DNA of 64,000 bases from Xenorhabdus poinarii G6 (GTDB taxonomy: Bacteria > Pseudomonadota > Gammaproteobacteria > Enterobacterales > Enterobacteriaceae): positions 1,860,001-1,924,000 of the forward strand of contig NZ_FO704551.1 of NCBI RefSeq assembly GCF_000968175.1, in the 5' to 3' direction. Under the pieces are notes generated by a model that saw nothing but the letters and a program-made list of their open reading frames with translations, was not told the DNA's origin and made no database searches. Within the stretch, counting starts at the first letter, position 1, and each line of letters starts with the position of its first letter. The position numbers were made by a program, and so were the translations under genes. Of the stretch, positions 1 through 64,000 are shown in pieces.

Positions 1-1112
1 ATATCAACAGTCTGCTGAGTGAAGTGATTGCTAATCCGCTGATTTATGGCATTCAAAATACATTAGGGTATGCCTGCGGGCAAGGTGAAGGCGCAGAAAA
101 CTGTTCCAAAAATGACGCCAATTTTACCAAAGACAAAGAATTTTTATTCTCTGATAATTTCCACCCAACGCCGTTGGGGCACAAAATAATGGGTCAATAC
201 ATAACCTCTATCTATCGTGCTCCATCACAGGTCATGGCCCTGAACCAGGTTAACCGTGCATCAGTTAACAGTGCCCTCTCCTCCCTGGACGGCCATCTCC
301 AACAACTGCGCAATGGGGGCAATGCTCAGGGCAAAATGGGTATCTTTGGTGGCTACGCGGGCAGCCAGAATAAAACGCTGACACTGGGTAGCGATTACCA
401 GTTACTGGATAATCTGCTGTTGGGAGCCCTGTATTCTCACTATAAAGATGAGCGCACCCCGGCGGCGAATTTCACTTATGAAGGGCGCGGTCATGTTCTG
501 ACGGCATACACATTGTGGAACTATTATCACAACGGCTGGCTAAACGGTGACATTCATTATTCACGTACTCATTATGACAGCCTGACCCGTTCCATCCAGC
601 TCGGTAACGCTAACCGCAGAGAAACCGGTTCGACCACCGGCCATCAGTGGGGAGCTCGGCTGACCGCCGGTTGGGATATCCCGCTCACTGACTATCTGAC
701 AACCAGCCCAATCGTCCAGTATGCCTGGAGCAAAGGTAAAATCGATGGTTACCGTGAAGCCGGCGACAATAACACTGCCATGCATTTTAGTCATCAAGAC
801 TATACCTCTAAAATTGGTACACTGGGCTGGCGCGTCGATACCAACCTGGGTCGCTTCAATCCTTATGCCTCTGTTCAGGTTAACCACCAATTTGGCGACA
901 CACACTATAAACTGCACAGTGCCATTAATTCGGCCAAAGCCTCTTTTGTAACAGAAAGTGGCAAACAGAGCACCAACTGGCGTCAATATACCGTCGGGGT
1001 GAACGCGAACCTGTTCAATAACCTGTGTGGATTTGCCGCCGTCACCCGCAATGAAGGTCAGACTCAAAGTCCTAACTACAATTTTAATGTTGGTCTCAAT
1101 GCAACGTTCTAA
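1..1112 (+). CDS. GDSL-type esterase autotransporter, 3' part (cut by window start)
   Basis: The reading frame is open from the first bases (frame starting at base 3) and has no start codon of its own, so this is the C-terminal part of a gene that begins outside the window. It closely matches the downstream paralogue: the same NTLGYAC segment, the same catalytic Asp and His of the SGNH hydrolase fold (FSDNFHPTPLGH), then a beta-barrel of roughly 260 residues ending in Phe, as autotransporter barrels do. Proteins of this type (EstA-like) display an esterase/lipase passenger on the outer membrane. The nucleophile-bearing N terminus is not in the window. A strong hairpin terminator follows at 1172-1210. 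Confidence 0.9.
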   Translation, partial: INSLLSEVIANPLIYGIQNTLGYACGQGEGAENCSKNDANFTKDKEFLFSDNFHPTPLGHKIMGQYITSIYRAPSQVMALNQVNRASVNSALSSLDGHLQQLRNGGNAQGKMGIFGGYAGSQNKTLTLGSDYQLLDNLLLGALYSHYKDERTPAANFTYEGRGHVLTAYTLWNYYHNGWLNGDIHYSRTHYDSLTRSIQLGNANRRETGSTTGHQWGARLTAGWDIPLTDYLTTSPIVQYAWSKGKIDGYREAGDNNTAMHFSHQDYTSKIGTLGWRVDTNLGRFNPYASVQVNHQFGDTHYKLHSAINSAKASFVTESGKQSTNWRQYTVGVNANLFNNLCGFAAVTRNEGQTQSPNYNFNVGLNATF

Positions 1113-1171
1113 TTCTGTATCAATAAGCCGATATCGATAAACGCTCGAACGAGCAAAGAGAATCACTCCAG

Positions 1172-1210
1172 AAACGCAAGGCAATCAAAATGACTGCCTT
1201 GCGTTTTTTT
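1172..1210 (+). terminator. Rho-independent terminator after first esterase
   Basis: A 12-bp perfect stem (1172-1183 pairs with 1195-1206) with an 11-base loop is followed by a run of T. It separates the two tandem esterase genes, which therefore appear to be transcribed independently. Confidence 0.85.
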
Positions 1211-1355
1211 AATGCGTTATCCGATGAATGATGAATCAGGATGATCAACAAAATAGCAACCGAAAAGATGGCCGATAGGCATTCATCGTGCATTGAACTT
1301 TCGTATATAAAAATGGCGGTAGTATTGGGCGGAAAGATCCGAATTGGAGGAGTTT

Positions 1356-3338
1356 ATGAAGAAAGTTCTCTTTTTAGTGTCAGCGACTACTGCTCTATTA
1401 ATGAACGCCATTCCCAATACTTACGCCTATGATACCGTCTATGTTTTTGGTGATAGTTTGAGCGATGGTGGGAATAAAGGCAGATTCACAACCGACGGAA
1501 AAGACGCTGAATTATACGATGAATATATAACGCGAAAACTCACGAACAAAAAACTCATTCCTTCTAAAAATGGCGGAACGAATTACGCCGAAGGGGGCGC
1601 GACCGCGAATGGCGCCTATGATCCCTCTTGGGATACCTTTGTGCGTTCGACACAACAACAGCTTGATGACTATTTAAAAACACACGATGAAAAGGCCGAT
1701 CCTAATGGTGTCTACCTCTATTGGATCGGTGGGAATAATATTTCCAGGGCGCTGGAAGAATCCGCGAAAGACAATACAGAAACTGTCCAACGTTTAATTA
1801 ATGGCGGTTCGGCCTCCGCAGCATCACAAATCAATCGGCTGCTTAAAGATGGCGCTGGGTTGGTCATTGTGCCTGACGTGCCGGATGTTAGCATAACCCC
1901 TAAAGTTTTCGAATCGGTGATTAACGCGGCGTTACAGCAAGGTCAAATCTCTCAGGAACAAATTTCGCTCATTCTGCAAAAAGTGCATGCAGCCATTAAC
2001 TATTATCCGACCCCCAATAACGCAATTCGCAATCAAATTATCGACGGTGTTTTAAAAGGCATTGCTAACAAAGCATCGCCTGAGGATCAACAAAAGGCGA
2101 AAGAAATTTACACCCAATTGCATGATGCCTACGATAAGACCCGCAAAACGGCGACTCAATTTTCTGACCAATATAATCAATTAGAAGAAAGTCAACTTGA
2201 TGATGGCAATATTCTTCGTGCCAACACCTCGCTGCTATTACAGGAAATAATTGAAAATCCGACTATTTATGGTATCACCAATACGCTAGGTTATGCCTGC
2301 CCGCAAGATAAATCGGTTATTGCTTGCTCTTCTTCCGATCCCAACTTTGATAAAAGCCAGACGTTTTTGTTTTCCGATTACTTGCATCCAACACCTTATG
2401 CACATCATGTGATCGGCCAGTACATTATGTCGATCTATAACGCGCCATTACAGGTGATGGCATTAAACCCTATCAATCGCATTCCGGTTAAAATGGCACT
2501 ATCCTCCCTTTATGGCCACTTGCAACAATCGCGTACTAGTCATCACGAGCCAGGCAAAGTTAACCTATTTGGAGGTTACAGCGGCAGCCACAATACCACT
2601 CTAACCTTGGGCAGTGATTATCAATTGACGGATAATTGGTTATTAGGCACAACGATTTCACGTTACAGGAATGAACAAAATGCAACACCCAATTTCAATT
2701 ATGCCGCGACAGGTCATGTCATCACCGCTTATACACAATGGGACTACGGGAATAACGGCTGGCTGAGCGGTGATCTCCATTATTCACTGACGCATTACGA
2801 CAATCTCTCACGCACCATTCAGCTCGGTCAGGCAACACGTCGGGAGGAAGGTTCAACAACCGGTAAACAATGGGGCTGGCGTGTGGTGGCCGGCTGGAAT
2901 ATCCCTGTCACCCATTATCTGACGACCAGCCCGATCATCCAGTACAGCTGGGACAAAGGAAACGTTGATGGCTATCATGAAGCCGGTTTCAGCAGTACCG
3001 CGATGCATTTTAGCGACCAACACTATCGTTCCAGCGTTGGTTCAGTCGGCTGGCGGGTAGATACACAATTGGGAAGCATCAATCCTTATGCTTCTGTCTT
3101 GTTTAAGCATCAATTCAATAATGGACACGATGTGCTTAACAGCGCCATCAACACCACCACCACACATTTTGTTCAACAAAAAGACGAACACGATAAGGAT
3201 CACCTTCAATATACCGTCGGCGTTAATGCCAATCTGACCAGTAATCTTCATGCATTTGCCGCTGTATCACATGAAAAAAATAATAATACCCCCAATCACG
3301 ATTATTACTTCAATTTGGGGCTGAGTGCCAGATTTTGA
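1356..3338 (+). CDS. GDSL-type esterase/lipase autotransporter
   Basis: Full-length surface esterase of 660 residues. The ATG at 1356 is preferred over an upstream TTG because GGAGG lies just upstream of it and a signal peptide follows (cleavage after TYA, residue 24). The SGNH nucleophile is Ser34 in VFGDSLSDGG; the Asp/His pair is D341 and H344 in FSDYLHPTP. From about residue 400 the protein is a repetitive amphipathic beta-barrel ending in GLSARF, typical of an autotransporter translocator. The family (EstA-like) hydrolyses short- to medium-chain esters or glycerophospholipids at the cell surface. It is a tandem paralogue of the preceding gene. Physiological substrate unknown. Confidence 0.93.
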   Translation: MKKVLFLVSATTALLMNAIPNTYAYDTVYVFGDSLSDGGNKGRFTTDGKDAELYDEYITRKLTNKKLIPSKNGGTNYAEGGATANGAYDPSWDTFVRSTQQQLDDYLKTHDEKADPNGVYLYWIGGNNISRALEESAKDNTETVQRLINGGSASAASQINRLLKDGAGLVIVPDVPDVSITPKVFESVINAALQQGQISQEQISLILQKVHAAINYYPTPNNAIRNQIIDGVLKGIANKASPEDQQKAKEIYTQLHDAYDKTRKTATQFSDQYNQLEESQLDDGNILRANTSLLLQEIIENPTIYGITNTLGYACPQDKSVIACSSSDPNFDKSQTFLFSDYLHPTPYAHHVIGQYIMSIYNAPLQVMALNPINRIPVKMALSSLYGHLQQSRTSHHEPGKVNLFGGYSGSHNTTLTLGSDYQLTDNWLLGTTISRYRNEQNATPNFNYAATGHVITAYTQWDYGNNGWLSGDLHYSLTHYDNLSRTIQLGQATRREEGSTTGKQWGWRVVAGWNIPVTHYLTTSPIIQYSWDKGNVDGYHEAGFSSTAMHFSDQHYRSSVGSVGWRVDTQLGSINPYASVLFKHQFNNGHDVLNSAINTTTTHFVQQKDEHDKDHLQYTVGVNANLTSNLHAFAAVSHEKNNNTPNHDYYFNLGLSARF

Positions 3339-3369
3339 TAGACCCCATCATTATCTTTTACCCACTAAA

Positions 3370-3397
3370 ATAAGGCGGTCGTTTATGACCGCCTTAT
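3370..3397. terminator. Hairpin between esterase and convergent ychH
   Basis: An 11-bp perfect stem (3370-3380 with 3387-3397) with a 6-base loop lies between convergent genes, so it can serve both strands. The T tract is weak on either side. Confidence 0.6.
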
Positions 3398-3428
3398 CTC
3401 CATTGACTGTTTACGGATGTATAAAACA

Positions 3429-3704
3429 TCACAGATGCTGGTGTTTTTTACGACGATAACGTTCATCATAATTTTTCAGCCACCAATATTTATCTGTCAC
3501 CCGTTCCCGGCCACCGATACTGGCGCCAACCAACCAAATAAATGCGCCCATGAACAACCCGATTAATGCGCTGCCGGCGAGAAATTCAGAGTCACCATAA
3601 CCAAAAATATGACTAAATAATACATAACTCAGGCTAATCAGCATTGCCGCCATGCCCATTCCCATGAGAATATTACCGAGAATAAACGCTTTTTTACGCG
3701 TCAT
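3429..3704 (-). CDS. ychH: YchH-like inner-membrane stress protein (DUF2583)
   Basis: A 91-residue protein with two hydrophobic segments (about residues 8-30 and 40-65) and a basic, His/Lys-rich tail. Length, sequence (MTRKKAFILGN start, GASIGGRERVTDKYWWLKNYDERYR end) and position beside pth match enterobacterial YchH. The ATG at 3704 is preferred to a longer frame because GGGAGGT lies directly upstream. In E. coli ychH likewise lies next to pth in opposite orientation. Its role is only loosely defined (stress-inducible membrane protein). Confidence 0.85.
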   Translation of the reverse strand: MTRKKAFILGNILMGMGMAAMLISLSYVLFSHIFGYGDSEFLAGSALIGLFMGAFIWLVGASIGGRERVTDKYWWLKNYDERYRRKKHQHL

Positions 3705-4028
3705 CACCAACCTCCCATACTTTTTGTGAGTGCTTATTTGCAAACACAACGAACCTAAAAGCACGAAAGCAGATATCTCCTTTTATCCTGATTATAACCC
3801 TATTATATAAAAGGTTATTGCGGCGGCGATCACAAGCTGTATAAATTTAAGCCTAATCTTTTACATTCCGACAAAATAATCTTTATTCAAAAGGCATGCT
3901 TATTAAAAAGAAGTCGGTGTGATGTCAATCAAGTGAAAAGAGAAAGTGATAATGGGTTTTGTACTCATGCGCTGAGATCGGTAAACTAATCTCCTTTTTG
4001 TTTTATTGCCAATAAGCGAACCAAAACT

Positions 4029-4619
4029 GTGAGTAACATAAAATTAATCGTTGGCCTGGCAAATCCTGGCGCCGAATATGCACAGACCAGGCATAATGCT
4101 GGCGCATGGTTTGTCGATTTGTTAGCACAACGCTACCACCAGCCCCTGAAAGAAGAGAGTAAATTTTTTGGCTATACCGCCCGTATCAATGTGAATGGGC
4201 AGGATATCCGTTTACTGGTGCCAACCACTTTTATGAATCTCAGCGGCAAAGCTGTTCTTGCCCTGGCTGGATTTTATCGCATTCAACCGGATGAAATTTT
4301 GGTTGTTCATGATGAGCTGGATTTGCCACCCGGTGTGGCAAAAATGAAACTGGGCGGCAGTCATGGCGGCCATAATGGCCTGAAAGACATTCAAAATAAA
4401 TTCGGCAATAACCCTAATTTCCATCGTCTGCGTATCGGCATCGGCCATCCGGGCGACAAAAACAAAGTGGTGGGTTTCGTCCTGGGTAAACCCCCCGCCA
4501 GCGAACAAAAGCTCATTGATGATGCTATCGATGAAGCATTGCGCTGTACAGACATTCTGATTAATGAAGGAATGAGTAAGGCCATTAACCGTCTGCATGC
4601 CTTTAAAGCCAGTACCTGA
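4029..4619 (+). CDS. pth: Peptidyl-tRNA hydrolase
   Basis: Encodes 196 residues, the usual size for bacterial Pth, which cleaves the ester bond of peptidyl-tRNAs released from stalled ribosomes. The conserved active-site elements are present: Asn12 and catalytic His22 in [16 protein letters not shown], Asn in TFMNLSG, Asp95 in HDELDLPPG, and GGHNGL. The start is GTG at 4029; no ATG fits the conserved N terminus. It lies immediately upstream of ychF, as in other Enterobacterales, with a 114-base gap. Confidence 0.97.
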
Positions 4620-4733
4620 CCGGGAGCGCGTGGCGCAACGAGCGATTGCATGTATAATAGCGCCAATGTGATATAACCCACCAACAAGCCTATCGCGCGT
4701 TGGTTTTTTTAAGTGATTTAAGGTGATAAATAT

Positions 4734-5825
4734 ATGGGATTCAAATGCGGTATCGTTGGCCTGCCTAACGTTGGGAAATCTACCTTATTCAATGCGCTGA
4801 CCAAAGCAGGTATCGAAGCAGCAAACTTCCCGTTCTGCACCATCGAGCCAAACACCGGTGTTGTGCCGATGCCAGACCCCCGTCTCGACAAATTAGCTGA
4901 GATTGTAAAACCACAACGCATACTCCCAACCACAATGGAATTCGTGGATATTGCGGGTCTGGTTAAAGGCGCGTCAAAAGGGGAAGGTTTGGGTAATCAG
5001 TTCCTGACTAACATCCGTGAAACCGAAGCCATTGGCCATGTGGTACGCTGTTTTGAGAATGACAACATCATCCATGTTGCAGGCCAGGTTGACCCTGCTG
5101 CGGATATTGACACCATCAACACTGAGCTGGCACTGTCTGATTTGGATACCTGTGAACGCGCTATCCATCGTGTACAGAAAAAAGCCAAAGGTGGCGATAA
5201 AGAAGCGAAAGCAGAACTTGAAGTCCTGGAAAAATGCCTTCCTCATCTTGAACAAGCCGGCATGCTGCGCGCGTTAAATCTCAGCGCGGAAGAAAAAGCC
5301 GTGATTCGCTATCTGAGCTTCCTGACGTTAAAACCAACCATGTACATTGCCAACGTCAATGAAGAGGGTTTCGAAAATAACCCACACCTTGATATTGTGC
5401 GTGCCATTGCTGAAAAAGAAGGCTCTGTTGTTGTTCCGGTCTGTGCTGCCATCGAAGCCGATATCGCCGAACTGGACGATGCGGATCGCGCAGAGTTCAT
5501 GGCAGAACTGGGGCTGGAAGAGCCGGGGTTAAACCGCGTTATTCGTGCCGGCTATCAACTGCTGAACCTGCAAACTTACTTCACGGCGGGGGTCAAAGAA
5601 GTGCGTGCCTGGACCATTCCGGTCGGCGCAACGGCGCCACAAGCGGCAGGTAAAATCCACACTGACTTTGAAAAAGGTTTTATTCGCGCTCAGACCATCG
5701 CATTTGATGATTTTATCACTTACAAAGGCGAGCAAGGTGCGAAAGAAGCCGGTAAAATGCGGGCCGAAGGCAAAGACTATATTGTTAAAGATGGCGATGT
5801 CCTGAATTTCCTATTCAACGTCTAA
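4734..5825 (+). CDS. ychF: Redox-regulated ATPase YchF (OLA1 family)
   Basis: 363 residues, as in E. coli. The P-loop is GLPNVGKST near the N terminus. The base-specificity motif is NVNE rather than NKxD, which explains the ATP preference of this Obg-related P-loop protein. A helical insertion (residues about 140-180) and a C-terminal TGS domain (from about residue 280) follow. YchF associates with ribosomes and modulates oxidative-stress responses. Downstream of pth, same strand; a perfect 18-bp inverted repeat follows the stop. Confidence 0.97.
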
Positions 5826-5856
5826 CCCCTTTTCCTGTCTTAAGCGATTTCAATAT

Positions 5857-5900
5857 GAACCACTTCGGAAATTCAGTGTTTAGAATTTCCGAAGTGGTTC
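5857..5900 (+). terminator. Perfect 18-bp inverted repeat after ychF
   Basis: Bases 5857-5874 are the exact reverse complement of 5883-5900, with an 8-base loop. It is the likely 3' end signal of the pth-ychF unit, although no long T run follows. The length and perfection are unusual for a plain terminator. Confidence 0.6.
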
Positions 5901-6306
5901 ACTTAATTCAATTCCATATACAAATATCATCCTGCATTCTTTTAAAAAATCTTGTGTATAACCTCGTCTTATAAAAAACAAGAATTTTCTTTTATTAAAG
6001 AATATCCTTTTCATCACGTCAAACATTAAATAAACAAGTCAAATAAAGTCTATCCCATAAGCATCCCCTGCAATAGCTTAAATATCGCTAACACTTCCAT
6101 GATTTTATTCATTAACTTTTTTCAGATAAGAAAATAAAAAAACACGATTACCATTCAGTAAACACATGATAAATCCAATGGAAAAACCAATAGCCAAAAG
6201 TATTGCTTAGTTGTAAAAATAAGCATGTTGATATCAACGCTATCAACAACCAGAGTTAATATTTAAATTTCAATTATTAACCATATAAAGATAAGACACT
6301 AATATC

Positions 6307-6420
6307 ATGAAAAAAAGTGAGCTTTTATTGCCATTATTAATCAATAATTGCGATCGCAAGAAGTCATTAAAAAGACATGACACGGTAAAAAGCGTCATCA
6401 TGGCCGGAGCGATTTTTTAA
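6307..6420 (+). CDS. Short 37-codon ORF, unit 1
   Basis: ATG to TAA of 37 residues starting MKKSELLLPLLINNCDRKK and ending in a hydrophobic VIMAGAIF. It is too short for homology claims and only an AAAG-like ribosome site lies upstream. The copy in the next unit (7057) keeps the frame and length, with one conservative change (Lys2 to Arg) and one silent change. It may be a leader or partner peptide for the secreted-peptide gene 100 bases downstream, or a chance ORF preserved by recent duplication. Confidence 0.4.
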   Translation: MKKSELLLPLLINNCDRKKSLKRHDTVKSVIMAGAIF

Positions 6421-6520
6421 AAGCAAACACTATTTTCTTATTCAGCACCTCAGGTGGAATTCATGCCAATATGAATTCTTTTCAAGTAAATCTCTCTCAA
6501 TCTAAATTAAGGTATTTATT

Positions 6521-6709
6521 ATGAATAGAAGAAAAATCGCAGCATGTTTACTTACATTAATCGTAGGCACCGGCGTCACCACATACGTACATGCATATAC
6601 CGCCGAACATTTCTTCGCTGGTAAAGCTAAAGAGCTTACCTTAATCGCATGTAATGCAATACCTGATACAAATATCTTCCTAAAAGCCACTAAAGCAGCT
6701 TGCTTATAA
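6521..6709 (+). CDS. Small exported two-cysteine peptide, copy 1
   Basis: A 62-residue ORF with an AAGG ribosome site 8 bases before the ATG. Residues 1-25 form a typical signal peptide (basic start, hydrophobic core, cleavage after VHA). The mature part is about 37 residues with Cys44 and Cys61, which could form one disulfide. I do not recognise the family. The paralogue at 7271 has an identical leader and a diverged mature part of equal length. A secreted antimicrobial, immunity or signalling peptide would fit, but that is inference. Confidence 0.65.
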   Translation: MNRRKIAACLLTLIVGTGVTTYVHAYTAEHFFAGKAKELTLIACNAIPDTNIFLKATKAACL

Positions 6710-6728
6710 TCTAGCTTTATAAAAAAAC

Positions 6729-6762
6729 AAGGATATTCTTTTATCAAAGAATATCCTTTTCA
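6729..6762 (+). terminator. Terminator after peptide copy 1
   Basis: A 12-bp perfect stem (6729-6740 with 6747-6758) is followed by TTTT. The same structure follows copy 2 at 7479-7508. A degenerate version at about 5980-6011 starts the first repeat unit, which suggests that a further copy was once present upstream. Confidence 0.75.
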
Positions 6763-7056
6763 TCACGTCAAACATTAAATAAACAAGCCAAATAAAGTCT
6801 ATCCCATAAGCATCCCCTGCAATAGCTTAAATATCGCTAACAATTCCATGATTTTATTCATTAACTTTTTTTCAGATAAGAAAATAAAAAAACACGATTA
6901 CCATTCAGTAAACACATGATAAATCCAATGGAAAAACCAATAGCCAAAGGTATTGCTTAGTTGTAAAAATAAGCATGTTGATATCAACGCTATCAACAAC
7001 CAGAGTTAATATTTAAATTTTAATTATTAACCATATAAAGGTAAGGTACTAATATC

Positions 7057-7170
7057 ATGAGAAAAAGTGAGCTTTTATTGCCATTATTAATCAATAATTG
7101 CGATCGCAAGAAGTCATTAAAAAGACATGACACGGTAAAAAGTGTCATCATGGCCGGAGCGATTTTTTAA
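7057..7170 (+). CDS. Short 37-codon ORF, unit 2
   Basis: Same frame and length as the ORF at 6307, differing by Lys2 to Arg and a silent Ser codon change. Upstream is AAAGGTAAGG, a slightly better ribosome site than in copy 1. Function unknown. Confidence 0.4.
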   Translation: MRKSELLLPLLINNCDRKKSLKRHDTVKSVIMAGAIF

Positions 7171-7270
7171 AAGCAAACACTATTTTCTTATTCAGCACCT
7201 CAGGTGGAATTCATGCCAACATGAATTCTTTTCAAGTAAATCTCTATCAATCTAAATTAAGGTATTTATT

Positions 7271-7459
7271 ATGAATAGAAGAAAAATCGCAGCATGTTTA
7301 CTTACATTAATCGTAGGCACCGGCGTCACCACATACGTACATGCACAGGCCGCCAACAGTTTATTAGCTGGTCCAGCCAAAGACCTTGCCTTATTAGCAT
7401 GTGATCAAATAGAGGGTACAGGTTTCGTTGCGCGTCTCGGTAAAGCACTTTGTATATAA
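7271..7459 (+). CDS. Small exported two-cysteine peptide, copy 2
   Basis: 62 residues. The 25-residue leader is identical to copy 1, including at the DNA level. The mature part (starting QAANSLLAGPAKDLALLAC) keeps Cys44, Cys61, the AG and AK positions and the length, but most other residues differ. Conserved flanks around a diverged core are typical of peptides under diversifying selection or of exchanged cassettes. Same ribosome site and same terminator (7479-7508). Confidence 0.65.
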   Translation: MNRRKIAACLLTLIVGTGVTTYVHAQAANSLLAGPAKDLALLACDQIEGTGFVARLGKALCI

Positions 7460-7618
7460 TCTAGCTCTATAAAAAAACAAGGATATTCTTTTATCAAAGA
7501 ATATCCTTGTCATAAGTCAAATCATTAAATAAACAGTCTTATTTAATGCTAAAAAAACAGATACATCAGATATCACTTCAGATGTATTAATTCACGCTAA
7601 AATAAGAGGTATTTGACA

Positions 7619-7825
7619 ATGAAAACGTTAATTGCAGTCTGTCTTGCAGCAACAATGATAAGTGGATTCGCGGTGAGTGCAGCATCGGCACAAACATCAG
7701 CTATCGTCATCGCTGGACAACATCATCCTTATGGTCCTGGTGGCTGTGTACTTCCATTCCCTCCATTCCCTCCATTCCCTCCAATCCCGCCATATCCAGG
7801 TTGCCCACACCCACCTGCACCCTGA
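7619..7825 (+). CDS. Proline-rich exported peptide
   Basis: 68 residues from the ATG at 7619, with AAGAGGT about 10 bases upstream. Residues 1-26 are a signal peptide (cleavage after ASA). The mature part of about 42 residues holds a run of FPP and IPP repeats flanked by two cysteines, and has almost no charge. I do not recognise a family. Proline-rich short peptides can be antimicrobial or surface-binding; the location right after the duplicated exported peptides suggests a locus for small secreted peptides. Confidence 0.6.
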   Translation: MKTLIAVCLAATMISGFAVSAASAQTSAIVIAGQHHPYGPGGCVLPFPPFPPFPPIPPYPGCPHPPAP

Positions 7826-7871
7826 TGCTCAATAACCAATAAGTATAATAAGTCTATATCCCACATTTCGG

Positions 7872-7908
7872 CTTGCATTGAGTGGACATTCAATGCAAGA
7901 TTTTTTTA
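7872..7908. terminator. Terminator between peptide gene and hydrolase
   Basis: A 10-bp perfect stem (7872-7881 with 7890-7899) is followed by a T run on the + strand. It lies between convergent genes and overlaps the last codon of the hydrolase. Confidence 0.8.
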
Positions 7909-8736
7909 TTGCACCTGCTTCAGAAAATCAAATAAAAATGGATTAAATCTTTCAGGCAACTGCCAAAAAGGGGCATGGCCAATACCGGGCAAATTAAATA
8001 CTTTTCTTTTCCAAAGATTCCGATAATTCAGTCCGGCAATATAATCAAAATGAATAAAGGGATCATCTGCGCCATTAACAATGGCTAAAGGGATGTTGCT
8101 GGTTTCAACCAATAACTTTTGATCACTTGCCTGAGGAGACAGGAAGGCTTCAAACATATATTGCCGGGCTAATCCGTCTGTTTTTATCACCGCATCCACA
8201 ATAAAAGGCTCATGAAGCGCATGAGCGGCATAGGTATCCGTGACAAACTGCTTAACATCTTCCTGAGTAAATTCCGCTTTACCCGCCAGCCCTACACCAG
8301 GACGAAAACCCAAAGCGACATTATCTGCTCCGATGGATACAGGGGGCGTACCACATATCATTAAGCCCATCATCTGAGGGAATAACGCCAGCATCTCCAG
8401 CCCGATATGACCACCTAACGACCAACCAAAAACCACGACTTTATCAATGCCTATTTTTCCCAGCACCTCAATGATGGTGTGCGCATAACTGGGCATTGAA
8501 TATGCCTGACGTGGTTCGCTGGCACGAGATGATTCACCATGCCCCGGTAAATCTAACGCTAAAACCCGATATTGCCCTTGTAACTGATGAATTTGATGAT
8601 GAAAGACTTCTTTACAACTTGAATTACCATGGATAAAAAGAACCGGTAATTTATCCCCGCCAGAATCTATCACTGAAATAGATTAATAATGGGTTTGAAT
8701 ATCATATTTATTTATATCAGCGTGTATAGTCACCAT
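7906..8736 (-). pseudogene. Alpha/beta hydrolase with in-frame stop at codon 18
   Basis: The best start is the ATG at 8736 with AGGAGAGAG upstream, giving MVTIHADINKYDIQTHY; codon 18 (8683-8685) is TAA, after which the same frame stays open to 7906. The rest is an intact hydrolase: oxyanion region FIHGNSS, nucleophile elbow GWSLGG, acid in GADDPF and His in GIGHAPFW. A restart at GTG 8673 lacks a ribosome site but would give 255 residues. Either the gene is inactivated by a nonsense mutation, or it uses the weak restart. The substrate cannot be deduced. Confidence 0.75.
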
Positions 8737-8908
8737 TATTCTCTCTCCTCAAATATCAATAATCGATAGGGGCAAAAAAGCGATTGAGTTAGCTGTATCA
8801 CAAAATATTAATATTAAACACCGAACTGGTGACGTCATGTTGTATACAAGTTAATACCAATATTTAACATCCATGACATATTACATAACATCATCGGGTT
8901 ACCACATT

Positions 8909-9952
8909 ATGAAAATAAAGCAGATAACGTCCAAAAAACGAAAGATCTTCTTATCCGCGATGATCGCCCTTGTTCTGATTATCATGGCGATAACCGGTAA
9001 AATAGGCAATGCGCATAAGCGTTTTCTCTCCGTCGCCACCGCATCCACAGGCGGAACTTATTATCCTATGGGGGTGGGTTTAGCAAATATTTGGAGTCAT
9101 CACCTGAAACACGAAAATATTCAAGTAACGGGGCAATCTTCCGCCGGTTCGATTGAAAATATTGATCTACTCCAAAAAAATGAAGCTCAACTCGCTATTT
9201 TACAAAGTTTAATCGCGGTCGAAGCCTATCAGGGAACCGGGAATTTCGAAAACCATCCTTATCAGGATCTGCGCTCTATCTCGATGCTTTGGCCTAATGT
9301 TGAACATTTTGTGTTATTAGACGATAAAATCCACGAGGAAACACTCAGTGATATTGCCGGACAGCGTTTTTCTGTCGGGCCACAAGCCAGCGGAACGGAA
9401 CAATCTACCCTGATTATTCTACAGGGTGTCAATCTCAGCAAACAAAATATTCATCCGGAATACCTTGGCTATGGTGATACCATTTCGGCTATGCGGGATG
9501 GTCGTCTTGACGGAGGGTCTTTACCGGCCGGCGTACCGGCATCAGCCATCACCGATATGTATGCCAGTGGCGTGCCGGCTCGCGTACTGAATGTCACAAA
9601 TGAACAACTGGAAAAAATTAACGCTATCGCCAATTCATGGTTTCGCTTTGTCATTGAGCCAGAAACTTATCCACGGCAAAAACAGCCCATTCACACGATC
9701 GCGCAACCCAATATTCTGATGACCTCCGGTAAGATCGATAAAAAAACAATCTACGAATTGACGAAAGTGATGTTTGAACATCAGAAAGAAGTGCGCCAAA
9801 TCCACAGCGCGGCAAAATATATTCAGCTTGAGAATGCCTTGAAAGGTGTTTCCGTTCCATTACATCCGGGGGCTTATCAATATTATCGTGAGATCGGTCT
9901 GAAGATCCCGCCATACCTTATACCGCCAGAGATGACGGCCAGAATCCGCTAA
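8909..9952 (+). CDS. TAXI family TRAP transporter solute-binding protein
   Basis: About 347 residues from ATG 8909 (an in-frame ATG at 8873 is possible, but the shorter form begins with a standard basic/hydrophobic signal segment). The mature part opens with the TAXI hallmark STGGTYYPMG. It ends about 80 bases before the fused TRAP permease, with which it forms an ion-gradient-driven uptake system. The binding protein captures the substrate in the periplasm. TAXI systems often take organic acids or glutamate-like ligands; the nearby 2-hydroxyglutarate oxidase favours a dicarboxylate, which is inference. Confidence 0.88.
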   Translation: MKIKQITSKKRKIFLSAMIALVLIIMAITGKIGNAHKRFLSVATASTGGTYYPMGVGLANIWSHHLKHENIQVTGQSSAGSIENIDLLQKNEAQLAILQSLIAVEAYQGTGNFENHPYQDLRSISMLWPNVEHFVLLDDKIHEETLSDIAGQRFSVGPQASGTEQSTLIILQGVNLSKQNIHPEYLGYGDTISAMRDGRLDGGSLPAGVPASAITDMYASGVPARVLNVTNEQLEKINAIANSWFRFVIEPETYPRQKQPIHTIAQPNILMTSGKIDKKTIYELTKVMFEHQKEVRQIHSAAKYIQLENALKGVSVPLHPGAYQYYREIGLKIPPYLIPPEMTARIR

Positions 9953-10029
9953 TAACTGTTTTTCATACTGAAACAGTGAGTTCGGGTTTATTTTCCTATC
10001 ATGTTATTGACCAATATTATGGAGTCACG

Positions 10030-11985
10030 ATGAACACTGATAATATAACGTCATCCACGGTTGATCTGGATAAAGAAACGGGTTCCGGCAACCGACATTT
10101 AATAGGCCCCTATTTGAAGTTAACAACGCTACTTGCTATCGCAATTTCCCTTTATGCTATTTATTCCAATGCGTTATCTAATACGCAGGAGTTTTATCGC
10201 AATACGACCTTTCTCGGCGGTATTCTGGTTTTAGGCTTTATTCTGTTTCCGATTTCCAAACGTTATTCGACATCCCGATTTAATTATTGGGATTACCTGT
10301 TTATTCTGCTGACATTGATCAGCTACGGCTATTTTTATTTGACTTACACTGACTTACATGTGGTGCGCAAAAGTCTTCCCAATACGACAGATTATGTCAT
10401 GGCGGTGGTGGGTATCGGTGTTTTATTTGAAGCAGCAAGACGCACAACCGGTTATTTCATCCCCGGTTTATCCCTGTTTGCGATTATCTATGCGCTGTTC
10501 GGTCAATACTTTATGGGGATTTTCGGCCATGCCGGATTTTCCGTTGAGCGCCTATTATTCCGGCTCTTTATGACCAGTGAAGGAATTTTTGGTATTACGC
10601 TCTCGACGGCATCAACCGCAATTATTGTTTTTATTCTTTTTGGTGCGTTCCTCAGTATTAGTGGTGCGACGGCATTATTCAATGATCTTGCGCTATCTAT
10701 CGCCGGACAGCGACGCGGCGGCCCCGCACAAGTTGCGGTCATTTCCTCCGCCTTAACCGGCTCACTGAGTGGTAGTGCCGTGGCCAATGTCGCGACAACC
10801 GGCACGTTCACTATCCCTTTGATGAAAAATATTGGGCTTTCGCCCCGCTTCGCTGGTGCTGTAGAAGCGGCGGCATCAACGGGCGGTATGATCATGCCAC
10901 CGATCATGGGCGCTGCCGCCTTTATCATGGCCGGCTTTTTAGGCCTCTCCTATCTTACGATTGTGATTGCCGCCATTATCCCGGCGCTGCTCTATTACTT
11001 AGCCTTAATTATTGCTATTGATCTGGAAGCCAAAAAACAGGGGTTACAAGGCATTAGCAAAGAAAACCTACCAAAAATCAAAGCGATTCTAAAAGCCCGT
11101 GGCCTATTATTGCTGCCGCTATTTATCGTGATTGGGACATTGTTGACGGGAAAAACACCGATTTATGCCGGTTTTCTCGGCATTATCTCAATTATTGTTG
11201 CAAGCTGGATCACGCCGGATACATCCGTCCGCATGACCCCAAAGAAAATCGCCGCGGCACTGCATGAAGCCGCTCGTGGCGCGATTCAAGTGACCATCGC
11301 TTGCGCTGCCATCGGGGTGATCATCTGTGTTGTCACCATGACGGGCATTGGCTCAACGCTGGCTTTCAACATTGTCTCCCTCACCAACAATACGCTATGG
11401 CTGATCCTGTTGGTCGTGATGATGGTTTGCATCGTGCTCAGCATGGGGCTTCCTTCAACCGCCTTATACATTGTCGTTGCGGTGACAGTGTCACCAATAT
11501 TAATCAAAGCCGGTGTTTTGCCATTAGCCGCTCATTTCTTTGTTTTCTGGTTTGGTGCACTTTCCAATATTACCCCCCCTGTCGCACTTGCCAGCTACAC
11601 GGCTGCCAGCATTGCCCGTGCTGATCCCATGGAAACATCATGGTATGCGCTACGTCTGGCGCTACCGGGTTTTATCATTCCCTTTATTTTGGTGTACAAC
11701 CCGGCGTTATTGATACAAGGTGATGATGTAAACGCCATATCCATTAGCTATATGATCCTGACAGCCCTGATTGGCATCTATTCACTTTCCATTGCCAGCG
11801 CGAATTTCTGGCTGCAAAAAACCCATTGGTTAGAAAGGTTTTTCTTTGCTATTGCAGCCATTCTCTTAATCAAACCGGGCGTGCTGACGGATTTGGCCGG
11901 CGTAATCTTGATTATCGTGGCAGGTGTTATGCATCTCTGGCGCAATAAATCAACACGCCAATGGGAACATAAAGGACAGCCGTAG
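10030..11985 (+). CDS. TRAP transporter fused permease (4TM + 12TM)
   Basis: 651 residues from ATG 10030 (GGAG 7 bases upstream; a longer frame to 9976 has no such site). The first ~150 residues hold four hydrophobic helices equivalent to the small TRAP subunit. The rest is the large DctM-like domain, with conserved GSLSGSAVANVATTG and GGMIMPPIMGA segments and a run of about 12 helices. Such fusions accompany TAXI binding proteins, as here. A sodium-coupled secondary importer in the inner membrane. Confidence 0.92.
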   Translation: MNTDNITSSTVDLDKETGSGNRHLIGPYLKLTTLLAIAISLYAIYSNALSNTQEFYRNTTFLGGILVLGFILFPISKRYSTSRFNYWDYLFILLTLISYGYFYLTYTDLHVVRKSLPNTTDYVMAVVGIGVLFEAARRTTGYFIPGLSLFAIIYALFGQYFMGIFGHAGFSVERLLFRLFMTSEGIFGITLSTASTAIIVFILFGAFLSISGATALFNDLALSIAGQRRGGPAQVAVISSALTGSLSGSAVANVATTGTFTIPLMKNIGLSPRFAGAVEAAASTGGMIMPPIMGAAAFIMAGFLGLSYLTIVIAAIIPALLYYLALIIAIDLEAKKQGLQGISKENLPKIKAILKARGLLLLPLFIVIGTLLTGKTPIYAGFLGIISIIVASWITPDTSVRMTPKKIAAALHEAARGAIQVTIACAAIGVIICVVTMTGIGSTLAFNIVSLTNNTLWLILLVVMMVCIVLSMGLPSTALYIVVAVTVSPILIKAGVLPLAAHFFVFWFGALSNITPPVALASYTAASIARADPMETSWYALRLALPGFIIPFILVYNPALLIQGDDVNAISISYMILTALIGIYSLSIASANFWLQKTHWLERFFFAIAAILLIKPGVLTDLAGVILIIVAGVMHLWRNKSTRQWEHKGQP

Positions 11986-12083
11986 ATGGCAACAACATAG
12001 TGCAACAGCAACATAGTGCAACGAAAATAACACAGTGAAACAAAAAATAGCGCAATAAAAAAATGATAAGGAACACACCGAAC

Positions 12084-13274
12084 ATGTATGACGTGATAAT
12101 CATTGGGGCAGGATTAGTCGGGCTTGGCACCGCCAATGCCCTGCAAGAACAACATCCACACCTGCGTTTACTGATATTAGATAAAGAAAATGGCGTGGCA
12201 GCACATCAAAGCGGTCATAACAGTAATGTGGTTCATTCCGGTATTTATTACACACCAGGAAGTTTAAAAGCACAGTTGGCGAAACAAGGCAATCGCACAA
12301 TATACCAGTTTTGTCAGCAACATGGTTTGTATTACGACCGTTGCGGTAAAGTGATTGTTGCCACACAGCTCAAAGAGCTGCCTTTACTGGAAAATATCTA
12401 CCAGCGAGGATTGAAAAACGGCCTTGAAGTCACCTCCCTTTCGCAAGACCAACTCAACGCGCGCGAACCGTATGTTAATGGGCTTGAAGCCATCCTGGTG
12501 CCCGATGCGGGGATTGTCAATTACCCAGAAATTGCGGCAAAACTGGCGGAAATCATTCAGACCAGAGGCGGAGATATTCATTATCAGCAGCAGGTTCAGC
12601 GGATTCGTGAACATCATGATCACGTTGAAATCATCACTCAACATACCCGTTATCAGGCTAAATGGCTGGTAAATTGTGCCGGATTACACAGTGACAGGAT
12701 CGCCAAACTGGCGGGTTATGAAACCGGCATGAAGATCGTGCCCTTCCGGGGGGAATATTATGTCCTGGACAGCAGTAAAAACTATCTGGTTAATCATCTG
12801 ATTTACCCCGTCCCCAATCCCGATTTTCCCTTCCTCGGCGTTCATTTTACACGGATGCATAATGGCAAGCGGGATGTCGGTCCCAATGCGGTACTGGCCT
12901 TTAAACGCGAGGGCTATCGCAAAACTGATTTTAATCCGCGGGATCTTGCTGAGGTACTGACTTATAAAGGTTTTTGGAAGATTGCTACACGCTATTTTTG
13001 TGAAGGCATGGCCGAAATGCGTCGCTCCTTTTCACGCCAACTGTTTACAGAAAATGCCCGCCAGCTTATTCCTGATTTACAACCGGAAGACATTACACCA
13101 GGGCCAGCCGGGGTACGCGCCCAGGCGCTCACAAACGAGGGTAAATTGGTAGATGATTTTCATTTTGTCAAAGGTCGTCGCTCACTGCATGTCTGCAATG
13201 CGCCTTCCCCCGCAGCGACGGCTTCCATAGAGATTGGCAGGGAGATTATACGGCGCTATTTCGCTGAGCTTTAA
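12084..13274 (+). CDS. lhgO: L-2-hydroxyglutarate oxidase
   Basis: 396 residues if started at the ATG at 12084 (MYDVIIIGAG, matching the family start; AAGGAAC upstream), although the ATG at 12063 is also in frame. It carries the FAD-binding GAGLVGLGTA motif, HQSGHNSNVVHSGIYY, PFRGEYY and GPNAVLAFKREGYRK, all highly conserved in LhgO (YgaF), and the C-terminal CNAPSPAATAS. It oxidises L-2-hydroxyglutarate to 2-oxoglutarate, feeding electrons to the quinone pool at the membrane. Located 98 bases after the TRAP permease, it may act on the imported substrate. Confidence 0.93.
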   Translation: MYDVIIIGAGLVGLGTANALQEQHPHLRLLILDKENGVAAHQSGHNSNVVHSGIYYTPGSLKAQLAKQGNRTIYQFCQQHGLYYDRCGKVIVATQLKELPLLENIYQRGLKNGLEVTSLSQDQLNAREPYVNGLEAILVPDAGIVNYPEIAAKLAEIIQTRGGDIHYQQQVQRIREHHDHVEIITQHTRYQAKWLVNCAGLHSDRIAKLAGYETGMKIVPFRGEYYVLDSSKNYLVNHLIYPVPNPDFPFLGVHFTRMHNGKRDVGPNAVLAFKREGYRKTDFNPRDLAEVLTYKGFWKIATRYFCEGMAEMRRSFSRQLFTENARQLIPDLQPEDITPGPAGVRAQALTNEGKLVDDFHFVKGRRSLHVCNAPSPAATASIEIGREIIRRYFAEL

Positions 13275-13358
13275 CGATTAACTGGCTGAACTGTGAATTT
13301 ACGCGATCAACGCCTGCCGCTTTCTTCGTCAACCATCACGCGACAGGCGCTGTCATCT

Positions 13359-13928
13359 TCACCCGACAGGACGTAAATCAACCCACAACAATTGACTATC
13401 CGCAATCAGTGGCTTAATAACCCCTTCCCGAATATCCGGCAACCACCATGCCCCCTGACCAAAAGCCAACTGGACACAACTCGCCCCAGTCATTTCCCAT
13501 CGACCTTTTAACACATAAAGTACACCACTGTGCGCTGTCGGCAGTAAACGTTCATCGGAAACCAGCGAGACTTCGGAAGCCCAACAAGAACGGCGGGTCA
13601 TGATATTGAAACACTGAACGGAATCATGCAGTAACTCTGCATGGCTCTGAATATCCCCCGAAAAATGAAATGGGGTCATTTTTTTCACCAATTCGTGCTC
13701 CAAAAAACCTGGACTGGTCAGACGGACGCCCTTTCCTTTTAATAACACGATTGAGCGTTCAATATCTGGAAATTGCCTCAATAGCCCATTTTGATGGATA
13801 GTGGTAAAACAGGCTCGCCAGGCAAAATCATCAGACACAGGCCAGCAAACAATATCTCTTGTTTCACCTTGACCTTCAGGCCACTGCACTCTTGGTAATG
13901 TCGCATAATCGAAACATTTCATTTTCAT
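13359..13928 (-). CDS. HutD/Ves family cupin-like protein
   Basis: 189 residues. The order of conserved pieces matches the Ves/HutD family: GETRDIVCWP, DFAWRACFTTI, FPDIERSIVLLKG, FNIMTRR. This is a bicupin-like fold. Family members occur with histidine-use operons (HutD) or as the cold-inducible Ves protein of E. coli, and their biochemical role is not established. Convergent with lhgO and 48 bases downstream of the MocR-type regulator on the same strand, so possibly co-transcribed with it. Confidence 0.82.
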   Translation of the reverse strand: MKMKCFDYATLPRVQWPEGQGETRDIVCWPVSDDFAWRACFTTIHQNGLLRQFPDIERSIVLLKGKGVRLTSPGFLEHELVKKMTPFHFSGDIQSHAELLHDSVQCFNIMTRRSCWASEVSLVSDERLLPTAHSGVLYVLKGRWEMTGASCVQLAFGQGAWWLPDIREGVIKPLIADSQLLWVDLRPVG

Positions 13929-13976
13929 GCCGCTCCCTCATCGTTTTTATATTTGGTTTACCCTGTTCTAACATAA

Positions 13977-15392
13977 TCAATATTCAAGAAGCGTGCGACA
14001 AATATTCCCCAGTTCCTGCATTGCCGCAGCCTGAATATCATTCCAGGCAAATGACGTATTCAAACGAAAAGCATGATCAAATTGAGCACTGGTGGAAAAC
14101 ATACTGCCCGGCGCAATGCTGATATTCTTTGCCAGTGCCCGTTGGTAGAGCTCGTTAGCATTAAAAGGCGGTTCAAATTCCAGCCAGAGAAAATAGCCAC
14201 CCCGCGCACTGTTAACTTTCACCGATGGGGGAAAGTATTCGCTGATTGCCCATAACATCCGGTTTTGCCGCTGTTCCAACTGCCGTCTTAACCGACGCAG
14301 GTGATTATCATAGCCGCCTTGAGCCAAATAATCTGCAATCGCCAACTGCGTTGGTATACTGGCAGACACTGTGCTCATCATCTGTAACTGCTGAATTTTC
14401 CGCGCATGTTTGCCGGCGGCAACCCACCCGACCCGATAACCGGGCGCAAGGCATTTTGAAAATGATGAACAGTGCATGAAATTATTTTCGCTATCCCAGG
14501 CTTTTATTGGGGGCGGCGGTGTCTGTTCGAAATACAATTCGCCATAGACATCATCTTCAATCAAGGCAACCTGGTTCTGATTCAGGATCGCGACTAATTG
14601 CTGCTTCTTTTCAGATGGCATTGTGCTGCACAGCGGATTTTGAAAACGTGACATCAACCAACAGGCTTTGATTGGATATTTCTGCACAATCTTTGCTAAC
14701 GTATCCAAATCAATACCGGTATGCGGATCAGTTTTAATGGCAATGGCTTTCAAACGTAACCGTTCTATTGCCTGTAGTGCGCCATAAAAAGCTGGCGATT
14801 CAATCACAACCCAATCCCCCGGCGACGTCACGGATTGCAAGCTAAAACTTAATGATTCCATTGCACCGGCCGTAATCACGATTTCATCAGGGGAGACATG
14901 GATACCGTGAGAAGCGTAGCGTCGGGAGATGTTACGCCGTAACTTTTCGTTGCCCGGCGGTAAATTCGCTAAAGAACTGTGGGGCACAAAGCGACGAGCA
15001 ACGGAGGCCAGTATTTTTGATAACTTAGGTTCAACCAGTAAAGACGGATCAAGAAATGCTGAACCAAAAGGGACCATTTGTGGGTCTTTACAGGCTTGCA
15101 ACACATCAAAAATAGACGCACTGATCGCCACATTTTCGCTTAAATTAAGCTCTTTCCCTCCCTTTGCCGCGGCAAAAGGTTTTAATCGGGTAGCCACATA
15201 ATAGCCCGATTGTGGGCGCGCCACGATCCATCCCTGACTTTCAAGCAACTGGTAGGCTTGCAGCACGGTCATTAAACTTAGACCTGACGACTTAACTGAT
15301 TCCCGCAATGAGGGTAATCTATCCCCCACAAGCCAAATATCGTCTTCTATTTGTTGGCGGATCATGCCGGCCAATTGCTCGTAACGTGTCAT
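13977..15392 (-). CDS. MocR-type GntR regulator with aminotransferase domain (YdcR-like)
   Basis: 471 residues: an N-terminal GntR winged helix (residues 1-70, RYEQLAGMIRQQIEDDIW... PSLRE) joined to a fold-type I PLP aminotransferase domain. The PLP lysine is in SFSKCLAPGYRVGWV. It resembles YdcR-like MocR regulators, which sense PLP or an amino-acid adduct. Divergent from the cytochrome bd operon, with a 208-base shared upstream region, and upstream of the ves-like gene. The target is not evident. Confidence 0.88.
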   Translation of the reverse strand: MTRYEQLAGMIRQQIEDDIWLVGDRLPSLRESVKSSGLSLMTVLQAYQLLESQGWIVARPQSGYYVATRLKPFAAAKGGKELNLSENVAISASIFDVLQACKDPQMVPFGSAFLDPSLLVEPKLSKILASVARRFVPHSSLANLPPGNEKLRRNISRRYASHGIHVSPDEIVITAGAMESLSFSLQSVTSPGDWVVIESPAFYGALQAIERLRLKAIAIKTDPHTGIDLDTLAKIVQKYPIKACWLMSRFQNPLCSTMPSEKKQQLVAILNQNQVALIEDDVYGELYFEQTPPPPIKAWDSENNFMHCSSFSKCLAPGYRVGWVAAGKHARKIQQLQMMSTVSASIPTQLAIADYLAQGGYDNHLRRLRRQLEQRQNRMLWAISEYFPPSVKVNSARGGYFLWLEFEPPFNANELYQRALAKNISIAPGSMFSTSAQFDHAFRLNTSFAWNDIQAAAMQELGNICRTLLEY

Positions 15393-15600
15393 CTGTCTGA
15401 CCTTTTTTTCATCTGTTATTGGTCACCAATGAGAAATCGCCAATCTGGTACTTTGTCTCTGTCACTGGCTTTTATGCAAACTGTTATAGTCGATAAACAA
15501 AAAATTGTCACTATTATACCTCAAATCTCTGTGTTCTACTTATCTGCACTTTCCTATGTGGTTTACCCCTATACCCCATCGATTTCAATAAGAGGTCACT

Positions 15601-16953
15601 ATGTCAGGGTTAAGTGCCCTTGAACTGGCAAGAATACAATTTGCGTTCACGGTTTCTTTTCACATTATTTTTCCGGCCATTACGATAGGTTTGGCGAGCT
15701 TTCTGGCTGTATTGGAAGGCTTATGGCTGAAGACACGTAATACGGATTACAAAACGTTATATCACTTCTGGTCAAAAATTTTTGCGGTCAATTTCGGGAT
15801 GGGCGTCGTTTCCGGTTTAGTAATGGCTTATCAATTCGGTACTAACTGGAGTTTCTTTTCGGATTTTGCCGGTACGATCACCGGTCCTTTGTTGGTTTAT
15901 GAAGTGCTGACCGCCTTTTTCCTGGAAGCAGGATTCCTTGGTGTGATGCTGTTTGGCTGGTATCGGGTTGGGGAAAAGTTACACTTTTTCGCAACGTGCA
16001 TGGTGGCACTCGGCACGATTATTTCCACATTCTGGATCCTGGCCTCCAATAGTTGGATGCAGACACCACAAGGCTATGAAATTGTTAATCATCAGGTTGT
16101 TCCCGTTGACTGGTTCGCCGTGGTGTTTAACCCCTCCTTTCCTTATCGTCTGCTGCATATGGGAACGGCGGCATTTCTTGCCTCCGCGTTTTTCATTGCG
16201 GCTTCGGCGGCCTGGCATTTGCAAAAAGGCCATGATTCATCTGCTATGCGAAAAATGTTGTCAATGGCAATGTGGATGATCCTGATTATTGCGCCATTAC
16301 AAGCCATGATTGGTGATATACACGGCCTGAATACATTAAAACACCAGCCGGCTAAAGTTGCAGCGATGGAAGGTCATTGGGAAAATCAACCGAGTGAAGC
16401 CACTCCGTTGATTTTATTTGGTATTCCTAATCAAACAGCGGAAGAAACTCAATATGCGATCAAGATCCCCTATCTCGCCAGCCTGATCCTGACACACAGT
16501 CTGGATAAACAAGTTCCGGCACTGAAAGAATTTGCCCCGGAAGATCGCCCAAATGTCTTTATGGTGTTTTGGTCATTCCGCGTCATGGTAGGATTGGGTA
16601 TTTTGATGATTTTCGCCGGAGTTTGGGGATTATGGCTACGTTATCATCAGCGTTTGTATAATAATCCGGTATTTCTCCGTTTTATGACTTTCATGGCGCC
16701 TTCCGGTCTGATAGCGATCCTGGCGGGCTGGTTCACCACAGAAATTGGCCGTCAACCATGGGTTGTCTATGGTTTGATGCGTACCAAAGATGCAGCTTCA
16801 GCGCATGGTGAACTCCATATGAGCATTAGCCTGCTGATTTTCTTTGTCGTCTACTCAGCCGTTTTTGGTATCGGTTATGCCTATATGATGAAACTGATCC
16901 GGAAAGGTCTGCCACAAATCCCAAACGTCAATCCCGCATTAAGGAGTCAGTAA
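15601..16953 (+). CDS. cioA: Cytochrome bd-type (cyanide-insensitive) oxidase subunit I
   Basis: 450 residues with a good AAGAGGT ribosome site. Subunit I of a bd quinol oxidase: N-terminal LARIQFAFTVSFHIIFPA with a haem-ligand His, FAVNFGMGVVSGLVMAYQFG, and the later YRLLHMGTAAFLAS with the second axial His. The quinol loop is of the short type, which places it nearer CioA/AppC-like than E. coli CydA. It reduces oxygen to water in the inner membrane at low oxygen or when haem-copper oxidases are poisoned. The next gene starts one base after its stop. Confidence 0.93.
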   Translation: MSGLSALELARIQFAFTVSFHIIFPAITIGLASFLAVLEGLWLKTRNTDYKTLYHFWSKIFAVNFGMGVVSGLVMAYQFGTNWSFFSDFAGTITGPLLVYEVLTAFFLEAGFLGVMLFGWYRVGEKLHFFATCMVALGTIISTFWILASNSWMQTPQGYEIVNHQVVPVDWFAVVFNPSFPYRLLHMGTAAFLASAFFIAASAAWHLQKGHDSSAMRKMLSMAMWMILIIAPLQAMIGDIHGLNTLKHQPAKVAAMEGHWENQPSEATPLILFGIPNQTAEETQYAIKIPYLASLILTHSLDKQVPALKEFAPEDRPNVFMVFWSFRVMVGLGILMIFAGVWGLWLRYHQRLYNNPVFLRFMTFMAPSGLIAILAGWFTTEIGRQPWVVYGLMRTKDAASAHGELHMSISLLIFFVVYSAVFGIGYAYMMKLIRKGLPQIPNVNPALRSQ

Positions 16954-17961
16954 ATGGGTATTGATCTTCCTTTCATTTGGTTCATTATCATTATCTTCAG
17001 TATCATGATGTATATCGTCATGGATGGCTTTGATCTTGGTATTGGTATTTTGTATCCCACCATTCAGGGGCAATCTGATCGTGACTTAATGATGAATTCG
17101 GTTGCTCCCGTCTGGGATGGCAATGAAACCTGGTTAGTCCTGGGCGGTGCCGGATTATTTGGCGCATTTCCATTGGCTTATGCCGTGGTTCTGGATGCAT
17201 TGGCTATCCCATTAACCGTGATGTTATTCGGCCTGATCTTTCGTGGCGTTGCTTTTGAATTTCGTTTCAAAGCCACACCAAAACATCAACACCTCTGGGA
17301 TAAGGCGTTTATTGCCGGTTCAATCCTGGCTACCTTTATGCAAGGTACGGTTGTTGGCGCCGTTATTGAGGGTTTCCCTGTCGAAAACCGTGCTTATACT
17401 GGTAGTTATTTCGCCTGGCTGATGCCTTTTCCGCTGTTTTGTGGTGGCGGCCTGGTCATCGCTTATGCCTTATTGGGATGTGGCTGGCTAATCATGAAAA
17501 CCGAAGGGCGGTTGCAACAACAGATGTATCGTATTCTGCGTCCCCTGACTTTGCTGATGTTAACGATAATTGCCATTATCAGTATCTGGACACCCCTTGC
17601 CCATTCAACCATAACTGAGCGCTGGTTTAGCTTGCCGAACCTGTTTTTCTTCGTACCCGTCCCCTTACTGGTCGTGTGGTCAGGTTGGCAATTATGGAAA
17701 GCGAATCAGAACTCAAGCCATTACACTCCGTTTCTGACGGCACTATTACTGATTTTTATGGGGTTCACTGGATTGGGGATCAGCCTCTGGCCAATGATTA
17801 TCCCGCCTTTCATTAGCTTTGAAGATGCAGCTTCACCTCCCCAATCATTAGGTTTTATGCTGGTTGGCGCGCTGTTCATTATCCCGATCATTCTGACTTA
17901 TACCTTTTGGAGTTATTATGTCTTCCGAGGAAAAATCACACATGAACAAGGCTACCATTAA
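16954..17961 (+). CDS. cioB: Cytochrome bd-type oxidase subunit II
   Basis: 335 residues, multi-helix, with the family signatures MYIVMDGFDLGIGILYP near the N terminus and VAPVWDGNETWLVLGG. Its start abuts the stop of subunit I, so the two are translated from one transcript and form the oxidase heterodimer. The 3' end overlaps the small third ORF. Confidence 0.93.
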   Translation: MGIDLPFIWFIIIIFSIMMYIVMDGFDLGIGILYPTIQGQSDRDLMMNSVAPVWDGNETWLVLGGAGLFGAFPLAYAVVLDALAIPLTVMLFGLIFRGVAFEFRFKATPKHQHLWDKAFIAGSILATFMQGTVVGAVIEGFPVENRAYTGSYFAWLMPFPLFCGGGLVIAYALLGCGWLIMKTEGRLQQQMYRILRPLTLLMLTIIAIISIWTPLAHSTITERWFSLPNLFFFVPVPLLVVWSGWQLWKANQNSSHYTPFLTALLLIFMGFTGLGISLWPMIIPPFISFEDAASPPQSLGFMLVGALFIIPIILTYTFWSYYVFRGKITHEQGYH

Positions 17962-18100
17962 AATAACACCACAACCGCCTTCACTGTGGCAACGCCTGGG
18001 TTGGTTAGTCGCAATTTGGCTTTGCAGTGTACTGGCTTTATACGCAGTATCAACATTGTTTCGTGCTTTAATGACACTGGCGGGCATGAAAGTGAGGTGA
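17942..18100 (+). CDS. Small membrane subunit of bd oxidase (DUF2474, CydX-like)
   Basis: 52 residues from the ATG at 17942, overlapping the end of cioB by 20 bases, with GAGGAA upstream inside cioB. One membrane helix follows a basic proline-rich start (PPSLWQRLGWLVAIW). Proteins of this size and sequence (DUF2474) accompany CioAB-type oxidases and are thought to stabilise the complex as CydX does for CydAB. A longer in-frame start at 17918 is less likely. Confidence 0.85.
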   Translation: MNKATIKITPQPPSLWQRLGWLVAIWLCSVLALYAVSTLFRALMTLAGMKVR

Positions 18101-18224
18101 TAGCGCACCTTTTTTAATTCATTCAGCTGAGGTTTTGATCAGGGTAACAGGAGAATTATTTAACTGATGAAAACCTTAGCTGATAATCCAGTCGATGGCA
18201 TTATCGATGACAATGCCACAATCG

Positions 18225-19223
18225 CTATTTTTTACAATTACCTGCTAGCTGATAGCCTGCTTTTTTAGCCTCTGTTTCTGATTGGAAATAAATAGCGTTT
18301 TTATCTGCGACTGTCTTATAACCCGCACAGTGAATAAGATGATAGATATGACTGTTTTTATTTCCTTTAATCTCGCCATCTTGCGCTGTTTTTGCTGTGG
18401 CGCTGAGAGCTGATCGCTGATGGTGACCACCCTGAAAATGATTTTGCTTCAGTGCATTACCCTGCAAACCCAGTCCTGAATTTTTATGTCCCAGTTCCCA
18501 TTTTTGGCTGCCGGTCACAAAGGGGTTATGATGCCCCATAATTTTGGCAATGCGGTTATCTCTTTCACGTTCCCAGGCATCTACCGGATACTGGCGATCC
18601 CATGCCATCATTAATTGCTGTTGTTGGCGTGACATCGATAAATTATAGCGATCATGCATATAGAAATAGACTCTGGCGACCATGCCTTTCACTCTATTGC
18701 GCGGTTCAAATAAACGTGATTGCGAATCGACCTTACTGCTACAGGCGCCATACATATTGGGTTTATTTTTCGCGATCATGCCATAACTAAAGTTACTACG
18801 ATCAGCATTAACTTCACCGATTGCCGGTGCCAGATTATGCATGTCCGACTCTATCATGCGAAAGACGGGATCAGTATCAACACAGTTTTTTCGTCCCCCT
18901 TCTTGCCAGCACTGGCGCTGGTGCCCAAATACCCAAGCCGGAACCATATGCTCCCATTCAATCCGCTCGGCTCTTGTTTGCTGTGCTCTGATATGATAAT
19001 CACAAGAGGCTAAATTAACACGTCCACCGCTTTTGCCAACCCACTGCCAATCACATCCACAATATAATGTGCCTATTTTTGATTTGACTTTTCCATCATA
19101 AACATTTTTTCTGGATTCAATTTTAGCTTGCTCAAAACTGGTTGGCGCACTCCATGCATGAAAAGATAAGGTTAATCCAAAAGCCAAAAGATAACGTGCC
19201 CACTGACCAATTTTATTTTTCAA
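18225..19223 (-). CDS. endA: Periplasmic endonuclease I with C-terminal extension
   Basis: The nuclease body (PTSFEQAK, YCGCDW, ERIEWEHMVPAW, DMHNLAPAIGEVNADRSNF, then HNPFVTG) matches EndA, which cuts double-stranded DNA non-specifically in the periplasm. I place the start at TTG 19223: AGGA lies 8 bases upstream and the next residues form a clean signal peptide cleaved after WSA. The longer ATG frame (19307) would bury that signal. Beyond the normal end of about 235 residues there is an extra ~60-residue tail with GNKNSHIYHLIHCAGYK and AGYQLAGNC, resembling the small cysteine-bearing Ada-like or 'sunset' domain. Confidence 0.88.
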   Translation of the reverse strand: MKNKIGQWARYLLAFGLTLSFHAWSAPTSFEQAKIESRKNVYDGKVKSKIGTLYCGCDWQWVGKSGGRVNLASCDYHIRAQQTRAERIEWEHMVPAWVFGHQRQCWQEGGRKNCVDTDPVFRMIESDMHNLAPAIGEVNADRSNFSYGMIAKNKPNMYGACSSKVDSQSRLFEPRNRVKGMVARVYFYMHDRYNLSMSRQQQQLMMAWDRQYPVDAWERERDNRIAKIMGHHNPFVTGSQKWELGHKNSGLGLQGNALKQNHFQGGHHQRSALSATAKTAQDGEIKGNKNSHIYHLIHCAGYKTVADKNAIYFQSETEAKKAGYQLAGNCKK

Positions 19224-19453
19224 AATAATTCCTATTGACTTATTAATAACCGCATCTATTGTAAACGACGTTGATGATATATCACGTCGGTTGCGCATAA
19301 TATCCACCTATTATCCTGCCTGACAAGGCCATGAAATGATAAAATCGATGCTCCCTTTTTCTGTGCATGATTAGGAAGTCACCAATTCATTATTTATATT
19401 AATTAATATTAATATGACTTAATGTATTAATTATCCTAATTCCACTTAAAAAA

Positions 19454-19480
19454 TAACCGTACCAGAAAAAGGTACGGTTA
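19454..19480. terminator. Hairpin downstream of uspF-like gene
   Basis: A 10-bp perfect stem (19454-19463 with 19471-19480) with an A-rich 7-base loop. It lies 36 bases past the stop of the first universal-stress gene on the - strand. Confidence 0.65.
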
Positions 19481-19516
19481 TATGAATAAGAATTCACTGA
19501 GTTTCAGATTAAAGCG

Positions 19517-19954
19517 TTATCTGACAACCAGAACAGAGATATTAGCATAACCTACAATCCCTGACGCATTTGAACCCAGTAAGTGAGTCGAAATATCAGG
19601 ACGACGCGATCCGACAATAATCAAATCAGCATGGATCTCACGCGCAGTAGACAGGACCTTATCTCGTGGAGAACCAAACGCAACAGAGAAAGAGACACGA
19701 TCTTTAGGTAAATCAATATGTTCTATGACTTTTTTAAGATCTTCTTCAGAATTTGCGATGGCTTTTTTGGCAAAAGCACTCAATAAATCATAATGGTAGC
19801 TATAATTTACGGAAAATCTGGAAATATCAGGGACTGAGTGAAAAAGATGAACCTTTGCACCCGATATTTTTGCCAAATATTCAGCATGCTTAATGGCATT
19901 ATCCGTTAAAATGTCTTCTGCAATATCAATCGGAACTAAAATCGTGTTATACAT
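19517..19954 (-). CDS. uspF: Universal stress protein, UspF type
   Basis: 145 residues, one USP domain. ILVPIDIAED at the start and the nucleotide-binding C terminus DLIIVGSRRPDISTHLLGSNASGIV...SVLVVR match UspF, which binds ATP and is induced by stress. A close paralogue lies directly upstream on the same strand; about 100 bases separate them. Confidence 0.9.
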   Translation of the reverse strand: MYNTILVPIDIAEDILTDNAIKHAEYLAKISGAKVHLFHSVPDISRFSVNYSYHYDLLSAFAKKAIANSEEDLKKVIEHIDLPKDRVSFSVAFGSPRDKVLSTAREIHADLIIVGSRRPDISTHLLGSNASGIVGYANISVLVVR

Positions 19955-20055
19955 ACATACTCCTCTGTCATCGGATATAACCGCCTGCTTGTGAGCATCA
20001 GTTTGAAAGCAAAAAATAACTAAAGTTAATGAATGATCATTCTCTTGACCAAACG

Positions 20056-20484
20056 TTATCGCACGACTAATACGGATGTTTTTGCATACCTGACCACCCC
20101 GGCAGAGCTGGAGCCTAACAAATGGGTCGTAATATTCGGTCGCCTTGAGCCAATCACAATCAAATCAGCGCCAATCTCATCCGCAGTAGCCGTAATTTCA
20201 TCTCTTGGAGAACCAAATGCAATCGAGTAGGCGATCTGCGTTATGGGTAAATCAATAGAATCAATCAGCTTTTTCAATTCTTGTTCTGCTTTGAGCGTCG
20301 CTTTGTCCTTAATTTCCATATATCCCAATGCATAAGCATTAATAATCGCTGATGAAATAGGCAATACATGCAAAAAATGTAACTTTGCTCCGGTTTCTTT
20401 GGCGATCTTAAGTGCGCTTTCAACTGCTTTGTTGGTAAGATCTTCTTCTGAAATATCGACTGGTACTAAAATCATTTTGTACAT
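20056..20484 (-). CDS. Universal stress protein, UspF-type paralogue
   Basis: 142 residues if begun at ATG 20484 (MYKMILVPVDIS; GGGGGA upstream); the frame could extend to 20514. Same layout as its neighbour with GADLIVIGSRRPNITTHLLGSSSAGVV...SVLVVR. The pair arose by tandem duplication; the sequences have since drifted clearly in the middle region. Confidence 0.88.
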   Translation of the reverse strand: MYKMILVPVDISEEDLTNKAVESALKIAKETGAKLHFLHVLPISSAIINAYALGYMEIKDKATLKAEQELKKLIDSIDLPITQIAYSIAFGSPRDEITATADEIGADLIVIGSRRPNITTHLLGSSSAGVVRYAKTSVLVVR

Positions 20485-20514
20485 ATGCCCGTCCCCCACT
20501 GACTGAAATGCCAA

Positions 20515-20877
20515 TTTACTCTGATTTCTTTAGTATATTGAAATACCGGAAACTTACTGTGAGTGATATAACACCAAAAACATGTTAGCGCCTATTCAGA
20601 CGGATAGATAGGGGTTAACAAGGTTCTATCAGATTAAAAGGGACATGGATAACCTGACGTGGTCACTTTGGATAAAAGCGATGCCAATACAGCAGCTCTC
20701 TATCAACTCACTGTGTAAAAATCACTCAAAATGATTTCGCTCGCGATCCCTCTGTTAATGCGATAGAACCTCTGCAAATGATCAATTTGACCTTTTTTCC
20801 ATATTATTGGAAAGACACTGAACAGGCTCTTATAGAAGTGATTCTGATTTAAAACAAAAAAAGAATAAACAAACCCG
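20515..20877. other. Gene-free stretch with IS6-like end repeat
   Basis: No credible ORF. Bases about 20704-20773 closely match 26706-26771 and carry the TTAATG.GA.AGAACC end motif also present at 50433-50449, so this is a solo end of a decayed IS6-like element. Confidence 0.55.
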
Positions 20878-21732
20878 TTATTTCATTCCATCAAATATTC
20901 TTTTCAATTCATCAGCCACTAAGCGACTCGCTGTCATTTGCATTGTGTACTTAGATGTCAACATCCATATTGAACGTATTATAGGCTCATCTAATTCTAT
21001 AGAAACTAATGGACTATTTTTAATAGCCAATGATGGAAGCAGGGCTACACCATACCCATTTTCAGCAGCAATACGTTGAATAGTAACCGAATTTGATTGA
21101 AAACGAATGGATTTATTGCCAAACCGTCTAATGAGATATTGAGACTCGGGTAAATGACTAAAGTCACTATTAAAGGTAATGATACTCACATTTTCTTCTT
21201 TTTTTATTTTTTCTATCATTTCTGGAATAGCGCAGAGTTTATAAGTAATCTCACCTACTTTTTTGCTTAAGTACTCTCCTTTTTCTGGAAGTTCTAAACG
21301 TAATGCTATATCAGCTTCTTTTCTTGGAATACTGACATTACGATTTGACACATCGATTTCCAGCCGAATTTCTGGATACTTTTTGACAAAGTCACTTAGT
21401 TTAGGGATCAGGCAATATTCTGCCATTGATGAAACCATCGAAATAACTACACTTTTTTTAAACTTCCCACCTAAACTAAAGTACTCCTCTAAGCTCTCAA
21501 CATTTTCTCTTACCAGCGATGTTTTTTTATATAAGATTAAACCTTCAACCGTTGGCACATAACCTTCCTGCGTTCTATCAAAAAGACGTTGTCTCAACGT
21601 ATGTTCCAAACGTTCTATTCGTCTGGATACTGTTACATAGTTCACATTTAATCTTTTTGAGGCAGCAGAAACAGTACAACATTCCACTAAAGCTGTAAAA
21701 AACCTCAGATCATCCCAATTTACACTATCCAT
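20878..21732 (-). CDS. LysR-family transcriptional regulator
   Basis: 284 residues. An N-terminal winged helix (WDDLRFFTALVECCTVSAASKRLNVNYVTVSRRIERLE) is followed by a LysR effector domain from about residue 90. AAGGGG precedes the ATG. Divergent from the isochorismatase-like hydrolase 173 bases away, the classical arrangement of a LysR regulator with its target. Effector unknown. Confidence 0.88.
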   Translation of the reverse strand: MDSVNWDDLRFFTALVECCTVSAASKRLNVNYVTVSRRIERLEHTLRQRLFDRTQEGYVPTVEGLILYKKTSLVRENVESLEEYFSLGGKFKKSVVISMVSSMAEYCLIPKLSDFVKKYPEIRLEIDVSNRNVSIPRKEADIALRLELPEKGEYLSKKVGEITYKLCAIPEMIEKIKKEENVSIITFNSDFSHLPESQYLIRRFGNKSIRFQSNSVTIQRIAAENGYGVALLPSLAIKNSPLVSIELDEPIIRSIWMLTSKYTMQMTASRLVADELKRIFDGMK

Positions 21733-21905
21733 AGTGTGCCCCTTGCGTAATCAATAAGACATAAATTGTAACAGTGATTGTATGTTGATGACGAACCAAT
21801 GAATAACAACTTTTTTGCACATACTATATGCAATATTTCACAATTACTTTTTATATGGCATTTCGTAACCTAGATACGTTTAATTAACAAATAAAAGGTA
21901 AGGTA

Positions 21906-22517
21906 ATGAACTCACCAAAAACGTTACTAGAAATTTCTGGAGTACCAAAAAAACGTCTTGATTGGAATAAAGCAGCGCTCATATTGATTGATTTTCAAAG
22001 AGAATATTCCGATGGTATCTTGCAATTAGGTGAATATGGGCAAGCAGCCATTATCAACGCAACTAAGCTATTAGCATATGCCAGAAAAAAGAATATACCT
22101 GTCTTTCATGTTGTACATCATGCCAAACCGGGCTCCGCAATATTTGATCCCGACACTGATAATACAAATTTGATTAAGGATGTCGAAGCAAATGGCGAGG
22201 AGAAAGTTGTCACCAAATCATTACCTAACTCATTTTACAATACAGAATTGAGTGCTCTATTGTCACTAACCAACCGTAAGCAGCTCGTATTAGCTGGTTT
22301 TATGAGCCATATGTGTGTCACTGCTACTGCCATCAAAGCGTTTGAGTTAGGATACGAAAACTTTGTCTGTGCTGATGCTTGCGCTAGCCGTGACTTGAAA
22401 TATATTGATGGCTCACGGGTTAAGGCCGAGTCAGTACATAAAGCGGCAATGGCTGCGTTGAACGATAGATATGCGACCTTGATCAATTGCTCCGATGTGA
22501 TTCACTCACTATTCTAA
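21906..22517 (+). CDS. Isochorismatase-family cysteine hydrolase
   Basis: 203 residues. The Asp-Lys-Cys triad is visible: Asp in LILIDFQREY, Lys in VVTKSLPNSFYN, Cys in AGFMSHMCVTATA. Members hydrolyse isochorismate, nicotinamide, N-carbamoyl amines or similar. The cis-peptide segment and the helix after Cys agree with the broad hydrolase group rather than EntB (no carrier domain). It stands alone, divergent from a LysR gene. Substrate not deducible. Confidence 0.88.
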   Translation: MNSPKTLLEISGVPKKRLDWNKAALILIDFQREYSDGILQLGEYGQAAIINATKLLAYARKKNIPVFHVVHHAKPGSAIFDPDTDNTNLIKDVEANGEEKVVTKSLPNSFYNTELSALLSLTNRKQLVLAGFMSHMCVTATAIKAFELGYENFVCADACASRDLKYIDGSRVKAESVHKAAMAALNDRYATLINCSDVIHSLF

Positions 22518-22706
22518 TAAGTCAAAAGAGCTACCTCATATTTTGTATAAGGATTCGATACCCATATATCAAAGTCGGTCACCCTCAACCTTTCAAGTGG
22601 CCGGGGCAATTGAGAAGTAGCCTCAGTGGGAACGAAGCTGCAAAATACAACATTTGACTAACGATGCCAAACCCACCGTTTGACCCGTTAGTCATAAAGA
22701 ACTGAC

Positions 22707-24182
22707 TTAATTCCCTAATCCACGGCCTGGTAGGGTTTGGCAAGCTTTCCCCTCCGAAGGCGGTGCTGTTTGTGCATATTTTTCATCCGGGGTAATATAG
22801 ACTTGCGTTGTTCCCACATACCCATCATTAAAGGTTGCTTCTATATATGTAGCCTCCCAGCCAGGGCGGGTATAACTCAATGAAACATCCACTTTATTAT
22901 CTGATGGAATATCAATTGGTGATGGGATATATCTTATGCCACATGCATAGCGAAAATCTCTTGCCTTAGTATTTATTGCCGTCCAGCGTATTATCTTTAC
23001 AGGCTTTTCGGAAAAACGCACTGAGAGTGTTTTATTGTGAACGAGACCGTCTATCTGCGGCAGGGCTTTTTTACTTTGATATCGGTTAACAAAAGAAACT
23101 AGCGATTGCTCAGTAAACTTTGAAATTCCGTAATGGTCAGTGTTTGGTGCAACACGCAATGATTTATCCCCTGGAAGTTTGTCATAATAAAACCTTGTGT
23201 TGTCTGGAACATAGAAATTATCACCACTTGCGTTGACGATATATTTTGGTATGGCAAGACGTGACTGGTAAATTGAGTTCATATATTTCAATGGGTCCTC
23301 TATTTCCAGTAATTTTGAAAAACCAGACGTTTTTACTAACTTGTCGATACCTTGCTGATAATAGGGATAAAATGCCACTGGCCAGTTTCCCCCATAAGAA
23401 CGATACATATGCTCCAGCGCCAAATCTATGTTCAGCAAATCAATGGCAAAGGGAACAATGGCTTCAACGTCAGGATCGGATATCGCGGTTAGCCAGGTGG
23501 TCCACCCACGCTTGGAAACACCGGTGACGATAAATTTATTGATACTCCATTGAGTGAGTTCTTCTTTTGCTACCCTCATTGCCTGAGATACCGAGGTGGA
23601 CATAGGAATATGTAATGGCATCAACTTTCTTTGTTCTGGATTATCCAGAAAAAGTTCCCAGCTACGAGCAACGCTGTCGTCTTCTTTGAGAAGTTTACCA
23701 TCATTCTGGTATGTCAAATATTGATTAGGAATGTTACTTACAGAAATAACAATAGTCTGTGTCGCGCGTGCAATATCAGCCAGCATCGCCTCACTAAAAT
23801 CAGTTGGTTTGTTGCTATTTTCTGAGCTATTACCATAGTTTATCCCATTATTCACCACGACAAGTGCTCGTTGTGTTTTTGGTGTCTCAGGAATATAGAT
23901 ATCAACGTCGTGTTGCCATTTTTCCGGGGTTACTCTTTTATCCGGCGACCATGACTGTGACACCATTTTATACCGGTTTACTTCCACCTGAGGTAATGTT
24001 TCTTTTTCTGTGAATGTGTAATCGACATCTCTTTTTGAAAGTTCCTCGCGATAATCCGGCAAAACATGAGAAAAATTACAGGTATTTTTATTCTGACAGA
24101 TAATTTTATTATCTTTAACAAGAGCAAAAGAGACGGTAGAAGAAAATAACATTAATGAAACAGCAATATTTCTTACTTTCAT
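22707..24182 (-). CDS. pqaA: PhoPQ-activated pathogenicity-related protein, PqaA type
   Basis: 491 residues with a signal peptide (MKVRNIAVSLMLFSSTVSFA) and AAGGATTAGAC ahead of the ATG. The central part holds an alpha/beta-hydrolase nucleophile elbow, VTGVSKRGWTTWL, and DNFYVPDNTRFYYDKLPG, the signatures of the PhoPQ-related family. In Salmonella pqaA is controlled by PhoP/PhoQ and affects resistance to antimicrobial peptides. Exported, probably periplasmic. I saw no clear PhoP box. Confidence 0.87.
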   Translation of the reverse strand: MKVRNIAVSLMLFSSTVSFALVKDNKIICQNKNTCNFSHVLPDYREELSKRDVDYTFTEKETLPQVEVNRYKMVSQSWSPDKRVTPEKWQHDVDIYIPETPKTQRALVVVNNGINYGNSSENSNKPTDFSEAMLADIARATQTIVISVSNIPNQYLTYQNDGKLLKEDDSVARSWELFLDNPEQRKLMPLHIPMSTSVSQAMRVAKEELTQWSINKFIVTGVSKRGWTTWLTAISDPDVEAIVPFAIDLLNIDLALEHMYRSYGGNWPVAFYPYYQQGIDKLVKTSGFSKLLEIEDPLKYMNSIYQSRLAIPKYIVNASGDNFYVPDNTRFYYDKLPGDKSLRVAPNTDHYGISKFTEQSLVSFVNRYQSKKALPQIDGLVHNKTLSVRFSEKPVKIIRWTAINTKARDFRYACGIRYIPSPIDIPSDNKVDVSLSYTRPGWEATYIEATFNDGYVGTTQVYITPDEKYAQTAPPSEGKACQTLPGRGLGN

Positions 24183-24347
24183 GTCTAATCCTTTATTTAA
24201 AAGTATATTGAAAGTGAAATGTTTTTTTAAATACTTTCTTTCTCAAAAAATAAATTTACTTCAGCTTGCTTTGAGCTATGTTTTAGTTCGTAAAATTGCA
24301 ATCATTTCACAGGTGAGTGATTTTTACTCAGATCCAGTTCAAAAAAG

Positions 24348-24493
24348 TCAGATGTCACATTTTGCAGCGTCTTTATTCCGCCCGTCGTGGATGCCAATAT
24401 AACTGACACTCTCCTTAACCAAAGATTTGACAATAGCCAGCCCGATCCCTTTTGAGCCGTCAGTTCCCAACGCTATTTTACCGGTAAGTTGAC
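24348..24493 (-). pseudogene. Short-chain dehydrogenase fragment
   Basis: On the - strand the frame reads LTGKIALGTDGSKGIGLAI and continues to VKSLVKES before a TGA at 24348. This is the N-terminal Rossmann part of an SDR (normally GKxALVTGGSKGIG) with about 48 codons left of roughly 245. It follows the MFS gene on the same strand and looks like the broken third gene of a TetR/MFS/SDR locus. Confidence 0.65.
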
Positions 24494-24536
24494 GAGTGTC
24501 ATATCCTCAATTATTAATTATTACTGATTGCCTTGG

Positions 24537-25706
24537 TTAATTGGCACGGGAAAAACGAGGTTTTTTGGGAACTCGAATGGTTTGAAACGCAAGAACGATA
24601 AGAACCAGGACTACGAGGGCAGATCCTGTCCAAGTCGCGATTATGGGGTTTTGACCAAAAAGATTCATAGAAAATGCGCTGAACATGGTTCCCAATGTGA
24701 CGCCCATAGTAATGACAGCGGTGTGTACCGTGGTTACCAGGTAACCCGTTCCACCCGCTTCAGCGACGCGTTTGATAAGCGCTGGATTCATAGAAATACC
24801 GATTAAGCCGACCAAAAGCACCATGACTAACGTAACGCTTTTCACATCACTAAATAATGAAAGTGTTACTAAGGCTATAAGCAATGCGCTGTGTCCTACA
24901 CGCAGTACCCCGACGGGATGTGCGTCAACAAAACGCCCCACAATGAGGTTACCAATCACGGTACAGATACCGTAACCAAGTAAGATCAGGGTGGTAGCAT
25001 CTGAGCTAAACCCAGCATTATCCTGAAGCAATGGTGTGAAGAAAGAGAATGAACCGTATGCTGCGCCTATCGTTAAGGCACTGACAAGATAGCGTGACCA
25101 TAGCTTAGTTGATTTTAATTTTTTAAGATCCTCAACTGACTCATCTTCAGTCGCTTTCGCCAGATCTGGCAACCCCTTGTTCACTATAATACTGATTAAT
25201 AACGCAGCTACCCCTAACAGGTAAAAGCAGCTTTGCCAGTCCCATCGAGTAGCAATGAAGTGGCTTAGAGGCAGGCCAATAACCGTTCCGATCATTAACC
25301 CACTGAGCACGACTGAGACTGATCGCCCAATCTGATCCGGCGATGGAGCCAATCGAGCCGCAAACGTCAATACGAGCCCGAATGTGGCACCAGACAAGCA
25401 ACCTGTTAATACGCGCGCCAGAGCGAGCCACCAATAATCGTGAATCACCGGTGCAAGTACCTCAATAATCGCATAGACTGCGATAATGCCGGTCAGAACT
25501 CTGCGTGGCGATTTGCGCCTTAAAATATAAGCAATGGCAGGTCCGCCGAGTGCCATGCCCAGCGCATACACCGAGACCAACAAACCTATCCGTCCCGTAG
25601 ATTCATTGAGATCAGCAGCGATATTCGGTAGCATTCCCGCAGTTTGTAGCTCACTCATGATGACTACCAATAGGGTAGTCATTAATATGGATAAATGTCG
25701 TTTCAA
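24537..25706 (-). CDS. MFS drug/sugar efflux transporter (AraJ-like)
   Basis: 389 residues, 12 predicted helices, start TTG at 25706 with AGAGGTG upstream. The N terminus (SELQTAGMLPNIAADLNESTGRIGLLVSVYALG) and the RRKSPRRVL loop place it in the DHA1 efflux group near AraJ. It lies 112 bases downstream of a TetR gene on the same strand, so regulated efflux of a toxic compound is likely. Substrate unknown. Confidence 0.87.
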   Translation of the reverse strand: MKRHLSILMTTLLVVIMSELQTAGMLPNIAADLNESTGRIGLLVSVYALGMALGGPAIAYILRRKSPRRVLTGIIAVYAIIEVLAPVIHDYWWLALARVLTGCLSGATFGLVLTFAARLAPSPDQIGRSVSVVLSGLMIGTVIGLPLSHFIATRWDWQSCFYLLGVAALLISIIVNKGLPDLAKATEDESVEDLKKLKSTKLWSRYLVSALTIGAAYGSFSFFTPLLQDNAGFSSDATTLILLGYGICTVIGNLIVGRFVDAHPVGVLRVGHSALLIALVTLSLFSDVKSVTLVMVLLVGLIGISMNPALIKRVAEAGGTGYLVTTVHTAVITMGVTLGTMFSAFSMNLFGQNPIIATWTGSALVVLVLIVLAFQTIRVPKKPRFSRAN

Positions 25707-25818
25707 CTTTTCACCTCTAGGTATGATCCGTATTGAGCACCGATTAAACGGGCTGTATCTTGATTAATTGTTTATCGTTCAGTACAAAATTGAGTGAAAG
25801 AAAATACTTTCGATATTG

Positions 25819-26400
25819 TTAAATTTTGGAAACTATTCCCTCAGCCGCTAATTGCAAAAAGCCTCTATCAGCCACCGTGACCCCCATGATCCGTAGACCG
25901 TAGTAACTGGCTAAAAATGCCTTGCCACTGGCGTTGATTTTAGTTTTAGAAGAAAGTTCGCCCGCTGCAACCCCTTGGCGGATAACATCTTTAATCAAAG
26001 ATTCCAGGCGTTGCAGATAGTGACGATTAATGGAAAGAATTGCCGGGTCTTTCTGGCTACGCTCCAGCACTGAATGCAAAGCCAGACAACCCCGAGGGTT
26101 ATCCACATTGATATCAGTTTCTATGCCCCACTGAAGCAATTTCATCAACCGCTCCTTGGCCGTGCCTGAGCTGGTCAATATGTCCTTTTGACACTTGATT
26201 CCGATATCTTGGTAATGGCGAAGAGCCTTTTCATACAAGCCTTGCTTATTGCCGAAAGCATGGTAGAGACTACCTCTTCCAAGACCTGTCTCTTGACAGA
26301 GTAATTGAGTGCTGCTGGCTTCGTAACCATTATTCCAAAATACATTCATCGCCGACTCAATCACTTTTTGGTCGTCATATTCTTTTGGTCTTCCACTCAT
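25819..26400 (-). CDS. TetR-family regulator
   Basis: 193 residues: helix-turn-helix in residues 8-50 (YDDQKVIESAMNVFWNNGYEASSTQLLCQETGLGRGSLYHAFGNK), then a ligand domain. AGAGGTAG precedes the ATG. It lies upstream of, and co-oriented with, the MFS transporter it probably represses. Confidence 0.88.
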   Translation of the reverse strand: MSGRPKEYDDQKVIESAMNVFWNNGYEASSTQLLCQETGLGRGSLYHAFGNKQGLYEKALRHYQDIGIKCQKDILTSSGTAKERLMKLLQWGIETDINVDNPRGCLALHSVLERSQKDPAILSINRHYLQRLESLIKDVIRQGVAAGELSSKTKINASGKAFLASYYGLRIMGVTVADRGFLQLAAEGIVSKI

Positions 26401-26499
26401 TGAAATCTACCTCTTTATTCTTTTGAAATGAGTTAACCAGTTCTTTACCAATTAGTCAACAATGATATTTGACAAGCCGTTACACAATTAAGACACCAG

Positions 26500-26632
26500 C
26501 ACTATCCTGCTGATATCATCGCTCAGTGTGTCCGCTGATATCCGACCTACGCGCTGAACCTGCGTAATTTGGAAGATATGATGGCTGAACGTGGAATTGC
26601 TATTGATCATTCCACACTCTTTCGTGGTTGAA
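26500..26632 (+). mobile_element. IS6-family transposase remnant
   Basis: The + strand reads YPADIIAQCVR, stop, YPTYALNLRNLEDMMAERG and IAIDHSTLFR. This is the N-terminal part of an IS6-family transposase with a nonsense codon and loss of the rest. A closely similar scrap is at 50340-50400. Confidence 0.75.
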
Positions 26633-26656
26633 TTTTTACTGGCAGTTCATCGGGAT

Positions 26657-26699
26657 AAAAAAGCGGCGTTAGACGAAAAATTTCCCCCGCCGCTTTTTT
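26657..26699. terminator. Hairpin with flanking A/T runs
   Basis: A 12-bp stem (26657-26668 with 26688-26699) with A/T ends at both sides, able to terminate either strand. It lies between the IS6 scrap and the end of adiC. A solo IS6-like end follows at 26706-26771. Confidence 0.65.
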
Positions 26700-26788
26700 C
26701 TATTAGCTCACTGCATAAAAACCACTCAAGATGGTTTCACTCACGATCTTTCTGTTAATGTGACAGAACGACTCAAGTAGGTGACACC

Positions 26789-28135
26789 CTACTCTTTTTT
26801 ATCTAACGGAAATTTTTTATCTAACGGAAACGGCACAGGATGTTTCGTGTTGTAATTAAAGGTATACATTGCCGTTATGACCATCATCACAGCCAGTGTC
26901 CACACCACTTCTTTGGCACCTGTTCCGAAAATCGCCCAAATACAATATATGAAAGCAATAAAAGTAATGACGATATAGCGTGTTTTTTCCTGCCCAAGAT
27001 GACCATGGCCAATGAGCAGTAAAGCCGCACAGGTATACAAGTAAGGGATCAACGTAAAAATCACCGAGACGGAAGAAACCAACCCAAACTCTTTCGCTGC
27101 ATTTGGAGAGACACTGCTGAGTTGGAAAATCGTCATTAAGACCCCCAGAATCAACAAACCCGCAACAGGGGTGCCAGCTTTGTTCACTTTGGCAAAGATG
27201 GCAGGAAACAATCCATCATCTGCGGCAGCTTTCGCAGTCTGTCCCGCGAGCAAAGTCCAGCCTCCCAGTGACCCCAGACACCCTGCTGCCGCACAAAAGG
27301 CCACGACGGCTCCCGCAGTCTCTCCCAATGCCAGGCGGGCAGCATCTCCAAAAGGTGACGATGAGATTTTCAATGCGGCATTGGGGATCATCCCCATAAT
27401 CACGCTACTGGACAAAACATAACAGACTGCGGCAATCAGCACCCCGCCAATCGTCGCAATCGGCACGTTGCGCTTAGGATTTTTCACAACACCGGCAGCA
27501 ACGGAAGCACTTTCAACACCAATAAAAGACCATAATGTTACATTTAAAATACTCTGGATAGCGCCAAAGGTATTGAGTCCACTCACGTTCCACGCGTCCA
27601 TATACGTTTTGCCATTGAACCAGAACCAACCAAACACCGCAGTTGCCACAATCGGGATCAAGGCCAGTATTGTCGCCACCGCCTGCACTTTAGTAATCAC
27701 ATGTGGCCCAATAATGTTCAAAATGACAAATATCCACAGTATTACTGTACAGGTGATGGTTAAAACAATCGGATCTTTCAGGATCGGGAAAAAATAACTC
27801 AAATAGCCAACGCCAATGACCACCATCGCAATATTGCCAATCCAACACGCCAGCCAGTATAAAAGGTTAGTCTGATATCCCAAAAAAGGGCCGAAGGCGC
27901 GTCGGGCATAAGCGTAAGATCCTCCCGGGCTGTCATCCAGCGAGGCGATTTTGGCATAGACAATCGATAATCCCACCGCGCCAATGATGGTCACCAGCCA
28001 GCCGAAAATGGCAATGCCTCCGGTTGCAGACAAGCTGGCCGGCAGAAGAAAAACGCCCGATCCCATGATATTACCTGCAACCATCAGGGTCACGGGGATC
28101 AACCCGACTTTTTTCGCTTCTGAAACTGTAGCCAT
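26789..28135 (-). CDS. adiC: Arginine/agmatine antiporter
   Basis: 448 residues, 12-helix APC transporter nearly superimposable on E. coli Adi[21 protein letters not shown] (unwound TM1 substrate site), the [19 protein letters not shown] helix, [20 protein letters not shown] (containing the substrate-gating Trp), and [14 protein letters not shown]. It exchanges external arginine for internal agmatine, exporting protons in effect. It starts 17 bases after adiA ends, so the two are one operon. Confidence 0.95.
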
Positions 28136-28152
28136 AATTTAGCTTCCCATTT

Positions 28153-30426
28153 TCACTTTTTAATACACATAACGTGATAAATACCGTTGATAATCTCTGT
28201 GCCTTCCGTTTCATGTTCAAAACCCGGAAATTCATGATCCCACTTTTGCAAGGCGTGCAAATAACGAATCTGGGGACTGGTTTTATCACCAAAATTTTCG
28301 CCTGAAAGTAGCATTGGAATACCGGGTGGATAAGGAATGATCGCGTTCGCCGCAATGCGATGAGGCAGATCGTCCAATGCCACCATCTCCACATGATTAG
28401 TGACGATCGCCTGATAAGCAGCGCGCGGGAGCATGTCCATTTGAGGTAAACCCGCGTAAGCCTGATTCAGTTTTTCGCCCGGATTGTTCTGGCGTAAATA
28501 ATCGAACATTTTATCGCCCAGATCTTTCAATCCCAAATGGCAATACACGTCCGAATGCTGGTTCACCAAATCCGGCAAAACCTGGTTCAAGGGGGTATTC
28601 TCATCGTAGTGGCGTTTGAAAGACAACAAGGTGTTCAGTAATGTTCCCCATTTTCCTTTGGTGATCCCCATTGAAAACAGAAACATAATTTGAAAATCGG
28701 TCGTACGGGTCGGTACGATACCATGCTGGCCTAACCATGCGGTGACTAATGCGGCCGGCACGCCTTGTTTTTCCAATTTTCCCTGATCGCCCATGCCCGG
28801 CGTCAAGATACTCACTTTAATCGGATCAAGCATACTCCAGTCATCAGGCAAATCGTCAAACCCGTGCCAACTGTCTCCCGGACGCATCACCCAACAATCT
28901 TGTTCTTTCGTCAGTAACTCTCTCGGAGCGTCTTCAAAAGCCATTTTCTTACCAGTAGCAGGATCGGTCACTTTTTCCTGATTCCAGGGTTTAAAGAACC
29001 AGCTCCCCTCCTTCCTGAAATCCCGGTATAAACGGGCTAATGCTTGACGAAAATCAACGGCTTCTTCAATCACTTCCTGAGTCAGAGAATAACCACTATT
29101 TCCATCCATCATGGAAACCGCAACGTCATTGGAAGCACAGATTGCATACAACGGTGAGGTTGTTGCATGCATCATATAGGCCTGATTAAACCGTGAGAAA
29201 TCCACAGGGCTGCGGCCGTCCCGGACATGGATAAACGAAGCCTGCGACAGCGCATTCAACAATTTGTGGGAAGAATGGGTCGCAAAGACAGTCGGCCCGG
29301 CATGATGTTTCGGTGACCCCCGCATGGCGTAATGATCATGATAAATCGGGTTAAACCGCGCATAGCCATACCATGCTTCATCAAAATGTATTCTATCGAC
29401 GCTTTTATCCAGTAATTCCTGTACACGTTTGGCGTTATAACAGACGCCATCATAAGTACAGTTTGTCACCACACTATAGACTGGCTTTTGCTTGGCAACC
29501 CCCTGAGTCAGTGGATTCTGTTTCAGCTTTTTCTGTAGTGTCTTAGTTTGCATTTCCTGTGGGTAGATAGGCCCGATAATGCCGTAACGGTTACGACTCG
29601 GCAGCATATAGACCGGTTTTGCCCCCGTCAGAATTAACCCTTGTTCAATGGATTTATGACAATTTCGGTCAATGATCACGACGTCATCTTCAGTCATACA
29701 GGCCTGCATAATCGTTCGGTTAGAGCCTGACGTTCCGACCACAACAGAATAAGAATGGTCTGCGCCAAAGACCCTGGCTGCATACCTTTCACTTTCGCCA
29801 AATGCACCAGAATGATCTAACAGTGAACCTAATGAGGATCGTTCAATGCCCATATCGGTACGAAAAAGATTTTCCCCATAATAATCATGATAAAAGCGAC
29901 CAACCGGGGTTTTATTAAACCCGACGCCGCCTTGATGTCCGGGCGCAGCCCAGGAATATTCATAGATTTTGCTGTATTTCAGCAAGGCTGACAATAAAGG
30001 TGGAAATAATTGTTGGCGATAACGCTGCATGGCTGCAATGGCACGACCCGCAATAAAATCGGCGGAATCCTCCAATATCCAGGCAAATTCAGTGAGCTTT
30101 TCCAAAAATTTATTATCGAGTAAAAATACCATTTTTTCCCGATCGCTTAACAAAAAGACCGGAATATTCTCCTGCCGTTCAAATAATTTATTCAATATTT
30201 TCTGTATATGAAGATATAAATCATTATCCATGAATGCACAGCTTATCATGACACAATCAAACGGTTTATTGGATGAAATGATTGTATAGCTATCATCAAA
30301 AGAATCAGCGATAACAACATCAATGTCTTTCTCGATTAATTTACCTGCCAGCCTATGTATTGCATTATCAACATAGTGACTATGATATCGTGTACCCACT
30401 TCATTTTTTGCTATCAATACTTTCAT
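28153..30426 (-). CDS. adiA: Biodegradative arginine decarboxylase
   Basis: 757 residues, matching E. coli AdiA in length and throughout. An N-terminal flavodoxin-like wing (residues 1-130) precedes the PLP fold-type I domain, with the PLP lysine near residue 388 in ATHSSHKLLNALSQ. It converts arginine to agmatine and CO2 and consumes a proton; with AdiC it forms the arginine-dependent acid-resistance system. Ribosome site AAGGAAC. No adiY-type AraC regulator sits between or beside the two genes, unlike E. coli. Confidence 0.97.
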   Translation of the reverse strand: MKVLIAKNEVGTRYHSHYVDNAIHRLAGKLIEKDIDVVIADSFDDSYTIISSNKPFDCVMISCAFMDNDLYLHIQKILNKLFERQENIPVFLLSDREKMVFLLDNKFLEKLTEFAWILEDSADFIAGRAIAAMQRYRQQLFPPLLSALLKYSKIYEYSWAAPGHQGGVGFNKTPVGRFYHDYYGENLFRTDMGIERSSLGSLLDHSGAFGESERYAARVFGADHSYSVVVGTSGSNRTIMQACMTEDDVVIIDRNCHKSIEQGLILTGAKPVYMLPSRNRYGIIGPIYPQEMQTKTLQKKLKQNPLTQGVAKQKPVYSVVTNCTYDGVCYNAKRVQELLDKSVDRIHFDEAWYGYARFNPIYHDHYAMRGSPKHHAGPTVFATHSSHKLLNALSQASFIHVRDGRSPVDFSRFNQAYMMHATTSPLYAICASNDVAVSMMDGNSGYSLTQEVIEEAVDFRQALARLYRDFRKEGSWFFKPWNQEKVTDPATGKKMAFEDAPRELLTKEQDCWVMRPGDSWHGFDDLPDDWSMLDPIKVSILTPGMGDQGKLEKQGVPAALVTAWLGQHGIVPTRTTDFQIMFLFSMGITKGKWGTLLNTLLSFKRHYDENTPLNQVLPDLVNQHSDVYCHLGLKDLGDKMFDYLRQNNPGEKLNQAYAGLPQMDMLPRAAYQAIVTNHVEMVALDDLPHRIAANAIIPYPPGIPMLLSGENFGDKTSPQIRYLHALQKWDHEFPGFEHETEGTEIINGIYHVMCIKK

Positions 30427-30807
30427 ACATTGTTCCTTACGCTATCTCTATTTGAATTGGAGAATAAGTCATGGTAAGAAATGAGTTATGTTATTTAACT
30501 ATTTGTTAAAATATAATTTTTATATTTAAAATTACATTAGTAAATATAGTGTCTATTTAAATTTGTGCAATTCAGACAACGCAGAAGAAATAGAGGTGAG
30601 GAGATTTAGTAAGAGCCAGAACACAATGACCTGACCATGTGGATTTCTTTTACTGACGTTACTATATAAAAGTCCAGGACGTCATTAAGTCAGTGCTAAA
30701 ACTAACTCTGATTGAGCTGATTTACAGGCCACGCCTTATATCTTCAACATTGTACTAGTTGAAAATGCTGCTTTCATGATGTCCATCATTAAATAATGGA
30801 ACAAACA
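30427..30807. other. Intergenic region adiA / holin
   Basis: About 380 AT-rich bases between divergent genes. It must hold the adiA promoter, but I see no convincing operator, RNA or ORF. Confidence 0.5.
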
Positions 30808-31125
30808 ATGAAAGAACATCCTGACTTATGGGCTGATTTATTAAGCGGTCTGAAAAACGCCTGGCCTCAGATTTCTGGTTCTATTTTGGCCATCATGATC
30901 TGTTATGGACGGCTTATTTATGACGGCGTGGAGCGAAAAAATCGCTGGGTTGAACCACTACTGTGTGGTGCGCTGTCATGGGGATTTTCCAGTGGACTGG
31001 AACTATTTGGTATTCCGGGCAGTGTTTCACCGGCACTTGGTGGCACCATTGGTTTTATTGGCGTAGAAAAAATACGCGAGTTTGCCTTCCGGGCCATTAA
31101 TAAGCGTTTAGGAGATAAAAAATAA
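30808..31125 (+). CDS. Phage-type holin (lambda holin family)
   Basis: 105 residues from ATG 30808 (the ATG at 30796 has no ribosome site). Three hydrophobic segments (about residues 17-38, 50-68, 72-90), a charged loop (DGVERKNRW) and a basic tail agree with the lambda-type holin family. Holins make inner-membrane lesions that let a lysin reach the wall. The lysin-like gene begins 3 bases after its stop. There is no surrounding prophage, so the cassette is domesticated or a relic. Confidence 0.8.
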   Translation: MKEHPDLWADLLSGLKNAWPQISGSILAIMICYGRLIYDGVERKNRWVEPLLCGALSWGFSSGLELFGIPGSVSPALGGTIGFIGVEKIREFAFRAINKRLGDKK

Positions 31126-31127
31126 CC

Positions 31128-31523
31128 ATGACAAGAGGGATACGTAATCACAATCCGGGCAACATTCGCCACGGTGATAAATGGCAGGGGTTGAGTGATA
31201 CCCAAACAGATAAATCATTTTGTCAGTTTGTATCACCAGAATATGGCATACGGGCCATGCTGAAAATTCTGCGTAATTATGAACGCAAATATGGCGATAA
31301 TACGATCCGTCAGTTCATTTCCCGCTGGGCACCCCCCAATGAAAATAATACTGAGAACTATATTGCGTATGTGAGTAACGCGGTTGGTGTGACCAGCAGC
31401 ACGGTGATAGATGTAGAAAATACAGCCACCATGCGCCGACTGGTTAAGGCTATAATTCAAATGGAAAATGGTCAGCAGCCTTATTCCGATACCGTTATTA
31501 CACGGGCATTTGAGCTATTATAA
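31128..31523 (+). CDS. Phage lysin/structural protein-like, RGIRNxNPGNIR family
   Basis: 131 residues beginning TRGIRNHNPGNIRHGDKWQG, then FVSPEYGIRAM, YERKYGDNTIRQFISRWAPP and NYIAYVSN. This small lysozyme-like family occurs next to phage holins and in phage virions and is thought to attack peptidoglycan. A second copy is at 53113-53493. Followed by a strong terminator (31550-31583). Confidence 0.78.
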   Translation: MTRGIRNHNPGNIRHGDKWQGLSDTQTDKSFCQFVSPEYGIRAMLKILRNYERKYGDNTIRQFISRWAPPNENNTENYIAYVSNAVGVTSSTVIDVENTATMRRLVKAIIQMENGQQPYSDTVITRAFELL

Positions 31524-31549
31524 GATTCAATCTGCACCTATTTTCCATC

Positions 31550-31585
31550 AAAAATCCCGCCCAATATCTTGGGGGGGATTTTTTT
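31550..31585 (+). terminator. Strong terminator after lysin gene
   Basis: A 15-base stem with one mismatch (31550-31564 with 31569-31583), tetraloop TATC, and a T run. Confidence 0.85.
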
Positions 31586-31589
31586 CACC

Positions 31590-31836
31590 AGCCAACTCGA
31601 CCGTCAGGCATTGCCTGCTCCCTATCCACCCGCTTTCCTATCGACAAAACAAAAAACCCACGGGCTAAATTTAGCCCAGTTTACCGACACGAGCACCGTT
31701 TGGTGACCCTGACCACTTTTTTACACTTGGCGGTAACTCGCGACACGCTGTACAGTTATTGAATCGTATCCGCGAACAAAATATGATCGACATGATGAGT
31801 CACTCTAAAGAGGCAAACTATGCAGCATTTTCCTGA
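31590..31836 (+). pseudogene. NRPS remnant: end of A domain plus T (carrier) domain
   Basis: In one frame (31590-31622) the sequence reads SQLDRQALPAP, the A10 core motif that ends adenylation domains. In the next frame (31699 on) it reads FGDPDHFFTLGGNSRHAVQL and continues to LLNRIREQ: a thiolation domain with the LGGxS phosphopantetheine serine at normal spacing, ending at TGA 31834. A frameshift lies between them, and everything upstream has been replaced by the holin/lysin cassette and its terminator. The stop overlaps the start of the decarboxylase gene by 17 bases, so NRPS and decarboxylase were once coupled in one operon. Confidence 0.72.
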
Positions 31837-33484
31837 CAGTCTGAATGAGCAAGAATGGCAAACACTGCTCAGCCAGTTTATTCCCCGTCCTAGTGAGGAA
31901 GCGCTGCTCGAATTAGAAACGGACATGACAGGTGACACAACCGACGATTGTCGCCCTCCGTTAAACCACCCCATGCATGAACTGACAGAACTGGAAAGCA
32001 AGTTCTCTTCCGTGATTATCCCGGAATCGCCAGTCGATACCGGCACATATTCTCAGTATTTAAGCGCGGAGATCCTCAGTCAAGTTGTCCCCGTATCCTC
32101 CCCTGCCTTTGTGGGTCACATGACATCAGCGCTCCCCAATCATTTACCTGCGCTCGGCAAGTTATTGACCGCGTTGAATCAAAATTTGGTCAAGCTGGAA
32201 ACATCACATGTTTTAACCGCACTGGAACGCCAGATATTGGGCATGATGCACAAATTGGTCTACAACCGGGACGACACGTTTTATCAGCAATGGCTTCACC
32301 GTGGTGATCACGCGCTGGCGACCTTCTGTTCGGGGGGAACGCTGGCTAATCTGACCGCCATGTGGGCATGTCGAAACCTGCTCATGCCCGCCGACGGGGA
32401 TTTTGCCGGTCTTGCGCGCGAGGGGTTAGCCAGAGGCTTGTTACATTATGGCTACAGCGGCTTAGCGATTCTGGTCTCAGAGCTCGGACACTATTCACTG
32501 AAAAAAACCGTTGATGTACTCGGATTGGGGCAAGATGCGCTGATAAAAGTGGACACCGATCGGAATGGGCGGATCTGCATTCATGACCTGCAAATCCAAT
32601 TACAGAAATTACATCAACGTAATATTAAACCGATGGCTATTGTCGGGATTGCTGGCTCCACAGAAACGGGCTCTATCGATCCATTGAATGTTCTGGCGGA
32701 TATTGCAGAGCAGGAACAGTGTCATTTCCATGTTGACGCCGCCTGGGGCGGTGCCAGCCTGCTATCTGAGCGTTATCGGCATCTGTTTAAGGGGATCGAA
32801 CGGGCCGATACCGTCACTATCGATGCCCATAAACAAATGTATGTGCCGATGGGGTTAGGTATGGTGTTATTCCGCCAGCCGACGCTGACCCATGCTATTG
32901 CTCAGCACGCGAATTACATTGTGCGTAAAGGATCTAAAGATCTGGGACGCCACACGCTGGAAGGTTCACGTAGCGCGATGTCGCTGATGCTCCACAGTAA
33001 TTTCCATCTGCTTGGCCGACAAGGACTAGCTCGCCTGATCGATACAAGCATCGAAAAAGCACAGCAATTTGCCGATCTCATCCGCCAGCAAGCGGATTTT
33101 GAGTTAATCAGTGAACCACAACTTTGTCTGTTGACCTACCGATATGCCCCCCCGCTGGTATTACAGGCGCTACGCGAAGGCCCGAACTCCGTGAAACCGC
33201 GGCTATATGAATTGCTTAATGCACTTAACCAAAATATTCAGGCGGTGCAGTGGTCTGCGGGGACATTTTTTGTCTCCCGTACCTGCCTCACCCCCCTGCA
33301 ATGGGCCAGACAACCCACAACAGTTTTACGTGTCGTTTTGTCAAATCCACTGACGACGTTAGCACTGCTTGAAAACATGCTTACCGAACAACGCCGATTG
33401 GCACAACAAAACCCACTCTGGCAGAATTTGCAGGATTTGGCGAAAGATACCGTCAATCCTCAACCCGCAAGATCGGGATCATAA
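31820..33484 (+). CDS. panP: PLP-dependent aspartate 1-decarboxylase, PanP-like
   Basis: 554 residues with AAGAGG 7 bases before the ATG. A group II PLP decarboxylase: TFCSGGTLANLTAMWA, GIAGSTETGSIDP, HVDAAWGGA and the PLP lysine in TIDAHKQMYVPMG. The overall sequence is closest to the PanP group, which makes beta-alanine from aspartate in place of PanD; a glutamate or diaminobutyrate decarboxylase is the alternative. Its start lies inside the remnant NRPS gene, so beta-alanine may originally have been a building block of that peptide. Confidence 0.8.
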   Translation: MQHFPDSLNEQEWQTLLSQFIPRPSEEALLELETDMTGDTTDDCRPPLNHPMHELTELESKFSSVIIPESPVDTGTYSQYLSAEILSQVVPVSSPAFVGHMTSALPNHLPALGKLLTALNQNLVKLETSHVLTALERQILGMMHKLVYNRDDTFYQQWLHRGDHALATFCSGGTLANLTAMWACRNLLMPADGDFAGLAREGLARGLLHYGYSGLAILVSELGHYSLKKTVDVLGLGQDALIKVDTDRNGRICIHDLQIQLQKLHQRNIKPMAIVGIAGSTETGSIDPLNVLADIAEQEQCHFHVDAAWGGASLLSERYRHLFKGIERADTVTIDAHKQMYVPMGLGMVLFRQPTLTHAIAQHANYIVRKGSKDLGRHTLEGSRSAMSLMLHSNFHLLGRQGLARLIDTSIEKAQQFADLIRQQADFELISEPQLCLLTYRYAPPLVLQALREGPNSVKPRLYELLNALNQNIQAVQWSAGTFFVSRTCLTPLQWARQPTTVLRVVLSNPLTTLALLENMLTEQRRLAQQNPLWQNLQDLAKDTVNPQPARSGS

Positions 33485-33632
33485 GACAAATAACAATTTT
33501 ACTGACACGATGGTGTTTTCAAAAAAATACCGCTATCCACATTTGAGTATGTTGAACACCATCTGTCCTTCCCGATTTCATCATGATATCTTTCCCATAA
33601 AACGCAAAAATTCCTTTATCAATCATGACCCT

Positions 33633-34328
33633 TCAATAAAATTGATCAGAACAATACCAGTCTACAGCCGCTTTAACCAACGCCTCCGTCGTATCAATAT
33701 AATTTTCTTTATCCTTTTTACGGCTAAGAATAATCGGTATCTCAGTGCATCCCATAATAAATTTCTTCACACCGGCACGTTTAAGCTGAAAAATAACAGA
33801 TTCCATTAACTGATAAGCTCTGTCATCATTCCCGCCTTTATAAGCCAGAATACTTTCCATAATCTGATATTGTTGCAGCTCATCAGGGATCACATATTTC
33901 ACATTTTCTTTTTCCAATCTATTCTGATAAAGTCTCGCTTTTACCGTTCCCGTGGTTGCGAGAATTGCGATATTATTAACCCCTTCCTTCACGATTTTAT
34001 TACAGACAATCTCAATCATATTCGGAAAGTAAACGTTAGTTGAAGCGCTTAATTCATCATACCAATAATGTGCCGTATTACATGGCATAATAATACATTG
34101 CACACTTTCCGCCTCTAATACGTGTAATGCAGACAACATTTTCTTTAATGGTGATTCACCATCAGAAATTATGTTAGCTGTTCTGTCAGGAATATCAGGA
34201 AATGAAACCGCAATCACTGGAATATGCTCCTGATCACAGCGTGCAGGTGTATTTTTAATGATTTTATCCATTGCATCAATTGTTGCAGCCGGTCCCATTC
34301 CACCAAGAATGCCAATTATTTTTTTCAT
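33633..34328 (-). CDS. Aspartate/glutamate racemase family protein
   Basis: 231 residues from ATG 34328 (AGGTGG upstream; longer frame to 34340 unlikely). The opening MKKIIGILGGMGPAAT and the two catalytic cysteines in IMPCNTAHYW and IMGCTEIPII are diagnostic of the PLP-independent Asp/Glu racemases (YgeA group). It interconverts L- and D-forms of an acidic (or related) amino acid. Divergent from a HypT-like LysR gene 129 bases away. Confidence 0.88.
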   Translation of the reverse strand: MKKIIGILGGMGPAATIDAMDKIIKNTPARCDQEHIPVIAVSFPDIPDRTANIISDGESPLKKMLSALHVLEAESVQCIIMPCNTAHYWYDELSASTNVYFPNMIEIVCNKIVKEGVNNIAILATTGTVKARLYQNRLEKENVKYVIPDELQQYQIMESILAYKGGNDDRAYQLMESVIFQLKRAGVKKFIMGCTEIPIILSRKKDKENYIDTTEALVKAAVDWYCSDQFY

Positions 34329-34457
34329 CTTCCACCTCATAAAATAATCGCTATGATGGCATAATCATCATGGTTAGCAATTGCAATCTTTCTATATATC
34401 ATGCTTTATTTGCATACGATGGTTTTATGCAAATCAATAAACAATCAGGTTAAATTT

Positions 34458-35339
34458 ATGCTGAATAATATTGAATTGAAATGGTTATATGATGTTGTCA
34501 TGTTGGAGGAGCTGCGAAGCTTTACGCTTGCAGCAGAACGGCGAAATATATCACAGTCTTCTTTTAGCCGAAGAATTCGGGCTCTTGAAAATGCAGTCGG
34601 TTTTGAAATAGTGAATCGTAACTCGAATCCATTACAGCTTTCATTACAAGGGAGGCACTTTATTATTTATGCCAGGAATCTGATTGGTGATATAGAGCAC
34701 CAAATCGATAAAATAAAAGGCGGAAAAGCACTCAGGCATCGCATTAATATCGCCACCGCACATTCACTCTCTATTTCTCTATTGCCAGATTTTATTTCTG
34801 GTTTTATGGAAAATGCAGATAAGGTTTTTAATATTGAATCGATTAATGTCGATGAAGCCGTTAACAATCTAAAAAATGGCAAAAGTGATTTTATTCTGTC
34901 TTTTTTTAATGATGATTTAATGACTTCTCCATTTCTTCATCATAAGGTGTTAAATGCGCAATTATATCTTGTTTCTGGCTGTGATCCGGATGGTAATCCG
35001 TTATATCGCTTAGAAGACGAGCCGTTACCCTTGATGAAGTATACCGACGAAAGTTATATGGGGCGTCAGGTTAACCAGTTACTGGAAAACAATTTCAGAA
35101 ATAAATTCACCTACTTTTGTCTTTCATCCATGAGTGATTTGTTGAAACGTATGGTGTTGAACGGCCACGGCGTTGGCTGGCTACCCGATTATTCAATTTG
35201 CGAGGAATTGAAGCAACAAAAACTCCATTTACTGGCACCAGAGCAGGCTTCGATAAAAATGGACATTTTTATTTATCGTACTTATTCCCGCCTTAACCCT
35301 TCTTCAGAACGATTTTGGCAATATATGAAAAACAGGTGA
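34458..35339 (+). CDS. LysR-family regulator, HypT-like
   Basis: 293 residues from ATG 34458. The head NIELKWLYDVVMLEE, then FTLAAERRNISQSSFSRRIRALE, and the effector-domain pieces AAHSLSIS-like, YMGRQVNQLLE and GHGVGWLPDYSI, follow E. coli HypT (YjiE), a hypochlorite-responsive LysR. Here it is flanked by an acidic amino-acid racemase and a dicarboxylate symporter, so its local targets are probably those genes. Confidence 0.85.
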   Translation: MLNNIELKWLYDVVMLEELRSFTLAAERRNISQSSFSRRIRALENAVGFEIVNRNSNPLQLSLQGRHFIIYARNLIGDIEHQIDKIKGGKALRHRINIATAHSLSISLLPDFISGFMENADKVFNIESINVDEAVNNLKNGKSDFILSFFNDDLMTSPFLHHKVLNAQLYLVSGCDPDGNPLYRLEDEPLPLMKYTDESYMGRQVNQLLENNFRNKFTYFCLSSMSDLLKRMVLNGHGVGWLPDYSICEELKQQKLHLLAPEQASIKMDIFIYRTYSRLNPSSERFWQYMKNR

Positions 35340-35412
35340 ACAGCATCATCCGACCACCTGTCTGCCACGAGATTAACTTGCTGTAACCATCGGCGGCATA
35401 CAGCAAGTTCAA

Positions 35413-36696
35413 TCAAACGTCTTCGCGGGCAATTTCACCGTGTCTTGTATCTTGCTGAGTATCGCCTTGCCTTTCTTCCAGTTTAGCGATCACAGCCGTG
35501 GAGATACTGTTACCAATCACGTTAGTCGCTGTACGCCCCATATCAAAAAATTGGTCAATCGCGAGAATAAGTAAGATCCCCGCTTCAGGCAAACTGAACA
35601 TCGGCAATGTCGCCGCAACAACAACGACCGAAGCACGTGCAACGCCAGCCATGCCTTTGCTGGTAATCATCAATGTCAACATAATCAATATTTGCTCGGC
35701 AATACTCAGATCGATATTGTAAGCCTGCGCGATAAACAATACAGCGAAAGACTGATACATCATCGAGCCATCCAGGTTAAAAGAGTAACCCAGTGGTAAT
35801 ACGAAACTGGAGATTTTTTTCGGCACGCCAAAGCGATCCAGTGCATTCATGGTTTTGGGATAAGCGGATTCACTACTGGCTGTCGCAAAAGCCAGTGTCG
35901 CAGGTTCCCGAATTAACTTCATCAGAGAAAACAGACGATGACCGAGGAAGAAGAACCCGATAGCAGCCAAAATTGCCCAAAGTAACAATAACCCAAGATA
36001 AAATAGCCCGATAAGTTTACCGTAATCATAAAGTAAACTCAGCCCTTGTACAGTAACGGCGGAGGCTATCGCGGCAAATACCGCAATCGGCGCAAACGAC
36101 ATCACGTAATCAGTGATGCGGAACATAATACGCCCCAAATCTTCAATCAGGATCACGATGGGGCTTATTTTCTGACTTTTATGATTGATGTAAGAAAGTG
36201 CTGTCCCAAAAAAGAGGGAAAAAACCAGGATCTGTAAAATTTCATTATTCGCCATCGCTTGAACAAAACTACTTGGAAAGATGTGGCTGATAAAGTTTTT
36301 TAGCGAAAACCCACTGGTATTCAGGCCGGTATTGACGTCTTCTTGCTGTACAAGAACCAGATTAAGCCCGACACCGGGTTGAAATAGATTCACCATTAAC
36401 ATACCGATACCAAGTGAGACTAATCCTGCGATAACAAACCATACCATCGCTTTCACCGTAATACGCCCTACGGAAGAGGAACCTCCGATTGAGATTAACC
36501 CCATCACAATGGTGGCAAAAACAAGTGGTGCGATGATCATTTTAATCAAACGCAGAAAAACATCGGTGATGATATTAATATAGGAAGCAACGTCTTTTGT
36601 CTGGTTGGCATCAAGATAATGATGAAATCCCCAACCTGTTATAATACCAAGCAAGATGGCGATGATGATTTGCTGCATGAGCCTTTGTTTGTTCAT
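35413..36696 (-). CDS. Dicarboxylate/amino acid:cation symporter (DAACS)
   Basis: 427 residues. Hallmarks of the GltP/DctA family: LIKMIIAPLVFATIV in TM3, the serine-rich hairpin LAFATASSESAYPK, PLGYSFNLDGSMMY (TM7 NMDGT-like, here NLDGS) and TDVFLR. It imports aspartate, glutamate or C4-dicarboxylates with protons or sodium. Convergent with the HypT-like gene. Ribosome site AGAGG. Confidence 0.92.
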   Translation of the reverse strand: MNKQRLMQQIIIAILLGIITGWGFHHYLDANQTKDVASYINIITDVFLRLIKMIIAPLVFATIVMGLISIGGSSSVGRITVKAMVWFVIAGLVSLGIGMLMVNLFQPGVGLNLVLVQQEDVNTGLNTSGFSLKNFISHIFPSSFVQAMANNEILQILVFSLFFGTALSYINHKSQKISPIVILIEDLGRIMFRITDYVMSFAPIAVFAAIASAVTVQGLSLLYDYGKLIGLFYLGLLLLWAILAAIGFFFLGHRLFSLMKLIREPATLAFATASSESAYPKTMNALDRFGVPKKISSFVLPLGYSFNLDGSMMYQSFAVLFIAQAYNIDLSIAEQILIMLTLMITSKGMAGVARASVVVVAATLPMFSLPEAGILLILAIDQFFDMGRTATNVIGNSISTAVIAKLEERQGDTQQDTRHGEIAREDV

Positions 36697-37077
36697 TATA
36701 ACCTCTTATTTTTTGTCGATATTAAAGGCGATCCAAATAAATATTTACATTTTTTTAACCTTTAATAAAATGCAAATTAAAAATGTGACATGCAGAAAAT
36801 GCATGAATAGGTAATATCACAGTGTTGAATTCATTCAATCATCAATTTCACCATTTCTTTTTTAAAATGATCGGTAAGTTTCCATCGTTATTTTCGTTTC
36901 ATAAAGACACCTGTGTTAAGGTTTTCTCAAAGTGCCCGAATTTATCCGCTTAAATCCTTTTTTGAATACAGCGTTGAGTAAAGTGCAATAATCGTTATTG
37001 TTTTATATAACCATTGGAATATTAAAAACGTCTAATAAAACCGTATTAAATTAATAGGTACATAAGAGAAGAAAAAC
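36697..37077. other. Intergenic region symporter / GNAT
   Basis: 380 AT-rich bases without a credible ORF. AAATGTGA at 36780-36787 resembles one half of a CRP site, but the second half is absent; otherwise nothing recognised. Confidence 0.4.
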
Positions 37078-37602
37078 ATGCATGATATTGAAATTAAAGA
37101 AATTAAAGCGTGCGGAAATTATAATGATGGGCTGATTGCGCTATTAATTGATTGTGTTGATGGCGGCGCCTCTATTGGCTTTATTGCTCCGCTGAAAAGA
37201 GAGCGGGCAACTGAATATTGGAATGATGTGGATGCCCGGCTTAAAATCGGGGATTGCCGCCGCCTGATTGCGCTGAAAGATGCAGAGATTATTGGCAGTA
37301 TTCAGATTGGGCTAACCAAAAAAGATAACGGTAAACATCGGGGTGAAATAGAGAAACTCATGGTGAAAAGCATGTGTCGCTCAGCGGGAATTGGAACACA
37401 GCTTATGTCAAAAACCGAGGCGTTATCGACAAATCTCGGTCTAAGATTATTAGTGCTAGATACCAGAGAGGGAGATGTATCAGAAAAGCTATATGCAAAA
37501 CGCGGTTTCACGCGCGTAGGGGTTATTCCTGGTTTTGCATTGAGCTCAAATGGCAACTATGTGGGTACGGTGATTTATTATAAAGAAATCGATTTACATT
37601 AA
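37078..37602 (+). CDS. GNAT-family N-acetyltransferase
   Basis: 174 residues. The acetyl-CoA loop is MVKSMCRSAGIGTQLM (motif A, R-x-x-G-I-G), followed by LVLDTREGDVSEKLYAKRGFTRVG. A single GNAT domain, cytoplasmic. AAGAGAAG precedes the ATG. Substrate unknown; similar proteins acetylate small amines or confer antibiotic tolerance. Confidence 0.87.
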   Translation: MHDIEIKEIKACGNYNDGLIALLIDCVDGGASIGFIAPLKRERATEYWNDVDARLKIGDCRRLIALKDAEIIGSIQIGLTKKDNGKHRGEIEKLMVKSMCRSAGIGTQLMSKTEALSTNLGLRLLVLDTREGDVSEKLYAKRGFTRVGVIPGFALSSNGNYVGTVIYYKEIDLH

Positions 37603-37617
37603 GGGACACCGCCTACT

Positions 37618-38076
37618 TTAGGCTGTAGTGCCAATCTTGAATATGTTTTTCCGAATAAAATGCCTATAGATACCATAGGGGCGCCCAACGAGGCCTGCAA
37701 TGCAAGAGAAAAAGAGAATACTTTTGAGCACTTGCTCTAATGATGCACCACTCATTGTAAGGTTCGCAATATACAATGGCATTTCAAAAGACAAGTAGGC
37801 CAAAGTATCTACAAGATAAGGTTTTAGACCTTTATCCGAATTCGTCAAATTGAATTTCTTAAATATCCAATCTCGCCAGATACCAAATGGCCTTGCCGTG
37901 GTAGTGATAATGAATAAGCCAATAAAACGCGCGTGCAGATGAGTTGCGAAACTCATTTGTGCAAAACCCAGTTCAATTGGAATTGAGATAAAATAACAAA
38001 AAGTATTTAATGCAATAATATCAGCAAAGAAATTGATTTTTCTTTTGCTTGATTGTGGACTGGCTTCGACTTCCAT
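37618..38076 (-). CDS. alaE: L-alanine exporter AlaE
   Basis: 152 residues, four membrane helices. The family signature is present in order: an early TFCYFISIPIELGF helix, HARFIGLFIITTTARPFGIWRDW, then LVDTLAYLSFEMPLYIA and GRPYGIYRHF. AlaE exports L-alanine by proton exchange. Single gene with GGAGATG ahead of the ATG. Confidence 0.88.
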   Translation of the reverse strand: MEVEASPQSSKRKINFFADIIALNTFCYFISIPIELGFAQMSFATHLHARFIGLFIITTTARPFGIWRDWIFKKFNLTNSDKGLKPYLVDTLAYLSFEMPLYIANLTMSGASLEQVLKSILFFSCIAGLVGRPYGIYRHFIRKNIFKIGTTA

Positions 38077-38388
38077 AACAGTACATCTCCATTATCAATA
38101 ATTCCTTTACAATTCCAAACTAACACTAAAACAAAAAATTCACAAGCCATTAAATTGGATTTTAAATCCCATCATGCCTCTATGTTCAATGCAATACTTT
38201 GACTAACACCATTAAGATGGAATTTTATATTATTTAGCTATCCTACAGGGAAGGTATTTTTTTGACACATGGTAATAAAATCCAAAAAAGCGCATCAATT
38301 TTAACTCTTGATAGGGCGTGTAAGCCGGACCCTATTTTTAAGTATGCAACATAAATGTTGATATTTTTTTAACTTTGAATTAACTTAC
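38077..38388. other. Intergenic region alaE / tetR
   Basis: About 310 AT-rich bases; apart from the TetR operator at its right edge I see no gene, hairpin or repeat. Confidence 0.45.
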
Positions 38389-38406
38389 TTGGAACGATCA
38401 TTCCAA
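38389..38406. promoter_or_regulatory. TetR operator, copy 1
   Basis: TTGGAACGATCATTCCAA, a near-palindrome centred 15-32 bases before the tetR start. The identical 18-mer recurs at 39048-39065 before the oxidoreductase, so one repressor very likely binds both. Confidence 0.78.
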
Positions 38407-38420
38407 AAGGTATATAAAAT

Positions 38421-39002
38421 ATGCGAATAAAGGAATTTGACACCGATAAGATTGTAGAAGCTGCCATGCAGGTTTTTTGGCTACGGGGTTATGCAGGAAC
38501 ATCTATACAGGATTTAGTTGAAGGGACTGGCTTATCGAGAAGCAGTCTATACAACACGTTCGAAAATAAGTATGGGCTTTATCAGAAAGCACTGGAACAT
38601 TATTCTACAATCACAGCCGCTAACATAGAACTTATTGCGGGAGAAGGAACCGCTAAGGAATCAATTCGCAAACTACTTTTAAGTATTGCGGAGGATGAGC
38701 TATCCGACTCTCTCATGCGAGGCTGCATGGTTGCAAATGCATCATTAGAATTAGCCGGACATGATACAACTATCGCAGACTTGGTGCTATACAATTTGAA
38801 ACGGCTACAAAAGGCACTTGAAAAGCGTATTCAGGCAGGACAACTTGCCGGAGAGATTTCAAAAGAAAAGAATGCTTCTGCTTTAGCGTATTTTTTTGTA
38901 AACACAATACAGGGCTTAAGAATAATGGGCAAAGGTTGCTCTGTTCAAGAGCGTCAGCGCTGTCTACATGATGTCATTAACATTGCATTGGAAACATTGT
39001 AA
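38421..39002 (+). CDS. TetR-family regulator
   Basis: 193 residues, start ATG with AAAGG upstream. The HTH is FDTDKIVEAAMQVFWLRGYAGTSIQDLVEGTGLSRSSLYNTFENK. Its own promoter and that of the next gene contain the same 18-bp palindrome, so it appears autoregulated. A conserved Cys in GCMVANASLE is typical of this subgroup. Confidence 0.9.
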   Translation: MRIKEFDTDKIVEAAMQVFWLRGYAGTSIQDLVEGTGLSRSSLYNTFENKYGLYQKALEHYSTITAANIELIAGEGTAKESIRKLLLSIAEDELSDSLMRGCMVANASLELAGHDTTIADLVLYNLKRLQKALEKRIQAGQLAGEISKEKNASALAYFFVNTIQGLRIMGKGCSVQERQRCLHDVINIALETL

Positions 39003-39047
39003 CTCGTCTACCGCAGTATGTAAGACCCGGTTTTTATTTACTTCATT

Positions 39048-39065
39048 TTGGAACGATCATTCCAA
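39048..39065. promoter_or_regulatory. TetR operator, copy 2
   Basis: Exact repeat of the 18-bp palindrome at 38389-38406, located 24 bases before the oxidoreductase start, between it and the tetR stop. Confidence 0.78.
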
Positions 39066-39088
39066 ATTAATATTGAAAGGAAATTTTT

Positions 39089-39952
39089 ATGACGACGCAA
39101 AAACAACTCAAAATTGCAGTACTAGGAACGGGCTTAATGGGATCACCAATAGCCAGAAATCTACAGAAAAAAGGATTTTTAGTTCATGCATGGAATCGAA
39201 CGATAACAAAAGCACTACCGCTTCAAACAGAAGGAATTCAGGTTTTTAATACGCCTGCGGATACTGTTCGAGATGCAGACATCATCATCACCGTTCTCAA
39301 AGATGGAATGAACGTACAGCAGGTGTTAGAAGGGGCTGCATCGACTATTCGTAAAGGCACTATTTTGCTACAGCTAAGTACTATTGGAGTCGAAGCGGCA
39401 ACTTCTCTAGGTGCTTTAGCTGAAAAAATAGGTTTGATTTACTACGATGCCCCTATTCAAGGTACCAAGCAACCCGCTGAATTAGCTCAATTGGTCATTC
39501 TTGCCTCTGGCCCGATAGATAAACGTACTGAAGTTCAACCTGTTTTTGATGCTATCGGTAAAAAGACTATCTGGGTATCAGAGCAAGAGGGAGCAAGCAG
39601 TTGCCTCAAACTTGCCTTAAATAGCTGGGTATTTTCATTGACACATGGGATTGCTGAAAGCCTGACCTTAGCCAAAGGATTAGGAATCGACCCACAGTTA
39701 GTTGTTGATGTAATTAAAGGTGGCCCAATGGATAGCGTATTTTTCCAAAGCAAAGCCGCCGCCATGTTATCAGATGATTACACCGTAAGCTTTAGCATTG
39801 AAAATGCGGTAAAAGATGCTCAATTAGTCGTTGATGCGGCTAAACAATTTAATCTACAAATTGACGGTGCAAATGTCAGCCTTACCCGATTTGAACATGC
39901 TCTTAAAGCAGGTCATGGCGACAAAGATATGGCCGCAACCTATATAATTTAA
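39089..39952 (+). CDS. NAD(P)-dependent beta-hydroxyacid dehydrogenase / imine reductase-like
   Basis: 287 residues. Rossmann motif AVLGTGLMGSPIARNL at the start, the family's substrate strand APIQGTKQPAE (usually DAPVSGG), and a catalytic-lysine helix LKLALNSW. It belongs to the 6-phosphogluconate/3-hydroxyisobutyrate dehydrogenase superfamily, where glyoxylate reductases and imine reductases also lie. Under the TetR operator and 20 bases ahead of an MFS exporter, it is probably part of a detoxification or stress unit. Confidence 0.85.
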   Translation: MTTQKQLKIAVLGTGLMGSPIARNLQKKGFLVHAWNRTITKALPLQTEGIQVFNTPADTVRDADIIITVLKDGMNVQQVLEGAASTIRKGTILLQLSTIGVEAATSLGALAEKIGLIYYDAPIQGTKQPAELAQLVILASGPIDKRTEVQPVFDAIGKKTIWVSEQEGASSCLKLALNSWVFSLTHGIAESLTLAKGLGIDPQLVVDVIKGGPMDSVFFQSKAAAMLSDDYTVSFSIENAVKDAQLVVDAAKQFNLQIDGANVSLTRFEHALKAGHGDKDMAATYII

Positions 39953-39972
39953 TTGTTTGAGAGCGTTAATGC

Positions 39973-41208
39973 ATGAGTAATCTAAATCAAGTAAATACAG
40001 CATTTGAATATGATGTAAACTCGAATAAGCTGCCTGTTTGGAAATTATTGGCTTTTACAATAGCTGGATTTTTAACTATCTTAACGGAGACGATACCTGC
40101 TGGATTATTACCGCAGATTAGTGAAGGGTTAAATGTATCCGAAATTCAGGCTGGTCAGCTTGTTACTTTTTATGCTCTTGGTTCGGTCTTAGCGGCAATC
40201 CCTATTGTTGCTGTAACACGTAATTTAAATCGTCGGCTTTTGTTCTTATGTGCGATTGGTGGATTATTAGTATTCAATTCAATTACTGCAATATCTACAG
40301 ATTACGTTCTTACTTTAGTGGCTCGTTTTATCGCGGGTATGGCGGCGGGTGTTATATGGGGATTATTTGCAGGTTACGCTCGTCGTTTAGTTCCTCATCA
40401 CTTACAAGGGCGTGCGTTGGCAATTGCAGGCGTTGGTCAGCCTATTGCGCTATGCATTGGCGTACCGCTGGGAACAATGTTAGGTACTCTATTCGATTGG
40501 CGCGGAGTCTTCTGGATTATGTCAGTAATCGCTCTGCTATTATTGATTTGGATCCGACTTGCAATCCCTGATTTTGCAGGACAATCAAGTCAACAAAGAT
40601 TATCCATTCGTCGAGTTATTCTTTTGCCGGGAGTTCGTTCAGTATCAGTCACCCTTTTCGCCTGGATTTTAGCACATAATATTTTGTACACCTATATTGC
40701 TCCTTATTTAACCGCATTTGGATTGAGTTCTCGTATTGATGTTGTGTTACTCGTGTTTGGGATCGCCTGCATTGTAGGAATTTGGTTAACGGGATTATTT
40801 GTTGACCGTGGCGTAAGGGTGTTGACTTTACTGAGTCTTATCTTGTCTGTTATAGCATCACTGTTACTTATTTTATCGAGTTATAATAGCCTGTTTGTGT
40901 GGTTCGGATTAATTGTCTGGGGAATGTCTTTTGGTGGTGCGCCGACATTATTGCAAACAGCGCTTGCTGATGTAGCGGAAGAAAATGCAGATATCGCCCA
41001 ATCGATGTTGGTTACTATTTTTAATCTAGCAGTCGCAGGGGGAGGTATTATCGGGGGAGGTTTACTCAATAATTATGGTATGACTTCATTTCCGATTACC
41101 ATGATTGCCCTTTCATTATTTGCATTATGTTTAGTCTGGCGAGCCAAGAAAAATGGTTTCAGATCCGGCCAAAGAAGACAGAAATCTGTTATATCAGAAA
41201 TTGCTTAA
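39973..41208 (+). CDS. MFS efflux transporter
   Basis: 411 residues, 12 helices. The TETIPAGLLPQISEGLNVSEIQAGQLVTFYALGS start and motif C-like GAPTLLQTALADV place it in the DHA1 group with purine/drug exporters such as NepI/YdeA relatives. It begins 20 bases after the oxidoreductase and shares its operator-controlled transcript. Closely related to the MFS at 48092-49297. Confidence 0.88.
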   Translation: MSNLNQVNTAFEYDVNSNKLPVWKLLAFTIAGFLTILTETIPAGLLPQISEGLNVSEIQAGQLVTFYALGSVLAAIPIVAVTRNLNRRLLFLCAIGGLLVFNSITAISTDYVLTLVARFIAGMAAGVIWGLFAGYARRLVPHHLQGRALAIAGVGQPIALCIGVPLGTMLGTLFDWRGVFWIMSVIALLLLIWIRLAIPDFAGQSSQQRLSIRRVILLPGVRSVSVTLFAWILAHNILYTYIAPYLTAFGLSSRIDVVLLVFGIACIVGIWLTGLFVDRGVRVLTLLSLILSVIASLLLILSSYNSLFVWFGLIVWGMSFGGAPTLLQTALADVAEENADIAQSMLVTIFNLAVAGGGIIGGGLLNNYGMTSFPITMIALSLFALCLVWRAKKNGFRSGQRRQKSVISEIA

Positions 41209-41306
41209 CGTGAGTTTTCGTTACACTGAGCGTCATATCCTCTAAACATAGATGGCTGAAAAACGAAACTTAACTAACCTGAGATTTGCTTAAGAGGGGA
41301 ACTAAA

Positions 41307-41361
41307 ATGCCTGAGGCACGATCAACGTTTTTGCTAAAAAACAAGATCGAGCCTCAGGCAT
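41307..41361. repeat. 17-bp inverted repeat
   Basis: 41307-41323 pairs with 41345-41361 with one mismatch around a 21-base loop that itself can pair (AACGTTTTT with AAAAAAC). It may terminate the MFS transcript or mark the end of the adjoining ISAs1 remnant. Confidence 0.6.
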
Positions 41362-41399
41362 GGTTAATTTAGAAGAATTTTATTGCTGCGTCGACAGAG

Positions 41400-41858
41400 C
41401 AAATGGGGTTAAATGATACTGACGTAAACCCCAGCGTTAGGACTTTCAGCATATAGCCATTATCCCATCCTGCTTTCTAACGTTTGCTTTTCAGCCCCAT
41501 CTTAATTGTTTTCTCATTTTTCAGCAGGTTAAAAACTCCACAACTGTGATACTGCCCAGCGTGGGTCACTGAGGTGCCGTTCCAGCAACCAATGAATATC
41601 GTTAACCAGCCACAACTGCCGCTGTTCGATACAACTATAGTCGCCCTCCATGTCCTGGGTTTTGACGTAAGAAATCCCCGTAAGATCTTTCGTCAAATGG
41701 GTATCTAAAAAGAATATAATATCGTCATGAAACTCGCCCTGATTGCCTTTTAACGCCAGCATATAATCTGCCTTGTTCCTGACAATCTGGTTAGCTATTT
41801 TGTACTGGTAACCCATCACGTCAACCGTGATAATAGAACCTTCAATATCCAGCAAAGC
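41400..41858 (-). mobile_element. ISAs1-family transposase remnant
   Basis: The - strand reads LDIEGSIITVDVMGYQYKIA and KADYMLALKGNQGEFHDDI (DDE core of ISAs1). After an internal deletion it continues as NLLKNEKTIKMGLKSKR, a TAG, and KAGWDNGYMLKVL, the C terminus. Non-functional. Confidence 0.82.
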
Positions 41859-41861
41859 CAG

Positions 41862-42100
41862 CTATTTTGGGATCGCGGTAATACAGACCCATTCAATCCC
41901 GGCCAACACGATTTTAAGCCAGCCTGAAGTTTTTGCCTTCCAGCATAGGATGTACCCGCCGTTTGACGTTGCAGTGATCCTGTTCAATCAGATTATTAAG
42001 ATTCTTATTCTGTCGAATAATGCTGTCGTTATCCTTTGTTTTTTCCTTGTTTAACGTGTCCAATGCGGCTTTGCTGGAGCCACTTTTATCCCAATGGGGT
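41862..42100 (-). mobile_element. IS6-family transposase C-terminal remnant
   Basis: The - strand, in shifting frames, gives RQNKNLNNLIEQDH, CNVKRRVHPMLEGKNFRLA and KIVLAGIEW, the C-terminal part of an IS6-family transposase, abutting the ISAs1 scrap. Confidence 0.75.
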
Positions 42101-42520
42101 AATCACGATAAAAAATTATTTAACCTCATCCCTAAATTAAAACCAGACCCATTATTATACCCATCCAAAAAACAACCCCAATAAAAAACACATACTCTTA
42201 TAGTTATTAATTCAATACAACACAATATTTCCACACCATACATCCCATAAAAACCAATATAAATAAATGCTCTCAAAGAGCACAAAAATAAACACCCTGA
42301 TTTAATTAAATAAGTTTTGTAAAATATTTACACTTAACGTAAACATTTTAAAACAATCATAAAAATAACAAATCATCTACGGCGTATTTATTTTTCATGC
42401 AATTAAAAATATATTATCCATCGAAATTTAATGTTTATTTTGTTAGAGCGATACTTAATCGACATAATAAAAACTAACACAAAGAAATTATATCAAAAAG
42501 AAATAACAAGGAAGATTAAC
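42101..42520. other. AT-rich region before cupin gene
   Basis: About 420 bases, extremely AT-rich, with no credible ORF. It probably holds the promoter of the cupin gene; its composition is typical of H-NS-silenced acquired DNA (inference). Confidence 0.45.
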
Positions 42521-43132
42521 ATGAAATATAAAAAAAATAGTCCCTATCTAAATCCAAAAATGGTAGCCACAGCTCTTACACTAATTATGGGAGCTTATTG
42601 CACAACTAGTTATGCGAAAGAACCAACACCTACAATTATATCAGCAGAGGATGGAGAACAACTAACCAGACGTTGGGGATATCCATTAACAATTAAAGTT
42701 GATCCTGTTACTACTGGAGCAAAAAATTTTTCTGTTGGTACTGAAGATATCCCTCCAGGAAAAGCCATTCCGCGTCATCGGCATACACATTCAGAAGAGC
42801 TAATCATTGTACAATCAGGTTCCGTCATTGCTCATATAGGAAATGAAAGACGCCCCTTGGGTACAGGAGGAATGGCCTATGCTCCAGAAAATACATGGAT
42901 GGGATTCGAGAATAGGGGGAACACAACTGCAACTGTGATATGGATTTTCCCCACTCCCGGTTTTGAGGAGTATGTCAGAGCAACATCGGTTCCCGCTGGC
43001 AGTCAAATAACGCCATTTTCGGCTAGTGAATTAAATGAAATCCGTCAAAAATATAAGTCATATATAGAATTAGAGGGAGAAGCTCTGAATAACTACCCTA
43101 CCGATGTCAAAAATGACATACAAAAAAAATAA
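42521..43132 (+). CDS. Exported cupin-domain protein
   Basis: 203 residues from ATG 42521 (AAGGAAG 8 bases upstream; frame opens earlier at 42431). A signal peptide ends at SYA (about residue 31). The single cupin shows metal-ligand motif 1 PRHRHTHSEELIIVQSG and a second motif GGMAYAPENTWMGFEN, with the usual His apparently replaced. No specific family recognised. First of three co-oriented genes leading to the 4-hydroxyphenylpyruvate dioxygenase; an aromatic-compound role is possible but unproven. Confidence 0.75.
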   Translation: MKYKKNSPYLNPKMVATALTLIMGAYCTTSYAKEPTPTIISAEDGEQLTRRWGYPLTIKVDPVTTGAKNFSVGTEDIPPGKAIPRHRHTHSEELIIVQSGSVIAHIGNERRPLGTGGMAYAPENTWMGFENRGNTTATVIWIFPTPGFEEYVRATSVPAGSQITPFSASELNEIRQKYKSYIELEGEALNNYPTDVKNDIQKK

Positions 43133-43157
43133 TTTTTAAAAAATGGAATTTAAAAGA

Positions 43158-43801
43158 ATGAACAATATAATAACTAAAAATACCACTTCTTCTTTGGTAT
43201 ATGTGAGCACGGTATCTGAATTGCAACAAGCAATATCTAACCCCTCTGCTCATATTATTATTGAAAAATCTCTTTTTTGATTCAGAAACCTATTGGAAGA
43301 ATAACCATCAAAGGTAATATTGAAACATTTGGTAATGAAGCAGAGTCATTATCATCGGGTAGGATGTATCTACAACCATCAGCAGGTATTCGTTTTAAAG
43401 GAGGCTCTGCTAAAAGCAGCATCGTTGACGGTAATATTGTTACCCGAGGTAAAGCAAGTGCAGCAGTTGAATTAATAAACTCCGAAATCGAGTCATTTCG
43501 TGTTTCCGGAAAAATATGGACAAATGGTGAAGAATCAAAGGCATTGATAATATCTAATAGCAGAATTCCCTTAGTAAATATTGATGCCAGTTCTTATCTT
43601 GCTGAGTCAGTTTTTCTCGACGATTTCACTATCACACAATTAGTTAAGGTCAAATTATTCGGGAAAACAGGGGGAATGTTCATCGAAACCGATTCAAAAG
43701 TAATAACTACAGCAAAAAATATTGAACAGTTATCTACTCTATTTGGTAATCATTTCTCTATATCGAATAGTGAAAAAATAACTCTAAAAAACTCTATTTA
43801 A
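43158..43801 (+). pseudogene. Parallel beta-helix-like protein, frameshifted
   Basis: The N-terminal frame (MNNIITKNTTSSLVYVSTV to HIIIEKSLF) stops at TGA 43278 in a run of six T. The next frame continues directly as LIQKPIGRITIKGN to 43801. Adding one T would restore one protein of about 215 residues. The repeats of short polar strands (VDGNIVTRG, FRVSGKIWTNG) suggest a right-handed beta-helix as in pectate-lyase-like proteins. No catalytic motif seen. The change could be genuine decay, slippage or a base-calling error in the homopolymer. Confidence 0.6.
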
Positions 43802-43890
43802 TCTTACCAGAGGAGTTAATATACTTTCTTATAATTATCAATAACAACTTTAAACTTATAGATATCCAATTTTCTATTTAGGAAAAGGCA

Positions 43891-44964
43891 ATGACTGATA
43901 TTTTTGAAAATCCAATGGGGTTAGATGGATTTGAATTTATTGAGTTTTCATCACCCAAACCAAATTTACTCGAACATACTTTCGAATTATTGGGGTTCAC
44001 CGAAATAGCACGACATCGCTCTAAAAATGTCTCTTTATACCGCCAAGGAGATATTAATTTCATTATCAATAGGGAACCTCAAAGTGCTGCTGCCTATTTT
44101 GCTGCCGAACACGGACCAGGTGTCTGTGGCTTAGCTTTCCGCGTTAAAGATGCCAAGCAAGCTTTTAATAGAGCTATAGAATTAGGAGCACAGCCCGTCG
44201 AAATTCCGATTGGTCCTATGGAACTTCGCCTACCCGCTATTCGGGGTATTGGTGGTACAATATTATATTTAATTGATAAATCTCAAAATAAAACATCAAT
44301 ATATGACATTGATTTTCAATATCTAGATGATATTGATCTCCATCCCAAAGGTCATGGTTTCACCGTAGTCGACCATCTTACTCATAATGTTTATCGTGGT
44401 CGCATGACCTTTTGGGCAAATTTTTACGAGAATTTATTTAATTTTCGTGAAATTAGGTACTTCGATATCAAAGGCGAGTATACTGGCCTAGTGTCCAAAG
44501 CCATGACTGCACCTGATGGTAAGATCAGAATCCCTCTTAATGAAGAATCAGATAAAGGAGCAGGTCAGATAGAAGAGTTTTTGATGCAATTCAATGGAGA
44601 AGGTATCCAACATATAGCCTTGCTTACTGATGATATTTTTCATAGTGTGGATAAACTAATTGAAGCAGGGGTGCCACTCATGAAAGCACCTCCAGAAAGT
44701 TATTATCAAATGCTTGAGGAACGTATACCCGGTAACGGTGAAGACCCCAATCAACTTCAAACTAGAGGAATTCTACTTGATGGTTCAGCTGAAAATGGAA
44801 CCCCTCGCCTATTATTACAAATATTCTCCGCCAATTTATTAGGTCCAGTGTTTTTTGAATTTATCCAACGCAAAGGGGATCAAGGATTCGGTGAGGGTAA
44901 TTTCAAAGCCTTATTTGAATCTATCGAAAGAGACCAGATTGAGCGTGGTGTTTTAACTACTTAA
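43891..44964 (+). CDS. hppD: 4-hydroxyphenylpyruvate dioxygenase
   Basis: 357 residues, the usual bacterial length, with AGGAAAAGG before the ATG. Two vicinal-oxygen-chelate halves; the iron ligands are His in [12 protein letters not shown], His in [11 protein letters not shown] and Glu in [13 protein letters not shown]. It converts 4-hydroxyphenylpyruvate, from tyrosine, to homogentisate. No homogentisate dioxygenase gene is nearby, so homogentisate could be used for pigment or secondary metabolites. The tyrosine permease at 50.8 kb may supply substrate. Confidence 0.95.
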
Positions 44965-45279
44965 TGTTCAAAATATCCTACTAATCTTAATTCTTGGCCA
45001 ATTTAGATTGGCCACTATTGTTATTCTATTATCTATAACTTAATTTACAAGGAAATACCTTCTCGCACATTTTGTCATGGCGATATTCTGCTGTACTTAG
45101 AAATCAACCTTGTGGCGTTTGTAAGTAAAATCTATAGATATCATTCGCCCCCACCGGGGAGATATTTAATTACCGGTATGATAACAGCAAATACTGAACG
45201 CAAACTCACAGATATTGTTCTTTCAAAATCTTCCAGGATGAGATTTTCTATAGTATTCACTAGAAAATTTCCGGCATTA
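44965..45279. other. Gene-free stretch after hppD
   Basis: About 315 bases without credible coding potential or clear terminator. Confidence 0.4.
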
Positions 45280-45426
45280 TTAAATATCTAAGCGACCAAA
45301 CACATTCGCAGTTTGTTTCACCGCTGAAATCACTTGAGTAACATCAGACACATCCGCCACTATTGCCGCCCCAGTACTACGGTGGCCTCCCGTAATCAAC
45401 ACCACTTTTCCTGCCAACGAACTCAC
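45280..45426 (-). pseudogene. Short-chain dehydrogenase fragment
   Basis: From GTG 45426 the - strand reads SSLAGKVVLITGGHRSTGAA, then IVADVSDVTQ and NVFGRLDI before a stop. This is an SDR Rossmann start joined in frame to the region before the missing NNAG motif; about 45 residues are lost at the junction and the whole catalytic half is gone. Confidence 0.72.
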
Positions 45427-45437
45427 AATATAACGCC

Positions 45438-46421
45438 TTAAAGGCGTACAACTATTTTTCCAACTGCCTGATTGCTAGACATTAACTCATGGGCTTGAAT
45501 AATTTGGTCAAAATCAAAGGAGTGGGCACGGATAGAGGGAATGGCCCCCATTGCCCTTTGTTGAGCTATGTGTGCCAAAGGTGCTTTATCTAGTCGTAGC
45601 TCCGGGGTGCCAAGCATCTGAGTTGAAAAAAAACGTAATCCGACGGCATTGGGCAGATCACTCAGTAGATCTAATTGTTCAATCACTCTTCCACTTAACA
45701 GACCAATTACAACTACTTCTCCAAACGCTCTGACAGATTGGAGAGAATCGCGCACAGTCTCTCCTCCTGTGATTTCAAGAACTGCATCAACTCCTTGAGG
45801 ATATTGTTGACGTACTTGTTCTGCTATTGTTCCTGTATCAACGAGAACAGAATCTGCACCTAATTCAATTAACCTTTCGCATTGAGAATGTCTGCGAGTA
45901 GTTGCTATTACCTTCGCTCCTCGATATTTTGCATAAACAATTGCTGCTTGACCAACCGAAGACGTTGCTCCTCGAATTAGTAATCTCTGACCTTCACTTA
46001 ATCCCAATGTAGGGGTCAATGCTCCCCATGCGGTCAAAAAAGCTTCAGGCAATGCGGCTAATTCTTCCCAATCTAAGTTAACATCACCAAATGGAATAAC
46101 ATTATCACGCCGTACAACCACTTGTTCAGCATAGCTGCCAGTTCTATCAAACCCCAATCCCCCCATTGCAGTGGCAACACGTTGACCAGGAAAGAAAGCA
46201 CCTGAATTATCCTCAATAACTTCTCCTACCGCCTCGATACCCAACACAGTGGGAGCCGCTAGAGGGCCATAAGAACCAGAACGGATATCAACCTCTAACC
46301 GATTAATACCAAAAGCGTGTACGCGGATACGCACTTCTCCCTCGCGGGTAATGGGTTCAGGAATATCTTGCAATTTCATAACGCCGGGAGCACCAGTATT
46401 ATTAATAACGTATGCTTTCAT
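45438..46421 (-). CDS. Zinc-independent quinone oxidoreductase-type alcohol dehydrogenase
   Basis: 327 residues. The MDR fold: GVMKLQDIPEPITREGEVRIRVHAFGINRLEVDIRSG, then LLIRGATSSVGQAAIVYAK (NADPH loop) and GADSVLVDTG. It lacks the zinc-binding Cys/His set, as in zeta-crystallin-like quinone reductases. AGAGAC precedes the ATG. A sequence 134 bases upstream (46555-46574) closely matches the putative operator of the TetR/MFS pair at 49.4 kb. Confidence 0.87.
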   Translation of the reverse strand: MKAYVINNTGAPGVMKLQDIPEPITREGEVRIRVHAFGINRLEVDIRSGSYGPLAAPTVLGIEAVGEVIEDNSGAFFPGQRVATAMGGLGFDRTGSYAEQVVVRRDNVIPFGDVNLDWEELAALPEAFLTAWGALTPTLGLSEGQRLLIRGATSSVGQAAIVYAKYRGAKVIATTRRHSQCERLIELGADSVLVDTGTIAEQVRQQYPQGVDAVLEITGGETVRDSLQSVRAFGEVVVIGLLSGRVIEQLDLLSDLPNAVGLRFFSTQMLGTPELRLDKAPLAHIAQQRAMGAIPSIRAHSFDFDQIIQAHELMSSNQAVGKIVVRL

Positions 46422-46554
46422 GACTATGTCTCTTTTTTATATAAATAACGTATATGCTGATAAAACTATTTTTTTGAAAATAGCTAATAATTTAATATAA
46501 CCATACCAATTGATACAATTGTAAGTATTAAACCCAGATGTTGTCAATAATTTT

Positions 46555-46574
46555 TATATCAATTAGTACATATA
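46555..46574. promoter_or_regulatory. Putative TetR operator, second system, site A
   Basis: TATATCAATTAGTACATATA, preceded by TTGTCAATAA (46541-46550). The same arrangement occurs at 49355-49388, suggesting one TetR repressor controls both promoters. Confidence 0.6.
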
Positions 46575-46734
46575 TTTTTAATTAAAGAAATCAGATATGA
46601 CTAGAAGGTTCTATTACATTAATGGAGAGATCGCGAGCAAAATTATTTTGAGTGATTTTATGCAGAAAGTTGATTGAAAAAATCGGCAGATGAAATTGGG
46701 TATTCCGATTCTTGAGGGGATTATCTTCTACGTA

Positions 46735-47180
46735 AGATACTAACCAATATAACCTCATCTAACAGGGTCTGAGTCGTCTGAAGTTTTTGAACCTCAGCGT
46801 AGGACATATCCTGTTTAACGTATTCATCGCGGCTTTCGGGTTGTTCGTGCTGGCATATTGCTTTCCTAAAGAAACGTAATGTTGCTTTTTTATCCCGATG
46901 AATTGTCAACGAAAAATCAACCGTATGCCGTCTGAATCCACAGCACGGTAAGGATAACGCTATTGTCCTTTGATTTTGATAGTGGTTTCGTCCATTCGAC
47001 ATTGACATCCAACCGCAGGCTGACTCCGCCGATAGCGTTTGACCATCAACGGGTCAGATGAACCCAGCGGGAAAGAGTGGATGCTCGACGGTTATCCCCG
47101 CCTACGCTCGGACACAACGCGTAGGCTAGATAACAGCGAATACGCAAGGCAATAATATCAACAGGACATCGTCGGGGTGA
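46735..47180 (-). mobile_element. IS6-family transposase remnant
   Basis: Read on the - strand across frame changes: PVDIIALRIRCYLAYAL, STLSRWVHLTR, then the DDE start CRMDETTIKIKGQ and YRAVDSDG, with several stops. It separates the alcohol dehydrogenase from the SDR gene and is clearly dead. Confidence 0.78.
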
Positions 47181-47238
47181 ACAAATGATGTAACAACCTA
47201 TTGTAACTACATAACATTAACACCACTAACATTTCCAA

Positions 47239-48012
47239 TTATACTCCTAATAAGTTAGGCTGCCCGCTGGATGCAGTGACACCACCGTCTACAGGAAGAT
47301 TCACACCGGTAATAAAACGGGCATCTTGGCTGGCGAGGAAAATAATAACATCAGCGACTTCTTGTGGTGTTCCACCGCGTTTCAGCGGGATGCGTTCGGC
47401 AAATTTTGCTACTAGATCTGGATTGGCTGTAACGAACTGTGACATGTCTGAAACAATATATGTTGGGCATACTGCATTCACTCGAATACCTTGGCTACCA
47501 TAGTCTAGAGCTAAAGCTCGAGTCAAGTTGGATACTGCCCCCTTAGAGGCATTGTAAATACTCATTCCCCAATCCCCTCCCAGCCCTGTGACCGACGAAA
47601 CGTTAACAATTGCGCCACGAGTTTTGCTCAGGTGGGGTATTGCGGCACGGCAAGCATAGAATACGCCATTAGCATTTGTTGCAAAAACATTTTGCCAATC
47701 ACTCAACGCGCTTTCATCTGTAATTTGGCCTTCCCAACCTACCCCAGCGTTATTCACTAAGACGTCCAGACGACCAAAGTGTACGATTGTAATTGAGATA
47801 AGTTTTTCAACATCAGCCCATTGAGAGACGTCAGTTGGTACAATCAGTATGCGTTGAGGATCTAATTTCTGAGCAGAGTGTTCGAGTTTTTCCTTATTAC
47901 GGCCAGAAAGGACAATCATTGCACCTTCCTCATAGAAACGTTGTACCGTTGCAGCACCTATACCAGAACCCGCACCTGTGACAATTACAACTTTTGAGTT
48001 AAAACGATTCAT
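47239..48012 (-). CDS. SDR-family oxidoreductase
   Basis: 257 residues. Classical SDR: VTGAGSGIGAATVQRF cofactor motif, NNAGVGW, catalytic Ser in NVSSVTGLGG and YNASKGAV (Tyr-x-x-x-Lys), C-terminal PVDGGVTAS. AGGAGTC precedes the ATG. It lies 79 bases downstream of the MFS gene on the same strand, probably in one transcript. Substrate unknown; glucose 1-dehydrogenase or 3-oxoacyl reductase-like. Confidence 0.9.
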   Translation of the reverse strand: MNRFNSKVVIVTGAGSGIGAATVQRFYEEGAMIVLSGRNKEKLEHSAQKLDPQRILIVPTDVSQWADVEKLISITIVHFGRLDVLVNNAGVGWEGQITDESALSDWQNVFATNANGVFYACRAAIPHLSKTRGAIVNVSSVTGLGGDWGMSIYNASKGAVSNLTRALALDYGSQGIRVNAVCPTYIVSDMSQFVTANPDLVAKFAERIPLKRGGTPQEVADVIIFLASQDARFITGVNLPVDGGVTASSGQPNLLGV

Positions 48013-48091
48013 TTCATGACTCCTACAATGCAGTCTCCAATAAAACTATATTTTTATTTCACCTAATATAAATTTATCCAACTAAGAGCAC

Positions 48092-49297
48092 TCAGCGTGA
48101 TGAGACTTGCCGGCTATGAGGAAAACCATGTTTTTTTGCCTGCCAAGCCACAAATAATCCGATCAACAGCAAAATACATATAGCCCAAGGGAATGAGGAT
48201 ACCCCATTGGTTTCCAGTAGTATTCCCCCAATAATACCCCCGCCAGCAATAGCAAGGTTCCAGGCTGTAACAACCATAGACTGTGCCACATCAGCACCAT
48301 CCCCAGCCGCATCTGCGGACGCGGTTTGCAGTAATGTAGCTGCACCACCAAAAGTTAACCCCCACAGAGCAACACTCAGATAGATAACAGCTGAGACTTT
48401 TCCGCCAAAACCAAGCATGATTGCAATTAAGGCGAATACGCTGAGGCTGAGCAATACCAGCCTTCGTAGATAACGATCAACCAGCAGACCGATTATCCAA
48501 ATACCAAGCAACGCCGCTACTCCAAATACCAGTAGAATAAAATCAACACGATCCGACAGTCCTGCGGGTACGAGGAAAGGTGCGATATAGGTATAAAGAA
48601 TGTTGTGTGCCAACATCCAAAGCAGGATGACAAACAAGACCGGACGTACACCTGCTGTAGTAAAGACTTTATGAACAGGGATTCGACGATCTGAATTTTG
48701 GCCAGGAAAATCAGGCAATTTAAGCATGACCCACACCACCAGCATCAACGTCAAGCCAGACATAATCGCGAAGGTTCCTCTCCAACCAATGAGATTACCG
48801 ATCCAAGTTCCGACAGGAACCCCCAGCGACAGTGCAATTGGTGTTCCTACCATCGCTACCGCCATCGCACGACCCTGCAATGAGACAGATACCATCCGGC
48901 GTGCGTAACCTGCCAAAAGTCCCCAGGCAAGACCCGCAGCAACGCCAGCCAGAAAACGCGCAATCAACGTCAGAAAATAATTGGTAGACAATGCGGTGAT
49001 GGTGTTGAAAATTAGGAAGCCGCCGATAGCGAGTAATAAGACTGGTCGCCGGCGCCAACCACGTGTTGCTGCCGTAAGGGGAATTGCAGCCAATAGAGAG
49101 CCCAGAGCATAAAGTGTGACTAGCTGGCCAGCTAATGCTTCTGAAACACCAAGACCCATACCAATTTGTGGTAACAGACCTGCGGGAAGCGTCTCCGTCA
49201 GAATGGCGATAAAACCCGTCATTGCAAGTGCCAATAGTCCAGAAATCGGTAAGCGCTCACTCTCCGCTCCAAGTGCCTTAGAAGTTTTTTCGTTCAT
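48092..49297 (-). CDS. MFS efflux transporter
   Basis: 401 residues from ATG 49297 (GGGG 9 bases upstream). The TETLPAGLLPQIGMGLGVSEALAGQLVTLYALGS head and GGAATLLQTASADAAGDGADVAQS are shared with the MFS at 39973, so these are paralogues or parallel acquisitions. Divergent from a TetR gene, with a palindromic operator between them. Confidence 0.88.
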   Translation of the reverse strand: MNEKTSKALGAESERLPISGLLALAMTGFIAILTETLPAGLLPQIGMGLGVSEALAGQLVTLYALGSLLAAIPLTAATRGWRRRPVLLLAIGGFLIFNTITALSTNYFLTLIARFLAGVAAGLAWGLLAGYARRMVSVSLQGRAMAVAMVGTPIALSLGVPVGTWIGNLIGWRGTFAIMSGLTLMLVVWVMLKLPDFPGQNSDRRIPVHKVFTTAGVRPVLFVILLWMLAHNILYTYIAPFLVPAGLSDRVDFILLVFGVAALLGIWIIGLLVDRYLRRLVLLSLSVFALIAIMLGFGGKVSAVIYLSVALWGLTFGGAATLLQTASADAAGDGADVAQSMVVTAWNLAIAGGGIIGGILLETNGVSSFPWAICILLLIGLFVAWQAKKHGFPHSRQVSSR

Positions 49298-49368
49298 CAA
49301 AATAGCCCCTTTAATATATCGATTGATACATAACTTAATGGTGATGAGGACATCTTGTCAATAACTTT

Positions 49369-49388
49369 TATATTGACTAGTATATAAA
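49369..49388. promoter_or_regulatory. Putative TetR operator, second system, site B
   Basis: TATATTGACTAGTATATAAA, with an ACTAGT core, in the 125-base region between the divergent MFS and tetR genes. TTGTCAATAA lies just before it, as at site A. Confidence 0.65.
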
Positions 49389-49422
49389 TTTGTTTTAAAC
49401 GAAGAAATGCGAGGAAATGATC

Positions 49423-50064
49423 ATGGCTAAGCTGGGGCGCCCACGTAGTTTCGATCGTGACGAAGCGATCAATCAAGCAATGCTGCTGTTCTGGGAGCAT
49501 GGCTATGAATCAACGTCTCTAAACCTACTCAAGTCTGGAATGGGAGATATTTCCGCCCCTAGTTTCTATGCTGCCTTTGGTTCCAAAGAGATATTATTTA
49601 AAGAAGTAGTCACCCGTTATCTCAATACGTATGGCCAAGTAACTGCTAGCCTTTGGGATCAAACCCTACCCCCCAAAGAGGCTATTGAGTTAGCTCTACG
49701 TTGTTCAGCAAAAATGCAAACGGAATGTAACCATCCTCCAGGCTGCTTGCTGGTACTATCAGCTAGCGTCTGTTCTCCGGAGCACGCCCACATTCAAAAA
49801 CTGCTGATCGATGCCAGAAGACGAGTACGAAAAGGTTTCACGTCCTGTATCCAGCGCGCTATAGATAATGGTGAATTGGCTGGAGAAAGCGATCCTACAG
49901 TAATGGCAGCAATGTTTGACAGCTTCTTGTTGGGATTTTCAACTTTGGCTAGGAATGGAGTTCCTCTAAAGGTTTTTGAGTCATCCATTACACAAATAAT
50001 GAAAGTTTGGGATACTAGGGGCTGTAATGAGCAACCGTCTTCCACTTTAAACTGTATGGAATGA
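49423..50064 (+). CDS. TetR-family regulator
   Basis: 213 residues from ATG 49423 (GAGGAA 7 bases upstream; an ATG 6 bases earlier is in frame). The HTH LGRPRSFDRDEAINQAMLLFWEHGYESTSLNLLK is followed by a ligand domain with CNHPPGCLLVLSA. Divergent from the MFS gene it probably represses. Confidence 0.9.
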   Translation: MAKLGRPRSFDRDEAINQAMLLFWEHGYESTSLNLLKSGMGDISAPSFYAAFGSKEILFKEVVTRYLNTYGQVTASLWDQTLPPKEAIELALRCSAKMQTECNHPPGCLLVLSASVCSPEHAHIQKLLIDARRRVRKGFTSCIQRAIDNGELAGESDPTVMAAMFDSFLLGFSTLARNGVPLKVFESSITQIMKVWDTRGCNEQPSSTLNCME

Positions 50065-50233
50065 TTCGCCCCATGGTTTATTTGTTTTTATCATTACATT
50101 GGGAATGACCAGTAATTTACGCATACAAGCAAGCAACGGTGATGGCTTTGTTTGGCTTGCCTGTTGTCGTCAATCTCCTGTAGAAAGCACGGAGAACGGA
50201 ATTAAATCTAATTGCCGCTAATGTGGTCATATA

Positions 50234-50449
50234 GGGTTCTGTCTCATTAAGCGGTCATCAAGTAATCCCCCTGTTTTTGAGCAAATCCAGAGCAATGTCC
50301 TTTATCCGAAAAGCGTTCAAACGTCTGCACTATCCCGTTGATATTATTGCCTTGTGTGTTCACTGCTATCTAGCTTACACGCTGAGCCTGCGTAATTCGG
50401 AAGAACATGATCCTCACTCGTACTTTATTTGTTAATGTGACAGAACCCA
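50234..50449 (+). mobile_element. Internally deleted IS6-like element with both terminal repeats
   Basis: Bounded by 17-bp inverted repeats (50234-50250 and 50433-50449, 16 of 17 matching; outer bases GGGTTCTGTC). Inside are scraps of the transposase N terminus (YPVDIIALCVH, AYTLSLRNSEE). Only about 216 bp long, so it resembles a MITE derived from an IS6-family parent. It abuts the Tn3 remnant. Confidence 0.72.
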
Positions 50450-50788
50450 TGCAGGGTTGAATAAAGGTGAAGCCCGCAATGCGCTGGCGCGGGCTGTGTT
50501 TTTCAATCGTCTCGAGAAAATTCATGACAGAATTTTTGAGCAGTAACGCTATCGAGCCAGTGGTTTAAATCTTGTTACAACAGCAATAGTGTTATGGAAC
50601 ACGGTTTACTTGGAACAGGCAATAAAGAGTCTGCGGGAGCATGGATACCGTGTGATGAATCATTACTTGAAGACCTGTCCACTCTCGGTTGGGAACATAT
50701 CAATTTAATCGGCGAGTATGTGCGGAGCTGTCGAACCAGAATTGGAGATGGAAAATTCAGGCCGTTGCGACAACTCAAATTATCTTAG
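50450..50788 (+). mobile_element. Tn3-family transposase C-terminal remnant
   Basis: The + strand reads [20 protein letters not shown], a stop, RYRASGLN and [20 protein letters not shown]. After a frameshift it continues as [16 protein letters not shown] and [10 protein letters not shown]. This is the highly conserved end of TnpA from Tn3-type transposons. Dead. Confidence 0.85.
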
Positions 50789-50794
50789 TGTGCT

Positions 50795-52024
50795 TTAAAT
50801 TCTGTTTTCTGAGGCACCCCCTATTTCAGGAAAAATACCAACCATAACCCCTAGTTGAATAAAAATGATAAAAATACCTAAAAGGAAAACTGAAACCAAC
50901 ATAGGAGTACCACCAATAACCCGATACTGACCTGTATTTTTTTTGCGTGCTTTGAATGCTAAAAGACTCGGTAATAATAGGGCTAAGATAGATAATGCCA
51001 CTGCTGCATAGCTTAAAGCTATTACAAAACCGTTCGGGTAGAAGCATGAAAAAGATAACGGAGGTAAAAATGTCAGAAATCCGGTTTGTAAACGACCCGA
51101 TATACTATCGTGACGTTTGAATAAATCCGCCAAAAAGTCGAATAACCCTAATGCTACTCCTAAAAAAGAAGTTATCAAAGCTAAGTTAGCGAACATTTGT
51201 ATAAAAAACTCTGATTCAGGCGATATAACTACATCATGGATGGAGCGCAATAATCCCTCCAAACCAGATTTCTCAATCAAAATACCAGAAAGAACTCTTG
51301 ATTCAAGGCTTCCTAACATTGCAAGCTGCCACATAATATATGATATTAACGGAATTGAGCTACCTATTATAAATATACGCCTCAATTTTTTTATATCTCC
51401 ATTCATATATCGCACAATGCTAGGAACACATCCATGAAAACCAAATGATGTAAAAATTACTGGAATGGATGAAATAATGATTCCTTGCCCTATCGGCATA
51501 GATAATAAATTTACATGATCTATGTGGGGTGTTATCATTGCCAACATTAAAATAAAAAAAATAAATTTGATACTAAATACAATTCGGTTTATAAAATCTA
51601 CTGCATTCGTTCCAACACAAACAATACACCCGGTAATCAAAGTAAATAAAACACTTCCTAATGAAATAGGAAATGACAGATTTAACCATTTATTTAGATT
51701 ACTCACTAGTAACTCACCGGCCCCACTAATATAAGCTGCAATTAAAGCATACATAAGAAAGATCATACTTCCGCCTGCAACAATCTTTCCGGAATGACCT
51801 AAGTATTTTGAAACAAGTGTTCCAAATCCAATATTGGAAGTACTGTATTGATAAACTTCAACTAATAACAATGCTGTGTAATTCGTTAATCCCCATAACC
51901 CGATCAAAATAATCATGCTCGTAAAGAAACCAACACCCATTGTAGCTAACGGCATCGCTAACATCCCTGCTCCAATTGTTGTACCAGCAACAATAAAAAC
52001 ACTTCCAAAAGTTCGATTTTTCAC
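50795..52024 (-). CDS. tyrP: Tyrosine-specific permease, TyrP-like
   Basis: 409 residues from GTG 52024 (matching the TyrP start MKNRT; AAAGGA upstream). About 11 helices; IVAGTTIGAGMLAMPLATMGVGF, MYALIAAYISGAGELL, IPVIFTSFGFHGCVPSIVRYM and LITSFLGVALGLFDFLADL follow the aromatic amino-acid permease family and are closest to TyrP. It imports tyrosine by proton symport. With hppD 6 kb upstream it points to tyrosine use in this region. Confidence 0.88.
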   Translation of the reverse strand: MKNRTFGSVFIVAGTTIGAGMLAMPLATMGVGFFTSMIILIGLWGLTNYTALLLVEVYQYSTSNIGFGTLVSKYLGHSGKIVAGGSMIFLMYALIAAYISGAGELLVSNLNKWLNLSFPISLGSVLFTLITGCIVCVGTNAVDFINRIVFSIKFIFFILMLAMITPHIDHVNLLSMPIGQGIIISSIPVIFTSFGFHGCVPSIVRYMNGDIKKLRRIFIIGSSIPLISYIMWQLAMLGSLESRVLSGILIEKSGLEGLLRSIHDVVISPESEFFIQMFANLALITSFLGVALGLFDFLADLFKRHDSISGRLQTGFLTFLPPLSFSCFYPNGFVIALSYAAVALSILALLLPSLLAFKARKKNTGQYRVIGGTPMLVSVFLLGIFIIFIQLGVMVGIFPEIGGASENRI

Positions 52025-52261
52025 CAAGATTATCCTTTAAAAGAGAACGCCTCTTTAACATATATCAATATATATATATTATTTTCAATAAAAAATTAAC
52101 AAAAAATTTATGTTTCCACATCATTCTAGAAACAATAACCAAATACAACTATATTTAATTAATTAATTGACGAAAAATTATTCCCATAGAAAGTGACATT
52201 AGGTTAGCACTAAAATCATTTAAAAAATTCTTGTATTCACATAGTAAGTACAACACAGTTA

Positions 52262-52500
52262 TTAACAAAGTAAACAAGTTCGTATATCCTTGAATAATTC
52301 ATTAGGTGTTTTGTCATCATGCGTTTTTCTAGGATGTTTATTTAAGAGATTGACCACAATATTTATCTCCAGATCTGATACCTTATTAATATCTGTCTCT
52401 TTTGGAAAGTAGTCTCTAATTAATCTATTTGTATTCTCATTTATTCCTTTTTTCTGAGGAGAGTAAAAGTGGGGTAAATTACCTAAGTGAAAATCAATCG
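52262..52500 (-). mobile_element. IS30-family transposase C-terminal remnant
   Basis: The - strand frame NLPHFYSPQKKGINENTN, then RLIRDYFPKETDINKVSD and LLNKHPRKTHDDKTPNELF is the C-terminal end of an IS30 transposase. The upstream part of the ORF (52503-52545) is instead an IS6-like end. Confidence 0.82.
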
Positions 52501-52589
52501 CTTTTTCTTCACTCGTACTTTCTTTGTTAATGAGAAAAAACCGTTTTTCTACCTGTCTAATTTGTTCATTGATTTCGTTCAAACGGTAA

Positions 52590-52990
52590 TGTAATAATAC
52601 TCTTCAAGAAGTCCAAGCAGGAACGGATCCCGTTTTTCCCTTAATCGCTCAAACACCTCCGACATCGCTTTATTCAGTGAGGCTCTTCCCTTATGCTCGC
52701 CTTTCACTAAATCCCAGTAGCAAATCATGCAACGCATTGATTTGCTAGGTACTGAATTTCACAACGAGTCGCGCATCCGGTGTAATGACAAAATAGCCTG
52801 TTGTTCTTCGTTTTTGGCGGCAACAGATTTACCCGGCTGTTGAACTACCAGGCCAATGATCCGGGCATCCTGAACATCGTTTTTGTTTCCTATCTGGAAT
52901 GCCCTAATAAACCGGATTTGAAGCAAACACACCTCATTGCTCCAGGCTAAAAGTTTTAGCATTGACGTCAGAATGCTGGCCCAGATGGGA
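52590..52990 (-). mobile_element. IS110-family transposase N-terminal remnant
   Basis: The - strand gives RFIRAFQIGNKNDVQDARII, KNEEQQAILSLHRMRDSL, a stop, then KAMSEVFERLREKRDPFLLG. This is the DEDD-type N-terminal half of an IS110 transposase, with no C-terminal part. Confidence 0.8.
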
Positions 52991-53112
52991 GAAGTTCTTA
53001 ATCACCATCCAGACAGAGAACAATTTATTCGCCCCCTACCGGAGCGGTTCCGGTTTTCGCTATTAATTCGTGATCAGCCCTATACCAACAATCGCAGCTA
53101 TCAATTTCAATT

Positions 53113-53493
53113 TCATAGCAACTCAAATGCCCGCGTGAAAACATCATCAGAATACGGTTGTTGACCGTTTTCCATCCAGATCATCGCCGTAATCAGTACT
53201 GTCATGGTGCGTTGATGGTTCACACCAATCACTGCATCACTGGCAATACCAACCAACCTGCTCACATAATTAATGTATGCCTCAGTGTCGTTTTCAACTG
53301 GTGGCGCCCAGCGGGAAATAAACTGACGGATCGTATTATCGCCATATTTGCGTTCATAATTACACAGAATTTTCAGCATGGCCCGTATGCCATATTCTGG
53401 TGATACAAACTGACAAAATGATTTATCTGTTTGTGTATCTCTCAACCCCAGCCATTTATCACCGTGGCGAATGTTGCGTATGCCTCTACGCAT
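53113..53493 (-). CDS. Phage lysin/structural protein-like, copy 2 (N-terminal deletion)
   Basis: 126 residues, strongly similar to the protein at 31128 (FVSPEYGIRAMLKIL, YERKYGDNTIRQFISRWAPP) but missing five residues near the start: RGIRN runs straight into IRHG, losing HNPGN. That lost piece is the most conserved of the family, so activity is doubtful. It overlaps the holin stop by one base (TGATG), indicating translational coupling. Confidence 0.72.
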   Translation of the reverse strand: MRRGIRNIRHGDKWLGLRDTQTDKSFCQFVSPEYGIRAMLKILCNYERKYGDNTIRQFISRWAPPVENDTEAYINYVSRLVGIASDAVIGVNHQRTMTVLITAMIWMENGQQPYSDDVFTRAFELL

Positions 53494-53780
53494 CAGTTCA
53501 CCCCAAATTTATTTTTGAGAAAAATGAATACAGATTCGATAATCGCCCCAATTTTTTTGGTGCCTAAAAATCCAATGAACACACCAAAAAACTGCGCCAG
53601 ACTGAGCGGCAGATTCGCATATTCCAGCGCGGTAATAATCCCGATACTGATAAACGAACAAATCGCCGCTTCAGCCAATGACGCCATCCAACCCGCACCG
53701 TCTCGTTTCTCACGCGTAAATGCGGTTACCGCCGCTAGCAGCATTCCCGCAATGCGTGGATACGGATGTACTGGAAGTGA
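53493..53780 (-). CDS. Phage-type holin, copy 2 (5' end lost or altered)
   Basis: The recognisable frame is 83 residues from ATG 53744 and extends upstream without a good start. Three hydrophobic segments, VFIGFLGTKKIGAIIE and a basic tail align with the holin at 30808, but the first ~25 residues are not recognisable. It precedes the lysin copy and follows the DUF2829-like genes on the same strand. Confidence 0.65.
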   Translation of the reverse strand, partial: SLPVHPYPRIAGMLLAAVTAFTREKRDGAGWMASLAEAAICSFISIGIITALEYANLPLSLAQFFGVFIGFLGTKKIGAIIESVFIFLKNKFGVN

Positions 53781-53805
53781 TTGTGGTGGTAAATATAAAA
53801 AAGGC

Positions 53806-53825
53806 CACGCCGGAGAGCAGCCTTA
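53806..53825 (-). terminator. Terminator after DUF2829-like paralogue 1
   Basis: On the - strand AAGGCTGC pairs with GTGGCCTT (one G-U), followed by six T. Similar hairpins end paralogues 2 (about 55606-55630) and 3 (about 56743-56767). Each gene therefore has its own terminator. Confidence 0.65.
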
Positions 53826-53850
53826 GATTTTGTGTATAAATTTAACTGAC

Positions 53851-54573
53851 CTAATTATTATCCCATTTGACACAGAAACGTTTAGTTTTACCTGTTTGCT
53901 TCAATATTTCACTCAATTTTTGAGCGTCATCATTTTGATAATTAATAGAAAGACCATATTTATCAAAGGAGCTAAAATACGTACCTAGACCGAGCTTGTA
54001 TTTCACATTGTCGACTATTACTTGAAGATTTTTGTTTTCAAATAATTCCTTTATTTTTTGAAGACTTTCACTATTTTCAGATGTGACTACATCAAACATA
54101 AATTCACTACCATTCCAAAAAAAACCTTCTATTTTTTGTATTTCCATCTCATTATTTTTGATTAGATTTAATTCTCCGTAAGAGATACTAACATCACTTG
54201 AATATCCCCAATTTGATCCATACCTCCCTAAAACAATATCAAAAACTAGCACGCTATCTTCTGGGCATCCTGATACTGATTTAATCAACTCCCAATCACA
54301 CGCCATCAAGTCTTCCGGCGTTGGTTCCCAGGACTCCGAAATGCCATCTTTATTATGCTTTTCAATGTGGATAGGACCACTTCCATCGTTTTTAGTCGAG
54401 AGGTGTATATATTCAGCAAGTGAATTCCATTCAGTACGACCTACTGCTTTCCCTTCATATACCTGAATGATTGCCCATGGAACAGAACCTACAGGAGCCA
54501 CCACATCATTACTTTTGTATTTACTGAGATCAAACGGGCATTTTTTATTATCCAGCTTATTAACGTCAGACAC
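53851..54573 (-). CDS. DUF2829 (Tad2-like) domain protein with C-terminal extension, paralogue 1
   Basis: 240 residues; start GTG (ATG in the paralogues) with GAGGGATTT upstream. After the shared leader MSDVNKLDNK, residues about 25-95 fit the DUF2829 pattern: PWAIIQVYEGKAVGRTEW, EYIHLS, then ESWEPTPEDLMACDWELI. DUF2829 is the family of phage Tad2, which sequesters the Thoeris cyclic-ADP-ribose signal. Residues 96-240 are unassigned and end in RFCVKWDNN. It is the most diverged of the three. Same strand as the holin/lysin pair just downstream. Confidence 0.72.
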   Translation of the reverse strand: MSDVNKLDNKKCPFDLSKYKSNDVVAPVGSVPWAIIQVYEGKAVGRTEWNSLAEYIHLSTKNDGSGPIHIEKHNKDGISESWEPTPEDLMACDWELIKSVSGCPEDSVLVFDIVLGRYGSNWGYSSDVSISYGELNLIKNNEMEIQKIEGFFWNGSEFMFDVVTSENSESLQKIKELFENKNLQVIVDNVKYKLGLGTYFSSFDKYGLSINYQNDDAQKLSEILKQTGKTKRFCVKWDNN

Positions 54574-54875
54574 AAATCCCTCACTTTATTATTCGTTAAA
54601 GGTCATTTCGTCCTACTGCCAACTAGTCAGTTAATATTACTTAGGTTATGTTTTTATCTCAATTTAATATCCGCTAACAGAATTAATACGCATTAAAATA
54701 GGGTTTCGTATTATAAAGTATGACTATTAGTCGAGTGCGTAATTCAGTGAGTTGTAAATTCAAAATTTACTGCTAACTCTGAATACGGCTTTACCCAGCA
54801 CCGTTTTTAAGGCGTCAAAATCGATTTTTCCCTCAGAAAATACTTCCGGGAAAAGCTGTTTTAGTTGGTTGAAAT
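54574..54875 (-). repeat. Leader repeat of the DUF2829-like array, copy 1
   Basis: About 300 bases upstream of paralogue 1 recur upstream of paralogue 2 (56439-56740); the first ~210 bases recur before paralogue 3 (57540-57750). The gene-proximal part carries the promoter and ribosome site. The distal part (54760-54875) encodes, on the - strand, a fragment of another gene (see separate entry). Confidence 0.88.
54760..54875 (-). pseudogene. Type III DNA methyltransferase (Mod) N-terminal-like fragment, repeated
   Basis: The - strand frame reads NQLKQLFPEVFSEGKIDFD and then ALKTVLGKAVFRVSSKF before a stop. LxxLFPEVFxEGKIDFDxLKxxLG is the typical N-terminal region of type III restriction-modification Mod subunits. 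An almost identical fragment is at 56625-56740 and its last codons are at 57724-57750, so it has been copied with the DUF2829-like modules. Confidence 0.6.
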
Positions 54876-54877
54876 CA

Positions 54878-55560
54878 TCACCACCCGCATAGCGGGTGGT
54901 TTGCTCTAGCCCTATAAGGGCGTGTTACCGACCGCGCCTAAATGACGCTGCTTTCTCTTCGTTCAAGCTAAGTGTCTTTGCTACTTTAGCTCACCCCTTG
55001 AAGGGGTCCACATGTTCCTTCGTACTTAACTTATCTTCGATTAAATCTGATTTTTCTTGCTCTCTGATATATTTCTGAATGGTTGCTTCATTCAGCCCTA
55101 CCGTACTCACGTAATACCCTTCTGACCAAAACTTCCTATTGCCAAATTTGTATTTTAAGTTTGCATGCTTATCAAAGATCATCAGCGAACTTTTGCCTTT
55201 CAAATATCCCATAAAACTTGAAACACTTAATTTTGGAGGAATACTCACTAACCTATGAACGTGATCTGGCATCAGATGTCCTTCGATTATTTCAACACCT
55301 TTATACTTACAAAGATCTCGTAAAATCTCACCAACACTTGAACGAATACCATTAAAAATCACTTTCCGTCTATATTTCGGCGAAAAGACGATAGGGTATT
55401 TGCACAGCCACTTTGTATGCGCTGAGCTTTGTGCTTTAATGCCCATAAACACCTTTCCTTATTCGAGTTACGACAATTAGCTTGAACATCTATATCGTAA
55501 CGGAAAGGTGTTTTTCTTGGTATAACCCTTTGACTCCACCCGCAAAGCGGGTGGTTTTAT
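54878..55560 (-). mobile_element. IS200/IS605-type element
   Basis: Contains one tnpA gene and subterminal hairpins with the same stem at both ends: CCACCCGC pairs with GCGGGTGG at 54881-54899 and 55536-55554, each with a 3-base loop. It sits between the leader of paralogue 1 and the terminator of paralogue 2, splitting an array that is otherwise uninterrupted between paralogues 2 and 3. No tnpB. It looks intact and recent. Confidence 0.85.
54991..55446 (-). CDS. tnpA: IS200/IS605 transposase TnpA
   Basis: 151 residues from ATG 55446 (GGAAAGG upstream). A Y1-HUH single-strand transposase: the HUH motif is HVH in EGHLMPDHVHRLVSIPP and the nucleophile Tyr is in ATIQKYIREQE. It moves the element as single-stranded DNA using the flanking hairpins. 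Confidence 0.92.
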   Translation of the reverse strand: MGIKAQSSAHTKWLCKYPIVFSPKYRRKVIFNGIRSSVGEILRDLCKYKGVEIIEGHLMPDHVHRLVSIPPKLSVSSFMGYLKGKSSLMIFDKHANLKYKFGNRKFWSEGYYVSTVGLNEATIQKYIREQEKSDLIEDKLSTKEHVDPFKG

Positions 55561-55652
55561 GTTTAAGACGCTAATGCGACTTAAACTGGCTAAAGCCATA
55601 ATAAAAAAGGCCGCGCCACGCGCAGCCTTGAATTTAGGGGGGTAGATTGGGA

Positions 55653-56438
55653 TTATTTCCAGTTGAAGCAAAAATGCACTGTTTTACCTACGTTTTGTTT
55701 CAATAGAGCACCTAGTTGTTTTGAATCAGTGTTAGTGTACATCCCAACGAATTCGTATGGTTTTTGACCGGTTTTATTTCCTTCTGTAGCCTGCCCAAGA
55801 AAATAAGATACACCATTGGAAGTTACAGTGAGGTTTTTCCCAAATAATTCTTTCATCTTCTGATAACCATCTTGAGTCTTATCAGAGGAAACTCTAATGT
55901 CAAGCTCTGGATGATTAGCCCACCATACAAATAATGAGAATTCCTTAATATCTGTTTTATTTTGGAAGTTAGTTAAATCACCAAAAGAATACTCACCGAT
56001 AGAAGTCCATTCCTCGTCAGCAAGGTATCCCCAATTTTGCCTGCCATCATCAAACTTGCCAGTTCCTATCGTAAGATCAAAAGACAACATACCATTATCT
56101 ATCTTTGGCTCCCCATTATCTGTCTTTGGCACCGACTTTAACAGCGTCCAATCATGGGCCATCATGTCGTCTTGCGCAGGCTGCCATGATATCAGTATGC
56201 CGTGTTTATCACGCATTTTAACTTCGGGTGCAATATCATTACCATCACCAGCTACAAGGTATATATATTCACCAGAAGCAGACCAATCCTTGCGATATAC
56301 TTGCCCTCCTGAATACACTTTTATTATTGCCCACGGGAAAGAACCGGCGGGTGCTATATTATCAATTGCAATATTTTTTCTATATTGCTCAGGATCAAAC
56401 AGAAATTGTTTATTATCCAGCTTATTAACGTCAGACAT
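55653..56438 (-). CDS. DUF2829 (Tad2-like) domain protein, paralogue 2
   Basis: 261 residues, ATG with GAGGGATTT upstream. Leader MSDVNKLDNKQ, then the DUF2829-like part (PWAIIKVYSGGQVYRKDW, GEYIYLVAGD, MRDKHGILISWQPAQDDMMA, HDWTLLKS) to about residue 100. The C-terminal domain of about 160 residues, with KTDIKEFSLFVWW, DGYQKMKELFGKNLTVTSNG and a VHFCFNWK end, is shared closely with paralogue 3. No signal peptide or membrane helix. A role as phage-derived anti-defence or signal-binding protein is inferred only from the N-terminal domain. Confidence 0.72.
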   Translation of the reverse strand: MSDVNKLDNKQFLFDPEQYRKNIAIDNIAPAGSFPWAIIKVYSGGQVYRKDWSASGEYIYLVAGDGNDIAPEVKMRDKHGILISWQPAQDDMMAHDWTLLKSVPKTDNGEPKIDNGMLSFDLTIGTGKFDDGRQNWGYLADEEWTSIGEYSFGDLTNFQNKTDIKEFSLFVWWANHPELDIRVSSDKTQDGYQKMKELFGKNLTVTSNGVSYFLGQATEGNKTGQKPYEFVGMYTNTDSKQLGALLKQNVGKTVHFCFNWK

Positions 56439-56624
56439 AAATCCCTCACTTTATTATTCGTTAGTGGTCATTTCATCCTACTGCCAACTCGTCAGCCAAT
56501 ATTACTTAGATTGTATTTTTATCTCAATTTAATGTCCATTAGCAAAATTAATACACATTAAAATAGGGTTTCGCATTATAAAGTATGACTATTAGTCGAG
56601 TGCGTGATTCAGTGAGTTGTAAAT

Positions 56625-56740
56625 TCAAAATTTACTGCTAACTCTGAATACGGCTTCACCCTGCACCGCTTTTAAGGCGTTAAAATCGATTTTTCCCTCA
56701 GAAAATACTTCCGGGAAAAGCTGTTTTAGTTGGTTGAAAT
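56625..56740 (-). pseudogene. Mod N-terminal-like fragment, second copy
   Basis: Nearly identical to 54760-54875, in the leader region of paralogue 2, running directly into the terminator of paralogue 3. Ends at the same TGA. It confirms that the module boundary lies inside an old methyltransferase gene. Confidence 0.55.
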
Positions 56741-56789
56741 AAAAAAGGCCACACCATGCGCAGCCTTGAATTTAGGGGGTAGATTGGGA

Positions 56790-57539
56790 TTATTTCCAGT
56801 TGAAGCAAAAATGCACTGCTCTACCTACGTTTTGTTTCAATAAGTCGCCTAGTTTTGTTGCATCAGTGTTAGCGTAGCTCCCAGCGAATTCGTATTGTTT
56901 TGCACCATTTTGTTGACTTCCTTCACTAATTTGCCCAAGAGAATAAGATACGCCATTGGAAGTTACAGTGAGGTTTTTCCCAAATAATTCTTTCATCTTC
57001 TGATAACCATCTTGAGTCCTATCAGAGGAAACTCTAATGTCAATCGCATTCACATGATCCCACCATATGAATAATGAGAATTCCTTAATATCTGTTTTAG
57101 TTTGGAAGTTAGTTAAATCACCAAAAGAATTCTCACCGAGAAATGCCAATTCCTCGTCAGCAAGGTATCCCCAGTTGTACCCACTATTACCATAATTCCT
57201 GACAACTTCTATCTTAAGATAAAAAGACAACATGCAATCCATTGCAATCCAATCACAGGCCATCATGTCGTCTTGCGTAGGCTGCCATGATGTCAGTATG
57301 CCGTGTTTATCACGCATTTTAACTTCGGGTGCAATATGATCACCATCACCAGCTACAAAGTATATATATTCACCAGAAGCAGACCAATCCTTGCGATATA
57401 ATTGCCCTCCTAAATACATTTTTATCATTGCCCACGGGAAAGAACCGGCAGGTGCTATATCATCAATTTCAAACTTTTCCTTATATTGCTCAGGATCAAA
57501 CGGGCATTGTTTATTATCCAGCTTATTAACGTCAGACAT
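56790..57539 (-). CDS. DUF2829 (Tad2-like) domain protein, paralogue 3
   Basis: 249 residues with the same ribosome site and leader (MSDVNKLDNKQCPFDPEQYK). The DUF2829-like domain shows GGQLYRKDWSASGEYIYFVA, DKHGILTSWQPTQDDMMACDW. Relative to paralogue 2 it lacks a short insertion after the domain (around residue 100) and differs in scattered positions of the C-terminal domain (IKEFSLFIWWDHVNAIDIRV). It is the first gene of the array in transcriptional order. Confidence 0.72.
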   Translation of the reverse strand: MSDVNKLDNKQCPFDPEQYKEKFEIDDIAPAGSFPWAMIKMYLGGQLYRKDWSASGEYIYFVAGDGDHIAPEVKMRDKHGILTSWQPTQDDMMACDWIAMDCMLSFYLKIEVVRNYGNSGYNWGYLADEELAFLGENSFGDLTNFQTKTDIKEFSLFIWWDHVNAIDIRVSSDRTQDGYQKMKELFGKNLTVTSNGVSYSLGQISEGSQQNGAKQYEFAGSYANTDATKLGDLLKQNVGRAVHFCFNWK

Positions 57540-57824
57540 AAATCCCTCACTTTATTATTCGTTAGTGGTCATTTCGTCCTACTGCCAACTAGTCAGTTAA
57601 TATTACTTAGGTTATGTTTTTATCTCAATTTAATATCCGCTAATAGAATTAATACGCATTAAAATAGGGTTTCGTATTATAAAGTATGACTATTAGTCGA
57701 GTGCGTAATTCAGTGAGTTGTAAATTCAAAATTTACTGCTAACTCTGAATATCCGTGTTGGACATAGGACAATAAAAAGCCCTGCATTGGCGAAACTTTA
57801 AATTAACGGACAAATGAATTTACA

Positions 57825-58265
57825 CTATACCTTTATAACCGCTAGCATTTCTTGAGCTTCTTCATCTATACCTGTTTCAATAAACCCACAACTAGCATAA
57901 AAATTTTTCACAGCAAGATTACTTGGATCATAACTGATTTCTATTTCTTCCAATTGCTCTGTGCGTCTTATTTCCTCGATGGCCAACATTAACGCCTTAC
58001 GCCCAATACCCTTATTTTGGTGGCTCTTATCCACCATAAAACGCCAAATAGTTGTTTTTTCCCCAGTATCAGAGGGGACCCACATAAAAAAACCAACAGG
58101 TGTACCATCCAAATAAATCGCACGAGTTTCATATGATGGAAAAAACTTGGATTGAGCAAGAGAAAACACATTTTCCGCAATATATTCTAGCTGTTCATCA
58201 GTTACAGATAGATCGCAAACGGCTTCATAATTGTCCTTATTTATATCAACTAGCGCAATTAACAT
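57825..58265 (-). CDS. GNAT acetyltransferase, diamine/polyamine-type
   Basis: 146 residues from ATG 58265 (GGGGTG upstream; the frame opens at 58301). LIALVDINKDNYEAVCDLSV at the start, WRFMVDKSHQNKGIGRKALMLAIEEIR (acetyl-CoA loop QNKGIG) and SYDPSNLAVKNFYASCGFIETG resemble BltD/PaiA-type spermine-spermidine acetyltransferases. Upstream of the DUF2829-like array on the same strand but separated by more than 280 bases. Confidence 0.85.
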   Translation of the reverse strand: MLIALVDINKDNYEAVCDLSVTDEQLEYIAENVFSLAQSKFFPSYETRAIYLDGTPVGFFMWVPSDTGEKTTIWRFMVDKSHQNKGIGRKALMLAIEEIRRTEQLEEIEISYDPSNLAVKNFYASCGFIETGIDEEAQEMLAVIKV

Positions 58266-58395
58266 ACCACACCCCAAATGGATACATATCAATAACACCA
58301 AGATACTACGAATGTAATTCTAACCAAAGAGATCGGCAACTCTTATCTGTTTTTTAGGCAATAAAAAGCCCTGCGAGTGCCTGTCTCTACTACAC

Positions 58396-58427
58396 AAATC
58401 CCTCAATAATAACGAGGGATTTTTATT
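58396..58427. terminator. Hairpin between GNAT and IS4 element
   Basis: A 9-bp perfect stem (58396-58404 with 58414-58422) followed by T residues on the + strand. Confidence 0.6.
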
Positions 58428-58482
58428 GAACTTTTTTAGTTAACATTGATCTGATCCTAAAAGTCTGTTTTAGGATAATTTT

Positions 58483-59868
58483 ATGTTTTCTATTGATACC
58501 TCTGTCTGGGCGCAAGCAACATTCCAACAAGCTAAATTAGGCGATGCACGTCGAACGAAAAGACTTATTCTGCTTGCTAGCCAACTGGCGGCTAATACGG
58601 GAAAATCCATTGTGCAATCTCATTCTTCAAGCGCTGATATTGAAGCAGCTTATCGTTTTGTTCGTAACGATGATATTGACGCCCAAGCCATTGCTGAAGC
58701 CGGTTTTGCGGCAACGGTTGATGCCTGTATGGCGCACAATTGTTTATTCGCGTTGGAAGACAGCACTTCTTTGGAGTTTAAGCATCCAACAGCAGCCTGT
58801 GAGCTAGGTCATACAACATCTCACAAAAATTCATCCGGTTTGCAAGTTCATTCTGTTTTACTCTTTTCACCAGAGGAGCAGCAGGTTATTGGCTTAATTG
58901 AACAACATCGTTGGACTCGGGATAGTGCTTCTTATGGGCAACGTAAAGACCGAAACCGGCGCGCTTATGAAGATAAAGAGAGTTATCAATGGCAACGCGC
59001 CTCGCAAGCGATGTCATTGAGACTCGGCGAACAAATGAACAACGTCATCTCTGTTTGTGACAGAAAAGCGGATATCATTGAATATCTTCGATATAAAACA
59101 CAACAACAACAGCGGTTTGTTGTTCGCTCCATGCAAAGTCGATGCATTGAGCAAGCTGATGATAGACTTCACCCATTTAGTGCATCGCTATGCCGTGCTG
59201 GGGAACGGAGCGTTCATGTTCAACAAAAAGGCGGTCGTCAATCAAGAGATGCCATCTGTAATAGTCGATTTGCGCCGATTTCAATAAAAATCCCCTCAAA
59301 TAAAACGGGTCATTCCCTCTCACTTTTTTATGTTGGTTGTCAGAAACAAGGTGATAATGAAGGATTATGTTGGCACCTTTTAACCAGTGAACCTGTTACA
59401 ACAGCTGAGCAAGCACAGAAAATCCTTGAGTATTATGAGAAGCGTTGGTTAATCGAGGATTTTCATAAATCATGGAAAACAGGGGGAACCCAAGTCGAAG
59501 AACTTCGTATGCAAAGCAAAAACAATTTGGAACGAATGATCGTTGTATTAGCGTTTATTGCGGTTCGTATCCAGCAGTTGCGCTATCTTAGTTTACAAAC
59601 AGAGCGTGCAAAAAAATAGAGTGTGAAAGTTTATTGAGCTCGGTCGCGTGGAAATTACTGTGGCTGAAAACGGAGTCAAGGCACCTCCCCACAAAAGTAC
59701 CCAGCCTACATTGGGCCTATTTAAAATTAGGGAAGCTCTCAGGTTGGATGACAGTAAGCGAACCGGAATAGTTGGCTGGCAGAGGCGATGGGAAGGCTGG
59801 TTCAAACTACAAACCTTGCTTGAAGGCTACCAACTTGCACTGTCTCTTGACGGGGATAATATCCCGTT
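58483..59868 (+). mobile_element. IS4-family (Tn5-like) transposase, frameshifted
   Basis: The first 378 codons (58483-59619) are intact: WAQATFQQAKLGDARRTKRL, AAYRFVRND, DSTSLEF and KSWKTGGTQVEELRMQ, a Tn5/IS50-like DDE transposase. A run of seven A near 59612 throws the frame. The rest continues in the next frame (ECESLLSSVAWKLLWLKTES), then shifts again to DSKRTGIVGWQRRWEGWFKL and ends near 59868. Two frameshifts make it inactive. Confidence 0.85.
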
Positions 59869-59879
59869 TGTCTGTGAAA

Positions 59880-59925
59880 TGATTCGGTTTTATTGTACGG
59901 ATGATTATGTGGTGTATGAAGGAAA
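59880..59925 (+). mobile_element. IS1-type transposase scrap
   Basis: FRFYCTDDYVVYEG matches LRFYCTDNYAVYDS in the IS1-type copy at 63.3 kb; nothing else of the element remains here. Confidence 0.55.
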
Positions 59926-60129
59926 ACCTACTCCAATAATTTACTCATTCCATAGAATTATCATTATCTCTGATTAGAATCTCTCCACCATTAGCTCCCA
60001 TAAATGTAGTTTTGATCCTGAATACATTTATTGAGTTAGGCTTGACATTGACTACTAAATAAAATTTCAAAATAATCCCTTGAAGGGAACTTGTATCTTT
60101 CCTGGTGCGGTGATTAGCTACCATCACAT

Positions 60130-60905
60130 ATGGGGATTCTGACATCCGTAATAAATCCCTGCCGCAGTCGCGAATTTGCCAAAGCAATGGGGATCTTCAC
60201 AAAAACAGATGCGGTAGACGCTTATGTTCTGGCATCTTATGGTTGCCTGAAGCAACCTGAGGCCTGGGCGCCCCCGGCAGAAGAAATTCGGAAGCTGAGA
60301 GCGTTGCTGCAACACAGAAATAGCCTGCTAAATGATAAACTACGAATTGATAATCACCTGAATACATTGAAATCTACTGAGGAAGTTCAGGAGGTTATGG
60401 ATTCATTGTCGTTAGTTAATCAATACCTGAAGGGCGAAATTGCCAAAATAGAACGTCTGATATCCAGCCATATAGCGCAACATCCTGGACTAAAAAGTGA
60501 CCTTAAACTTCTCATGTCTATCGATGGGATAGGGAAACAAATTGGCTGGAATATGCTGGCTGTGTTACGAGGAAATAATTTTAAGAGCGCAGAGCAACTG
60601 GCCGCTTATCTCGGCGTTGTTCCGGTCGAACGCCGCTCAGGAACTTCCGTCCATGGACGAGCACGGCTATCAAAGATAGGTTCATCAAATATCAGAGCAA
60701 AATTGTATATGGGAGCACTGACAGCAATCAGTAAAAATAGCCATATTAAAGCGCTCTATGAACGTCTGTTAGCAAAGGGAAAGTGAAGATGTCGGCATTA
60801 GGTGCGGCAATGAGAAAGTTGGTGCATCTTTGTTATGGTGTACTGCATACGCAGCAACCTTACGATGAAAAATATAAAGCAAAAATAATTAACTTCAGCT
60901 CTTGA
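60130..60905 (+). mobile_element. IS110-family (IS1111-like) transposase, truncated and frameshifted
   Basis: Begins inside the N-terminal domain (INPCRSREFAKAMGIFTKTDA) and includes the C-terminal helix-hairpin-helix and transposase_20 regions (LMSIDGIGKQIGWNML, LAAYLGVVPVERRSGTSVHG). A stop at 60784 is followed by the expected end SALGAAMRKLVHLCYGVLHT in another frame. Its 3' end abuts the broken sbnB gene. Confidence 0.82.
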
Positions 60906-60917
60906 CGTTTAAGACGG

Positions 60918-61148
60918 TTACTTAATGCCAGAAACGGAGATGTCAGTGGCCGCTGGCAGCGCGATTATCCTTGCTTCTGGCTTATTTTTAAAATGCAGAA
61001 AACAACTGTCAGGGTTTTCAGTTTTATCTTGGTGATGGATCAGATAGCTCTGGCGAATCAGATCGATAATATTTCGTCGAGAATCGGAGATAACCTTACT
61101 GATAAAATCACCAGTAATCACTTCAAAACACATTTGTTGGTCAGGCAT
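60918..61148 (-). pseudogene. sbnB: 2,3-diaminopropionate biosynthesis SbnB-like, N-terminal stub
   Basis: 76 codons from ATG 61148 (AAGGAATAAA upstream). The frame (FLHFKNKPEARIIALPAAT, then ISVSGIK) matches the first ~75 residues of the ornithine-cyclodeaminase-like SbnB, normally about 340 residues. The rest is lost at the junction with the IS110 remnant. SbnB oxidises the SbnA product to release L-2,3-diaminopropionate. The upstream partner gene lies across the IS5 insertion. Confidence 0.68.
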
Positions 61149-61192
61149 ATTTTATTCCTTTTATATAAATATTTTTTCAATCATTTTCCAAC

Positions 61193-62117
61193 TAGGCCGT
61201 GTCCCTTAATGTAAATTGGTAGTATTATCATCTAAACGGTTTTCAATATAGGAAAAGATGATGGCACGCTACGACATTCCTGATGACGCATGGATATTGA
61301 TAGAATCTTGTTTGCCCCTGGTTCATTCAGAACGGGCAGGACGTCCCTATGTTGAACACCGTCGTGTGATGAATGGGATGTTCTGGGTATTGTGCTCTGG
61401 AGCACCGTGGCGCGACTTACCGGAACGCTATGGGCCTTGGAAAACGGTCTATAACCGATTTAATCGTTGGTCAAAATCGGGCATTATCAACAAGATATTT
61501 AATCGGTTACTGTCCGTTCTGGATGAAAAAGGTTTGATTGACTGGACTGAAATTTGCCTAGATGGCAGCCATATTCGCGCCAGTAAAGAGGCCGCCGGCG
61601 CGAAAAAAAACAGCCCGATATCGCTGACGATCATGCGCTGGGTCGCTCACGCGGTGGTTATGGCACCAAAATCCACCTGGCAACAGACCGAAAGGGTTTT
61701 CCCCTCAACCTAATATTGACCGCAGGGCAAGCCCATGAAAGTCAATCCGCCATTCCGTTGCTCGATGGCATTGGCGTCCAACGCAAAAATGGTTTCATGA
61801 AACGACGTGGCAAAGCCGTGCTGGCCGATAAAGGTTATTCGGGCGGAAAACTGCGCGGTTATCTGCGTAAATTGAGGGTCAAGAGCATTATTCCGTATAA
61901 AATCAATGAAAAAGGCAGTACTGATGGCCGCACAAAATTTGATAAACAGGCTTATCGTGACCGGAATGTGGTCGAACGCTGTTTCGGTTTTCTGAAAGGG
62001 AATCGGCGTATCGCAACCCGTTACGAAAAAACCGCCCGGAACTATTTATCGATGGTGAAATTAGGCTGTATTCGACTCTTTTACAAGCGGTTATATAATT
62101 AAGGGACACAACCTAGT
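61193..62117 (+). mobile_element. IS5-family element (IS427-like) with programmed-frameshift transposase
   Basis: Ends are inverted repeats GGCCGTGTCCCTTAAT (left) and, on the opposite strand, GGTTGTGTCCCTTAAT (right), flanked by TA on both sides as expected for TA target duplication. Removing the element and one TA joins the flanks into a continuous sbnA reading frame that ends FGTSWKMIEKIFI, so the insertion hit the last codons of sbnA. Confidence 0.85.
61258..62102 (+). CDS. IS5-family transposase (two overlapping frames)
   Basis: OrfA (61258-61713) carries the helix-turn-helix and the first catalytic Asp (CLDGSHIRASKEAAGAKK). At the A8 run near 61600 the -1 frame continues as QPDIADDHALGRSRGGYGTK and on to LNLILTAGQAHES through 62102, with the later catalytic residues (LADKGYSG, VVERCFGFLKGNRRI). 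Translation through the A run by -1 frameshifting would give the full enzyme, as in other IS427-group elements. Confidence 0.85.
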
Positions 62118-63049
62118 ACCAAAAGTGAGATCGCACCATTCATCGTTGTAGATAGTATCGACATAATTGCCACCCATATCGGGTGAAATCGCCACCACAA
62201 TGGCATCTTTTCTAATTTGAGGTTGTACGCGTTTCACGGCTGCTAACACGGTGCCAGTTGAAGCTCCGGCCAGATAACCGAAACGACGTGCGATATCTCG
62301 GCAACTGATCACGGTTTCCTCTTCAGGAATTTGGATCATCATATCAACCTGACTCTTATCAAAAAAATATGATTTTACGCTAGAGCCTAACCCCGGCAGG
62401 TAGCGGGTCTGACCAGAAGTACCAAAAGTAACGGAACCTATAGAATCAACGGCAATCAACTGAGTTTGAGGGGAGTAACGGCGAAAGAAATTCGCGCACC
62501 CCATCAAAGTGCCCGTAGTACCAGCTCCAATGAACAGATAATCAACTTTATTGAACTCGGTCAGAATAGATCTAGCCGTCATTTCGAAATGCACTGCCGG
62601 ATTAGCCATGTTTTGGTACTGATTTAGCCAAATTAGACCGGGATCACTTTCGATAGCGGAGCGGATATGAGCCAAACGATTAGCTAGATAACCGCCTTGT
62701 TCGTCTTTTTGTTCAATAATGATCACATGTGTACCTAACGCGCGCATCATTTTAATGTTCTGTGCGGAAGTATTTTTATCGACTACACAGGTAAAATGCA
62801 ATCCTTTTGAAGCGGCTATAATGCTCAATGCCAAACCAAGATTGCCAGAGCTCGACTCAATAAATTGTTTTGTTTTATATAATTCTTTTTTTTCAATAGC
62901 ATCAGTGATCAATGAAATAGCCGTTTTCATTTTGATGGATCCACCGGCATTCCTTCCACTTTGACAAAGAGGTCAGTGTGGTTACAGAACTTATTAAATT
63001 TAATGAATATATTATCATTAATTAGTTTATCCACTGAGTTAAACCGCAT
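62091..63049 (-). pseudogene. sbnA: 2,3-diaminopropionate biosynthesis SbnA-like, frameshifted and 3'-truncated
   Basis: True start is ATG 63049 with AAAGAGGAATT upstream: MRFNSVDKLINDNIFIKF to LFVKVEGM, then a frame loss near 62945 just before the PLP-lysine segment GGSIKMKTA, which continues as the 279-codon frame to 62091. ESSSGNLGLALSII (phosphate/substrate loop), GAGTTGTLMG and AGASTGTVLAA identify a cysteine-synthase-fold enzyme of the SbnA type, which joins O-phosphoserine and glutamate. The last ~12 codons were displaced by the IS5 element. Confidence 0.75.
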
Positions 63050-63104
63050 AATTCCTCTTTATTATAAGTTGAGTATACATGACCAGAATAATTAGTCGTG
63101 TATT

Positions 63105-63480
63105 AAATAATTGAGTCGGGTATTCAAGATAATGTTTATATTCAATAAAGGTTCCTATCACTTTATCGTGCATCTCTTCAGATTTTGAATAACCGATGGT
63201 TTTTCTGTTCAGCCTTTTGATTCGGGTACGATGCGTTAAATCCTTTCTCTCTATACGTTGAGTAAACGTCTTTCCAGTCAGGCGCTTTTCCTCGGGAAGG
63301 CTGTCATAAACAGCATAATTGTCCGTGCAGTAAAACCGAAGATTAAGGGGCGATAAAAGGGCAAGGAGCTTGTCTAACGTCTTTCGACTACGATCACCAA
63401 AACATGGGCTACAATGCGTTTCAGACGGGATTCCCAAGCATACCATAGCCAGCGCTGATAATGAGATGCTCTCCCTCACC
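63105..63480 (-). mobile_element. IS1-family InsB remnant
   Basis: The - strand gives QRWLWYAWESRLKRIVAH, a frameshift, then GDRSRKTLDKLLALLSPL, RFYCTDNYAVYDSLPEEKRL and QRIERKDLTHRTRIKRL, the DDE half of an IS1-type transposase. The InsA part is missing. Confidence 0.82.
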
Positions 63481-63549
63481 CTGATGTCTTACCCTCTATG
63501 AGAAATATAAGAATTTCACTGTTATGATATGACAAGGCATTTGATAAGT

Positions 63550-64000
63550 TTAATTATTAATCGATTTGCCAGATATTTTGCCATGCTCCATATCGGCAGT
63601 TTTACGAAAAAACCGCACCATCATCAGGATTGCCCCGAGTAAAAATGTAATAAGGAAGCCAATATTGATACCTTGCTGACCTTGTTTTAAAGGAAAAGAC
63701 AGTAAATAAGAAACAGGAAGGCCGAATGTCCAGAGCAATCCCATATTAACCCACATCGGATACCAGACGTCACTCAAACCACGTAACACTGCTATCAGTA
63801 AGTTACGCACAGCATCAGCAACTTGAGAAAAAGCAACGATAGCCAACATGACCTTTGCCAGCTCGATCAGAGCCGCATTTTCTTCTGCCCCCAGGTTGAT
63901 ATACAAACCGATAATCGTAAGTGGATTTAGCAAATATACAACTGCGATAGCTATCATGCAGCTGAATACTAGTATCAGACCGACATGACCAATCTTTCTT
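63550..64000 (-). CDS. MATE-family efflux transporter, C-terminal part (cut by window end)
   Basis: The frame is open through the right edge of the window, so the start lies beyond it. At least 150 residues are visible: the last membrane helices with PLTIIGLYIN, SQVADAVRNLLIAVLRGLSDV and PVSYLLSFPL, typical of NorM-like MATE antiporters. It lies upstream of, and co-oriented with, the broken diaminopropionate genes, separated by the IS1 remnant. Confidence 0.85.
   Translation of the reverse strand, partial: RKIGHVGLILVFSCMIAIAVVYLLNPLTIIGLYINLGAEENAALIELAKVMLAIVAFSQVADAVRNLLIAVLRGLSDVWYPMWVNMGLLWTFGLPVSYLLSFPLKQGQQGINIGFLITFLLGAILMMVRFFRKTADMEHGKISGKSINN

Follow-up and report, generated by a model that had tools for sequence, protein, structure and literature searches.

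The three neighboring paralogous genes at 53,851-57,539 on the minus strand of the window (the whole 64,000-nucleotide stretch of Xenorhabdus poinarii G6 DNA analyzed here) are one tandem duplicate of a two-domain protein family that extends throughout the genus, and they adjoin a decayed lysis cassette. Each product (P1, P2 and P3) joins a short leader and a Tad2-like N-terminal domain, the head, to a C-terminal DUF7823 domain, the tail. The explanation that we favor, with about even confidence, is that these are prophage cargo genes whose head would bind a nucleotide-type signal and whose variable tail would bind a target.

Domain architecture of the array

A preliminary description of this DNA had recognized three co-oriented paralogues with a DUF2829/Tad2-like N-terminal domain, and both the open reading frames (Table 1) and profile searches bear this out. 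PF11195 (Tad2-like; curated cut-off 25 bits) matches P1, P2 and P3 at 48.0, 55.9 and 53.8 bits (E = 1.9e-12, 6.3e-15 and 2.9e-14, respectively). The C-terminal domain had been taken as unassigned and novel; however, it scores 84.5, 105.9 and 106.8 bits (E = 9.6e-24, 2.1e-30 and 1.1e-30) against PF25136, above the curated cut-off of 27 bits, and a Pfam entry for it therefore exists already, DUF7823, a "domain of unknown function" of which no mention was found in open-licence PMC papers. Alignment confirms the common leader and the near-identical upstream DNA of the three genes. P2 and P3 are tandem sisters, and profile search places an IS200-type transposase, absent from the earlier account, between P1 and P2.

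The heads adopt the Tad2 fold and keep the motifs of that family. Compared with the Tad2 proteins of Bacillus phage SPO1 (PDB 8SME/8SMF/8SMG) and of a Myroides odoratus prophage (ModTad2; 8V3E, 9EIB), whose chains have 88-90 residues, P1-P3 add a leader (about 25 residues in the family) and the DUF7823 tail; at 240-261 residues with a second domain they depart from the short, single-domain form of Tad2, which is a matter of architecture rather than of function. The heads share domain family and fold with AcrIIA7/HgmTad2 (8KBI-8KBM) and SptTad2 (8WJD) too, but are short in the stretch between beta2 and beta5. An insertion at that place is where the review PMC12043709 locates cyclic-dinucleotide binding by Tad2. 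Since the middle connector of the head has 32 residues in P1-P3 and 47 in ModTad2, the known pocket may be altered in these proteins. Among 64 measured copies, the connector spans 27-39 residues in 56 and 52-56 in 8.

Table 1. Features of the array and its surroundings (positions in the window)
Feature	Position	Strand	Remarks
Sigma-70-like site before P3	57600..57628	-	TTGAGA-N17-TAATAT; kept in family upstream alignment
Conserved 5'UTR of P3, to start codon	57540..57599	-	family pattern GATGAAATnACC..AGTGAGG; here GACGAAATGACC
P3, 249 aa	56790..57539	-	leader, Tad2-like 33-98, DUF7823 136-249
Terminator-like stem-loop/T-run after P3	56745..56767	-	
Sigma-70-like site before P2	56499..56527	-	TTGAGA-N17-TAATAT; kept in family upstream alignment
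P2, two-domain protein, 261 aa	55653..56438	-	Tad2-like 33-99, DUF7823 149-261
Terminator-like stem-loop/T-run after P2	55607..55629	-	
IS200-type transposase	54991..55452	-	inserted between P1 and P2; outside two-domain family
Sigma-70-like site before P1	54634..54662	-	TTGAGA-N17-TAATAT; kept in family upstream alignment
P1, two-domain protein, 240 aa	53851..54573	-	GTG start; Tad2-like 31-97
Terminator-like stem-loop/T-run after P1	53801..53824	-	ahead of holin remnant
Lambda-family holin remnant (Phage_holin_3_1)	53493..53744	-	profile positions 25-95 of 99
Endolysin/P5-like ORF, 126 aa	53113..53493	-	

Upstream regions and the adjoining lysis cassette

The case for dedicated promoters and terminators is one of conservation between genes and not of motif scanning, because the scan counts lie near shuffled expectation (17 promoter-like sites observed against a shuffled mean of 17.5, and 5 terminator-like sites against 3.8). 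By the same token, the individual terminators proposed earlier stand insofar as a terminator-like site follows each of P1-P3, but not as a statistical excess. An alignment of about 200 nt covers 55 of 82 family upstream regions, the aligned set having been selected by the presence of [AG]TGAGG close to the start. The 5'UTR motif has 56 matches across 20 of 30 Xenorhabdus genomes, against none for the reversed pattern, and for 51 of the 56 a family match follows downstream within 1.6 kb. The family also includes broken copies and leaders that survive as truncated remnants.

A holin-lysin pair had been described downstream on the same strand, as a possible export route for the array. The position is right, but the holin lacks the N-terminal part found in a paralogous stretch (locus L131) and the lysin, compared with its paralogue there, is missing about 5 residues near its start; that paralogue itself has an internal stop. 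A holin/lysin-dependent export unit was rejected: the window contains no intact coupled holin and lysin, and a terminator-like site separates P1 from the holin. The neighborhood is instead a recurrent prophage site. Of the earlier interpretation, the Tad2-like domain is supported and the export unit is not. The suggested association of gene and holin/lysin does recur elsewhere. Of 118 phrog_126 holins, 18 are preceded on their own strand by a family match no more than 3.1 kb away, and 100 are not.

Distribution and genomic sites

Eight two-domain genes, each matched by both PF11195 and PF25136, occur in this one complete genome. Across the genus, DUF7823 was found in all 30 Xenorhabdus genomes searched (129 matches in total, of which 2 fall short of the curated cut-off and some are broken) and the Tad2-like domain in 29, 28 of these over the cut-off. 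A second genus (that of genome G138) has it in 6 of 12 genomes, whereas a search of 149 genomes from the wider family gave just 5 with a match, two of those being Xenorhabdus.

Two slots recur, one between the Q region and the holin-endolysin-Rz genes and the other close to the tail sheath in P2-like elements, gene labels at these slots having been checked on one representative each. On viral contigs, lysis genes follow the family gene in 11 of 13 loci, and Q, DUF1133 or methyltransferase genes precede it, likewise in 11 of 13. As expected of prophage cargo, the genes occupy positions among phage late genes at which other phages of this type have no copy. The best-known lambdoid cargo gene between Q and lysis is stx; the likeness drawn here is one of position, and most family copies differ from such cargo in having a conserved upstream region of their own. 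When 60 stretches were inspected, 27 had labeled phage genes beside the family gene, 10 an inverse-autotransporter gene (a count that stands without a chance control) and 22 neither, the remaining one (L102) having no family ORF called. Because 22 stretches had neither kind of neighbor and 10 had the autotransporter, a purely phage role for the family may be too narrow.

Movement between sites is frequent but not free, since site classes are more clustered on the tree than after shuffling: a quick tree of 66 proteins requires 29 changes of site class, where the least possible is 6 and the shuffle mean is 35.6, a count as low being reached in 0 of 200 shuffles. The lysis slot is involved in 7 or more of the changes that fall on starred branches of this tree.

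Modularity and rates of change

In ten protein pairs the heads are 88-98% identical and the tails only 18-44%, and in such mosaic pairs the drop in identity falls at the domain edge. P1 itself shows such a contrast with the L132 copy (genome position 1,976 k), the heads being 96% and the tails 31% identical, and 5 of the 13 viral loci match a 283-residue query along its first 124-140 residues alone, at 85-93%. One very divergent tail type that was compared still joins DUF7823. These alignments show a modular family, in which promoter-like region, 5'UTR, leader and Tad2 head are held in common and the DUF7823 tails joined to them differ, an architecture of which no description was found in open-licence PMC papers. 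Polymorphic toxin systems (review PMC3482391) likewise combine a constant N-terminal part with an exchangeable C-terminal one. Neither a catalytic tail nor a neighboring immunity gene was recognized among the family loci; the most frequent neighbor clusters were phage, transposase and autotransporter genes, a tally in which variable immunity genes would not cluster.

Rates differ between head and tail in some pairs. The head evolves more slowly in 4 of 11 (one-sided p < 0.05, uncorrected). Head dN/dS does not exceed about 0.5 in 10 of the 11 pairs; tail dN/dS is near 1 in some recent pairs, values compatible with relaxed constraint as well as with positive selection. In other pairs tails are constrained: tail dN/dS is 0.10-0.33 in 5 of 11, the pairs L137/L122 and L088/L092 are under purifying selection in head and tail alike, and a chromosomal group with shared neighbors (L090, L095, L096) has tail values of 0.21-0.35. 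For P2 and P3, the pair in the window, the head is no slower than the tail (Fisher p 0.92).

Possible functions

Under the favored reading, the family would consist of genus-wide prophage cargo ("moron") genes. Because most copies share the promoter-like region and 5'UTR, expression independent of the phage lytic program would be possible, and copies in the Q-holin slot would be read along with the late genes as well. The constant Tad2-fold head would most likely capture and sequester a signal derived from a nucleotide or from NAD, and the DUF7823 tail would most likely bind a variable target, with recombination at the head-tail border swapping tails. Fast change of tails in some lineages would fit a pattern of molecular conflict, in which the partner could be another phage, a host defense or the animal host. 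Conflict between bacterium and phage is somewhat more likely than action on an insect or nematode.

The alternative that survives best is classical anti-defense, in which these extended Tad2 sponges would solely neutralize Thoeris or CBASS signals while the phage grows and DUF7823 would be a stabilizing or oligomerizing appendage. The head shares profile and fold with Tad2, for which ligand complexes are solved, relatives already carry the NCBI name "Thoeris anti-defense Tad2 family protein", and the late-gene slot in prophages would suit the blocking of a signal triggered by a phage head protein (as the review PMC12043709 has it). This reading is nonetheless unlikely. ThsB_TIR was found in 2, SMODS in 3 and TIR_2 likewise in just 2-3 of the 30 Xenorhabdus genomes, and three domain searches found none of these markers in the present one; P2 as query against 50,697 phage records gave 6, each matching the head part alone; and swapped tails, fast in some pairs, would be unexpected of a mere appendage. 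As ThsB_TIR and SMODS are rare in the genus, the ligand of the head may or may not be a Thoeris or CBASS signal. No account of Thoeris anti-defense in Xenorhabdus was found in open-licence PMC papers, and those on DUF2829 do not name Xenorhabdus in their titles or abstract openings.

Slightly less probable still are effectors directed at the animal host, lysogenic-conversion proteins whose head would sequester an animal nucleotide signal or serve as a carrier while the tail binds host targets, with release when an induced prophage lyses the cell, or by some other path. The occurrence in every Xenorhabdus genome searched and in half of those of the second genus agrees with this, a distribution qualified by the sparse matches across the wider family, as do the stx-like slot between Q and lysis genes and the invasin-like nature of the neighboring inverse autotransporters. 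Beside one such autotransporter lies a gene with the 5'UTR and leader type of the family that carries an Ig-like domain instead (a weak, below-cut-off Big_1 match). Against it, 3'2'-cGAMP binding is reported, in the review PMC12043709, for a Tad2 with a long insertion, where the connector of P1-P3 is short. A more specific proposal, that the Tad2 fold is the constant head of polymorphic, lysogen-expressed effectors with a fixed leader and swapped, diversified DUF7823 tails, released by prophage lysis of a small number of cells and addressing not Thoeris but a signal between insect or nematode, bacterium and phage (such as a cyclic ADP-ribose or a cyclic dinucleotide of the animal), is decidedly improbable. 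Selfish or neutral drift, in which prophage genes spread through recombination at conserved upstream and head DNA with a relaxed tail of little function, would account for the remnants, the broken copies and the tail dN/dS values near 1 of either origin, but is very improbable given the constraint on nearly all heads, on 5 of 11 tails and on the chromosomal group.

The solved Tad2 structures are small stand-alone sponges. In the present family the same fold supplies the conserved half of a two-part protein, and the family occurs in all searched genomes of Xenorhabdus, a genus where three target-system marker domains are rare. The head used as bait would offer a concrete route to a nucleotide signal, and tails compared on one head a route to the set of targets. 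Within Xenorhabdus prophages, the stretch from Q to the lysis genes and the region of the tail sheath emerge as sites that collect cargo of the Tad2-DUF7823 kind.

Domain architecture and surroundings of the array

The three paralogues of the window (P1 to P3) each combine a Tad2-like domain (PF11195, DUF2829; the head) in the first half with DUF7823 (PF25136; the tail) in the second, far over both Pfam cut-offs. The PF11195 matches bear out the DUF2829-type N-terminal domain proposed for these co-oriented genes in the preliminary description, and the C-terminal domain it regarded as unassigned turns out, in all three, to have a Pfam entry. In a quick tree of 66 proteins P2 and P3 are sisters and P1 lies elsewhere, at an open fork. 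According to Pfam, an IS200-type transposase separates P1 from P2; two more transposase ORFs beside the array would fit a mobile region in decay, and the ORF on its other side has no Pfam match. A 32-codon fragment upstream of P1 recurs upstream of P2 and is absent upstream of P3. It resembles site-specific DNA-methyltransferases (46 plasmid records match at E 1 or lower, the best of them at 3e-7), one record naming subunit M of type III EcoP15I, and seems to have been duplicated together with, or beside, the family gene.

Features of the window array and of locus L123
Feature	Position	Strand	Content
ORF on the other side of the array	52262-52582		
P1	53851-54573	minus	ORF with PF11195 and PF25136
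32-codon fragment, upstream of P1	54778-54873	minus	methyltransferase-like
P2	55653-56438	minus	ORF with PF11195 and PF25136
32-codon fragment, upstream of P2	near 56650-56745		methyltransferase-like
P3	56790-57539	minus	ORF with PF11195 and PF25136
Two transposase ORFs beside the array	58483-59619 and 60130-60786		one with Tnp_DNA_bind and DDE_Tnp_1, the other IS110-type (Pfam)
Ig-like protein gene	L123:6501-6905		behind family-type 5'UTR and leader

Distribution of the family

Eight genes at five sites of the complete 3.66-Mb genome of X. poinarii G6 carry both domains, which accounts for all eight matches to each. DUF7823 occurs in all 30 Xenorhabdus genomes searched (129 matches, of which 127 pass the cut-off; some are interrupted by stops or shortened) and the Tad2-like domain in 29. 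Across the wider bacterial family DUF7823 was found in 5 of 149 sampled genomes, two of the five being Xenorhabdus. For the genus to which one further genome, G138, belongs, the figure is 6 of 12. An alignment search returned 67 proteins, and every one of the 61 with a source name is from Xenorhabdus; a form without the leader, the roughly 25 residues before the head, is known outside, for example in Pluralibacter gergoviae. Relatives carry the database names 'Thoeris anti-defense Tad2 family protein', 'DUF2829 domain-containing protein' and 'MW1434 family type I TA system toxin'. One 19-kb stretch (L133, G171:C8:12000-31000) clusters nine family ORFs, several highly divergent, and open frames in L094 (G156:C2) and L143 (G169:C107) contain two (301 aa) or three (478 aa) consecutive Tad2 domains.

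Exchange of heads and tails

Across 2016 pairs from 64 proteins, head and tail identities correlate at 0.47, with pairs such as 98/18, 96/43, 93/20 and 93/36% (head/tail). P1 is 96% identical in the head and 31% in the tail to another copy in its own genome, at 1,976 k. Up to where the Tad2 domain ends, such mosaic pairs mostly have 80-100% nucleotide identity; beyond that point it is mostly 25-65%. Other pairs, such as L095/L096 and the two copies of L129, are similar along their full length. L131 and L132 form a reverse mosaic, leader and tail being more alike than head (head 47%, tail 65%). Among 13 viral contig loci, five have a head-only match, two of which look like one strain's contig twice. 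These alignments indicate that heads and tails recombine.

Of twelve pairs taken for rate estimates, 11 were aligned individually and L135/L136 was not computable. Tail dN/dS is at least 0.8 in six of the 11 (including P2/P3 1.02, L138/L127 1.39 and L123/L124 1.75) and 0.10-0.33 in the other five; for the head it is at or below about 0.5 in ten. The contrast between head and tail reaches one-sided p<0.05, uncorrected, in four of 11 pairs, most clearly in L146/L139 (2 non-synonymous to 8 synonymous changes in the head, 79 to 19 in the tail); L134/L140 is also among the clearest, yet its tail dN/dS is still 0.33. P2/P3 show no such contrast, their heads having 11 non-synonymous changes to 1 synonymous. 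Among 25 listed pairs that are not independent of one another, 20 have a higher ratio in the tail than in the head. High tail dN/dS would fit relaxed constraint or positive selection alike. L090, L095 and L096 share neighbours across three genomes and have low dN/dS; they are perhaps the best place to seek a stable function.

Genomic sites and the prophage lysis slot

Sixty stretches of 8-19 kb, picked for long flanks and hence non-random, were classed by fixed rules after single-linkage clustering of ORFs, cluster labels being confirmed with Pfam on one representative each. The family gene lies directly before lysis genes in 13 stretches, on the Q side only in three, by P2-type sheath or gpI genes in five, near tail-fibre genes in six, and in none of the site classes in 22; L102 has no family ORF called. 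By raw count, a further class of ten has an inverse-autotransporter gene (IAT_beta, Big_1) within 5 kb of the family gene (L088, L092, L094, L114, L116, L123, L124, L126, L141, L143), two of them holding a further family copy beyond that range.

In the 30 Xenorhabdus genomes, 16 of the 129 DUF7823 matches have a phrog_126 holin at most 3.1 kb downstream on the same strand, and 20 have one within 20 kb in any arrangement; simple arithmetic gives a chance expectation of about 0.2 (118 holins, about 128 Mb, many assemblies fragmented). Counted from the holins, with Tad2-only matches included, 18 of 118 have an upstream family match. In IMG/VR, where some contigs derive from strains identical or almost identical to those of the genomes above, the 13 viral loci encode relatives of the L057 protein; 11 have holin, lysozyme or Rz after the gene, 11 have Q, DUF1133 or a methyltransferase before it, and six run on into a terminase gene. 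The neighbourhood of holin and lysin noted for the window thus recurs in other genomes by stretches, holins and viral loci. The window itself is classed as 'other' because its holin is truncated; given this recurrence, its holin/lysin pair is best read as the leftover of a prophage lysis cassette.

A shared upstream region

The 60 stretches contain 82 family ORFs. For 55 of these, chosen for full length and [AG]TGAGG near the start, the upstream regions align across about 200 nt and carry TTGAGA-N17-TAATAT. Their common UTR pattern, GATGAAATnACC...AGTGAGG, is hit 56 times, spread over 20 of the 30 genomes; the reversed pattern, used as a control, has no hit in the 30. A family match follows within 1.6 kb in 51 hits, and the remaining five include three leader remnants and one at a contig end. 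A less strict scan of the loci gave 84 distinct hits, 71 of them followed by a clear family member. Of the remaining 13, seven are due to chance, three mark broken leaders and two belong to DUF7823-only proteins (L125, L159); the last belongs to a 135-aa protein of L123. The latter, behind a family-type 5'UTR and leader, has a weak Big_1 Ig-like match (E 1.4e-4, below the cut-off) and adjoins an invasin-like inverse autotransporter, a case suggesting that the family front end may also serve other cargo. Upstream sequences of the copies with a long connector in the head differ, as judged by eye, from the 55-member type.

Implications for the function of the family

Phage cargo need not match the present host of the phage. 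ThsB_TIR and TIR_2 each occur in 2 of 30 Xenorhabdus genomes and SMODS in 3, and none of the three in X. poinarii G6. The search covered these three among the possible markers of TIR, CD-NTase and other signal systems. Even so, the rarity of the marker domains in the genus makes 'anti-Thoeris' a poor default label for the family. Most likely the genes serve as prophage cargo that brings its own promoter-like region and, in many prophages, also sits among the late genes; the head would bind a nucleotide-type signal and the tail a changing target, and we infer expression, ligand, target and purpose alike. With both domains in Pfam and relatives already named Tad2, the parts are ordinary; less ordinary is their union in a modular, two-part form that spans the genus and is often carried by prophages, with tails that are exchanged and partly fast-evolving.
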